DNA from: Candidatus Azobacteroides sp.
Lineage (GTDB): Bacteria > Bacteroidota > Bacteroidia > Bacteroidales > WRGA01
DNA length: 36,952 nt
NCBI GenBank assembly: GCA_009787405.1
Contig: WRGA01000104.1
Coordinates: forward strand, 1-36,952
Direction: 5' to 3'
Positions 1 through 36,952 of this stretch are shown piece by piece. Position 1 is the first letter of the stretch. Every line of letters begins with the position of its first letter. Under the pieces are notes generated by a model, which saw only the letters and a program-made list of their open reading frames with translations, had not been told where the DNA came from and searched no databases. Both the position numbers and the translations under genes were made by a program.

Positions 1-290
1 GCGTATAACAACAAAGGGAATGCGTTATCTGATTTAGGCAGGAAAGAAGAGGCAATACAATGTTATGATAAAGCCATAGAGTTAAAGAGTGACTATGCAT
101 ATGCGTATAACAACAAAGGGAATGCGTTATCTGATTTAGGCAGGAAAGAAGAGGCAATACAATGTTACGATAAGGCCATAGCGTTAAATCCTGACTTTGC
201 ACTTGCGTATAACAACAAAGGAAACGCGTTATCTGATTTAAGTAAGCATGATGAGGCTGTTGAAAATTTTAAAATAGCAGCAAAATTAGG
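1..290 (+). repeat. 102-bp tandem repeats encoding TPR units
   Basis: Units begin at 1, 103 and 205, each starting GCGTATAACAACAAAGG. Units 1 and 2 differ at only a few bases; unit 3 diverges in its second half. The array probably extends leftward beyond the window. Confidence 0.9.
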
Positions 291-339
291 GAATGAAGAA
301 GCCAAGAAATGGTTAAAAGATAATAATGTTGCTTGGTAG
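1..339 (+). CDS. TPR-repeat protein, 3' end only (5' cut by window)
   Basis: The open frame enters the window at base 1 and ends with TAG at 337-339. It encodes three 34-residue tetratricopeptide units, each beginning AYNNKGNALSDL and carrying the TPR signature (G at position 8, A at 20, P at about 32 in the third unit), then a short charged tail ending NNVAW. TPRs are helical protein-protein interaction scaffolds, so the partner cannot be told from this part. The first two units are almost identical in DNA (102-bp period), which means recent tandem duplication or homogenisation. The gene runs opposite to the bat operon and is separated from it by about 4.4 kb of accessory DNA, so it is not the TPR gene batC. 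The N-terminus is outside the window. Confidence 0.85.
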   Translation, partial: AYNNKGNALSDLGRKEEAIQCYDKAIELKSDYAYAYNNKGNALSDLGRKEEAIQCYDKAIALNPDFALAYNNKGNALSDLSKHDEAVENFKIAAKLGNEEAKKWLKDNNVAW

Positions 340-380
340 TGATTTTTAGATCTCGCCGTTGGTGGACAACACTCCGCCGC

Positions 381-571
381 AGCGGACATATTGTCCGTCT
401 GCCTGCTTATTCAAAAGGACTTGCAGTCCGGCTTCCATAGAAATACCTTTTTAAAAAACGAATAAACAAAGAATGATTTTTATTTATAATTGAAGTATTT
501 TCTTTTTATCGGACAGCATGTCCTTCCGAATAGAATAGCGGGCGGACAATATGTCCGCCACGGCGGGATTA
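381..571. repeat. Direct repeat, left copy (about 190 bp)
   Basis: It matches 2311-2501 at a constant offset of 1930 bp with only a few mismatches, for example AATAAACAAAG against AATAAGCAAAG. It contains the perfect palindrome GGCGGACA-ata-TGTCCGCC at 541-559. The two copies bracket the HEPN-MNT module. Confidence 0.9.
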
Positions 572-597
572 TAAAGGAAATACAAATGATGCTATTC

Positions 598-746
598 GGA
601 CCCCGGAGGGGTCAAATATTGGTAGAAAAATATTCCACATCTCCCGCACCGTCCCGGCAGGGACGGGATATGAAATTTTGTCCCTACGGGACAATAACCG
701 GATGAGGATTGCATTTTTCTACCAATATACAATGCCTACGGCATTA
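598..746. repeat. Cluster of triplet-loop palindromes inside a 16-bp inverted repeat
   Basis: Four small palindromes occur in a row: GACCCC-gga-GGGGTC near 599-613, CGTCCC-ggca-GGGACG near 651-666, TTGTCCC-tac-GGGACAA near 677-694, and AATGCC-tac-GGCATT near 731-745. The middle two lie between a perfect 16-bp inverted repeat, ATATTGGTAGAAAAAT (616-631) and its complement (713-728). Spacing and sequence are irregular, so this is not a CRISPR. It looks like a REP-like intergenic element. Confidence 0.75.
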
Positions 747-780
747 ATTTTAGACGATAAGCCCTTAGTATGGTGAAAAA

Positions 781-898
781 AATAGTTTATATTTTAAACG
801 CCAAGGCGGAAAGACGCGAAGTTTAAAATCTTTGCGGCTTTGTGTCTTTGCATTTTTGCGTTTAAAATAATTTAAATTAAATTTTGCCGGGTACTTAC
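781..898 (+). repeat. Dispersed hairpin repeat, copy 1
   Basis: It begins near TTTATATTTTAAACGCC and ends near TTGCCGGGTACTTA. The core pairs a run like GCGAAGTTTAAAATCTTTGCG, flanked by AAAGAC/GTCTTT-type arms. Related copies lie at 8287-8397, 13041-13178 and, inverted, 36842-36952; a copy lacking the core is at 11588-11630. Confidence 0.8.
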
Positions 899-1287
899 AT
901 ATCGTTGATTAAAAGATTTCCTCCGCAGCGGGATTGATAACCAATAACTGTATTTCTTAACCCTGAAATCAAAGGCCTCCGTCAAGGCGGACATGTTGTC
1001 CGTCCTCTTGTCTATTCGGAAGGACATGTTCTCCGATAATAATAATAATAAGGAATAATTACATGAACACAGGAAACAGACCGGGATTTAATTGGCGGAC
1101 CACAGACCCTTTCAAATAAAAAAGAGGACGGATAACATGGCTTACGACGCGGAGGCGGGTAATTTGTGGAAGATAAACAACATGTATAGCGTTAAAATCG
1201 CTATTTTATATATGTCTTATTATTCCGAAAAATCGAAATAAATAGTGCTTGTCAGTACATTTTTTGTTTATATCATAATGTCGTTTT

Positions 1288-1605
1288 TTAAATTATTTCT
1301 ATTCCTGTATTTTTTATTTCTTCGATGAAAGGATCGCTTTCTTGAAAATAATCAGTCGGGTAGGTTATCGGCTCAATTCTGATATACGGCTTTTTTATGC
1401 CAATGCCGGAAAAACGCTGTCTGTCCAAAAAACCGACACCGGAAAAGTTGTCAGCCACCAACGCAACGTCAATGTCCGACCATTCGTGTTGCGTTCCTTT
1501 TGCAAACGAACCGAACATTATCACTTTACGCAGATTAACGCCCGTTTCGTTAATCTCTTTAGCATAGTTTCTAATCGTTTTTATGGCAGCATTTCGAGTA
1601 AACAT
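1288..1605 (-). CDS. mntA: MNT-domain nucleotidyltransferase (antitoxin-like partner of HEPN)
   Basis: This is a minimal nucleotidyltransferase of 105 residues. The catalytic signature GSFAKG...SDIDVAL (about residues 32-48) supplies the two metal-binding aspartates of the polymerase-beta fold, and the acidic residue in IRIEPI (about 77) is a likely third ligand. In HEPN-MNT modules the MNT protein neutralises the HEPN partner, in studied cases by adding AMP to it. The start overlaps the end of the upstream HEPN frame by 25 bases, the usual arrangement for translationally coupled pairs. Its own frame is intact although the HEPN frame is broken. The family is clear; the antitoxin role is inferred from the neighbour. 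Confidence 0.85.
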   Translation of the reverse strand: MFTRNAAIKTIRNYAKEINETGVNLRKVIMFGSFAKGTQHEWSDIDVALVADNFSGVGFLDRQRFSGIGIKKPYIRIEPITYPTDYFQESDPFIEEIKNTGIEII

Positions 1606-1973
1606 TTTCTTATTTCTTTAACTTTATCTAATTGTGTTTCTGTGAATTGTTTTGTGCAAACTTTGTAAATCTTATTTAAATAATCGGGGTAACGGCTTGA
1701 AAGTTGAAAAGTGTTGTAATTATATAAAAATTTAATATTATCTTCGCCTAATTCAACATTTGCTTGTTCTAAAAGTAAAGTCAAATTGTGAATTTTAAGA
1801 GGCACGTTTTCTTCGTGATTTTTAACCTAAAGTGCTTTTGCCAATTTTTCCAAAACCAAATGAGCCCAAAACAAGGACTGCAAATATTTTCCCCCATTGA
1901 ATAACAATTCAACAGAACCCCAATCATCTTCTGCTGTATTTACCTAATAACCAATATGTTGCTGTTTAGTCAT
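1581..1973 (-). pseudogene. hepT: HEPN-domain protein, interrupted by two in-frame TAG codons
   Basis: Reading from ATG at 1973 gives a full-length HEPN protein of 130 codons, MTKQQHIGY-stop-VNTAEDDWGSV and so on to KCLLEMLP, with no frameshift. Only two codons break it: TAG at 1944-1946 (codon 10) and TAG at 1827-1829 (codon 49). From memory of related HEPN proteins, both positions are normally tryptophan (Y-W-V and L-W-V), so each fits TGG to TAG. Other TGG codons in the gene are intact. A GTG at 1805 could start a 74-residue C-terminal fragment, but that would lack the core helices. The R-x4-6-H RNase motif of many HEPN toxins is absent. An intact promoter-like box and a palindrome sit just upstream. 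Most likely it is a recently inactivated gene. Confidence 0.8.
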
Positions 1974-1987
1974 CATAAATTACGTTA

Positions 1988-2015
1988 CAAAAATACCTCT
2001 TTTCTTGTAAGAAAA
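1988..2015 (-). promoter_or_regulatory. Promoter and possible operator of the HEPN-MNT pair
   Basis: On the minus strand the box TATTTTTG (1988-1995) matches the Bacteroidota -7 consensus TAnnTTTG and lies about 12 bases before the start codon. Immediately upstream is the near-palindrome TTTTCTT-ac-AAGAAAA (2000-2015), placed where an autorepressor could block RNA polymerase. No clear -33 TTTG is seen. Confidence 0.5.
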
Positions 2016-2310
2016 TCAGGATATACCATTTTTTTGAGAGAAAAAGTAATTTTCCGTTGGATTACACCTGAACTCCTGAAGATATTGTATTTTTATACCG
2101 TCAGACTACACGTCCTTTTGAATAAACAAGCGGAATACAAGCCCCTAATCTCCGAAGGTGGGTATTGGAGGGGTTGTTACGGAAGTTAAGGCTGTGGAAG
2201 CCTTGTGCATTGATTTTGCTCTTTCAGAGCATGAAATGATCGGTTATCGGTATTCTTTCGTGCACCGCGAACTTCGAATCGGCAGTCCGTTTTCACTTTT
2301 CCGCCGTAGT

Positions 2311-2501
2311 AGCGGAGATGTTGTCCGTCTGCCTGCTTATTCAAAAGGACTTGCAGTCCGGCTTCCATAGAAATACCTTTTTAAAAAACGAATAAGCAAA
2401 GAATGATTTTTATTTATAATTGAAACATTTTCTTTTTATCGGACAGCATGTCCTTCCGAATAGAATAGCGGGCGGACAACATATACGCCGCAGCGGTGGG
2501 A
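2311..2501. repeat. Direct repeat, right copy (about 190 bp)
   Basis: Same orientation as 381-571, offset 1930 bp. The left edge differs by a 3-base indel (CCGCCGtagTAGCGG against CCGCCGCAGCGG). The right edge diverges at the palindrome, where GGCGGACAACATATACGCC has lost the symmetry present in the left copy. Confidence 0.9.
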
Positions 2502-2526
2502 TTTGAGGTTTTTCCCTACCAATATT

Positions 2527-2625
2527 TTGTTCCCGACGGAACAACGTTATTTTTGATACGAATCGAATACAAAAATAACAGATTAATAACTAATATCTGT
2601 ATTTCTTAACCCTGAAATCGAGGCA
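2527..2625. repeat. Second intergenic repeat, copy 1
   Basis: It runs from the palindrome GTTCC-cgac-GGAAC through AACGTTATTTTTGA to CTGTATTTCTTAACCCTG, and matches 4621-4730 except for a short insertion there. Its last 40 bases also match 932-974. Confidence 0.8.
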
Positions 2626-2676
2626 AGCTCCGGCGGCTATGGCAAAAGACGCTACGCCGATCTCGGGATATTGATT

Positions 2677-2844
2677 TTAACAAGTTACTATCTTCGACAT
2701 ACAATAGCAATGACTTTACAAGATAATCAAGTACCACATGAAATTATCTCGCAGATTCTTGAACACAGTGATTTATCGACTACAAATATTTATTTGAATA
2801 GTTTTTCGAGTAATGTTATTGACAAAGCTGTTAAGATTCAGTAA
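2677..2844 (+). pseudogene. Tyrosine recombinase (phage-type integrase) C-terminal remnant
   Basis: The frame reads LTSYYLRHTIAMT...ISQILEHSDLSTTNIYLNSF and ends at TAA 2842-2844. This is the C-terminal catalytic segment of Bacteroidota tyrosine recombinases: R-H-T of box II, the H in EHSDLSTT, and the nucleophile Y in TNIY. The N-terminal arm- and core-binding domains and the first catalytic arginine are missing. Upstream the frame continues into repeat sequence with no start. The variant LEHSD replaces the usual LGHS. It is a broken integrase, and direct evidence that a mobile element was once here. Confidence 0.8.
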
Positions 2845-2865
2845 GGTCTATAGATTTATATTTAG

Positions 2866-2873
2866 TACATTTG
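2866..2873 (+). promoter_or_regulatory. Promoter -7 box for the AlbA-type regulator
   Basis: TACATTTG fits TAnnTTTG and lies 20 bases before the ATG at 2894. The -33 region is not recognisable. Confidence 0.45.
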
Positions 2874-2893
2874 TAACCTGATTTCAAAGCATT

Positions 2894-4404
2894 ATGTTAT
2901 CAAAAGAAAAAATATTAGAGTTAATCAACGACAAGGAAAGCGACTGTGTTGAACGAACAATAGCTACCGATGATACAGATAAATTTGCAGAAGCAATTTG
3001 TGCATTTTCAAACGATTTGGCAAATCATCAAAAACCGGGGTATTTGCTCATCGGTGTTCATAATACGTCTTGTAAATTATCCGGCTTAAAAGTAACCGAC
3101 AAGTTACTGAAAAATATTGCCGCAATACGTTCCGATGGAAATATTTTACCTCAGCCGGCAATGACTGTTCACAGTTATACGTTCGATGAAGGAGAAGTAG
3201 TTGTCGTTGAAGTATTTCCCGCCCATTTTCCGCCGGTTCGGTACAAAGGTATAAAATTTGGATTCGGATTGGTCCGCGGCGTGGAATTGCTAACGAAATG
3301 GAAGAACGTTTATTAACTGAAAAAAGAACTTCAAATGCAAAAACTTTTGACGAACGACCATGTTTTGGTTCTACAATTAATGATTTGAATATCAATCTTT
3401 TTAAAATGACATATTTACCCAAAGCCGTGAGTGCCGAAATATTAGCTAATGACAATCGGGATATTAAATTACAATTGGCATCTTTGCGTTTTTATGATTT
3501 AGTTTATGATTGCCCGACTAACGCAGGAATTTTGATGTTCGGTAATAATGTTTGGTATTTCTTTTCGACAGCATACGTTCAATACGTTAAGTTCGAAGGG
3601 ACTACGATTGCATCCAATGTGTTGGCAGACACACAGTTTTCAGGCGATTTGATTTCTATTGTTAATGATTTAAATAGTTTTGTAAAAATCAATATTATAA
3701 AAAAACGCCCAATACCTGTTTCCGCACTTATTGAAGAGAATGTATTCAATTTTTCGGATTCTGCAATCAGGGAGTTTTTAATGAACTCGCTTATGCATCG
3801 TTCGTATGAAATCACTTCACCTATAAAGTTTTATCAATATTCAGATAGAATAGAAATTGTTAATCCCGGTGGATTATACGGAAATGCTCGTCCGGAGAAT
3901 TTTCCAAACGTCAGCGATTACCGAAACTTGGTAATTGCCGAATCCATGCGAGTAATGGGTTATGTTAACCGTTTCAACAGGGGGATAGAAAATGCTCAAT
4001 TGGATTTGAAAAACAACGGAAACGAACCTGCTGAATTCGATTTGAATACTTTTGGTGTATTTGGAGTGAAAATCAAAGAAAAATTTATCGAAAAAATTAT
4101 TGCTGATTTTTCTAATCCATGGGAGAGTGGCGGTATAAAAGATACTGATAATGAAAAGGATAAAAATAATGGCGGTATAAATGGCGGTATAAATGGCGGT
4201 ATAAAACTATCAAAAACAGAGACTGAAATCATTAATATTATTGAAGTCCATGAAAATATAAAAGTAGATGAAATTTGTAAACTACTTAAAATGTCTAAAC
4301 GGACTATAGAACGGTATTTAAGCCATTTGAAAGATTTACATGTTATAGAATATATAGGTGCTCTTAAAACAGGAGGATATAAAGTTAAAAACTTTAAAAA
4401 ATAA
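2894..4404 (+). pseudogene. Schlafen AlbA_2 / HATPase_c_4 regulator-type protein, frameshifted
   Basis: Two overlapping frames (2894-3316 and 3298-4404) make one protein of about 500 residues. The first holds the AlbA_2 (Schlafen-like, divergent AAA-4) domain: ESDCVERT, FANDLAN-type FSNDLAN and GYLLIGVHN. After PPVRYKG the homologous text continues in the other frame as IWIRIGPRRGIANE, then EERLLTEKR. The simplest explanation is a 2-base (TA) insertion in GGTATAAAATTT near 3250-3253. The second frame carries the ATPase-like region (REFLMNSLMHRSYE, DRIEIVNPGGL, NRFNRGIE), a GGI/GGIN repeat linker and a C-terminal winged helix (VDEICKLLKMSKRTIERYL). Such proteins are putative ATP-dependent DNA- or RNA-binding regulators, common in mobile DNA. 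A start at 3298 would give a 368-residue protein without the AlbA domain, so partial function is possible. Confidence 0.8.
4129..4206 (+). repeat. 12-bp tandem repeat inside the AlbA-type gene
   Basis: The unit GGCGGTATAAAT occurs at 4171, 4183 and 4195 in tandem, and as GGCGGTATAAAA also at 4129. It encodes the linker NGGINGGINGGI between the ATPase-like region and the winged helix. A 12-bp unit keeps the frame, so unit number may vary between strains. Confidence 0.85.
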
Positions 4405-4418
4405 GATATCATAGTGTT

Positions 4419-4565
4419 ATGTCCCGCCAAAAAATTATCCGAATTCATGCAGCCGAACTTAAATGTTGGGAAGAACTATCCGATCATCCTCTATTTCAGG
4501 ACGCTAATTTCGACAAAATAGAAATTGTGTCAATGATGCATAGGAGAGTCCGCATCCGCGGATAA
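4419..4565 (+). CDS. Small open frame of 48 codons, unknown, possibly a fragment
   Basis: ATG at 4419 starts MSRQKIIRIHAAELKCWEEL and ends RVRIRG-TAA at 4563-4565. Composition is protein-like, with an amphipathic first half and the motif DHPLFQDANFDKIEIV. It lies 14 bases after the AlbA-type frame. I do not recognise a family. Its last codons run into the repeat DNA (GTCCGCATCCGCGGATAATGG), so it may be the surviving N-terminus of a longer gene cut by a repeat. Confidence 0.35.
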   Translation: MSRQKIIRIHAAELKCWEELSDHPLFQDANFDKIEIVSMMHRRVRIRG

Positions 4566-4620
4566 TGGATGTGGAAATACCTATCAGGGATGGGGAAGCT
4601 TCTCCTTACCAGTCAGTCTT

Positions 4621-4730
4621 TTGTTCCCGGCGGAACAACGTTATTTTTGACACGAATCAAATACAAAAGTAGCAGATTAATAACCAATGACTATAGCTTA
4701 TAACTGTATTTCTTAACCCCGAAATCAAAG
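4621..4730. repeat. Second intergenic repeat, copy 2
   Basis: It matches 2527-2625 from GTTCC-cggc-GGAAC onward with several substitutions and a roughly 12-base insertion before CTGTATTTCTTAACCCC. It ends about 55 bases before the batA stop codon and so marks the edge between accessory DNA and the bat operon. Confidence 0.8.
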
Positions 4731-4784
4731 CAGCTATGGTGATCCGCCACCGTATGGTATGGGTATGGCAGATGACAAAGAAAC

Positions 4785-5768
4785 TTACGGCGTTGTTTTC
4801 AACACGGTATTGCGCAACAGAATTTCCGTGCACAACAGGATAAAGGCAATAATCGCAAATAGGGCGTATTCTTCGTGTCGTTTGCTGTAATTCTGCACAT
4901 TGATTTTGGTCTTCTCCATTTCGTCGATTTCGGCATAGATTTCTTTCAATTTGGAGGTATTCGTGGCCCGGAAATAGGTTCCGTCGGTGGTGTTTGCTAT
5001 TTTTTTCAAGGTTTCTTCGTCGATTTCCACCGGTACTTTAACGTAATCGGTTCCGTAGGCCATCTGAACAGGAACCAGAGCTTCCCCTTTTGTTCCGACG
5101 CCGATTGTATAAACATGGATGCCGAATGTTTCGGCGATTTCGGCAGCCGTTATCGGAGCGATGTCTCCGCGGTTATTGGAACCGTCGGTCAGTAATATGA
5201 TGACTTTCGATTTGGCCTGACTGTCTTTCAACCGGCTTACGGCATTGGCCAGTCCCAACCCGATGGCTGTACCGTCTTCGATCATGCCGCAGCGGATGTC
5301 TTTCAACAGATTCAATAATACGGCGTGATCGGTGGTGAGAGGACATTGAGTAAAACTTTCACCTGCGAAAACCACCAATCCGATATTGTCGTTCGGACGA
5401 CTGTTGATGAATGTTGCCGCCACCGATTTGGCGGCTTCGATCCGGTTGGGTTGTAAATCTTGGGCCAACATGCTCGATGAAATGTCCATCGCCATCATAA
5501 TGTCGATTCCTTCGGTGGAAGACTTCTGCCAATGATTGGACGATTGCAGACGTGCCAAAATAATGATGATCAGCGCTAAAACTATCATTCGTAAAATAAA
5601 CGGGATATGCCTGAACCGGACTTTCCATGTCGGTTTTTTTTGATCGAAAGCTCTCGTGGAGGATATTTGCAGTGATGCCTGAGCTTTACTCCGCTTCCAA
5701 ATATACCAAATGATGATCGGAATCAGTCCCGATAAAAGATAGAGATATGTGGGATGTGCAAAAGTCAT
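4785..5768 (-). CDS. batA: BatA, von Willebrand factor A membrane protein
   Basis: 327 residues: two N-terminal membrane segments (about 9-24 and 54-73), a periplasmic VWA domain and a C-terminal membrane segment (about 301-319). The metal-ion adhesion site is complete: DISSS at 95-99, the threonine in DGTAIG (167) and aspartate of LLTDGSNN (195). Bat proteins work with a MoxR ATPase in envelope stress tolerance or assembly of other proteins; the exact substrate is unknown. It lies 15 bases after the DUF4381-like gene and is the last gene of the operon. In Bacteroidales relatives batB, batC, batD and batE usually follow; here repeat DNA follows instead. I chose BatA over BatB because of the IMMAMDISSSMLAQDL motif, length and position. 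Confidence 0.88.
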   Translation of the reverse strand: MTFAHPTYLYLLSGLIPIIIWYIWKRSKAQASLQISSTRAFDQKKPTWKVRFRHIPFILRMIVLALIIIILARLQSSNHWQKSSTEGIDIMMAMDISSSMLAQDLQPNRIEAAKSVAATFINSRPNDNIGLVVFAGESFTQCPLTTDHAVLLNLLKDIRCGMIEDGTAIGLGLANAVSRLKDSQAKSKVIILLTDGSNNRGDIAPITAAEIAETFGIHVYTIGVGTKGEALVPVQMAYGTDYVKVPVEIDEETLKKIANTTDGTYFRATNTSKLKEIYAEIDEMEKTKINVQNYSKRHEEYALFAIIAFILLCTEILLRNTVLKTTP

Positions 5769-5783
5769 TTTTTTTCGATTCGA

Positions 5784-6782
5784 TTATTGCATCGGCTGTT
5801 TCCCGGATGCTGGATTGTTTTCTTGTTGAGAATTTTTTTGGTCGTTTTTTTCCGGTACCTCTTCGGGCTGCGTTTGACTGATGAATAAACGGGAATTGAC
5901 ATAGCTCAAGTCGTTTTCGTTCGGCAACGGCGTGAATTTTGCAAACTTGGCCAAATCCGCCAATTTCAACACCTGCTTTAAATTTTCGGATGCCGATTCT
6001 GCTTCATGATAAGCTTGGACGGATGATAAAATTTCGTCCGACGTCATTTCCTGTGCGGAAATTCCGAATCGTTCGAATAAATAGGTTCGCAAAACATCGG
6101 TCAGCTGGGTATGATATTCTTTGTTCAATCCTTGCTGCCAAAGATTCTTTTGTTTGATTTCTTCCAAAGCCCGGAGAGCTTTGACATGCGGCGGCAGTTC
6201 CGTTTTTTTCTTGAAGATCAGTTTTGCCTTTTTGGGTTTGAAAAACAAAAAGTAAATCAATACCGCCAAAATAACCAATATGACCCAAACAATGACCAAT
6301 ATATAAATGTAATCCGCCAACACAAATCGGGGGCTCAGGACGGGTTTGATGTCGTAAAAAGCTTTTGATACAGTATCCACTTTCATGGTGTTGACTTTCA
6401 GCGACAATGAATTGGAATAGATGGTGTCGTTTTGAGAGACTACGGCAAAAGGCGGAATATAATATAGCCCTTCGTCAAAACTTGTGACGGAATAATTAAC
6501 ATTGATTTGTTCCTGATTATTGCCGAATTTTACCGTATCGAGTTTGGGAACGTCCACAATTTCAAGGCCTTGAATGATCGAGTCGCTCAACAACGGAATG
6601 GTGATATTGTTCGTCAAAGCTTTGGAGATTTCCAACCGGATTTTGGCTTGCGAGCCGACCATAATGGATATGGAGTCGATGCTTGCTTTTACGGTGGGCG
6701 ATTGCCCGAAAAGCAATGCCGCCGGCATCAACAAAAATAACAAGAAAAAAACGATGGATCTGATTCTATTCAATAATATCAT
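5784..6782 (-). CDS. DUF4381-like / BatD-like membrane protein of the bat operon
   Basis: 332 residues. A signal peptide (about 1-26, ending ALLFGQ) leads an immunoglobulin-like periplasmic part resembling the BatD N-terminus, then one membrane segment (about 157-181), then a cytoplasmic helical part (LPPHVKALRALEEIKQ...YHTQLTDVLRTYL) typical of DUF4381 proteins that sit between DUF58 and BatA genes. The tail is rich in Q, N, E and K and probably disordered. It is 23 bases from the upstream DUF58 gene, so cotranscription is likely. It probably forms part of the MoxR-Bat membrane complex; no enzymatic motif is visible. Confidence 0.8.
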   Translation of the reverse strand: MILLNRIRSIVFFLLFLLMPAALLFGQSPTVKASIDSISIMVGSQAKIRLEISKALTNNITIPLLSDSIIQGLEIVDVPKLDTVKFGNNQEQINVNYSVTSFDEGLYYIPPFAVVSQNDTIYSNSLSLKVNTMKVDTVSKAFYDIKPVLSPRFVLADYIYILVIVWVILVILAVLIYFLFFKPKKAKLIFKKKTELPPHVKALRALEEIKQKNLWQQGLNKEYHTQLTDVLRTYLFERFGISAQEMTSDEILSSVQAYHEAESASENLKQVLKLADLAKFAKFTPLPNENDLSYVNSRLFISQTQPEEVPEKNDQKNSQQENNPASGKQPMQ

Positions 6783-6805
6783 ATTAACTTTTAATTCTTA
6801 ATTCA

Positions 6806-7678
6806 TCAGACTCTTTTGGCAAACAAAAGCATCAACGCCTTTACATAATCTTCGTTGGTTTTTACCGATACAGCATCCACTTTGCTTCGAATAAATGCGT
6901 CATTTGTTTTGAGGTTGAGCGCCGTCCAATTCTCTTCGAATCTTTTTCGTTCCTTGGCCGAAGAAGTATCAATCCACTGTTCTTTGCCCGTTTCCGCATC
7001 TTTTAATTTAATCAGTCCGATGGACGGGATTTTCGTATCCCGTTCGTCGTAAACCTGAACGGCTGCCACATCGTGTTTTTTGTTGGCAATGGTCAGTGCA
7101 TCTTTAAAATTTTCGGGGTCGATAAAATCGGAGATCAAAAAAGCCGTGCAACGTTTTTTGATGGCGTTGGTCAGGTATTTCAATACTTGAGAAATATTGG
7201 TGGCTTTGTCTTGCGGTTCGAAATCGATCAGTTCCCGGATGATGTATAAAATGTGTTTCCGCCCTTTTTGAGGCGGAATAAACTTTTCTATTTTATCCGA
7301 AAAAAAGATGACGCCGATTTTGTCGTTGTTTAAAATGGCTGAAAAGGCCAATGTGGCGGCAATCTCGGTCATCATGTTTTGTTTTGTCATTTCTTTCGAA
7401 CCGAACTCCCGGCTTCCCGAAACGTCGATCAGAAGCATTACCGTTAATTCGCGTTCTTCCTCGAATACTTTAATGTACGGACGATTATAGTGGGCCGTCA
7501 CATTCCAGTCGATGTCCCGGACATCATCTCCGAATTCATATTCCCGGACTTCGGAAAAAGCCATACCTCTTCCTTTGAACGCAGAATGGTATTGTCCGGC
7601 AAAAATATTTTTGGACAATCCTCTGGTTTTGATTTCGATTTGACGAACTTTTTTTAATAATTCACCGGTTGTTGCCAC
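6806..7678 (-). CDS. DUF58 family protein (VWA-like), MoxR partner
   Basis: 290 residues with no signal or membrane segment. The N-terminal part shows the DUF58 signature GRGMAFSEVREYEFGDDVRD...IDWNVTAHYNRPYIKVFEEERE, followed by a VWA-like fold with DVSGS at 85-89 as a metal site. DUF58 proteins are almost always encoded beside moxR and are thought to act as adaptors of the MoxR ATPase. Here one unrelated gene and a repeat lie between the two. Confidence 0.88.
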   Translation of the reverse strand: MATTGELLKKVRQIEIKTRGLSKNIFAGQYHSAFKGRGMAFSEVREYEFGDDVRDIDWNVTAHYNRPYIKVFEEERELTVMLLIDVSGSREFGSKEMTKQNMMTEIAATLAFSAILNNDKIGVIFFSDKIEKFIPPQKGRKHILYIIRELIDFEPQDKATNISQVLKYLTNAIKKRCTAFLISDFIDPENFKDALTIANKKHDVAAVQVYDERDTKIPSIGLIKLKDAETGKEQWIDTSSAKERKRFEENWTALNLKTNDAFIRSKVDAVSVKTNEDYVKALMLLFAKRV

Positions 7679-7741
7679 AAGGTATTTTTAATTTCACGAT
7701 TTATAATTTGCAATTTATAATTTTCGGAGTTGATCTTGTCA

Positions 7742-8251
7742 TCAATCTTCATCGTTGTAACATACGGTTATTTCGGTGACTATTCTGTCGGTTGTTTTAA
7801 ACAAAATATAGGTTCCGGCATCATCGTCTTTTAATGCAATACCTTGAACTTTATCTTTGGGTACGCCGCTGTTGCTGTCATCATACCAATTCTGAATGTT
7901 GATGCTGTATTTGTCGTAGATGCCGAGGATCTGCATTTTATTGCTCCCGATACCGACTCCGCTTTTTGTTTTTAAGGGGGTATCGGATGATTTAATGCTT
8001 GATAACACTAAATCTTCTTCTTCTCCCACCTGAAATGACAGCGTATAAACGGAGCCTTTGTATGTGATTTTAACCTCTGAGTCATCGTTTAGAATAATCG
8101 GTTTATTAATGATGGTTTCGATTTCCGCTTTTTTGGCGCCGAGCTTGAACGGGCCGATTCTCATGGTGGAAATGTAATCAGAACCGGATTGTTGAGCTTG
8201 GCCTGATGCACAAAAAAGAAGCAGGATCAATATCGGATATATTTTTTTCAT
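7742..8251 (-). CDS. Exported protein of unknown function inside the moxR-bat operon
   Basis: 169 residues with a clear signal peptide (MKKIYPILILLLFCASGQA, cleavage near 20). The mature part has KLGAKKAEIETIINKP and VGIGSNKMQILGIYDKY, a twice-repeated pattern of the kind seen in small beta-rich periplasmic proteins, and ends in acidic residues. I do not recognise a family. It lies between moxR and the DUF58 gene, with 188 bases and a dispersed repeat on the moxR side and 63 bases on the other. Those genes are normally adjacent, so this gene looks like an insertion into the operon. Confidence 0.7.
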   Translation of the reverse strand: MKKIYPILILLLFCASGQAQQSGSDYISTMRIGPFKLGAKKAEIETIINKPIILNDDSEVKITYKGSVYTLSFQVGEEEDLVLSSIKSSDTPLKTKSGVGIGSNKMQILGIYDKYSINIQNWYDDSNSGVPKDKVQGIALKDDDAGTYILFKTTDRIVTEITVCYNDED

Positions 8252-8286
8252 TAATTCGGTTTTTTCAAATCATTATTATTAAGCAT

Positions 8287-8397
8287 GCCGTAAAAAATAA
8301 TTTATATTTTAAACGCAAAGCCGGAAAAATGCGAAGTTTAAAATCTTTGTGACTTTGTGTTTTTGCGTTTAAAATAGTAGATATTAAATTCTTCCAT
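8287..8397 (+). repeat. Dispersed hairpin repeat, copy 2
   Basis: It runs from GCCGTAAAAAATAATTTATA through the paired core GCGAAGTTTAAAATCTTTGTG to TAGATATTAAATTCTTCC. It lies in the gap between moxR and the unknown exported gene, so it would be transcribed within the operon and could fold into a stem. Confidence 0.8.
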
Positions 8398-8439
8398 CTC
8401 TATATTATTTTGTCTCTTGATGTTTGTGCATATCGTTAT

Positions 8440-9435
8440 TTACGGAACTTCCACTTTATTCAAAATTTCGCTGATGATTTCTTCGGAAGTCATTTCATTC
8501 GCTTCTGCGTCGTAGCTCAATCCGATCCGGTGGCGCATAACATCATGACAAATGGCCCGCACGTCTTCCGGAATCACGTACCCCCGACGTTTGATGAACG
8601 CATAAGCTCTTGCCGCCAATGCCAGATTGATGGAAGCACGAGGAGAGGCTCCGAACGAAATCATGCTTTTCAGGTTCGCTAATCCGTGATCTTGGGGATA
8701 ACGAGTCGAAAACACAATGTCGACAATGTATTTTTCGATTTTTTCGTCGAGGTATACTTCTTGTACGACTTTACGGGCATCCAAAATTTCTTCGGCTTTT
8801 AAAACCGGCTTAAGCACTTTCTTTTCTCCGGTGATATTTTGACGGATGATTTGTTTTTCTTCTTCTTTCTTGGGATACCCGATAATCACTTTCAACATGA
8901 AACGGTCGACTTGTGCTTCGGGCAATGCATACGTTCCTTCCTGCTCGATCGGGTTTTGTGTTGCCATCACCAAAAACGGATCTTGCAGCTTGTAGGTATT
9001 GTCCCCGATGGTTACCTGACGTTCCTGCATCCCTTCCAACAAGGCGCTCTGAACTTTTGCCGGGGCACGGTTTATTTCATCCGCCAATATAAAATTGGCG
9101 AAAATAGGCCCTTTTTTGATCAAAAATTCCTCTGTTTTCTGACTGTAGATCATGGTGCCGACAACGTCTGCCGGCAATAAGTCGGGCGTAAATTGGATTC
9201 GGCTGTATTTGGCATCCACCAAAGATGCCAATGTCTTTATGGCTAATGTTTTAGCTAATCCCGGAACTCCTTCCAGCAGAATATGACCATCGGAAAGCAA
9301 CCCGATTAAAAGGGATTCTATTAAATGTTTTTGGCCTACGATTACCTGATCCATGCCCATTGTAATCATATTCAGGAACGAACTCTTACTTTCAATCCGT
9401 TCGGTTAACTCTCGAAGATCTACCGTTTGACTCAT
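8440..9435 (-). CDS. moxR: MoxR-type AAA+ ATPase
   Basis: 331 residues, full length for the family. Walker A is GVPGLAKT (56-63), Walker B FILADE (115-120) followed by INRAPAKVQSALLEGMQE, and sensor 1 is ATQNP (158-162); the C-terminal lid domain includes ISFGASPRASINLALAARA. MoxR proteins are chaperone-like ATPases that act with VWA proteins, here DUF58 and BatA. It is the first gene of the operon, with a promoter-like TACTTTTG box 46 bases upstream. Confidence 0.93.
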   Translation of the reverse strand: MSQTVDLRELTERIESKSSFLNMITMGMDQVIVGQKHLIESLLIGLLSDGHILLEGVPGLAKTLAIKTLASLVDAKYSRIQFTPDLLPADVVGTMIYSQKTEEFLIKKGPIFANFILADEINRAPAKVQSALLEGMQERQVTIGDNTYKLQDPFLVMATQNPIEQEGTYALPEAQVDRFMLKVIIGYPKKEEEKQIIRQNITGEKKVLKPVLKAEEILDARKVVQEVYLDEKIEKYIVDIVFSTRYPQDHGLANLKSMISFGASPRASINLALAARAYAFIKRRGYVIPEDVRAICHDVMRHRIGLSYDAEANEMTSEEIISEILNKVEVP

Positions 9436-9480
9436 ATTGATATGTTTTTTATTTTATATTCTTTTTATTTTGAAGGCTTG

Positions 9481-9488
9481 CAAAAGTA
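9481..9488 (-). promoter_or_regulatory. Promoter -7 box for the moxR-bat operon
   Basis: TACTTTTG on the minus strand fits TAnnTTTG, 45 bases before the moxR ATG. A -33 element is not clear. Confidence 0.5.
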
Positions 9489-9634
9489 AAGAGGATACCG
9501 CTCTTTTGCATTACATTTTCTGATAAAAATTGTTAATGGATTAACTAAAAAAGCAAAAGTTTTAAGGATTGGAATGAAGCATCAAGAGCCGGCATTCCGA
9601 TTCTCAGGCTTGATTTTTGATACCGAATCATCTT

Positions 9635-11566
9635 TTACTTGACCTTTTCTGTCAGCATGGCATCTCCTTTTCTTTTGGCTAATTCTATGGCTTCCGGGCT
9701 TTGAATATCAAATCCGTAAGCATCGGGATTCGGAATGATCAGCTGAATTCCCGAATCTAATTTTATCGGATCGGGAATCAAACTTTTATTGGCTTCGTAT
9801 AAATATATCCAAAAGATCTTGTTCCCGTAATATTTTTCCGACAAGGTAAACAGATCTACTCCCGGTTTAATGTCTTCGACGCCCAAAACTTTGTCGACGT
9901 CGTTATTTTCTGTGTCATTCGGGGATGATTCCGGTTTTGAGTGAGACATTTCGGAACTGACTTGAATGACCTCTTTTTTATCCGAATTTACTTTGATGAC
10001 GACAATCATTAATAGAACAATGAATGAGATGGCCGAAATAAATAAGATTCGCTTTTTCTTGTTTTTTATTTTTACGTCCGTGTCGGAGGAATCTTCATTT
10101 TCCGGAACCAATAACCGGTTTTCTTCTTTTTTTTCGGATTCGGATTTTTCCGGATCATTGGCCGGACTTTCCGTAGAATTTGTATCGGTACCGGATTCAA
10201 CTACCGGTGTTACGGGTTCCCGGTAGGCATTTTTCGGCATGTTTCCGGATGTTTCCTCTTCTTCTTTCAGATAATAGGAGTCAACCGTCGACATGATTGC
10301 GTCGATGTCGATGGGATTAAAATTGACGAATGCCGGTGGAACGTGGGTTTCTTCCCGGTCAGATTCGATTTCTTTTTCATCGTTCGGAATTTGATGTTCC
10401 GGCGTTTGTTGCTCCGGTGTTTGATCAAAATGGTCACGACCATCCTCTATGGCTTCCTCTGTGTCGACTGCGGTCATGATTGCCTCAATATCGATATTGA
10501 TGTCTGAAATGGCGGCTTCCGTGATATTGTCTTCTGAAACGGATGCTCTCTCTGCGATATAATGCTCTATTTCCGTCGTGATTTCAGGAATGTTTTCATC
10601 TGTTGTTTCCGGCTGTTCTTGCTGTTCCGGCAGAACGTATTGATTTTCCGGCTGTATATTTTCAACGGTAATAACAGCGGCTGTTTCCTGTTCATCGGTT
10701 CCGGGTTCCGGTTGATTTTCGGAATTGTCATTATCGTTGTCATTGATCGATACCGGAAATGTTTCGACTGTTTCTTCAATTATTTCTTCAATATGCTCGA
10801 CTGCATTGCACGGAGTCGGCAGGTTGTTGGCTGTATTTTCCGGTTCTTCGACAAGTGTTTCTTGTGTTTTTTCGAGAAGATCGGATGATGCAGAAACGTT
10901 TATCGTGTCTTTGGGGGATGTTTGGATGGTTTTTACGATTTTTTCCAAATCCTCGAAGATTTCTTTCGGAGAAGGTTGTTTCTTTTCCGGCAATTTTTTG
11001 ATTCCGACGATAATCGGTTCAAAAAAAGAAAATGCCTTATTGATTTCGTCCCGGAATGATTTTTCCGGAAGGAAAATGATCCGGTATCTGTTGCGGTATG
11101 TTGTGGATGCCGGGTGAAAAGAAAATTCGGGTTTCAGTTGTTTCTTAAATGTACCCAATCCGTTTAATGTGCAAAAAGAATCTGTTTCCAGTAATGTCGA
11201 GATTTCCTTGATCAAAAAGTCTGAAAAAAGTTGGGCGGACGCTTCATCCAAACCGGCCTGAATGGTGATTAATGTTTTCAAATCGCGAATGCGGGTATCC
11301 GGGATGATTCCGATTGAAGAAGAATGGATGAATGTTATATTGGGAACTAATTTGGGCGGGATAAGGACCTTGACAAGTTTATCCGGATAAATCAGTATTT
11401 GTTCCATCCTTTTTTCCGTTCCGAATAAAGCAATGTCATTCACCAAAATGGTTTCACCCAAAAGAAGTCTTTGCTTGATCACCGAAATAGTGGCTTCGAT
11501 GATTTGAGACGTCATCTTTTCGGATAAATTCAGTTTTCCGGCTAAATGAGATATCATCTTTTTCAT
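9635..11566 (-). CDS. HU-like DNA-binding protein with membrane anchor and LysM domain
   Basis: 643 residues. Residues about 1-88 form an HU/IHF-like domain (ISHLAGKLNLSEKMTSQIIE, then a VNDIALFGTEKR strand region), and about 93-180 a second HU-like domain (CTLNGLGTFKKQLKP). An acidic, Pro/Gln/Glu-rich linker of about 300 residues follows, then one membrane segment (506-526, after KNKKKR) and a LysM-like domain (about 562-612: VDLFTLSEKYYGNKIFWIYLY...IQLIIPNP). The positive-inside rule puts the HU part in the cytoplasm and LysM in the periplasm, so it could link nucleoid and peptidoglycan. A short motif, IDIEAIMTAVD/IDIDAIMSTVD, occurs twice in the linker (358-368, 419-429). It lies 76 bases downstream of rimO. 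The architecture resembles the HU-CCDC81 type proteins of Bacteroidota. Confidence 0.85.
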   Translation of the reverse strand: MKKMISHLAGKLNLSEKMTSQIIEATISVIKQRLLLGETILVNDIALFGTEKRMEQILIYPDKLVKVLIPPKLVPNITFIHSSSIGIIPDTRIRDLKTLITIQAGLDEASAQLFSDFLIKEISTLLETDSFCTLNGLGTFKKQLKPEFSFHPASTTYRNRYRIIFLPEKSFRDEINKAFSFFEPIIVGIKKLPEKKQPSPKEIFEDLEKIVKTIQTSPKDTINVSASSDLLEKTQETLVEEPENTANNLPTPCNAVEHIEEIIEETVETFPVSINDNDNDNSENQPEPGTDEQETAAVITVENIQPENQYVLPEQQEQPETTDENIPEITTEIEHYIAERASVSEDNITEAAISDINIDIEAIMTAVDTEEAIEDGRDHFDQTPEQQTPEHQIPNDEKEIESDREETHVPPAFVNFNPIDIDAIMSTVDSYYLKEEEETSGNMPKNAYREPVTPVVESGTDTNSTESPANDPEKSESEKKEENRLLVPENEDSSDTDVKIKNKKKRILFISAISFIVLLMIVVIKVNSDKKEVIQVSSEMSHSKPESSPNDTENNDVDKVLGVEDIKPGVDLFTLSEKYYGNKIFWIYLYEANKSLIPDPIKLDSGIQLIIPNPDAYGFDIQSPEAIELAKRKGDAMLTEKVK

Positions 11567-11587
11567 TCGATTCGTATTTTTTAAGTA

Positions 11588-11630
11588 TGTCGTAAAAAAT
11601 AGTAGATATTAAATTCTGCCATGTACTTAG
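11588..11630 (+). repeat. Dispersed repeat lacking its hairpin core
   Basis: GTCGTAAAAAATAGTAGATATTAAATTCTGCC joins the left end (GCCGTAAAAAATA) directly to the right end (TAGTAGATATTAAATTC) of the copy at 8287-8397. It lies between rimO and the HU-LysM gene. Confidence 0.7.
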
Positions 11631-11642
11631 AGTAATATAACT

Positions 11643-12965
11643 TCAAGAAATTGCAACATCAGAATATGTTTTCGATACTTCTCCGAATAAATCGAATCCT
11701 TGGGTTCCAGTTATGCGTACCGGTCGGAAATCTCCGGGAATCAGTCGTTGATCTTTTTGGATCAAAACTTCGGGATCGACTTCCGGAGAATCATATTCGG
11801 TTCGTCCGATATAATAATCCTTTTCTTCTCTGTCGATAATGGTTTTAAAGGTTTGTCCGATTTTCCGGCCGGCGATTTCCCCGGCGATTTCTTCCTGTAT
11901 CGACATTATTTCGTCTAACCGGCGTTGTTTTTCTTCGCTCGGAATCAGATCTTGATAATGAATGTTGGAATATGTTCCTTCTTCATCTGAATATACAAAA
12001 CCGCCCAATCGTTCAAAACGAATGTCTCTTGCAAATTGTTTTAATTCGTCGAAGTCTTTTTCCGTTTCACCCGGATGCCCGACCATCAGGGTTGTGCGCA
12101 AATGAATGTCCGGTATGTCTTTCCTGATTTTTTCGATTAACCCGTATGTTTCTTTTCGGGTGATGTTCCGCCGCATCAACTTCAACATGTTGTTGCTGAT
12201 GTGTTGAAAGGCAATGTCCAAATAGTTGCAAACGTTATCCCGCTCCCGCATGACCCGCAGTAAATCGTCCGGGAAAAGGGCCGGGTAAGCATAATGTAAC
12301 CTGATCCACGCCAATCCGTTTATATCCGATAATTTTTCCACCAATTCGGGCAATTGTTTTTTTTGGGTGGTGTCCAATCCGTAAAATGTGAGATCTTGCG
12401 CAATCAGTTGAATTTCTTTGACTCCTTTTTCAACCAGTATTTTGGCTTCATTCACAATATCCTGCATCGGTCGGGAGATATGCTTTCCCGTGATGATGGG
12501 GATTGCGCAATATGAACAGGTACGACTGCATCCTTCCGATATCTTGACATAAGCATAATGCGGAGGAGTTGTCAATTCTCTTTCCAAGCGTAAGGAAGCA
12601 TGATATGATTTTCCCAAATCAGTGATTAATCCGTTCCAGTCGAATTTTCCGTAAAATTTGTCGACTTCGGGAATTTCTTCCTGCAATTCTTTGAGATAGC
12701 GCTCCGACAAACATCCCATGACAAACAGTTTTTTCAACCGCTTCTTTTTCTTTGCATCGACAAATTGCAGGATGGTGTTGACGGATTCTTCTTTGGCATC
12801 GCCGATAAAACCGCAAGTATTTATGACGACAATTTCTCCTTCTACTTTGTCGGAATCGTGTTTTACCGTATATCCGGATGCCGTTAACTGACGTATGAGC
12901 CTTTCTGAATCCACGATGTTTTTCGAACACCCCAGCGTGATGATGTCAATTCTGTTTTTTTTCAT
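11643..12965 (-). CDS. rimO: Ribosomal protein S12 methylthiotransferase RimO
   Basis: 440 residues, the normal size. The N-terminal UPF0004 domain has the three cysteines of the auxiliary cluster (C13 in LGCSKN, C51 in NTCGFIG, C85 in MGCLSERY). The radical-SAM motif C-x3-C-x2-C is C146-C150-C153 in EGCSRTCSYCAIP, and a C-terminal TRAM domain ends the protein. RimO adds a methylthio group to a conserved aspartate of ribosomal protein S12. The LGCSKN(I/V)VDSE signature separates RimO from MiaB. Confidence 0.95.
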   Translation of the reverse strand: MKKNRIDIITLGCSKNIVDSERLIRQLTASGYTVKHDSDKVEGEIVVINTCGFIGDAKEESVNTILQFVDAKKKKRLKKLFVMGCLSERYLKELQEEIPEVDKFYGKFDWNGLITDLGKSYHASLRLERELTTPPHYAYVKISEGCSRTCSYCAIPIITGKHISRPMQDIVNEAKILVEKGVKEIQLIAQDLTFYGLDTTQKKQLPELVEKLSDINGLAWIRLHYAYPALFPDDLLRVMRERDNVCNYLDIAFQHISNNMLKLMRRNITRKETYGLIEKIRKDIPDIHLRTTLMVGHPGETEKDFDELKQFARDIRFERLGGFVYSDEEGTYSNIHYQDLIPSEEKQRRLDEIMSIQEEIAGEIAGRKIGQTFKTIIDREEKDYYIGRTEYDSPEVDPEVLIQKDQRLIPGDFRPVRITGTQGFDLFGEVSKTYSDVAIS

Positions 12966-12989
12966 TCATTTATCTTGTCAATGAAAAAA

Positions 12990-12997
12990 CAAAGGTA
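12990..12997 (-). promoter_or_regulatory. Promoter -7 box for rimO
   Basis: TACCTTTG on the minus strand fits TAnnTTTG, 25 bases before the rimO start. Confidence 0.5.
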
Positions 12998-13040
12998 CAA
13001 AAAGCCGGCTGAAAAAGGATATTAAATCCGAATAAGTATA

Positions 13041-13178
13041 TTGCAAAAAACAATTTATGTTTTAAACGCCAAATCGCAAGGACGGAAAGACATAAAGTTT
13101 AAATTCTTTGCGACTTTGTGTCTTTCCGTCTTCGCGGTTGAAATAATAGACCTTAAATTTTGCCGAGTCCATGTACTT
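13041..13178 (+). repeat. Dispersed hairpin repeat, copy 3
   Basis: It runs from TTATGTTTTAAACGCCAAAT through ACGGAAAGACATAAAGTTTA and CTTTGTGTCTTTCCGTC to TTGCCGAG...TGTACTTA. ACGGAAAGACA and TGTCTTTCCGT form a perfect 11-bp arm pair, so this copy would make a longer stem than the others. It lies between the ompA terminator and the rimO promoter. Confidence 0.8.
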
Positions 13179-13188
13179 ATTAAGCATG

Positions 13189-13220
13189 AAAAAAGCAACC
13201 CCGTATGAGGTTGCTTTTTT
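13189..13220 (-). terminator. Rho-independent terminator after the OmpA-type gene
   Basis: A perfect 12-bp stem, AAAAAAGCAACC (13189-13200) with GGTTGCTTTTTT (13209-13220), and an 8-base loop. The A/T tails on both sides allow use on either strand; the ompA stop is 23 bases away on the minus strand. Confidence 0.85.
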
Positions 13221-13242
13221 ATGATTAATCATTTTCTGGTGA

Positions 13243-14397
13243 TTACTTTTGCGGAACAAAGATAACAACGCGGTTCCATTCGTTGGTAGAATACGGTTGT
13301 ACTTTATCACCGTCCCAAGAAGTTTCGATACGGTTTTGAGCAATTCCGTATTTGTCGGCCAACATTTTGGTAACGGCTTTTGCTCGTTGTTCACTAAGTT
13401 TCAGGTTAAGGGTCGGATTACCTGTTTTCTTGTCGGCATAACCTACAACTTTGATGTTTACGTCCGGATGATTCTTCAAGTAGTCAGACGCAAGGTAAAC
13501 GTTAAGTTGTTGATCTGTTGTGATAACAGAACTTCCGATAGAAAATTTAACCACTCCGAATGCTGCGGGAGGACATTCGCCTTGAACAACAGTCGCTGGT
13601 TTCGGTACTTCCGGACAATTAACGGCAGGACAAGGAGGACAAGTTTTGGCCAAGCAAGCATTCAAATCATTACGCAAAGAATTGATTTGTCCGTTCAATT
13701 GATCGATCAAAGCTTGATCCATCGGTTGGCATACTTCGAAATCGCGTTTTTTGAATTTGTAAGTAAGACCTATAGTTGCGGCTGCAATACCTTCATAAGA
13801 ACGATCGACAACGACATTGTTGAAGTCGTCTCCTGTCATCATGCCTTGTACTTCCAGGTTCAAATCAATCGCATTTGTCAAGCGGAATCCCAAAAGAACA
13901 CCACCGTTGATGCTTGCATTTCTCCTTTTGCCCCATGTAAAAGGAGCATCATTATCTGCGAATCTGTAATTGAACCCTGCTCCCAACCACGGAGTGATGG
14001 TGAAAAAACGATTCGGATTGTACTTCCCGAATAAGTTGTTCAAATTGAACATAACATCCCCGTGGCCGCCAATATATTTAATTTTGTTGTCGCCATAGAT
14101 GGGTTTGTCATACACTGACCAACCGTATCCTTGGATACGCAATCCGATTACCGGAGTAAAGTATTTACCCACAGAGAGTGTTACCGCCGGAGTCCAATAG
14201 TCTTTAAACTTAAAGAAATCGCCTCTTTGATCGTCTCGATAACTTTCACCGATAAAGGTTTGTACACCGCCGCCGGCGGAAATAAACCAATTATCCCAGA
14301 ATTTGTTTAAGCTGACAGTCTCTTTTTGCGATTGAGAGAACGCAAAAAGCGGCACCATCACGAATAATAACGCAATTAAGTGTTTACGTGTTTTCAT
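13243..14397 (-). CDS. OmpA-family outer membrane protein
   Basis: 384 residues from the ATG at 14397, chosen because MKTRKHLIALLFVMVPLFAFSQ is a complete signal peptide and GAGGAG lies just before it; an upstream start at 14466 would bury the signal. The middle part is an 8-strand-barrel-like domain (NWFISAGGGVQTFIGE...). A proline/cysteine-rich hinge follows (CLAKTCPPCPAVNCPEVP), then the OmpA C-terminal peptidoglycan-binding domain (IKVVGYADKKTGNPTLNLKLSEQRAKAV, ending NRVVIFVPQK). It probably anchors the outer membrane to peptidoglycan and is likely abundant. Transcribed alone: terminator after, promoter box before. Confidence 0.92.
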   Translation of the reverse strand: MKTRKHLIALLFVMVPLFAFSQSQKETVSLNKFWDNWFISAGGGVQTFIGESYRDDQRGDFFKFKDYWTPAVTLSVGKYFTPVIGLRIQGYGWSVYDKPIYGDNKIKYIGGHGDVMFNLNNLFGKYNPNRFFTITPWLGAGFNYRFADNDAPFTWGKRRNASINGGVLLGFRLTNAIDLNLEVQGMMTGDDFNNVVVDRSYEGIAAATIGLTYKFKKRDFEVCQPMDQALIDQLNGQINSLRNDLNACLAKTCPPCPAVNCPEVPKPATVVQGECPPAAFGVVKFSIGSSVITTDQQLNVYLASDYLKNHPDVNIKVVGYADKKTGNPTLNLKLSEQRAKAVTKMLADKYGIAQNRIETSWDGDKVQPYSTNEWNRVVIFVPQK

Positions 14398-14476
14398 TTC
14401 TCCTCTTTTTAAATTTGAAAATTTAGTTATTAATGTTATACAGTTCATAATTATCTCTCCTTTCATAGCTGAATTT

Positions 14477-14508
14477 ATTGTGTTCCTGTTTATTAAACGT
14501 TATTTTTG
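14477..14508 (+). promoter_or_regulatory. Possible plus-strand promoter toward the FemAB-like gene
   Basis: ATTG at 14477-14480 and TATTTTTG at 14501-14508 are separated by 20 bases, close to the Bacteroidota TTTG-N19-TAnnTTTG pattern. It is 195 bases from the gene and lies within the ompA leader, so opposing transcription is possible. Confidence 0.3.
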
Positions 14509-14534
14509 CAGATATTCCGGGAGAATATCCGCTG

Positions 14535-14542
14535 CAAAGATA
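14535..14542 (-). promoter_or_regulatory. Promoter -7 box for the OmpA-type gene
   Basis: TATCTTTG on the minus strand fits TAnnTTTG and gives a leader of about 130 bases before the ATG at 14397. Confidence 0.5.
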
Positions 14543-14702
14543 TGAAAAATATTTATGTTTGTATCTTTTTAGCTTTGAATGTTACTTTTTGAATGATTTT
14601 TAATTTTTTTTCACGAATTTTACTGCAAATATAAAATCTTGAAAAAATTAGTTAAAATCGATATTATTCGAGTATTAATTCGGGATAAATACGTTGAAAT
14701 CA

Positions 14703-15734
14703 ATGAGTTTTACGGAAATTCCACTATACGATAAGGGGGCTTGGCAAAAACAATTGTCGGGAATGTCCACTTATGATGTTTATCACACTTCCCTGTATCA
14801 TGAGCTTATCCCTCGAAATTTTGGAGACAGCTTTTTGTTATCTTATTCCGAAGGTAACTACAAGCTGTGTTTTCCGGTCATCATCCGTGATATTGCCGGT
14901 TCTCCTTTTCGCGATGCTACTTCTGCCTACGGGTATGGCGGCTTATTGACCGGTCGGGTATTCATACCCGGAGAAATATATTCGAATTTCAAAGATGCTC
15001 TTTCCGATTATTTTTTCCGGAAGAAAATTATTTCCGCCTTTTCCCGATTACATCCCTTAATTCCCGAATCCTCCGTTTTTCCGGAAAATATGGGGAAGGT
15101 CGAAGCTGTAAATACTACGGTTTACCTTGATCTGAAATTATGCGATAAACAACAACTTACCCGGTATAGTTGTTCATTAAGACGGCAAATAAAAAAAATA
15201 GATGCACTCGGATTGAAAGTCCGGATAGCGGAAAAAAAGGAATATCCGGCATTTGCCCGTATTTATTCTCAAACGATGGAACGCTTGAATGCCGGGAAAA
15301 AGTACTTTTTCCCCGACGATTATTTCGAGAAAATCATGAATGCGCCGGATTTTCAAACCTGTCTTTTATTGGCCGAATATAAAGGTGAAATAGCGGGCGG
15401 CGGATTATTTACTTGTTGCAATGAATTTATGCAGTATCATTTGGGTGCGGTGCCGGGTAAGTTTTTACATTTGTCTCCGTTGAAAGTGATTATCGACGCT
15501 GCCCGGCAATTCGGAACTCGATCCGGATTGAAATATTTGCATTTGGGAGGCGGATATGGCGGTCGGGAGGACGGATTGTTCGAGTTTAAATCCCGTTTTT
15601 CTGACGAACGATCTGTTTTTAAGGTTTGGAAATGGATTGTCAACCGGCCCGAATATGATGCATTGGTCGAAAAACGGTTCGGTGATCAAATTCCTTCGAC
15701 GAATTATTTTCCGTTATACCGATATGAATGGTAA
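14703..15734 (+). CDS. FemAB-like acyltransferase (GNAT fold), glycan-related
   Basis: About 343 residues from ATG 14703; a TTG three codons earlier is possible. The protein has a doubled GNAT-like fold of the FemAB/acetyltransferase-6 type: CSLRRQIKKIDALGLKVR at the domain junction, LLLAEYKGEIAGGGLF, and LKYLHLGGGYGGREDGLFEFKSRFS, a conserved end motif of the group. Members transfer amino acids or acyl groups to peptidoglycan precursors or surface polysaccharides. Its stop is 4 bases before (or overlapping) the sugar transferase start, so the two products probably modify the same glycan. The substrate is unknown. Confidence 0.8.
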   Translation: MSFTEIPLYDKGAWQKQLSGMSTYDVYHTSLYHELIPRNFGDSFLLSYSEGNYKLCFPVIIRDIAGSPFRDATSAYGYGGLLTGRVFIPGEIYSNFKDALSDYFFRKKIISAFSRLHPLIPESSVFPENMGKVEAVNTTVYLDLKLCDKQQLTRYSCSLRRQIKKIDALGLKVRIAEKKEYPAFARIYSQTMERLNAGKKYFFPDDYFEKIMNAPDFQTCLLLAEYKGEIAGGGLFTCCNEFMQYHLGAVPGKFLHLSPLKVIIDAARQFGTRSGLKYLHLGGGYGGREDGLFEFKSRFSDERSVFKVWKWIVNRPEYDALVEKRFGDQIPSTNYFPLYRYEW

Positions 15735-15738
15735 GTTT

Positions 15739-16362
15739 ATGTATGATGCTTTTTTAAAACGATTGATGGATATCGTCTTGAGTTTTATTTTTTTATGCGG
15801 GTTGTTTCCCGTTTTATTGCTTGTTATGATCGCGGTTTTGGGAGATACCGGTGAATGTCCTTTCTTTTTCCAGAAACGTCCGGGAAAAAATGAGCGGATT
15901 TTTACCATCGTAAAATTCAAAACCATGAAAACCGTCTTTGATCAAAACGGAAATGTGTTGCCGGATAGAGACCGGATGACCCCTTTCGGGCGCTTTCTGA
16001 GAAAATATTCGTTGGATGAACTTCCCGAATTATGGAATGTTTTAACCGGAAAAATGAGCTTGGTGGGGCCTCGCCCGTTGTTGGAGCGTTATTTGCCTTA
16101 TTATACCGAAACGGAAAAAAAACGGCATTGCATTCGTCCCGGAATAACGGGAGCGGCTCAAATTTCGGGACGGAATTTATTGGATTGGGACAAACGATTG
16201 GCTTTGGATGTGGAGTATGTCGATCGGATTTCGTTCCGGACGGATGTCCGTATTCTTGCGGCGACATTTTTACGGGTGTTTCGGGCAACCGGGGTATCCG
16301 TCGATCCGGATGAGGCGGAACTTTATCTGGATGAGTGGAGAAAAGGCCAAACAAATCGTTGA
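15739..16362 (+). CDS. Bacterial sugar transferase (undecaprenyl-phosphate sugar phosphotransferase)
   Basis: 207 residues from ATG 15739; an alternative ATG at 15724 would overlap the previous gene by 11 bases. One hydrophobic re-entrant or membrane helix (MDIVLSFIFLCGLFPVLLLV) precedes the conserved domain: FFQKRPGKNERIFTIVKFKTMK, KYSLDELPELWNVLTGKMSLVGPRPL and RPGITGAAQISGRN. This is the short, PglC-like form that moves a sugar phosphate from a UDP-sugar to undecaprenyl phosphate, the first membrane step of polysaccharide or glycoprotein glycan synthesis. It is coupled to the FemAB-like gene. Confidence 0.9.
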   Translation: MYDAFLKRLMDIVLSFIFLCGLFPVLLLVMIAVLGDTGECPFFFQKRPGKNERIFTIVKFKTMKTVFDQNGNVLPDRDRMTPFGRFLRKYSLDELPELWNVLTGKMSLVGPRPLLERYLPYYTETEKKRHCIRPGITGAAQISGRNLLDWDKRLALDVEYVDRISFRTDVRILAATFLRVFRATGVSVDPDEAELYLDEWRKGQTNR

Positions 16363-16390
16363 TTTTTATCGATTATCCGTATAAAAACAC

Positions 16391-16398
16391 TATTTTTG
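16391..16398 (+). promoter_or_regulatory. Promoter -7 box for pepD
   Basis: TATTTTTG fits TAnnTTTG. Transcription would start near 16404, which supports ATG 16436 rather than 16403 as the pepD start. Confidence 0.55.
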
Positions 16399-16435
16399 CG
16401 GAATGCGTTTTGTATTAACTCATAAGAATAAATAC

Positions 16436-17890
16436 ATGAATATAAAAGATTTAAAACCGGCCATTATTTGGAAATATTTTGACGAGATAACCAAAATACC
16501 GCGGCCTTCCAAAAAAGAAGAAAAAATAGTCGCTTATCTGGTCGAGTTCGGAAAAACTCACGGATTAGATACTAAAAAAGACGCTGTCGGGAACGTGCTG
16601 ATTACGAAGCCGGCGACGAAAGGAAGAGAACATTTGCCGGGGGTGATTTTGCAATCGCATGTGGATATGGTTTGCGAAAAAAATAAGGAAGTTGAACATG
16701 ATTTTGAAAAGGATCCGATTCAGCCTTATATCGACGGCGATTGGTTGAAAGCGAAAGGGACGACTTTAGGCGCCGATAACGGAATCGGTGTGGCGGCCGC
16801 GCTGGCCGTTTTGGCTTCCGACGATATCGAGCACGGGAAAATAGAATGTTTGTTTACGATTGATGAAGAAACCGGTCTTTCCGGGGCGAAAGCCGTACAA
16901 CAGCATTTTGTTACGGGAAAGATCTTGTTGAATCTGGATTCGGAAGATGAAGGCGAGGTGTTTATCGGTTGTGCCGGCGGGGCGGATACGGTGGCGACGT
17001 TTTCGTATCGGTCGGAACCGGTGCCCGAAGATTATTTTTATTTCAAGGTGAATATCGAGAAACTTCTCGGCGGACATTCGGGATGCGATATTCATCTCGG
17101 ACGGGCCAATGCGAATAAATTGTTGAATCGTTTCTTGTGGCAATCGGCCGGAAAATATGCTCTTGTTTTATCTCAAATAGGAGGGGGGAACCTCCGGAAT
17201 GCGATTCCGAGGGAGGCATTTGCCGTTGCCGGAATACCGGCCGGCGATAAGGAACATATCAGCGCCGATTTCAATGTTTTTGTCCATCAAATCGAAGATG
17301 AATTTAAGGGGATCGAAACCGGCGGAATGACTTTGACGTTGGAATCGGTTGCGGCTCCGTCTTCCGTCATCGATAAAAAAACGACGAATCTTTTATTGAA
17401 TGCATTGTATGCTTGTCCGCACGGTGTCATATCCATGAGCAAAGATATTCCCGGATTGGTGGAAACGTCCACGAATCTTGCTTCGGTGAAACAAGATGAA
17501 AATACGATTGTGGTGGGGACAAGTCAACGCAGTTCGACCGAATCCGAAAAGCAAAATGTTTTGCAAATGGTGGAAGCCGTATTTTTGTTGGCGGGCGCCG
17601 AAGTGAAACATGGCGACGGTTATCCCGGATGGAAACCGAATCGGGATTCCGGAATTTTGAAAGTCGCGAAGAAGTCATATCTCGAATTGTTCGGTACCGA
17701 GCCTCATATCAAGGCGATTCATGCGGGATTGGAATGCGGGTTGTTCTTGGAAAAATATCCGTCGTTGGATATGATTTCTTTCGGCCCTACTTTACAGGAC
17801 GTGCATTCGCCGGGTGAAAAAATGCTTATTCCCACAGTCGACAAGTTTTGGCGATTTTTGTTGCAAATACTGAAGAATCTGCCCGGATAA
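16436..17890 (+). CDS. pepD: Aminoacyl-histidine dipeptidase (cytosol nonspecific dipeptidase, M20)
   Basis: 484 residues starting MNIKDLKPAIIW, the normal start and length of PepD. Zinc ligands of the M20 clan are visible: H75 in QSHVDMVCEKN, D114 in GADNGIGVA, E144/E145 in DEETGLSG, D in LDSEDEGEV, and a late histidine in LQDVHSPGE. The dimerisation domain contains GGHSGCDIHLGRANA. It hydrolyses Xaa-His and other dipeptides in the cytoplasm. It is followed after 12 bases by the RicT-like gene, so they probably share a transcript. Confidence 0.94.
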   Translation: MNIKDLKPAIIWKYFDEITKIPRPSKKEEKIVAYLVEFGKTHGLDTKKDAVGNVLITKPATKGREHLPGVILQSHVDMVCEKNKEVEHDFEKDPIQPYIDGDWLKAKGTTLGADNGIGVAAALAVLASDDIEHGKIECLFTIDEETGLSGAKAVQQHFVTGKILLNLDSEDEGEVFIGCAGGADTVATFSYRSEPVPEDYFYFKVNIEKLLGGHSGCDIHLGRANANKLLNRFLWQSAGKYALVLSQIGGGNLRNAIPREAFAVAGIPAGDKEHISADFNVFVHQIEDEFKGIETGGMTLTLESVAAPSSVIDKKTTNLLLNALYACPHGVISMSKDIPGLVETSTNLASVKQDENTIVVGTSQRSSTESEKQNVLQMVEAVFLLAGAEVKHGDGYPGWKPNRDSGILKVAKKSYLELFGTEPHIKAIHAGLECGLFLEKYPSLDMISFGPTLQDVHSPGEKMLIPTVDKFWRFLLQILKNLPG

Positions 17891-17902
17891 ATAAAGAAAG
17901 AT

Positions 17903-19099
17903 ATGGATTTTGAAGCAAATGATAAAATTCGATTAAGGAAAAAGGGCTGTTGCGGAAAAGACAAGAATTGTTGTCATGAAAAAAATCAGCTGAATGTTTA
18001 TGATTGGTTGTCGGATCTGCCCGAGGCGGAAAAATTAACCGATTTTGTTGAAGTTCAGTTTAAGAATACCCGCAAAAGTTATTATCTCAACAGCAACGGG
18101 ATTTCCTTGGAAAAAGGCGATATTGTCGCCGTGGAGGCTTCTCCCGGTCATGATATCGGAGAGGTGACACTGGTCGGACAATTGGTTTTGTGGCAAATGA
18201 AAAAAACAGGCTTCAAGTTCGACAGCCAAAATATCAAACGGGTGTATCGGAAAGTTCGGCCCGTGGATATGCAGAAATATTACGAAGTGAAGGCAAAAGA
18301 GCATGCTACCATGCTTCAAGCCCGCAAGATAGCCGAAGATATGAATCTCGAAATGAAAATCGGAGATGTGGAATATCAAGGAGACGGGAACAAGGCTATT
18401 TTTTATTATATCGCGAACGACCGGGTCGATTTTCGTCAATTAATAAAGGTATTGGCGGAAACATTCCGGGTTCGGATTGAAATGAAACAGATCGGGGCAA
18501 GACAAGAAGCCGGACGTATCGGCGGGATCGGCCCGTGTGGAAGAGCGCTCTGTTGTTCTACATGGATGTCTAATTTTGTTTCGGTGACTACGGGAGCCGC
18601 CCGCTATCAGGATATTTCGCTTAATCCTCAGAAGTTGGCCGGACAGTGCGCCAAGCTTAAATGTTGTCTGAATTACGAGGTGGATGCTTATGTGGAGTCG
18701 CAGAAAAAAATGCCTTCGCGGGAAATTCCGTTGGAAACGACAACCGGGTCTTATTATCTTTTCAAAACCGATATTTTAAAAGGAATAATGACTTATTCCA
18801 CAGACAAGAATTTCGGAGCCAATTTGGTGTCGATACCGGCTCAACGGGTTTTCGAGGTTATTACCATGAATAAAAAGGGGTTGAAACCGGAGAATCTTGT
18901 CTTGGATGAATCGGACAAAGAAAACAAAGGAACTCCCCAATCGAAAGATTTTCAAGATGGAGTGGGAGAGGGCAGCCTGACTCGTTTTGACAAAGACAAC
19001 CGACAAAAAAACGGCAGTAATGTCAAACGTCGTCCCGGTAATTTTCAGAAGAAACCGAATAAAAGAGATATTAACGGAAGCGGGAAAAATGAACAGTAA
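17903..19099 (+). CDS. ricT: PSP1 / RicT (YaaT)-like protein
   Basis: 398 residues. The short N-terminus has paired cysteines (CCGKDKNCC). The PSP1 C-terminal domain holds the cysteine motifs GPCGRALCCSTWM and GQCAKLKCCLNYE, which in RicT help bind iron-sulfur clusters in the RicAFT complex acting on RNA maturation in Bacillus. Only the PSP1 protein is present here, so the role in this phylum is uncertain. The tail is a long basic, low-complexity stretch (RRPGNFQKKPNKR) that could bind nucleic acid. The stop codon overlaps gldH by 11 bases, the usual Bacteroidota pairing. Confidence 0.88.
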   Translation: MDFEANDKIRLRKKGCCGKDKNCCHEKNQLNVYDWLSDLPEAEKLTDFVEVQFKNTRKSYYLNSNGISLEKGDIVAVEASPGHDIGEVTLVGQLVLWQMKKTGFKFDSQNIKRVYRKVRPVDMQKYYEVKAKEHATMLQARKIAEDMNLEMKIGDVEYQGDGNKAIFYYIANDRVDFRQLIKVLAETFRVRIEMKQIGARQEAGRIGGIGPCGRALCCSTWMSNFVSVTTGAARYQDISLNPQKLAGQCAKLKCCLNYEVDAYVESQKKMPSREIPLETTTGSYYLFKTDILKGIMTYSTDKNFGANLVSIPAQRVFEVITMNKKGLKPENLVLDESDKENKGTPQSKDFQDGVGEGSLTRFDKDNRQKNGSNVKRRPGNFQKKPNKRDINGSGKNEQ

Positions 19100-19571
19100 G
19101 ATACAATGGGTTTGTCCGGCGCTTTTATTGTTGTTGACCGGATTGTTTTCCTGTAACCGGCGTGATTCTGTTTATTTTCAATACAACCATATTCCTGCCG
19201 AGGGGTGGAATAAGAATAACGAACTCAAATTCCGGCCCGACATCCGGGATAGCGGGAAGGGATATGACATGAGCATCGAATTGCGTCACAACAATGACTA
19301 TCCGTATCAGAATATTTATTTTTTTGTATCATTGATTCATAACGACAGAGAGGTGTTGAAAACGGATACGTTGCAATATCTGCTGGCCGATGAATTCGGG
19401 AGATGGAAGGGAAACGGTTGCAATGCTTTATATCAGCAATCACTCGTTTATAAAAGCAAGTTTTCGTTTCCCGATACGGGCAAGTATCAAATCGTAATCC
19501 GTCAAGCCATGCGTGACGATGTTTTGAGGGGTGTGGAAGATGTCGGATTGCGAATTGAAACGGCAAAATAA
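19089..19571 (+). CDS. gldH: Gliding-motility-associated lipoprotein GldH
   Basis: 160 residues. A lipoprotein signal peptide ends in GLFSC with the lipid-bearing cysteine at 22. The mature part has the GldH pattern: RDSVYFQYNHIPAEGW, SIELRHNNDYPYQNIYFFV, LADEFGRWKGNG and GKYQIVIRQAMR. GldH is needed for gliding in Flavobacterium; non-gliding Bacteroidales retain it with an unknown envelope role. The start at 19089 lies inside the end of the RicT-like gene; a longer frame from 18987 would destroy the signal peptide. Confidence 0.9.
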   Translation: MNSKIQWVCPALLLLLTGLFSCNRRDSVYFQYNHIPAEGWNKNNELKFRPDIRDSGKGYDMSIELRHNNDYPYQNIYFFVSLIHNDREVLKTDTLQYLLADEFGRWKGNGCNALYQQSLVYKSKFSFPDTGKYQIVIRQAMRDDVLRGVEDVGLRIETAK

Positions 19572-19607
19572 CAGGTGCACAAATAGAGGAACAAAGTGCG
19601 TGAAGCG

Positions 19608-19629
19608 GTTTCCGGATTTGTCCGGAAAC
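19608..19629. other. Perfect 9-bp palindrome with TTTG loop
   Basis: GTTTCCGGA-tttg-TCCGGAAAC lies between gldH and the next gene. It has no following T tract, so it may be an RNA stem within the operon rather than a terminator. The TTTG loop with TCCG arms recurs in the terminator at 29662. Confidence 0.55.
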
Positions 19630-19661
19630 AGGCTGCGCGTCATTCGGCAAAGATAGATCGT

Positions 19662-20051
19662 ATGTTGAAAAAAGATTATTTGATCAGGCAGATTCATGAG
19701 TTGGTACGGGTACTTTTCGAGTTGTTGTTAAAGACGAAAGAAAATCCTCAAAAGGAAGAAAGGGAAATATTTAATCAAGCATACAGTTTCCTGAATTTGA
19801 CGAAAGACGACCTTATAAGTCGTACTTCCGGGCAAATCATCGAACTTTTCGAAAACGAAACGCTCGGGTTGGAGAAACTGGAATTGCTCGGTTTTTTGCT
19901 GTTTAATGAATTTAAATTTGCCGATGATTTCAAAGATGAGTATTTACTGCATTTGTCAAAGGATATTTTAACCTATGTCGATCAGCACAGCGATTCGTAT
20001 TCTCTGGAACGTCAAATGATCTTTGCCCGAATGAAGGGAATTAATAAATAG
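19662..20051 (+). CDS. Small helical protein of unknown function (DUF6483-like)
   Basis: 129 residues from ATG 19662, starting MLKKDYLIRQIHELVRVLFE and ending RMKGINK-TAG. Predicted almost wholly helical, rich in K, E and L, with no signal or membrane segment. The start resembles DUF6483-type proteins, but I am not sure of the family. A longer start at 19596 would read through the 19608-19629 palindrome and is less likely. It lies 90 bases after gldH, probably the last gene of the pepD group. Confidence 0.6.
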   Translation: MLKKDYLIRQIHELVRVLFELLLKTKENPQKEEREIFNQAYSFLNLTKDDLISRTSGQIIELFENETLGLEKLELLGFLLFNEFKFADDFKDEYLLHLSKDILTYVDQHSDSYSLERQMIFARMKGINK

Positions 20052-20262
20052 TATGGTGTCAACGGATAAGAACGCGAAGGTACAAAGGTACGAAGATGCG
20101 AAAAAAGACACAAATAAACTGCCTTCTGTCAAATATTCTTTCTTAAAGTCATAATGTCAGATAAATTGTATTTGGCATTTTTTTTGTATGTTCAAAAACG
20201 GTTTAAATCTTGTATAACCAATAACTAATAACTAATAACCACAACTTAAAATATTCAAATAG

Positions 20263-22308
20263 ATGCAAAAAGGAAACATTGGGGTTACCACCGAGAATAT
20301 TTTCCCCATCATCAAGAAGTTTTTATACAGTGATCATGAGATTTTTCTTCGGGAATTAGTGTCGAATGCCGTGGATGCCACGCAAAAGTTGAAAACGCTC
20401 GCTTCGGTGGGTGAGTTCAAGGGTGAATTGGGGGATTTGACGGTGCGTGTAAAATCGGATAAGAAAACTTTGACCATTTTCGACCGCGGAGTAGGAATGA
20501 CCGCCGAGGAAATCGATCAGTATATTAACCAAATTGCATTTTCCGGCGCGGAGGAATTTTTGAAGAAGTATAAAAAAGATGCGGCTTCCATGATCGGGCA
20601 TTTCGGACTCGGGTTTTATTCGTCGTTTATGGTTGCGAAAAAGGTCGAAATTATAACGAAATCTTATAAAGACGATGCCAAAGCCGTAAAATGGTCGTGC
20701 GAAGGTACTCCCGAATATAAAATGGAAGAAACGGATAAGGCGGATCGCGGTACCGATATTATTTTGTACATCGATGACGAAAATAAGGAGTTTTTGGAAG
20801 AATCCCGCATTACTCAATTGTTGAAAAAATATTGCCGTTTCCTGCCGGTCGAAATTTCTTTCGGAAAACAAAAGGAATGGAAAGACGGCAAACAGGTGGA
20901 TACCGATAAAGACAACATTGTCAACGAAATTCGTCCGGCTTGGACGCGCAAGCCTTCGGAACTGACCGAGGAAGATTATAAGAATTTTTACCGGGATTTG
21001 TATCCGATGAGTGAAGAACCGTTGTTTTGGATTCATCTGAATGTGGATTATCCGTTTAATCTGACCGGCATTTTGTATTTTCCGAAAATAAAGAATAATC
21101 TTGATGTTCAACGGAATAAAATACAATTGTATTGTAATCAGGTATTTGTGACCGATTCTGTCGAGGGTGTCGTCCCCGAATTTTTGACTTTGCTCAACGG
21201 AGTCATCGATTCTCCGGATATTCCGCTGAATGTTTCCCGTTCGTATCTGCAAAGTGATGCCAATGTGAAGAAAATATCCGGGCATATCACCAAAAAAGTG
21301 TCCGACAGATTGCAGGAGATTTTTAACAACGATCGGAAGCAGTTTGAAGAAAAATGGGATGACCTGAAAATTTTCATCGAATACGGTATGTTGTCCGACG
21401 AGAAATTTTACGATCGTGCGGAAAAATTTGCCCTGTTGAAAAATGTGGACGGTCTGTATTTTACATTTGAAGAATACCGCAAACTGATCAAAGAAAGCCA
21501 AACGGATAAAGACGGTCAGTTGGTCTTTTTATATACCAATCATAAAGAAGAACAATACAGTTACATCGATGCCGCAAAAAGCAAAGGATATGATGTGTTG
21601 TTGATGGACGGACAATTAGACATCCATTTTGTGGGTCTGCTCGAACAGAAATTCGGGAAGAGCCGGTTTACACGAATCGACAGTGATGTGGTCGATAACC
21701 TGATTCCTAAAGAAAAATCGGTGGAAGTGCGGTTGTCGAATGAACAACGCGATGCTTTGCAGGAAATTTTTAAATCTCAGGTTCCGAACATCGAAAAAAC
21801 GGAATTTGTCATCGGATTTGAGGCATTGGGCGAAAATGCGGTGCCGGTGTTGATCACGCGGAATGAATTTTTGCGCCGGATGAAAGACATGGCTGCTTTT
21901 CAGCCAGGGTTTAATTTTTACGGGGAAATGCCCGACAGTTATACTTTTGTCGTAAACAGCGATCATGCTTTGATTACGAATATTTTGAAAGATGAAGAAG
22001 AAAAATGTGCGGAATCGGTAACTCCGATCCATTCTAAACTGCAGACGCTTGAAAATCGCCGTGGAGAACTGCAAAAAGCTCAAGAAAACAAAAAAGACGA
22101 AGAAATTCCGGTTGCCGACAAAGAGGAACTGAAAAATGTTCAGGATGAAATTACCGGACTGAAGGGAAAACAACAGGAGATTTATGATAAGTATGCTTCC
22201 GGAAATCAGTTGGTGCGCCAATTGATCGATTTGGCCTTACTTTCCAATAATATGTTGAAGGGTGAAGCATTGAGCAATTTTATCAAGAGAAGCATTTCTT
22301 TGATTTGA
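20263..22308 (+). CDS. htpG: Chaperone HtpG (Hsp90)
   Basis: 681 residues, the length usual in Bacteroidales. The N-terminal GHKL ATPase domain shows FLRELVSNAVDA, DRGVGM, GHFGLGFYSSFMVA and GTDIILY. The middle domain (LPMSEEPLFWIHLNVDYPF, VQRNKIQLYCNQVFV, DSPDIPLNVSRSYLQ) and a charged C-terminal dimerisation domain follow. It assists folding of client proteins in an ATP cycle. The 211 bases upstream contain a degenerate repeat-like stretch near 20070-20110 and runs of ATAACTAATAACC; I see no clear promoter box. Confidence 0.95.
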   Translation: MQKGNIGVTTENIFPIIKKFLYSDHEIFLRELVSNAVDATQKLKTLASVGEFKGELGDLTVRVKSDKKTLTIFDRGVGMTAEEIDQYINQIAFSGAEEFLKKYKKDAASMIGHFGLGFYSSFMVAKKVEIITKSYKDDAKAVKWSCEGTPEYKMEETDKADRGTDIILYIDDENKEFLEESRITQLLKKYCRFLPVEISFGKQKEWKDGKQVDTDKDNIVNEIRPAWTRKPSELTEEDYKNFYRDLYPMSEEPLFWIHLNVDYPFNLTGILYFPKIKNNLDVQRNKIQLYCNQVFVTDSVEGVVPEFLTLLNGVIDSPDIPLNVSRSYLQSDANVKKISGHITKKVSDRLQEIFNNDRKQFEEKWDDLKIFIEYGMLSDEKFYDRAEKFALLKNVDGLYFTFEEYRKLIKESQTDKDGQLVFLYTNHKEEQYSYIDAAKSKGYDVLLMDGQLDIHFVGLLEQKFGKSRFTRIDSDVVDNLIPKEKSVEVRLSNEQRDALQEIFKSQVPNIEKTEFVIGFEALGENAVPVLITRNEFLRRMKDMAAFQPGFNFYGEMPDSYTFVVNSDHALITNILKDEEEKCAESVTPIHSKLQTLENRRGELQKAQENKKDEEIPVADKEELKNVQDEITGLKGKQQEIYDKYASGNQLVRQLIDLALLSNNMLKGEALSNFIKRSISLI

Positions 22309-22411
22309 ATCGGCAGGTAACCGGGTGTGGACGAGAAAAAGATTTATTTCGGCGTAAGCTAGCGTAAAATCGGGAATTGTAATTTGTAATTTGCCTGATT
22401 ATATATGGAGT

Positions 22412-24274
22412 ATGAATGATATTATTCATTTATTGCCGGATTCGGTAAGTAATCAAATCGCTGCCGGAGAAGTGGTGCAACGTCCGGCTTCGGTGGTGAA
22501 AGAATTGATTGAAAATGCAATCGATGCCGGTGCTTCAAATATTCAGGTAATAGTCAAAGATGCCGGACGAACGCTGATTCAGGTGATCGATAACGGGTTG
22601 GGAATGTCCGGTACCGATGCACGGATGGCGTTCGAACGTCATGCCACTTCCAAAATTACCTCGGCGCAAGATCTTTTTGCTCTTTTCACCATGGGATTCA
22701 GAGGAGAAGCATTGCCTTCCATTGCCGCCGTGGCACAGGTCGAACTGAAAACCCGGAGGTCGGATGCCGAATTAGGGGTCAGGATCTGTATCGCCGGTTC
22801 GCAAATTGAAAGTCAGGAACCGGTGAATTGTGCTTCCGGAAGTAATTTTATGGTCAAGAATCTCTTTTTTAATGTTCCGGCCAGACGTAAATTTTTGAAA
22901 TCCGACAATTATGAGTTTCTGCATATTTTGGCGGTATTTCAGCAAATGGCGTTGGTCAATCCCGAGGTTCATTTTTCGTTGGTCAACAACGACATCGAGG
23001 TTTTCAATCTGCCTCCCGCAAGCATTCGCCAACGAATTGTAAAGATATTCGGAAAAAGCATTCATCAACAAAAACATTTGAATCAACAACTGCTGAATAT
23101 CGAGTTCGAAACTACGCTTGCAAAAATCACCGGATTTATCGGAAAACCGGAAATTGCAAAAAAACGGAACGGCGAACAGTATTTTTTTGTGAACGGCCGA
23201 TACATGCGTCATCCGTATTTTCACAAGGCGGTGATGCAGGCATTTGAACCGTTTATTCCTCAAGGCTGTATGCCGACTTATTTTATTTATTTTACGGTAG
23301 ATCCTTCGACGATTGATGTTAATATTCATCCGACCAAAACGGAGATAAAATTTGAAAATGAACAGGCGATATGGCCGATATTGTCTGCTGTCGTAAAAGA
23401 AGCGTTGGGTAAATTCAATGTGGCGCCGAGCATTGATTTCGACCGGACGGATGCTCCCGATATTCCGATTTATTCGTCGAAGGTATCGGCAGCGCCTCCT
23501 CAACCTAAATTCAATACAGATTATAATCCGTTTAAAACTTCTTCGCCCCAATACAAACGTCCTTCCATGGAGTGGGAAAAATTGTATGAAGGATTTGAAA
23601 AAGAAAAATCCGGAAAATATTTTTCGCCCGATCCGAATCCGGATCCGATTGACCGTGAACCGGAGAGGCCGCCGGAGGATCGCTTGTTTGCCGGGCCTGA
23701 AACAAGTGAAGCGCCGGGACAATATTTATGGTATAAAGGCAAATATGTTCTGACTTCCGTAAAATCGGGATTGATGTTTATTGATTTACGGAGGGCTCAT
23801 ATTCGGGTGTTGTATCAGGAATATTTGATGTATATCCGGCAGAAAAAAGGTGTTTCTCAACGTGTTTTATTTCCCGAAGTGGCAGAATTTACTCCCGAAG
23901 AATCGGCGTTGTTGCCGTTATTGTCGGAAGATCTTCATTATATGGGATTTGAATTGAATGATATGGGAAACAATGCTTTTGCAGTGACCGGAATCCCGTC
24001 GGGAATCAGCGGCTTGAATCCTGTCGAAGTGATCAAAGACATGATTTATACCGTCAGGGAAAAAGGATCGAGCGTGAAAGACGAATGGAGTGAAAGTCTG
24101 GCATTGAGTTTGGCAAAAAATGCAGCGTTTTCTTACGGTAAAAATATGACCGAAGACGAGATACGGCATCTGATCGATGCGTTGTTCGCCACCGGGGTGC
24201 CGAATTATACGCCCGACGGAAAAACCATTCTATCTGTTTTGTCGGATGAGGAAATAGGCAACCGGTTTAAATAA
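22412..24274 (+). CDS. mutL: DNA mismatch repair protein MutL
   Basis: 620 residues from ATG 22412 ([20 protein letters not shown], the standard MutL start). GHKL ATPase motifs: [33 protein letters not shown]. The conserved [15 protein letters not shown] and [15 protein letters not shown] close the N-terminal half. A proline-rich linker (about 365-440) leads to the C-terminal dimerisation domain. At the place of the endonuclease motif DQHA-x2-E-x4-E this protein reads [13 protein letters not shown], so the metal-binding motif is not canonical. MutL couples mismatch recognition by MutS to strand removal. Confidence 0.94.
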
Positions 24275-24310
24275 TCATTTGAACAGCATCATCTATTAAA
24301 AAAGCGGCTT

Positions 24311-25129
24311 ATGAGGTATAACGAAAAGCCATACGTAAGGCATAACAAAAGGTCATACGGGATTAACTTACAATCGGTTCTTCCCGTCAGGGCTTATCCG
24401 TACGAAGTCGGCGAACAGGTTACTCAATTGCTTTTCGGTGAGGTTTTTGAAATATTGCTTGACAGCGGCGAGTGGTGTAAAATCAAGAATTACACGGATG
24501 AATACGTCGGTTGGGCAAATGTCGGAGCACCGGTTCGTATTTCGCTTAAGGAATATATGGAGATTATTTCGAATCGTCCTTTTATCCTTAATTCTTTTAC
24601 CGGAAAAATAAGGTCGTTAAAAAGCGGAGAGTCGATGTATTTATCCAAAGGCAGTTTGATCCATTTTTATTACGAAAAAGAAAAAACCTTCGGATTCGGG
24701 AAACATATCTATAAGTGTTTGGAAGGAGACTTTGTTTCTTTGGTCGATTGTCCCGATTCGTTGCTTCAGACAGCAAAATCTTTTTTAAACGTTCCCTATC
24801 TTTGGGGCGGTAAGAATGTTTTCGGAATGGATTGTTCCGGGTTTGTGCAACTTGTTTTCAGGTTGCATAGTGTTATTTTACCGAGAGACGCCAAAGATCA
24901 GTTTGAAGAAGGGGTGGAGGTGGCTTCTGCAGATATCCGGGAAAAAGATGTCGCTTTTTTTAAAGACATGGACGGTAGGATTGTTCATGTCGGAATCATG
25001 TTGAATCAAAAGCAAATTATTCATGCTTCGGGAAAAGTGAAGATCGATTCATTGGATGAAATCGGCATTTTTTCGGAAGATTTGAAAAAATATACGCACA
25101 TTTTGTGCGGCTTTAAACGATACAAATAA
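24311..25129 (+). CDS. NlpC/P60 family peptidase with SH3-like N-terminus
   Basis: 272 residues. The N-terminal half holds one or two SH3-like folds (LPVRAYPYEVGEQVTQLLFGE...GEWCKIKNYTDEYVGW). The C-terminal NlpC/P60 domain has the catalytic triad C175 (MDCSGFVQ), H226 (IVHVGIM) and H238 (IIHASG), and the framework VPYLWGGKNVFG. Such enzymes cut gamma-D-Glu-diaminopimelate bonds in peptidoglycan stem peptides; the SH3-NlpC form often recycles muropeptides. No signal peptide is visible from this start, so it may be cytoplasmic. It is followed 8 bases later by tcdA. Confidence 0.88.
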   Translation: MRYNEKPYVRHNKRSYGINLQSVLPVRAYPYEVGEQVTQLLFGEVFEILLDSGEWCKIKNYTDEYVGWANVGAPVRISLKEYMEIISNRPFILNSFTGKIRSLKSGESMYLSKGSLIHFYYEKEKTFGFGKHIYKCLEGDFVSLVDCPDSLLQTAKSFLNVPYLWGGKNVFGMDCSGFVQLVFRLHSVILPRDAKDQFEEGVEVASADIREKDVAFFKDMDGRIVHVGIMLNQKQIIHASGKVKIDSLDEIGIFSEDLKKYTHILCGFKRYK

Positions 25130-25137
25130 GGTAAAAA

Positions 25138-25845
25138 GTGGAATCCTGGTTTTCAAGGACCGAATTGTTGTTGGGAGAAGAAAGATCGGCGTATTTACAA
25201 TCCAAGCATGTATTGATTGCGGGAGTCGGCGGAGTCGGAGCTTATGCGGCGGAAATGCTGTGCCGGGCGGGAATAGGTAAAATGACCATTGTCGACGGAG
25301 ACAAAGTACAACCGTCGAATATCAATCGTCAGTTGATCGCCTTGCATTCCGCGATCGGAAAACCTAAAGTTGATCTTTTAAAATCGCGGTTGTATGATAT
25401 CAATCCGGATTTGACGTTGCATACAGTCAATGTTTTTTTGCAAGATGAACGCATTCCCGAATTGTTGGATGCCGATTCTTATGATTTTGTGATCGATGCC
25501 ATTGATACGCTCGGCCCGAAAGTTTTTTTAATCGTTCATGCGCTTGCCCGTGACCTCCGGATTATATCTTCCATGGGTGCCGGCGGGAAAATCGATCCTT
25601 CTCAAGTTCGAATTGCCGATATTTCCGACTCGTATAATTGCAATTTGGCCCGTTTTGTACGGAAGAGATTGCACAAAATGGAGGTCAGGCACCGGTTCCC
25701 GGTGGTTTTTTCGACGGAACAGGCCGACAAAAACGCCATCATCGCGACCGACGATAAAAATAAAAAGTCGATTGTCGGAACGATTTCCTATATGCCTGCA
25801 TTGTTCGGGTGCTATTTGGCCGCTTATGTGATTCGGAATTTGTAA
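25138..25845 (+). CDS. tcdA: tRNA threonylcarbamoyladenosine dehydratase TcdA (CsdL)
   Basis: 235 residues, GTG start 8 bases after the NlpC gene. The E1/ThiF-type ATP-binding loop is GVGGVGAYAAE (29-39), followed by DGDKVQPSNINRQ, the adenylation-site signature. TcdA cyclises t6A37 in tRNA to ct6A. The ending GTISYMPALFGCYLAAYVI is typical of this branch rather than of MoeB/ThiF, and there is no rhodanese extension. Confidence 0.9.
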   Translation: MESWFSRTELLLGEERSAYLQSKHVLIAGVGGVGAYAAEMLCRAGIGKMTIVDGDKVQPSNINRQLIALHSAIGKPKVDLLKSRLYDINPDLTLHTVNVFLQDERIPELLDADSYDFVIDAIDTLGPKVFLIVHALARDLRIISSMGAGGKIDPSQVRIADISDSYNCNLARFVRKRLHKMEVRHRFPVVFSTEQADKNAIIATDDKNKKSIVGTISYMPALFGCYLAAYVIRNL

Positions 25846-25862
25846 TTTGTGATTTTGTTTGC

Positions 25863-25892
25863 TTGTTTATACGATATAAACTATTATTTTTG
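25863..25892 (+). promoter_or_regulatory. Promoter for the acyl-CoA synthetase gene
   Basis: TTG at 25863-25865, a 19-base spacer and TATTTTTG at 25885-25892. This is the best-spaced Bacteroidota promoter in the window, 26 bases before the ATG. Confidence 0.6.
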
Positions 25893-25915
25893 CACAAATT
25901 ATCCGAGAATGTGCC

Positions 25916-27598
25916 ATGATACAAGAGAATTTTATCGAATATTTTGAAAATAGTTTTAAAGAAAACTGGGATAGACCTGCTTTTACTGATTATAACGATA
26001 AGAGTTCTTATACATACGCTGAAGCTGCCCGAAAAATAGCCGAATTGCATTTGTTGTTTGATGCTTTTTCCGTGAAACCCGGAAGCAAAATAGCGCTTAC
26101 GGGACGCAATACGTCGAATTGGTGTGTGAGCGCGTTGGCCGTTCTTACTTATGGGGCGGTGTTGGTGCCTGTTTTACAGGATTTTCAGCCCGGTGATGTT
26201 CAACATATCATCAATCATTCCGAATCCGAATTGCTTTTTTGCAGTGACTTGATTTGGGATGCGTTGAATGAAGAGGCGTTGGAAAATGTTCGGGCTATTT
26301 TTTCTCTAACCGATTTCACTATACTTAAGCACCGGGATAAAAGGAAAATCGAATCGGAGCTGCACGCTCTTCCCGAACGTTTTCGAAAAAAATATCCGAA
26401 AGGATTTAACCGGGATGCTGTGAAATATGTCCATTTTGATAATACTAAGGTGGCATTGATCAATTATACTTCGGGAACGACCGGTTTCAGTAAAGGGGTG
26501 ATGTTGACGGGAAACAATCTGGCGGGAAATATCAAGTTTGCCGTCGAGACCGAATTGATTGAACCTGGAAGCAATCACCTTTCCTTTTTGCCGTTGGCTC
26601 ATGCTTACGGATGTGCGTTCGATTTTTTGTATGCGACGGTTATGGGAGCGCATATTACGCTCCTCGGAAAAACACCTTCTCCGAAAATCTTATTGAAAGC
26701 GCTTTCCGAAGTCAAACCGACGACCATACTGATGGTGCCGCTGATCATTGAAAAGTTGTATAAAAAGCAGATTCTTCCGGCTTTATCCAAATCATCGACA
26801 AAACTTTTGTTGAGCGTTCCGTTGATCAGTAACCGTGTTTATGCCTCGATCAGGAGAAAAATGTTGTCTTTGCTCGGCGGAAACCTCAAAGAAATTGTGA
26901 TCGGAGGCGCCGCTTTGAACCGGGAAGTGGAAGATTTTCTGCAAAAAATAAAATTTCCGTATACCGTAGGCTACGGCATGACAGAATGTGCGCCGATCGT
27001 CAGTTTTTCTCATTTCGACGAATTTGTTCCGTATTCTGCCGGAAAAGTACAGGAGCATTTGGAGGTGAGAATCGATTCCGATGATCCGTATCATACGGTG
27101 GGGGAAATTCAAGTGCGGGGCGAACACGTGATGCTTGGTTATTATAAAAATGAAGAAGCGACCGATGAGGTGTTTACCGATGATCACTGGCTGAAAACCG
27201 GCGACTTGGGGACGATGGACGAAGCCGGCAATATTTTTATTCGGGGACGGAGTAAAAATTTAATCTTGGGGCCGAACGGGCAAAATATTTATCCCGAAGA
27301 ACTGGAATCGAAACTCAATAACATGCCGTATGTGATGGAAAGTCTGATCATCGAACGGGATGGAAGACCGATGGCGTTGGTTTATCCCGATTACGAATTG
27401 TTGGATGCTTCTAATTTTACCTCAAAGGATTTGCCGGCCATCATGGAAGAAAATTTGAAATTGTTTAACAGCTCTGAACCCGCCTACAAGCAGATTGCTT
27501 ATATTCAATTGTATCCGATTGAATTTGAGAAAACCCCGAAAAAAAGTATAAAACGGTTTTTATATAGCAGTATTGTAGCCAAGGATCCGGTATTTTAA
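25916..27598 (+). CDS. AMP-binding long-chain acyl-CoA synthetase family protein
   Basis: 560 residues. The adenylate-forming motifs are clear: YTSGTTGFSKG (184-194), GYGMTECAPIVSF, HWLKTGDLGTMDEAGNIFIRGRSKNLIL, and NGQNIYPEELE. The last lysines in the C-terminal lid (EKTPKKSIKRFLY) include the likely catalytic one. It activates a carboxylic acid with ATP and passes it to CoA; the fatty-acid role is the commonest in this subgroup but the substrate is not readable. It stands alone between a promoter and a new promoter for the next gene. Confidence 0.88.
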   Translation: MIQENFIEYFENSFKENWDRPAFTDYNDKSSYTYAEAARKIAELHLLFDAFSVKPGSKIALTGRNTSNWCVSALAVLTYGAVLVPVLQDFQPGDVQHIINHSESELLFCSDLIWDALNEEALENVRAIFSLTDFTILKHRDKRKIESELHALPERFRKKYPKGFNRDAVKYVHFDNTKVALINYTSGTTGFSKGVMLTGNNLAGNIKFAVETELIEPGSNHLSFLPLAHAYGCAFDFLYATVMGAHITLLGKTPSPKILLKALSEVKPTTILMVPLIIEKLYKKQILPALSKSSTKLLLSVPLISNRVYASIRRKMLSLLGGNLKEIVIGGAALNREVEDFLQKIKFPYTVGYGMTECAPIVSFSHFDEFVPYSAGKVQEHLEVRIDSDDPYHTVGEIQVRGEHVMLGYYKNEEATDEVFTDDHWLKTGDLGTMDEAGNIFIRGRSKNLILGPNGQNIYPEELESKLNNMPYVMESLIIERDGRPMALVYPDYELLDASNFTSKDLPAIMEENLKLFNSSEPAYKQIAYIQLYPIEFEKTPKKSIKRFLYSSIVAKDPVF

Positions 27599-27673
27599 TA
27601 TTTTTTTACAATTCAGACACAAAAAAATTGCAAAAAATATAGGGAAAAGATTTTCAACATCGAAAACTATTCA

Positions 27674-27681
27674 TAACTTTG
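27674..27681 (+). promoter_or_regulatory. Promoter -7 box for the small lipoprotein
   Basis: TAACTTTG fits TAnnTTTG with TTTT at the -33 position (27651-27654). The leader would be about 50 bases. Confidence 0.5.
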
Positions 27682-27735
27682 CAGCGTTTTTCAAGAACAA
27701 TTTATTGGTTTCACTGTTTTAAAATTCAAAAGAAA

Positions 27736-27921
27736 ATGAAAAAATTAGTTTTATTTTTCGCTGTTGTAGTAGCTGTTTCTTTCGCATCTTGTGGTGGTGC
27801 AAAAACTGAGTCGACTGAAGCTCAACAACCTCAAGCTACTGAAACTCCGGCTCCTGTAACTCCTGATTCTACTCAAGCAGCGGCAGCTCCTGCTGACTCT
27901 TCAGCTGCTGTTCAAAAGTAA
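27736..27921 (+). CDS. Small Ala/Pro/Thr-rich lipoprotein
   Basis: 61 residues. MKKLVLFFAVVVAVSFASC is a lipoprotein signal with the lipid-bearing cysteine at 19. The mature 43 residues are of low complexity (A, P, T, Q, S) and probably disordered. The gene has its own promoter and a strong terminator, so it looks like a short, well-expressed monocistronic unit. Function unknown. A longer frame from 27679 would start upstream of the likely transcription start. Confidence 0.8.
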   Translation: MKKLVLFFAVVVAVSFASCGGAKTESTEAQQPQATETPAPVTPDSTQAAAAPADSSAAVQK

Positions 27922-27942
27922 GAATCTACGAGAAAGATTTGA

Positions 27943-27978
27943 AGTCACCTTTCCCAAAAGAGAGGTGGCTTTTTTTTA
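27943..27978 (+). terminator. Rho-independent terminator after the small lipoprotein
   Basis: AGTCACCT pairs with AGGTGGCT (one G-U pair), followed by eight T residues (27971-27978). Confidence 0.8.
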
Positions 27979-28044
27979 ACACAAATTAGCTTGTTTTTAT
28001 ATTATACGGGTGCCTCATTCTTTTTACGGTTTCGAAAAAGAATG

Positions 28045-28052
28045 TATCTTTG
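28045..28052 (+). promoter_or_regulatory. Promoter -7 box for the flavin reductase-like gene
   Basis: TATCTTTG fits TAnnTTTG. The leader to ATG 28154 would be about 95 bases, and this rules out translation from 28010. Confidence 0.5.
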
Positions 28053-28153
28053 ACACCTTGAAGCGACTGTCATTACATTGCAATACTAATCTTGGTACGC
28101 GGTTCGTAAGGCATATAACTATTCGGATAATAATATTCATTAAATTTTTTAAT

Positions 28154-28795
28154 ATGAAACCTATTGCTTTTACGCTTATTCTTTTATGTCTGTTTACGAG
28201 TGCTTGTAACCGTACTCCGGCCGGAGAAAAAACTTTTGACGATATGACTCGGCAACCGGCTGAGGACCCGGGTCTTTTGGTCGAGAGATATAAAGATTTT
28301 AAAAAAATTACACCTGAAAATATTTCCAATGATCTTTTCATGATTAATAACCGGTGGATGCTTGTTTCGGCCGGACGCGACTCGAATTTTAATACCATGA
28401 CCGCAAGTTGGGGAGGATTCGGCACAGCTTGGAGTAAACCGGTGGCTTTTATGCTGATTAAAAATACTCGTTATACCTTTGAATTTTTGCAAAAAGATTC
28501 GGTATATACGCTGTCTTTCTTCGACAAAAAATATCGGGATACCCTGCAAATGCTTGGCAGTAAGTCGGGTAGAGATTTCGATAAGATTAAAAAATCTGGA
28601 TTCACTCCTCTCCGGATGCCTTCGGGAGCCATGTCTTTTAAAGAAGCGGATTTGGTCATTGAATGTAAAAAATTACTTTCTCAACCGATTGATACTTCCA
28701 ACATAACTTCTTCTGATGTTATGAATTGGTATCGGGAAGAACCGGGCGTTCATAATATCTTTTTCGGTGAGATTATAGGCGTTTGGAAAAAATAA
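28154..28795 (+). CDS. Flavin reductase-like (FMN-binding split barrel) protein with lipoprotein signal
   Basis: 213 residues. MKPIAFTLILLCLFTSAC is a lipoprotein-type signal with cysteine 18. The rest matches the cytoplasmic flavin reductase-like family of Bacteroidota: FKKITPENISNDLFMINNRWMLVSAG, NTMTASWGGFGTAWSKPV, TRYTFEFLQKDSVYTLSFF and GSKSGRDFDKIKKSG. These proteins bind FMN and reduce flavin or a small substrate. An exported, lipid-anchored version is unusual, since NAD(P)H is not available in the periplasm; another redox partner would be needed. cvfB follows after 5 bases. Confidence 0.85.
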   Translation: MKPIAFTLILLCLFTSACNRTPAGEKTFDDMTRQPAEDPGLLVERYKDFKKITPENISNDLFMINNRWMLVSAGRDSNFNTMTASWGGFGTAWSKPVAFMLIKNTRYTFEFLQKDSVYTLSFFDKKYRDTLQMLGSKSGRDFDKIKKSGFTPLRMPSGAMSFKEADLVIECKKLLSQPIDTSNITSSDVMNWYREEPGVHNIFFGEIIGVWKK

Positions 28796-28800
28796 GCCGG

Positions 28801-29652
28801 ATGATTGAAATCGGAAAATATCATACGCTTGAGGTGGCAAAGGTGCTGGACTTCGGAGTGTATCTTGATGCCGGAGACGCCGGTTTAATTCTTTTGCCGA
28901 TCCGTTATGCACCCGAAAATTGTGAACCGGGCGACTCTTTAAACGTTTTTGTGTATTTGGACAATGAAGAGAGGCTTATTGCCACCACTCAAAAACCGTA
29001 TGCGCAAGTCGGTGATTTTGCTGCTTTGGAAGTGCTTTCTATTGAATATCAGGGGGCTTTCCTGGATTGGGGCTTGATGAAAAATGTTCTGCTTCCTTTT
29101 CGTGAACAACGAACGCCGGTGAAACAAGGGGATAAGGTTGTCGTGTATATTTATATAGATGAGAAATCGGACCGCATCACGGCTTCTGCAAAAGTGGAAA
29201 AGTTTGCCGTGAAAGGAATGCCGGATTTGTATGAAAATCAGGGAGTGGAGGTTTTAATTTACGAGCAAACGAAATTGGGCTATAAAACCATCGTTAATAA
29301 TAAATATCTCGGATTGATTTACGGCAATGAGGTTTTCAGACCGATACAGCTCGGAATGAAAACGACGGCGTATATCAAGCAGATCAGGAGTGATTTTAAA
29401 ATCGACCTTGTTTTGGAGAAACCGGGACCGGGGAAAATCACCGATTTTACGTCCGTGATTCTCGATAAACTTCAACAGTCTCGCGGATTTCTGCCTTTTA
29501 CCGATAAAACGGCTGCGGGAGAGATCTATGAATCGTTGTCCATGAGCAAGAAAAATTTTAAAAAAGCGGTCGGAAGTCTTTATCGACAGCGGATAATCGA
29601 TATTGATGATGCCGGAATACAATTAACGAAAAAAGATTCGACCGATTCATAA
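28801..29652 (+). CDS. cvfB: CvfB-like S1 RNA-binding protein
   Basis: 283 residues from ATG 28801. Several S1-like OB folds are arranged as in CvfB/YitL: MIEIGKYHTLEVAKVLDFGVYLD, then GDFAALEVLSIEYQGAFLDWGLMKNVLLPFREQ, a third in YENQGVEVLIYEQTKLGYKTIVNNKYLGLIY, and a C-terminal winged helix (MSKKNFKKAVGSLYRQRII). CvfB binds RNA and affects virulence gene expression in Staphylococcus; its direct role elsewhere is unknown. A 14-bp-stem terminator follows. Confidence 0.88.
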   Translation: MIEIGKYHTLEVAKVLDFGVYLDAGDAGLILLPIRYAPENCEPGDSLNVFVYLDNEERLIATTQKPYAQVGDFAALEVLSIEYQGAFLDWGLMKNVLLPFREQRTPVKQGDKVVVYIYIDEKSDRITASAKVEKFAVKGMPDLYENQGVEVLIYEQTKLGYKTIVNNKYLGLIYGNEVFRPIQLGMKTTAYIKQIRSDFKIDLVLEKPGPGKITDFTSVILDKLQQSRGFLPFTDKTAAGEIYESLSMSKKNFKKAVGSLYRQRIIDIDDAGIQLTKKDSTDS

Positions 29653-29661
29653 GTTTTAAGG

Positions 29662-29698
29662 AGCCGGTTTTCCGATTTGTCGGAAAACCGGCTGTTTT
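29662..29698 (+). terminator. Rho-independent terminator after cvfB
   Basis: A perfect 14-bp stem, AGCCGGTTTTCCGA / TCGGAAAACCGGCT, with a TTTG loop, followed by GTTTT. Confidence 0.85.
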
Positions 29699-29712
29699 AT
29701 CCGGAATAATAT

Positions 29713-30489
29713 ATGCTTAGCAAACATGAGATCAAATATATTCGTTCTTTGGAAATGAAAAAATTCCGGAAAGAATACGGGGTTTTTCTTGCGGAAGGCG
29801 GTAAATTGGTGGAAGAGATTATGTCCGGGTTTTATTGCAGAATGTTGGTCGCCGGTAAAAAATGGTTGTCGGAGCATCCGGCCGTTAAAGCGGATAAAAT
29901 TTTTGAAGTTGCGCCGGATGATTTATCCCGAATCAGTTTGTTGAAAACACCGAAAGATGTTTTGGCCGTGTTTGACTGCCCGGTGTATTCGATCGAAACC
30001 GTGGATCCTTCGTCAAAATTGGTGCTTGCGGTCGACGGTGTACAGGATCCCGGAAATTTCGGGTCCATTGTCAGATTGGCCGATTGGTACGGCATAGAAG
30101 ATATTATTTGTTCGCAAGATACCGTGGATGTCTTCAATCCGAAAACCGTACAAGCCACGATGGGGGCCGTCACCCGGGTGAAAATACATTACGTTTCGTT
30201 GTCCGGATATTTGTCCCGGTTATCCGGCATTCCGGTTTACGGAACATTTTTGGAAGGCGACAATATTTATGCCCGGCAATTATCGTCATTCGGAGTCATT
30301 GTTTTGGGAAATGAAGGGCGGGGCATTCGTCCGGATATTTCGAAACTTGTCACCTCCCGTTTATTCATTCCCAATTATCCCGAAGGAAGAGAAACTTCGG
30401 AATCGTTGAATGTTGCGGCAGCCGGAGCCGTTATATGTTCCGAATTCAGACGGAGGCAATTAATTTTGTCGAACGTAATTTCAAATTGA
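29713..30489 (+). CDS. TrmH-family (SpoU) RNA 2'-O-methyltransferase
   Basis: 258 residues. The N-terminal substrate-binding domain (YIRSLEMKKFRKEYGVFLAEG) precedes the SPOUT domain with its three motifs: DPGNFGSIVRLADWYG, VLGNEGRGI, and ESLNVAAAGAVICSE, whose knot binds S-adenosylmethionine. It methylates a ribose 2'-OH in tRNA or rRNA; the target is not readable. It starts 14 bases after the cvfB terminator and lacks a recognisable promoter box. Confidence 0.9.
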   Translation: MLSKHEIKYIRSLEMKKFRKEYGVFLAEGGKLVEEIMSGFYCRMLVAGKKWLSEHPAVKADKIFEVAPDDLSRISLLKTPKDVLAVFDCPVYSIETVDPSSKLVLAVDGVQDPGNFGSIVRLADWYGIEDIICSQDTVDVFNPKTVQATMGAVTRVKIHYVSLSGYLSRLSGIPVYGTFLEGDNIYARQLSSFGVIVLGNEGRGIRPDISKLVTSRLFIPNYPEGRETSESLNVAAAGAVICSEFRRRQLILSNVISN

Positions 30490-30604
30490 CTTCGTTTATT
30501 TTTTGAATTGTCTCATTTTGCAGGATGAGCCGGAAAACAAGGCTGTAGGTCTTGAATTTGGATAACCTTGCAAGCGGAACGCAGCTTTCGGGGTGCGGCT
30601 TCCA

Positions 30605-30620
30605 AAAAAGCGGGCTTTTT
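30605..30620. terminator. Possible weak bidirectional terminator
   Basis: AAAAAG-cggg-CTTTTT lies between the convergent TrmH-type gene and higA. The stem is short and AT-rich, so the call is tentative. Confidence 0.4.
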
Positions 30621-30624
30621 AATG

Positions 30625-30915
30625 TTATGCATCAATTGATATGGTAAGTTTTCCTCCAAGCCCTTTTTCCACAATGTCTATCAGAGTTTTAATGGTAAGG
30701 TTTGAGCCATCGTTTTCGATACGCGATATAAAGGTTCGCTTTTTATCAATCCGTTCAGCAAGCTCCTCTTGAGTAATATTTTGCTTTTCGCGGGCATTGC
30801 GAATTTGTATGCCCAAACGCAAGGCTTCGAGTTCACGCTCCAAGGCATCGCGCCTTTCTGTTCCGCGAAGCCCGATAACTTCGTCTTTAACCTGTTCGAA
30901 TGTTTTTACGTTCAT
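30625..30915 (-). CDS. higA: HigA-type antitoxin, XRE helix-turn-helix
   Basis: 96 residues. The C-terminal two thirds is a Cro/C1 helix-turn-helix (REKQNITQEELAERIDKKRTFISRIENDG), preceded by a helical N-terminus (ERRDALERELEALRLG). In toxin-first higBA modules this protein neutralises the toxin and represses the promoter. Its start overlaps the higB stop in the 4-base ATGA, so it depends on translation of higB. The frame is intact. Confidence 0.9.
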   Translation of the reverse strand: MNVKTFEQVKDEVIGLRGTERRDALERELEALRLGIQIRNAREKQNITQEELAERIDKKRTFISRIENDGSNLTIKTLIDIVEKGLGGKLTISIDA

Positions 30916-31255
30916 TTTTCAGCCTCCTTTTCTTTAAAATATTCTTTCATCAGTCGCAGGGCTCGTTCAATCTCTTCTTTGGGTGTTTTCTGCGTTTTTT
31001 TTCGGAAACCACTCAGCAATATCACAAGCTTGCCGCCATCGAAAAAGCAAAACACACGAAAAATATTGCTTCCCGATTGCATCCGCATTTCAAAAAGTCC
31101 ATCCTGTATATGTTTTAAATAGCGTTCGGGAATTCGCTCGATAGATTCAATTATTTCTATCGTTTTCGCTATTTTATGTTGCACTTTTTCGCTTTGTGCA
31201 GCGTAAAGTCAGTAAAATAGTTTCGATATGTTACTACTGTTCGTTGCTTGCCCAT
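30912..31255 (-). pseudogene. higB: HigB/RelE-type (Gp49-like) toxin, 1-nt frameshift near the N-terminus
   Basis: From ATG 31255 the frame begins MGKQRTVVTYRNYFTDF, the usual start of Bacteroidota Gp49-like toxins, but then reads TLHKAKKCNIK and stops. The rest of the toxin continues one frame over: YAAQSEKVQHKIAKTIEII...IFRVFCFFDGGKLVILLSGF...KKTQKTPKEEIERA. Adding one T to the TTT run at 31205-31207 restores the whole protein of 114 residues. A GTG at 31184 could start a 90-residue form lacking the first strand. Known members cleave mRNA on the ribosome. It is probably inactive, unless the missing T is a sequencing error or slippage restores the frame. Confidence 0.82.
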
Positions 31256-31259
31256 AACG

Positions 31260-31267
31260 CAAAAGTA
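31260..31267 (-). promoter_or_regulatory. Promoter -7 box for higBA
   Basis: TACTTTTG on the minus strand fits TAnnTTTG, with TTG 20 bases upstream. It ends 4 bases before the original higB ATG (31255), so the transcript would be nearly leaderless. Confidence 0.55.
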
Positions 31268-31419
31268 ACGTAAAAGTTTCATTTAATCAAGAAATTGCTC
31301 AAAAACCTCTCAAATATTGGCAGTTTCAAAGACTATTCCCACATTTATTGTGCGAACAATTCTTAATCGGTAAGCCGGCATGATTTATTTTTCAGGCAAA
31401 AAATTGGCGACAATTTGTC

Positions 31420-31911
31420 TTATCGGAATCCGGAAAGGACGATGATAATAAAGTGTCCTGCGATTAATCCGCATACCAATAATTTGATGCCCATGGAGGT
31501 CAGAAACCCTAAAAAAGAGCCGAATGCGGCTTTGAAAGATTGTTTTTGGTTTTTGCCGAACATCATTTCCCCGATTAATGCTCCGACAAAAGGCCCGGCG
31601 ATGATTCCCCAAGGAGGAAAGAAAAGTCCTGCGATCATGCCGAGGGTTGCTCCCCAAACTCCGGCTTTGGTGCCGCCCATTTTTTTGGTACCCCAAATCG
31701 GAATCAGATAATCGAGAACGGTTATGATCAAAACGATGACTGCCCAAATGATGATCCACGTCAGGCTGATCCGGTCGCTGTATTTATCCGTAAATTTCAG
31801 CAGAAGCAATCCGACCCAACTCAACGGCGGGCCTGGTAAAATCGGAAGGGCACAACCGATGATTCCTGTAATCAGGCAAATGACGGCCAAAATAATCAAT
31901 ATAATATCCAT
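31420..31911 (-). CDS. DUF456 family inner-membrane protein
   Basis: 163 residues with four to five hydrophobic helices. Family motifs: CALPILPGPPLSWVGLLLL near the N-terminus and the glycine-rich GTKKMGGTKAGVWGATLG, FFPPWGIIAGPFVGALIGE. Function of the family is unknown. It follows the BON/LysM genes, separated by a terminator. Confidence 0.85.
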   Translation of the reverse strand: MDIILIILAVICLITGIIGCALPILPGPPLSWVGLLLLKFTDKYSDRISLTWIIIWAVIVLIITVLDYLIPIWGTKKMGGTKAGVWGATLGMIAGLFFPPWGIIAGPFVGALIGEMMFGKNQKQSFKAAFGSFLGFLTSMGIKLLVCGLIAGHFIIIVLSGFR

Positions 31912-31942
31912 GATGTCCGGGATAAGGATACAGAAAAACGAG

Positions 31943-31982
31943 AGAAAAAAATAAACCCCCCAAATTTTCAGTCGGAGGGTTT
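31943..31982 (-). terminator. Rho-independent terminator after the Kbp-like gene
   Basis: On the minus strand AAACCCTCC pairs with GGGGGGTTT (one U-G pair), followed by ATTTTTTT. It separates the BON-LysM pair from the DUF456 gene. Confidence 0.75.
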
Positions 31983-31989
31983 AAATTTT

Positions 31990-32358
31990 TTACAACGGAA
32001 TTTTCAGCTTTTGTCCCGGGTGTATTACATTCGGATCTTTCAGAATGTCTTTGTTGGCATCGAATATCTTTTGCCAAGTCATTCCCGGATATTTGCCGGC
32101 AATCTTGCTTAAGCTGTCTCCCGATTTTACCTCATAAATTTCTTCGCCCCCGGGTACTGCGTCAATATTTAATACTAAATCGCCTGATCTCATTTCAGGA
32201 TCGATTCCTTCATAAATAGTCCACAATTGGTCTTTTACCGCTGCCGTCGATACTCCTGAAACAGTGAGTACATTATTGCTTTCGGAAACATTCAAATTTT
32301 GGACATTGGATGTTTTTGCATAAGCAATCAGCTTTGCATATTTATCTTGCAGACCCAT
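31990..32358 (-). CDS. BON-LysM protein, Kbp (YgaU)-like
   Basis: 122 residues with no signal peptide. The N-terminal 65 residues form a BON-like fold (NVLTVSGVSTAAVKDQLW), and the C-terminus is a LysM domain (YEVKSGDSLSKIAGKYPG...NPGQ-type HPGQKLKIPL). E. coli Kbp has the same order and is a cytoplasmic potassium-binding protein, though somewhat longer. It starts 2 bases after the BON lipoprotein stop, so the two are translationally coupled. Potassium binding is an inference from architecture. Confidence 0.8.
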   Translation of the reverse strand: MGLQDKYAKLIAYAKTSNVQNLNVSESNNVLTVSGVSTAAVKDQLWTIYEGIDPEMRSGDLVLNIDAVPGGEEIYEVKSGDSLSKIAGKYPGMTWQKIFDANKDILKDPNVIHPGQKLKIPL

Positions 32359-32360
32359 TA

Positions 32361-32843
32361 TTACTTAGTTTTTAATTGACTGTTGTCTACTTTTTTAGGC
32401 TTGAGATCGTTGGCGATTTGCATCACTTTTCTCAATTCAGCTTTTTTTACTTCTCCGGCCAAAATAATCACACTGTCTTTCGCGCTTACTGTCACATCTT
32501 TGAACCCTGCTGCGGTAAGAGCGGCTGTTGCGGCTGTTGTCAAAGCATCGTCGGGTGTAACGACCGGCGCTTGAGCTTCGGGTAATTTAACTTCGATGTT
32601 GTTTACCACCGATTTGATGTCTTTAACCGTTTTCACGGAAGCTTCCGCTGCTGCCTTTACTTCATCCGATATTACCACTCCCGATAAAGTAACCACCCCG
32701 TTTTTCACTTCTGATGAAATGGTCGGCTGAGAAGACAATACTGTTGCTACTTCTTTTTGGATCTTTTCATCATTCGGCTTGCAGGAATAAAAGCTGATTC
32801 CCGCTAATAAAGCCACTGCACATACAAGAATTTTTGTTTTCAT
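32361..32843 (-). CDS. BON-domain lipoprotein
   Basis: 160 residues. A lipoprotein signal (KILVCAVALLAGISFYSC, cysteine 20) is followed by two BON-like units: KEVATVLSSQPTISSEVKNGVVTLSGVV...AAAEASVKTVKDIKSVVNNIEV and a second from TAATAALTAAGFKDVTVSAKDSVIILAGEV. BON domains are thought to bind phospholipid surfaces. It is cotranscribed with the Kbp-like gene. Confidence 0.85.
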   Translation of the reverse strand: MKTKILVCAVALLAGISFYSCKPNDEKIQKEVATVLSSQPTISSEVKNGVVTLSGVVISDEVKAAAEASVKTVKDIKSVVNNIEVKLPEAQAPVVTPDDALTTAATAALTAAGFKDVTVSAKDSVIILAGEVKKAELRKVMQIANDLKPKKVDNSQLKTK

Positions 32844-32923
32844 TGTTTACTTGATTTTTTTGGATTAATGAATAAATTGAAAATATACAACTAATAAAAC
32901 AAAATCGATGATAAAATACGGTG

Positions 32924-32931
32924 CAAATTTA
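32924..32931 (-). promoter_or_regulatory. Promoter -7 box for the BON-LysM pair
   Basis: TAAATTTG on the minus strand fits TAnnTTTG, with a leader of about 75 bases. Confidence 0.45.
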
Positions 32932-33086
32932 GAGAAATATTCACGGTTGTTTTTTTTACAATAGTTAAATTTTAGCGGTCTTGTGATAATAAATATGAAT
33001 TTAATTTAAAATGCCTCTACAAGCCTGTCTACGAGGGATCAAAGGCTTTATCGTCAAGAATACGGGAAATATCGTCCGGCGAATTA

Positions 33087-35039
33087 CTAAGTATTTTCAT
33101 CGGCGGAATGTTTTTCATCGTATATTTCAAAAATAGAATTATTGCTGATAAATTCGGGTACCATCTCTTTCATGAGTTGCACCGTTGATTGAATATCGAC
33201 GGCTTGTGATTTTTCGATTAATTTGTTGAGTTTTTTTCTGACTTCTTCGTATTCATATTCCCGGACTCTGGCCACCATGATTTTTTTGTGGGAGGTCGGG
33301 ATGGTGTATTCTTCGTCATTCAACAATTCTTCGTATAATTTTTCTCCCGGACGCAATCCCGTATAAACGATGGGGATGTCTTTGTCGGGTTCGAATCCCG
33401 CCAATTCGATCATTCTTTTAGCCAGATCTGCAATTTTTACGGGTTCCCCCATGTCGAAAACGAATATTTCCCCTCCGTTTCCGATAAATGCAGCCTCCAA
33501 TACCAACCGACAGGCTTCGGGGATGGTCATGAAATAACGGATGATATCCGGGTGGGTGACCGTCACCGGGCCGCCGGCTTTAATTTGCGCCCTGAACCGC
33601 GGGATGACGGATCCGTTGGAACCCAGCACATTTCCGAACCGGGTGGTTGAAAAACGGGTGATTCCCTTCATCTTTTTTTCTTGGATGGCTTTGTCCAGAC
33701 TTTGTACGTAAATTTCGGCAATGCGCTTGGACGCTCCCATGATGTTGGTCGGGTTTACTGCTTTGTCGGTGGATATCATGACAAAACGCTCGACATCGTA
33801 CCTCACCGAAAAATCGGCGATGTTTCGGGTTCCTTGCGCATTTACCATCACGGCTTCGCACGGATTTTGTTCCATCAAAGGCACGTGCTTGTATGCGGCG
33901 GCGTGAAACACCATGTTGGGGTGGTAGTTCCTGAAAACGAAATCCACGCGGTAACCCGAACGGACATCTCCGATGACGCATTCGATGTTCAGGTACGGAA
34001 ATTTATCTTGTATTTCCAATTGCAATTCGTGTAAAGGAGACTCTGCAATATCGAAAAGAATCAGTTTGCTGACTTTGAATTTAGCCAATTGTCTCACCAA
34101 TTCGCTTCCGATGGAACCGGCTGCTCCCGAAATCAAGATGGTTTTGCCGTTGATCCAACGTCCGATCGATTTCAAATTGATCTGTATTTCTTCCCGGTCC
34201 AATAAATCTTCGATTTGTATTTCCTTGATTTTGCCGCGGGAAATTTTTCCGGCACCCAATTCTTCGATGGACGGAGTGACAAGCATTTTTATTTTTTTCT
34301 TCAGGCAAATTTGCACCAGTTCGTTTTGTTCTTTTCTCACAATATCGTGCGTAGGGAAAACAACGGCGCTGATGTTTAAATCTTCCAATAACTTGTCGAT
34401 GTCTTTCAACTGATACACTTCAAATCCGGATATGCGCGAATTGTGCAACGATGATTTCGGAGAAATAAATCCCATCAAAAGATAATCGTCGAAAACGGTT
34501 GATGTCAATAATGCCCCGATCGATACGCTTCTGGGATCGACTCCGTAAACAAGAATTTTTTCCCGTATTTTCCCGGAATTCAGCGTTAATTGGCGGTAAA
34601 AAATCACCAGGCAGGTGCGGAAAGCGATCAACAGGAAAACTCCCATGAAGAAATCCAGCAGCCATTCGATCACTAATATTTCGTATCTGTTGGCCTTGAT
34701 GTAATGTAAGATCAGAAATATGCTCAAGTTTCTGCACACCATAGCTCCTACGATGCGCCAAAGCTCGTGAAGCGCAGAATATCTGATAATTCCTTTATAG
34801 GTTTTGAATAACAGCAAAAAAAGGATGCTTCCTATGGTCGCCAAAAGATAGACGTCCCAAAAAGAAGTCCGGTTGTATTGCTGATTGAAAATTTTAAGGC
34901 TGAAATAGTAAACGATCGTAGTGGATATAAGCGAAATTATGATATCCATTACAAATATGATCCATTCACTCAAATATTTGGAATCCCGGACTTTGTCAGC
35001 CAGTAAAGTCAGAAATCGATCAAAGCTTTTATTTTTCAT
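33087..35039 (-). CDS. Membrane-bound nucleotide-sugar dehydratase/epimerase (FlaA1/CapD family)
   Basis: 650 residues. About four N-terminal membrane helices (24-45, 62-79, 97-113, 123-145) are followed by a CoA-binding-like Rossmann region (160-270) and the catalytic extended SDR domain. NAD-binding motif GAAGSIGSE (305-313); catalytic region STDKAVNPTNIMGASKR, with the altered S/T-D-K and MGxxK pattern of 4,6-dehydratases; then TTRFGNVLGSNGSVIPRF and GLRPGEKLYEELL. It probably converts a UDP-GlcNAc-type sugar to a 4-keto-6-deoxy intermediate for capsule or O-antigen. It ends with TAG. Together with the upstream glycosyltransferase it forms a polysaccharide cluster. Confidence 0.92.
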   Translation of the reverse strand: MKNKSFDRFLTLLADKVRDSKYLSEWIIFVMDIIISLISTTIVYYFSLKIFNQQYNRTSFWDVYLLATIGSILFLLLFKTYKGIIRYSALHELWRIVGAMVCRNLSIFLILHYIKANRYEILVIEWLLDFFMGVFLLIAFRTCLVIFYRQLTLNSGKIREKILVYGVDPRSVSIGALLTSTVFDDYLLMGFISPKSSLHNSRISGFEVYQLKDIDKLLEDLNISAVVFPTHDIVRKEQNELVQICLKKKIKMLVTPSIEELGAGKISRGKIKEIQIEDLLDREEIQINLKSIGRWINGKTILISGAAGSIGSELVRQLAKFKVSKLILFDIAESPLHELQLEIQDKFPYLNIECVIGDVRSGYRVDFVFRNYHPNMVFHAAAYKHVPLMEQNPCEAVMVNAQGTRNIADFSVRYDVERFVMISTDKAVNPTNIMGASKRIAEIYVQSLDKAIQEKKMKGITRFSTTRFGNVLGSNGSVIPRFRAQIKAGGPVTVTHPDIIRYFMTIPEACRLVLEAAFIGNGGEIFVFDMGEPVKIADLAKRMIELAGFEPDKDIPIVYTGLRPGEKLYEELLNDEEYTIPTSHKKIMVARVREYEYEEVRKKLNKLIEKSQAVDIQSTVQLMKEMVPEFISNNSIFEIYDEKHSADENT

Positions 35040-35128
35040 TCTGGAAATTGAAAATTAAAATTGATGTACTTACTCTTAACGGCGGTAAAAATATGTCAAT
35101 GCTTCTCTAGGTGTTTCATTTACTTAAC

Positions 35129-36322
35129 TTATGAGCTTGACTGAATGATTTGTTTAAATTTTTCTAAAATAATATCTTCCGAAAGGTTGTCCAAGACGTA
35201 TTTTCTCGCATTCTCCGCCCGGGTTTTCCGTTCTTCGTCGTGATTCAACATCCGGATGATGTTGTCGGCCATAGATCGGGCATCGTCGCAGATAACGATT
35301 TCTTTTTCCGTTATCCCTTCAATACCTTCGGCTCCGATGGTGGTGGTGACGACCGGACAACCGGCTGCCATGGCCTGCAATATTTTGTTTTGTACGCCTG
35401 CCCCCGACAGCATCGGCGCTACAAAGATGCTCGGGCCGGTAAAATATTCACTGACATCGTCGACAAATCCGGTGACGACGATCCCTTCTTTTTCTCCCAG
35501 TTTAACCACTTTCGGGTCGGGGCGATTGCCCACAATATAGAATATCAGTCCGGGAAATTCTTTTTTGATTTTGTCGAAAACTTCGTTTACAAAATAACAT
35601 ACGGCGGTAATGTTTGATTCGTAATACATCGAACCGACGAATACCAATGACTTAGCCGTTTCGTGATAATTTGTTTTGATGTAAGGAGGAATGTCGGTGA
35701 TGTTTGAAATGACCGCGATTTCCCGTTTCGGATGTGTGCTGTTCGATGAAATATATTTTCCGTCTATTGCTGAAATAATCATGGTTTTGTCGAATCTTTC
35801 CAAAATATCCGTCTCATAGTTCAGGCATCTTTTATGATCGATGGAATAAAGAATTTTCCAAATCCCCGATGATTTTTGCTTTGCCCTTTCATAATTCATG
35901 GAAATGGCATCGACATAATCGATGATTTTGATGACATTTTCTTTTTTTCTCACATATTCCGCCGTCCTGATGTTATTGCAGAAAACGGTATCGTACCGGT
36001 GCAGGTTGTTGTCGATCCATTGTCGGATTTCGGATGAATAAAAATAATACACTTGCAGGGGAAGATTTCCGAAAACCAATCCCAGCAAAGTATTCCGAAT
36101 GGATTCATACTTGGAAGAGGTAAAAGAATAAATGTTTTTACAATAAGGACGAAGTCCGTTGTCGGTCTCGGGATTTTCTTTGTCGGTGAGATATAACAGG
36201 TCTATATCGTCATAGGCATATAATTGAGACAGCGATTTAATCATTTGGTAAGAACGCATTTCTCCGCCTGTATGAAGCGGGTAGGGGGCCTTGGAGTTAA
36301 TGATTAAAATTTTTTTACCCAT
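35129..36322 (-). CDS. GT4-type glycosyltransferase
   Basis: 397 residues from ATG 36322 (MGKKILIINSKAPYPLHTGGEMRSYQMI), the standard GT-B opening with the acceptor-loop glycines. A longer frame to 36508 adds a hydrophobic stretch unlike the family and is not favoured. The C-terminal donor-binding half shows SLVFVGSMYYESN, IVVTGFVDDVSEYF, APMLSGAGVQNKILQAMAAGCPVVTTTIGAEGIE, with the E-x7-E type site. It resembles the PEP-CTERM/exosortase-associated Stp1-like group. It adds a sugar to a lipid-linked glycan in the cytoplasm. Confidence 0.88.
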   Translation of the reverse strand: MGKKILIINSKAPYPLHTGGEMRSYQMIKSLSQLYAYDDIDLLYLTDKENPETDNGLRPYCKNIYSFTSSKYESIRNTLLGLVFGNLPLQVYYFYSSEIRQWIDNNLHRYDTVFCNNIRTAEYVRKKENVIKIIDYVDAISMNYERAKQKSSGIWKILYSIDHKRCLNYETDILERFDKTMIISAIDGKYISSNSTHPKREIAVISNITDIPPYIKTNYHETAKSLVFVGSMYYESNITAVCYFVNEVFDKIKKEFPGLIFYIVGNRPDPKVVKLGEKEGIVVTGFVDDVSEYFTGPSIFVAPMLSGAGVQNKILQAMAAGCPVVTTTIGAEGIEGITEKEIVICDDARSMADNIIRMLNHDEERKTRAENARKYVLDNLSEDIILEKFKQIIQSSS

Positions 36323-36615
36323 TGATGTTATGACTTGATTCGTTTTAATGATTGATAATAAAAAACGCAAAATTATTAAAATCTTGCTTATAATAGACGT
36401 TATAAATATTAAGATTTTATAAAAATAAACAAGATAAAAGATCGCTGGAAACAAATTCGACTCCGTCGAATGCACCTGATCAATGCTGTTCCGGAGACCG
36501 GTTCTCATTCATGCAGTTTAAATTGTTAAACAAAACCTCCTTATTGAGTGTTTATTAAGTGAGAGATAAAGTAAAAAGACGGTATGATCAATTTGATTCC
36601 ATGAAATTTACAAAG

Positions 36616-36693
36616 CCGCAAAATTATTGAAGCACGGCAAAGAATTTTTTCTCCTTTTTTTATTATGTTTTGCCTGCTTCGATAATTTTGCGG
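36616..36693. promoter_or_regulatory. Large stem-loop in the polysaccharide leader
   Basis: CCGCAAAATTATTGAAGCA (36616-36634) pairs with TGCTTCGATAATTTTGCGG (36675-36693) with one mismatch; after a 1-base bulge GGCAAA (36636-36641) pairs with TTTGCC (36669-36674). That gives a 25-bp stem with a 27-base T-rich loop. It lies downstream of the promoter-like box on the minus strand. Confidence 0.7.
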
Positions 36694-36736
36694 TTCTTTT
36701 TCGGATCATTGAATGATTTTCCTGCAAGAAATAATG

Positions 36737-36744
36737 CAAACATA
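36737..36744 (-). promoter_or_regulatory. Possible promoter -7 box for the polysaccharide genes
   Basis: TATGTTTG on the minus strand fits TAnnTTTG; no clear -33 element. The distance to the glycosyltransferase start is long. Confidence 0.35.
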
Positions 36745-36841
36745 GATGATTTTTGCGCTTAGATTTAATTTTAATATTATTTAACTTTGAAACAACCAAA
36801 CACGCTGCTTATTTATACCATAATTATATTGCCTTATTTTT

Positions 36842-36952
36842 GTTAAGTACCCGGAAAAATTTAATTTAAATTATTTTAAACGCGAAGATGCAAAGACACA
36901 AAGCCGCAAAGATTTTAAACTTCGCGTCTTTTCGCCTTTGTGACTTGGCGTT
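36842..36952 (-). repeat. Dispersed hairpin repeat, copy 4 (inverted, cut by window end)
   Basis: It starts GTTAAGTACCCGGAAAAATT and continues TTTAAACGCGAAGATGCAAA to GATTTTAAACTTCGCGTC, the reverse complement of the copy at 781-898, including the GTACTTA terminus. The far end lies outside the window. Confidence 0.8.

Follow-up and report, generated by a model that had tools for sequence, protein, structure and literature searches.

Membrane-anchored HU proteins in Bacteroidota

HU works as a dimer. In Bacteroidota the placement of the nucleoid with respect to the cell envelope is poorly understood. The closest known design to the protein described here is the HU-CCDC81-TM-SPOR protein of Bacteroidota (PF18174 and PF18175), which likewise starts with two HU-type domains and continues through a hydrophobic segment to a C-terminal domain of the peptidoglycan-binding type. 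A role in chromosome partition was reportedly predicted for this group by Burroughs, Aravind and others in about 2017, in a paper that may also mention LysM forms. PF18174 was found in 352 of 392 Bacteroidales genomes, and the architecture HU-CCDC81-TM-SPOR was seen in three scanned genomes. A search of the open literature for the HU-TM-LysM architecture or for bacterial HU-CCDC81 proteins returned no relevant paper.

Closely similar to the protein studied here are two split pairs from Bacteroides/Parabacteroides (WP_008778384.1 and WP_009275120.1; WP_007758232.1 and WP_022275144.1), whose second protein is also built from HU, a hydrophobic segment and a LysM-type tail. They share the locus order ftsY-rimO-hu-hu-AAA ATPase-DUF58-bat, but are encoded by two genes and have the canonical DNA-contact residues. 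Both proteins of the pair are annotated in P. distasonis and B. finegoldii just as 'HU family DNA-binding protein'. In the engineered single-chain IHF (2iie, 2iif) two HU/IHF lobes are arranged in one chain as well; however, this protein is artificial and soluble, its DNA contacts are intact and it has neither a membrane nor a wall part. The nearest solved relative of the LysM tail is Kbp (YgaU), a BON-LysM protein without membrane helix and without HU, which binds potassium and not the wall.

Compared with these systems, the protein encoded in the window (the whole stretch of 36,952 nucleotides that was analysed, from a Candidatus Azobacteroides sp.) is the LysM version of a membrane-anchored HU pair. 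It differs from HU-CCDC81-TM-SPOR in that its HU domains are of the PF00216 type, its C-terminal domain is LysM and not SPOR, it has a split two-gene relative and it lies in another locus. An assignment to HU-CCDC81 was rejected, as PF18175 scored 18.6 bits against a cut-off of 35 and PF18174 was not reported in the Pfam search. Across the window genome no match to PF18174 or PF18175 above cut-off was found. A congener, G001, has a PF18174 match and carries both the HU-CCDC81 and the HU-LysM kind; the assembly of the window genome is about 91% complete, and the gene may be missing from it.

The HU-LysM gene and its surroundings

The open reading frame starts with ATG on the minus strand. Its parts and its conserved neighbours are as follows.

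9635..11566, minus strand: whole gene, HU1-HU2-acidic linker-TM-LysM, 643 aa (ORF call, Pfam, relatives' profiles)
11303..11566, minus strand: HU1, residues 1-88 (PF00216, AlphaFold, residue comparison)
10997..11296, minus strand: HU2, residues 91-190 (relatives' profile, AlphaFold, residue comparison)
10049..10996, minus strand: acidic linker, cytoplasmic, residues 191-506 (net charge -56; basic cluster right before the membrane)
9992..10048, minus strand: sole transmembrane segment, residues 507-525 (hydropathy and flanking charge)
9899..9991, minus strand: short periplasmic linker, residues 526-556 (hydropathy/charge analysis)
9725..9898, minus strand: LysM, residues 557-614, signature YYGNKIFWIYLYEANK (NCBIfam Kbp, family profile against PDB, fold)
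9638..9724, minus strand: conserved C-terminal extension with terminal helix, residues 615-643 (relatives and AlphaFold)
11643..12965, minus strand: rimO, conserved upstream neighbour (TIGR01125; synteny)
8440..9435, minus strand: MoxR-type AAA ATPase, conserved downstream neighbour (Pfam; synteny)

Beyond moxR the window contains DUF58, BatD-like and BatA-like genes. In this stretch (4785-9435, minus strand) a secreted-looking protein of 169 aa without family match (7742-8251) is wedged between the moxR and the DUF58 gene. Elsewhere in the window (31990-32358, minus strand) a protein of 122 aa carries a standard LysM (PF01476, E 5e-15) in an architecture unrelated to the HU-LysM protein.

Between two species of the window genus, identity amounts to 45% in HU1, 39% in HU2, 31% in the linker and 54% in LysM. 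Since the order of the domains is also kept in other Bacteroidales families, the combination of HU, membrane segment and LysM is not due to chance. The architecture HU-HU-linker-TM-LysM is near certain for the window protein.

Both N-terminal domains have the HU fold

The first-pass annotation had read two HU-like domains at the N-terminus and had named structure prediction of both ends as a check. The Pfam search recovered two PF00216 stretches, with an E of 2e-10 and 41.2 bits (cut-off 22.4 bits), and AlphaFold gave the HU/IHF fold for both domains, with a mean pLDDT of 90.1 and a pTM of 0.82 for residues 1-195. The protein thus belongs to the HU/IHF superfamily of the PF00216 type. Profiles built from the relatives placed HU1 at 1-85 (3e-30) and HU2 at 91-190 (4e-36), although the window sequence was itself part of the seed alignments, so that these placements are no independent evidence.

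In the fold search each half of the model matched HU/IHF structures, and the engineered single-chain IHF 2iie matched residues 1-179 with Z 11.6 and rmsd 3.1 A over 127 aligned residues. The model also aligned end to end with chains of doublet microtubules. The top structural match was chain 9io5_T of the gliding ATPase of Mycoplasma mobile (Z 13.1). In the paper on this ATPase, GliD is described as a b/delta fusion, and the words 'HU protein' and 'histone' are absent from it (PMC11864180).

An alignment that mixed rows with HU1 only and rows with HU2 only put HU2 onto HU1. Therefore, the input for fold prediction was limited to fused rows and HU2 rows, and as a result the HU1 model rests on six fused rows. 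The alignments A2 and A3 include one reference row of E. coli HU-beta, which makes the matches of A2 to HU structures in the PDB partly circular, and these were not counted as evidence; the Pfam match and the fold were.

As HU acts in pairs and both HU domains are present in one chain, the window chain carries the equivalent of a dimer. The match to single-chain IHF speaks for a pseudo-dimer and not for two separate beads on a string, and this arrangement of HU1 and HU2 is quite likely.

The window gene is the fused form of a two-gene system

To place the window gene among its relatives, eight loci from Tannerella, Parabacteroides, Paludibacter and others and a further 60 from Bacteroidales genomes were examined. 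Of the latter, 52 encode a LysM protein with one HU and have a separate HU gene immediately upstream, and all of the 52 unfused loci are split in this way. The split form consists of a soluble HU of ~95 aa followed by HU-linker-TM-LysM, and the two genes are adjacent and mostly overlapping. In 48 of the 52 unfused loci the hu1 ORF was called at -11 to +14 bp upstream; in the remaining four a frame coding for HU can be seen just upstream, missed because only ATG starts were called. The pair is often preceded by ftsY-rimO and followed by moxR-DUF58-bat. The window gene belongs to this Bacteroidales pair, with HU2, acidic linker, membrane segment and LysM in the rimO-moxR locus, and has HU1 fused to it. 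Both HU domains are joined in one chain in three genomes each of the window genus and of the family f79, so that the six fused sequences form two clusters of relatives. The window protein is therefore no isolated case but belongs to a conserved system of two genes, here fused into one. Judged from these sequences, a soluble HU and an HU-TM-LysM protein most likely formed the ancestral unit, and the window gene would be the fusion of the two.

When adjacent genes become fused, this is classically taken as a sign that their products work jointly. The fusion of HU1 to HU2-TM-LysM in some lineages implies that the split proteins work as a heterodimer. The moxR tree separates the window family f1 from f79, and a single origin of the fusion was found in 0% of 200 bootstrap trees, but the AU test gave p = 0.086; with a concatenate of four genes a single origin was obtained in 35% (p = 0.40). 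Taken together, these results are compatible with one fusion event as well as with two.

With the profile of the LysM tail, matches of E <1e-15 were confined to Bacteroidales among the sampled genomes, and outside the order 1e-12 at best was reached in 296 genomes across the phylum. Within the order the HU2 profile shows a clear gap between ~60 genomes with E <1e-18 and generic short HU proteins. Nearly all matches above this gap lie in long frames of 311-726 residues, and the fused and most divergent members lie below it.

DNA-contact residues of the HU pair

Nine positions, chosen as DNA contacts on the basis of HU-DNA structures, were scored in E. coli HU numbering (53, 55, 58, 62, 63, 66, 67, 80 and 86). 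In the split hu1 proteins a median of 8/9 of these residues is retained, and PF00216 scores 88 bits with hu1 of P. distasonis and of B. finegoldii. In HU1 of the window protein only R55 and P63 are kept (2/9), and the other fused proteins have 5/9 (G001) and 3/9 (G002) in the window genus and 4, 3 and 2 of 9 in f79. The hydrophobic core was scored over 22 columns, of which 20-21 are kept in the window genus, 18-19 in f79 and a median of 21 in the unfused proteins. Comparison of fused with unfused proteins by Mann-Whitney test gave p 1.4e-4 for the DNA contacts and 0.09 for the core, values which are only indicative as the sequences are related. Two unfused hu1 proteins (L069 and L113) also have just 2/9 contact residues, and loss of the DNA face is therefore not specific to the fusion.

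The arm of HU1 in the window protein has its full length and retains Pro61, and the net charge of HU1 is +4, whereas the split hu1 proteins have +5 at the median. The beta-arm of HU2 is ~4 residues shorter and is modelled with low confidence (residues ~141-160). A shorter HU2 arm was seen in all six fused proteins, with a greater loss in f79 than in the window protein, and the intercalating proline is present in HU2 of the split form in 2 of 52 cases. Basic beta-arms with DNA-contact residues and the intercalating proline are found in most of the split relatives but not in the window protein, for which we claim the HU fold and not a canonical DNA-binding HU. As the contacts of HU1 are mostly lost and the arm of HU2 is short, binding of the window copy to the nucleoid is uncertain, and a canonical grip on DNA appears doubtful from its residues.

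Linker, topology and the LysM tail

The acidic linker, put at about 300 residues in the first-pass annotation, spans 316 residues from HU2 to the membrane segment. In LysM-bearing relatives it measures between 35 and 431 residues and is nearly always acidic. A single hydrophobic segment is present in the window protein (507-525, mean KD 2.88), as in 58 of 62 LysM-bearing proteins. The annotation had also described this segment as basic on its N-side, which agrees with 6 K/R in the preceding 15 residues and 2 after it; by this charge bias the N-terminus is predicted to lie inside. Neither of the two outcomes that the annotation had named as refuting its reading, a missing HU fold and an outside N-terminus, was thus seen in the computations. 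Among the 58 proteins with a single segment, the N-side is richer in K/R in 43, the C-side in 13, and 2 are tied.

Evidence on the location of the tail comes from OmpA-family proteins of three genomes, in which beta-barrel and OmpA domains are followed by the LysM tail of the HU protein.

L064:3756-5384, L112:3579-5252 and L119:3590-5167, all minus strand: OmpA-family outer-membrane proteins with a ~80-residue LysM tail

A signal sequence is evident in at least the L064 protein. Because the tail ends secreted proteins, it belongs outside the inner membrane, and a periplasmic LysM is very likely for the window protein. The tail shared by OmpA-family and HU proteins is, by sequence, a swappable module of putative wall-binding type.

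The LysM-like domain had likewise been recognised in the first-pass annotation. In the Pfam search the window protein did not reach E 1 with LysM (PF01476), which matched only 6 of 41 related tails at E 0.01 or better. However, NCBIfam Kbp matched residues 563-613 (E 2.8e-4), and a profile of the 41 tails run against the PDB found Kbp 7pvc (E 9.8e-10) and several LysM chains. AlphaFold modelled residues 541-643 (103 residues) with pLDDT 86, and with ~89-95 across most of LysM. The model has the beta-alpha-alpha-beta order of LysM (strand 20-25, helices 32-40 and 43-52, strand 68-72 of the tail model) and superimposes on 7pvc with rmsd 1.4 A over 56 columns; several LysM chains also match by fold. 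The tail thus has a predicted LysM fold of a divergent subfamily, and its presence on OmpA-family proteins hints indirectly at peptidoglycan binding. In the window protein a conserved helix after LysM forms the C-terminus. This helix is absent in f53 (L116, L117) and in Bacteroides finegoldii (L154:5279-6538, plus strand), where LysM is the end of the protein.

A further protein of 628 aa (L087:2654-4537, plus strand) combines an HU-like N-terminus, a ~370-residue coil rich in E/K, one membrane segment and the LysM tail found on the HU and OmpA-family proteins. Its N-terminus gave a weak HU-HIG match (E 0.003), and the protein appears to represent a third type of membrane-anchored HU protein.

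A candidate tether between nucleoid and wall

The best reading of the family, as judged from its sequences, is a tether between nucleoid and wall, for which the canonical HU partner gene and the occurrence of the LysM tail on secreted OmpA proteins argue. By computation, HU1 and HU2 fold together in the cytoplasm as a single-chain HU/IHF-like pair, from which a long, acidic and flexible linker leads through one membrane helix to LysM and the conserved extra helix at the far end. The HU subunits of the split form would heterodimerize and hold DNA beside the inner membrane, LysM would hold peptidoglycan and the acidic linker would serve as a spacer of variable length, so that nucleoid DNA would be anchored to the wall. 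The window copy would have kept the tether with a weaker or altered grip on DNA, given the loss of most of its DNA-contact residues. The span from nucleoid to peptidoglycan proposed in the first-pass annotation is thus well motivated for the family and less so for the copy on which it was based; the coupling of chromosome position to wall growth, also suggested there, would be a putative role. That HU-CCDC81-TM-SPOR follows the same logic speaks for a tether, whereas the presence of HU pairs in solved assemblies without DNA role, the doublet microtubules, and the potassium-binding nearest solved LysM speak against it. On balance we moderately favour the tether as the function of the family; for the window copy the case is evenly poised at best.

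In the fused lineage the HU pair might instead have lost its grip on DNA and dock a cytoplasmic protein, with LysM anchoring this partner to the wall. The selective loss of DNA contacts with a preserved core, the shortened HU2 arm and the match of doublet-microtubule chains over the whole length would fit such a change; however, the charge of HU1 is nearly that of split hu1, Pro61 and the full HU1 arm are retained, equally low contact scores occur in two unfused proteins and the fused sequences represent just two clusters. We hold this explanation to be the less likely one for the window copy, but a serious rival. Two further explanations concern the periplasmic end, and we consider both improbable. 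LysM could read the state of the wall and alter the action of the HU pair on DNA, making the protein a membrane-bound regulator and not a structural tether. A DNA-binding-type domain inside is indeed joined by one helix to a wall-binding-type domain outside, next to the envelope-related moxR/bat genes, but acidic linkers of such length and variability transmit signals poorly and HU of the split form has no sequence-specific reading head. Alternatively, the tail could bind a ligand other than peptidoglycan, and the protein would be a membrane-bound HU pair whose periplasmic domain serves as a sensor or in adhesion. The relationship to Kbp and the few tails recognised by Pfam LysM are in line with this, but the position of the tail behind an OmpA domain is a peptidoglycan-associated setting, and several solved LysM chains match the tail by fold.

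As a tether, the HU-LysM family is a concrete candidate for a link between nucleoid and envelope that has both ends on one polypeptide, and its natural split form predicts a heterodimer. The gut commensals P. distasonis and B. finegoldii carry relatives which are labelled generically in databases. The fused lineage offers a natural comparison for HU pairs that may be turning from DNA binders into protein docks, a shift proposed for CCDC81 as well. More speculatively, and with little confidence in the whole, Bacteroidales may have, besides HU-CCDC81-SPOR, a dedicated two-component tether between nucleoid and peptidoglycan, in which a soluble HU pairs with an HU anchored to the wall and whose fused HU pairs would have been repurposed from gripping DNA to gripping protein.
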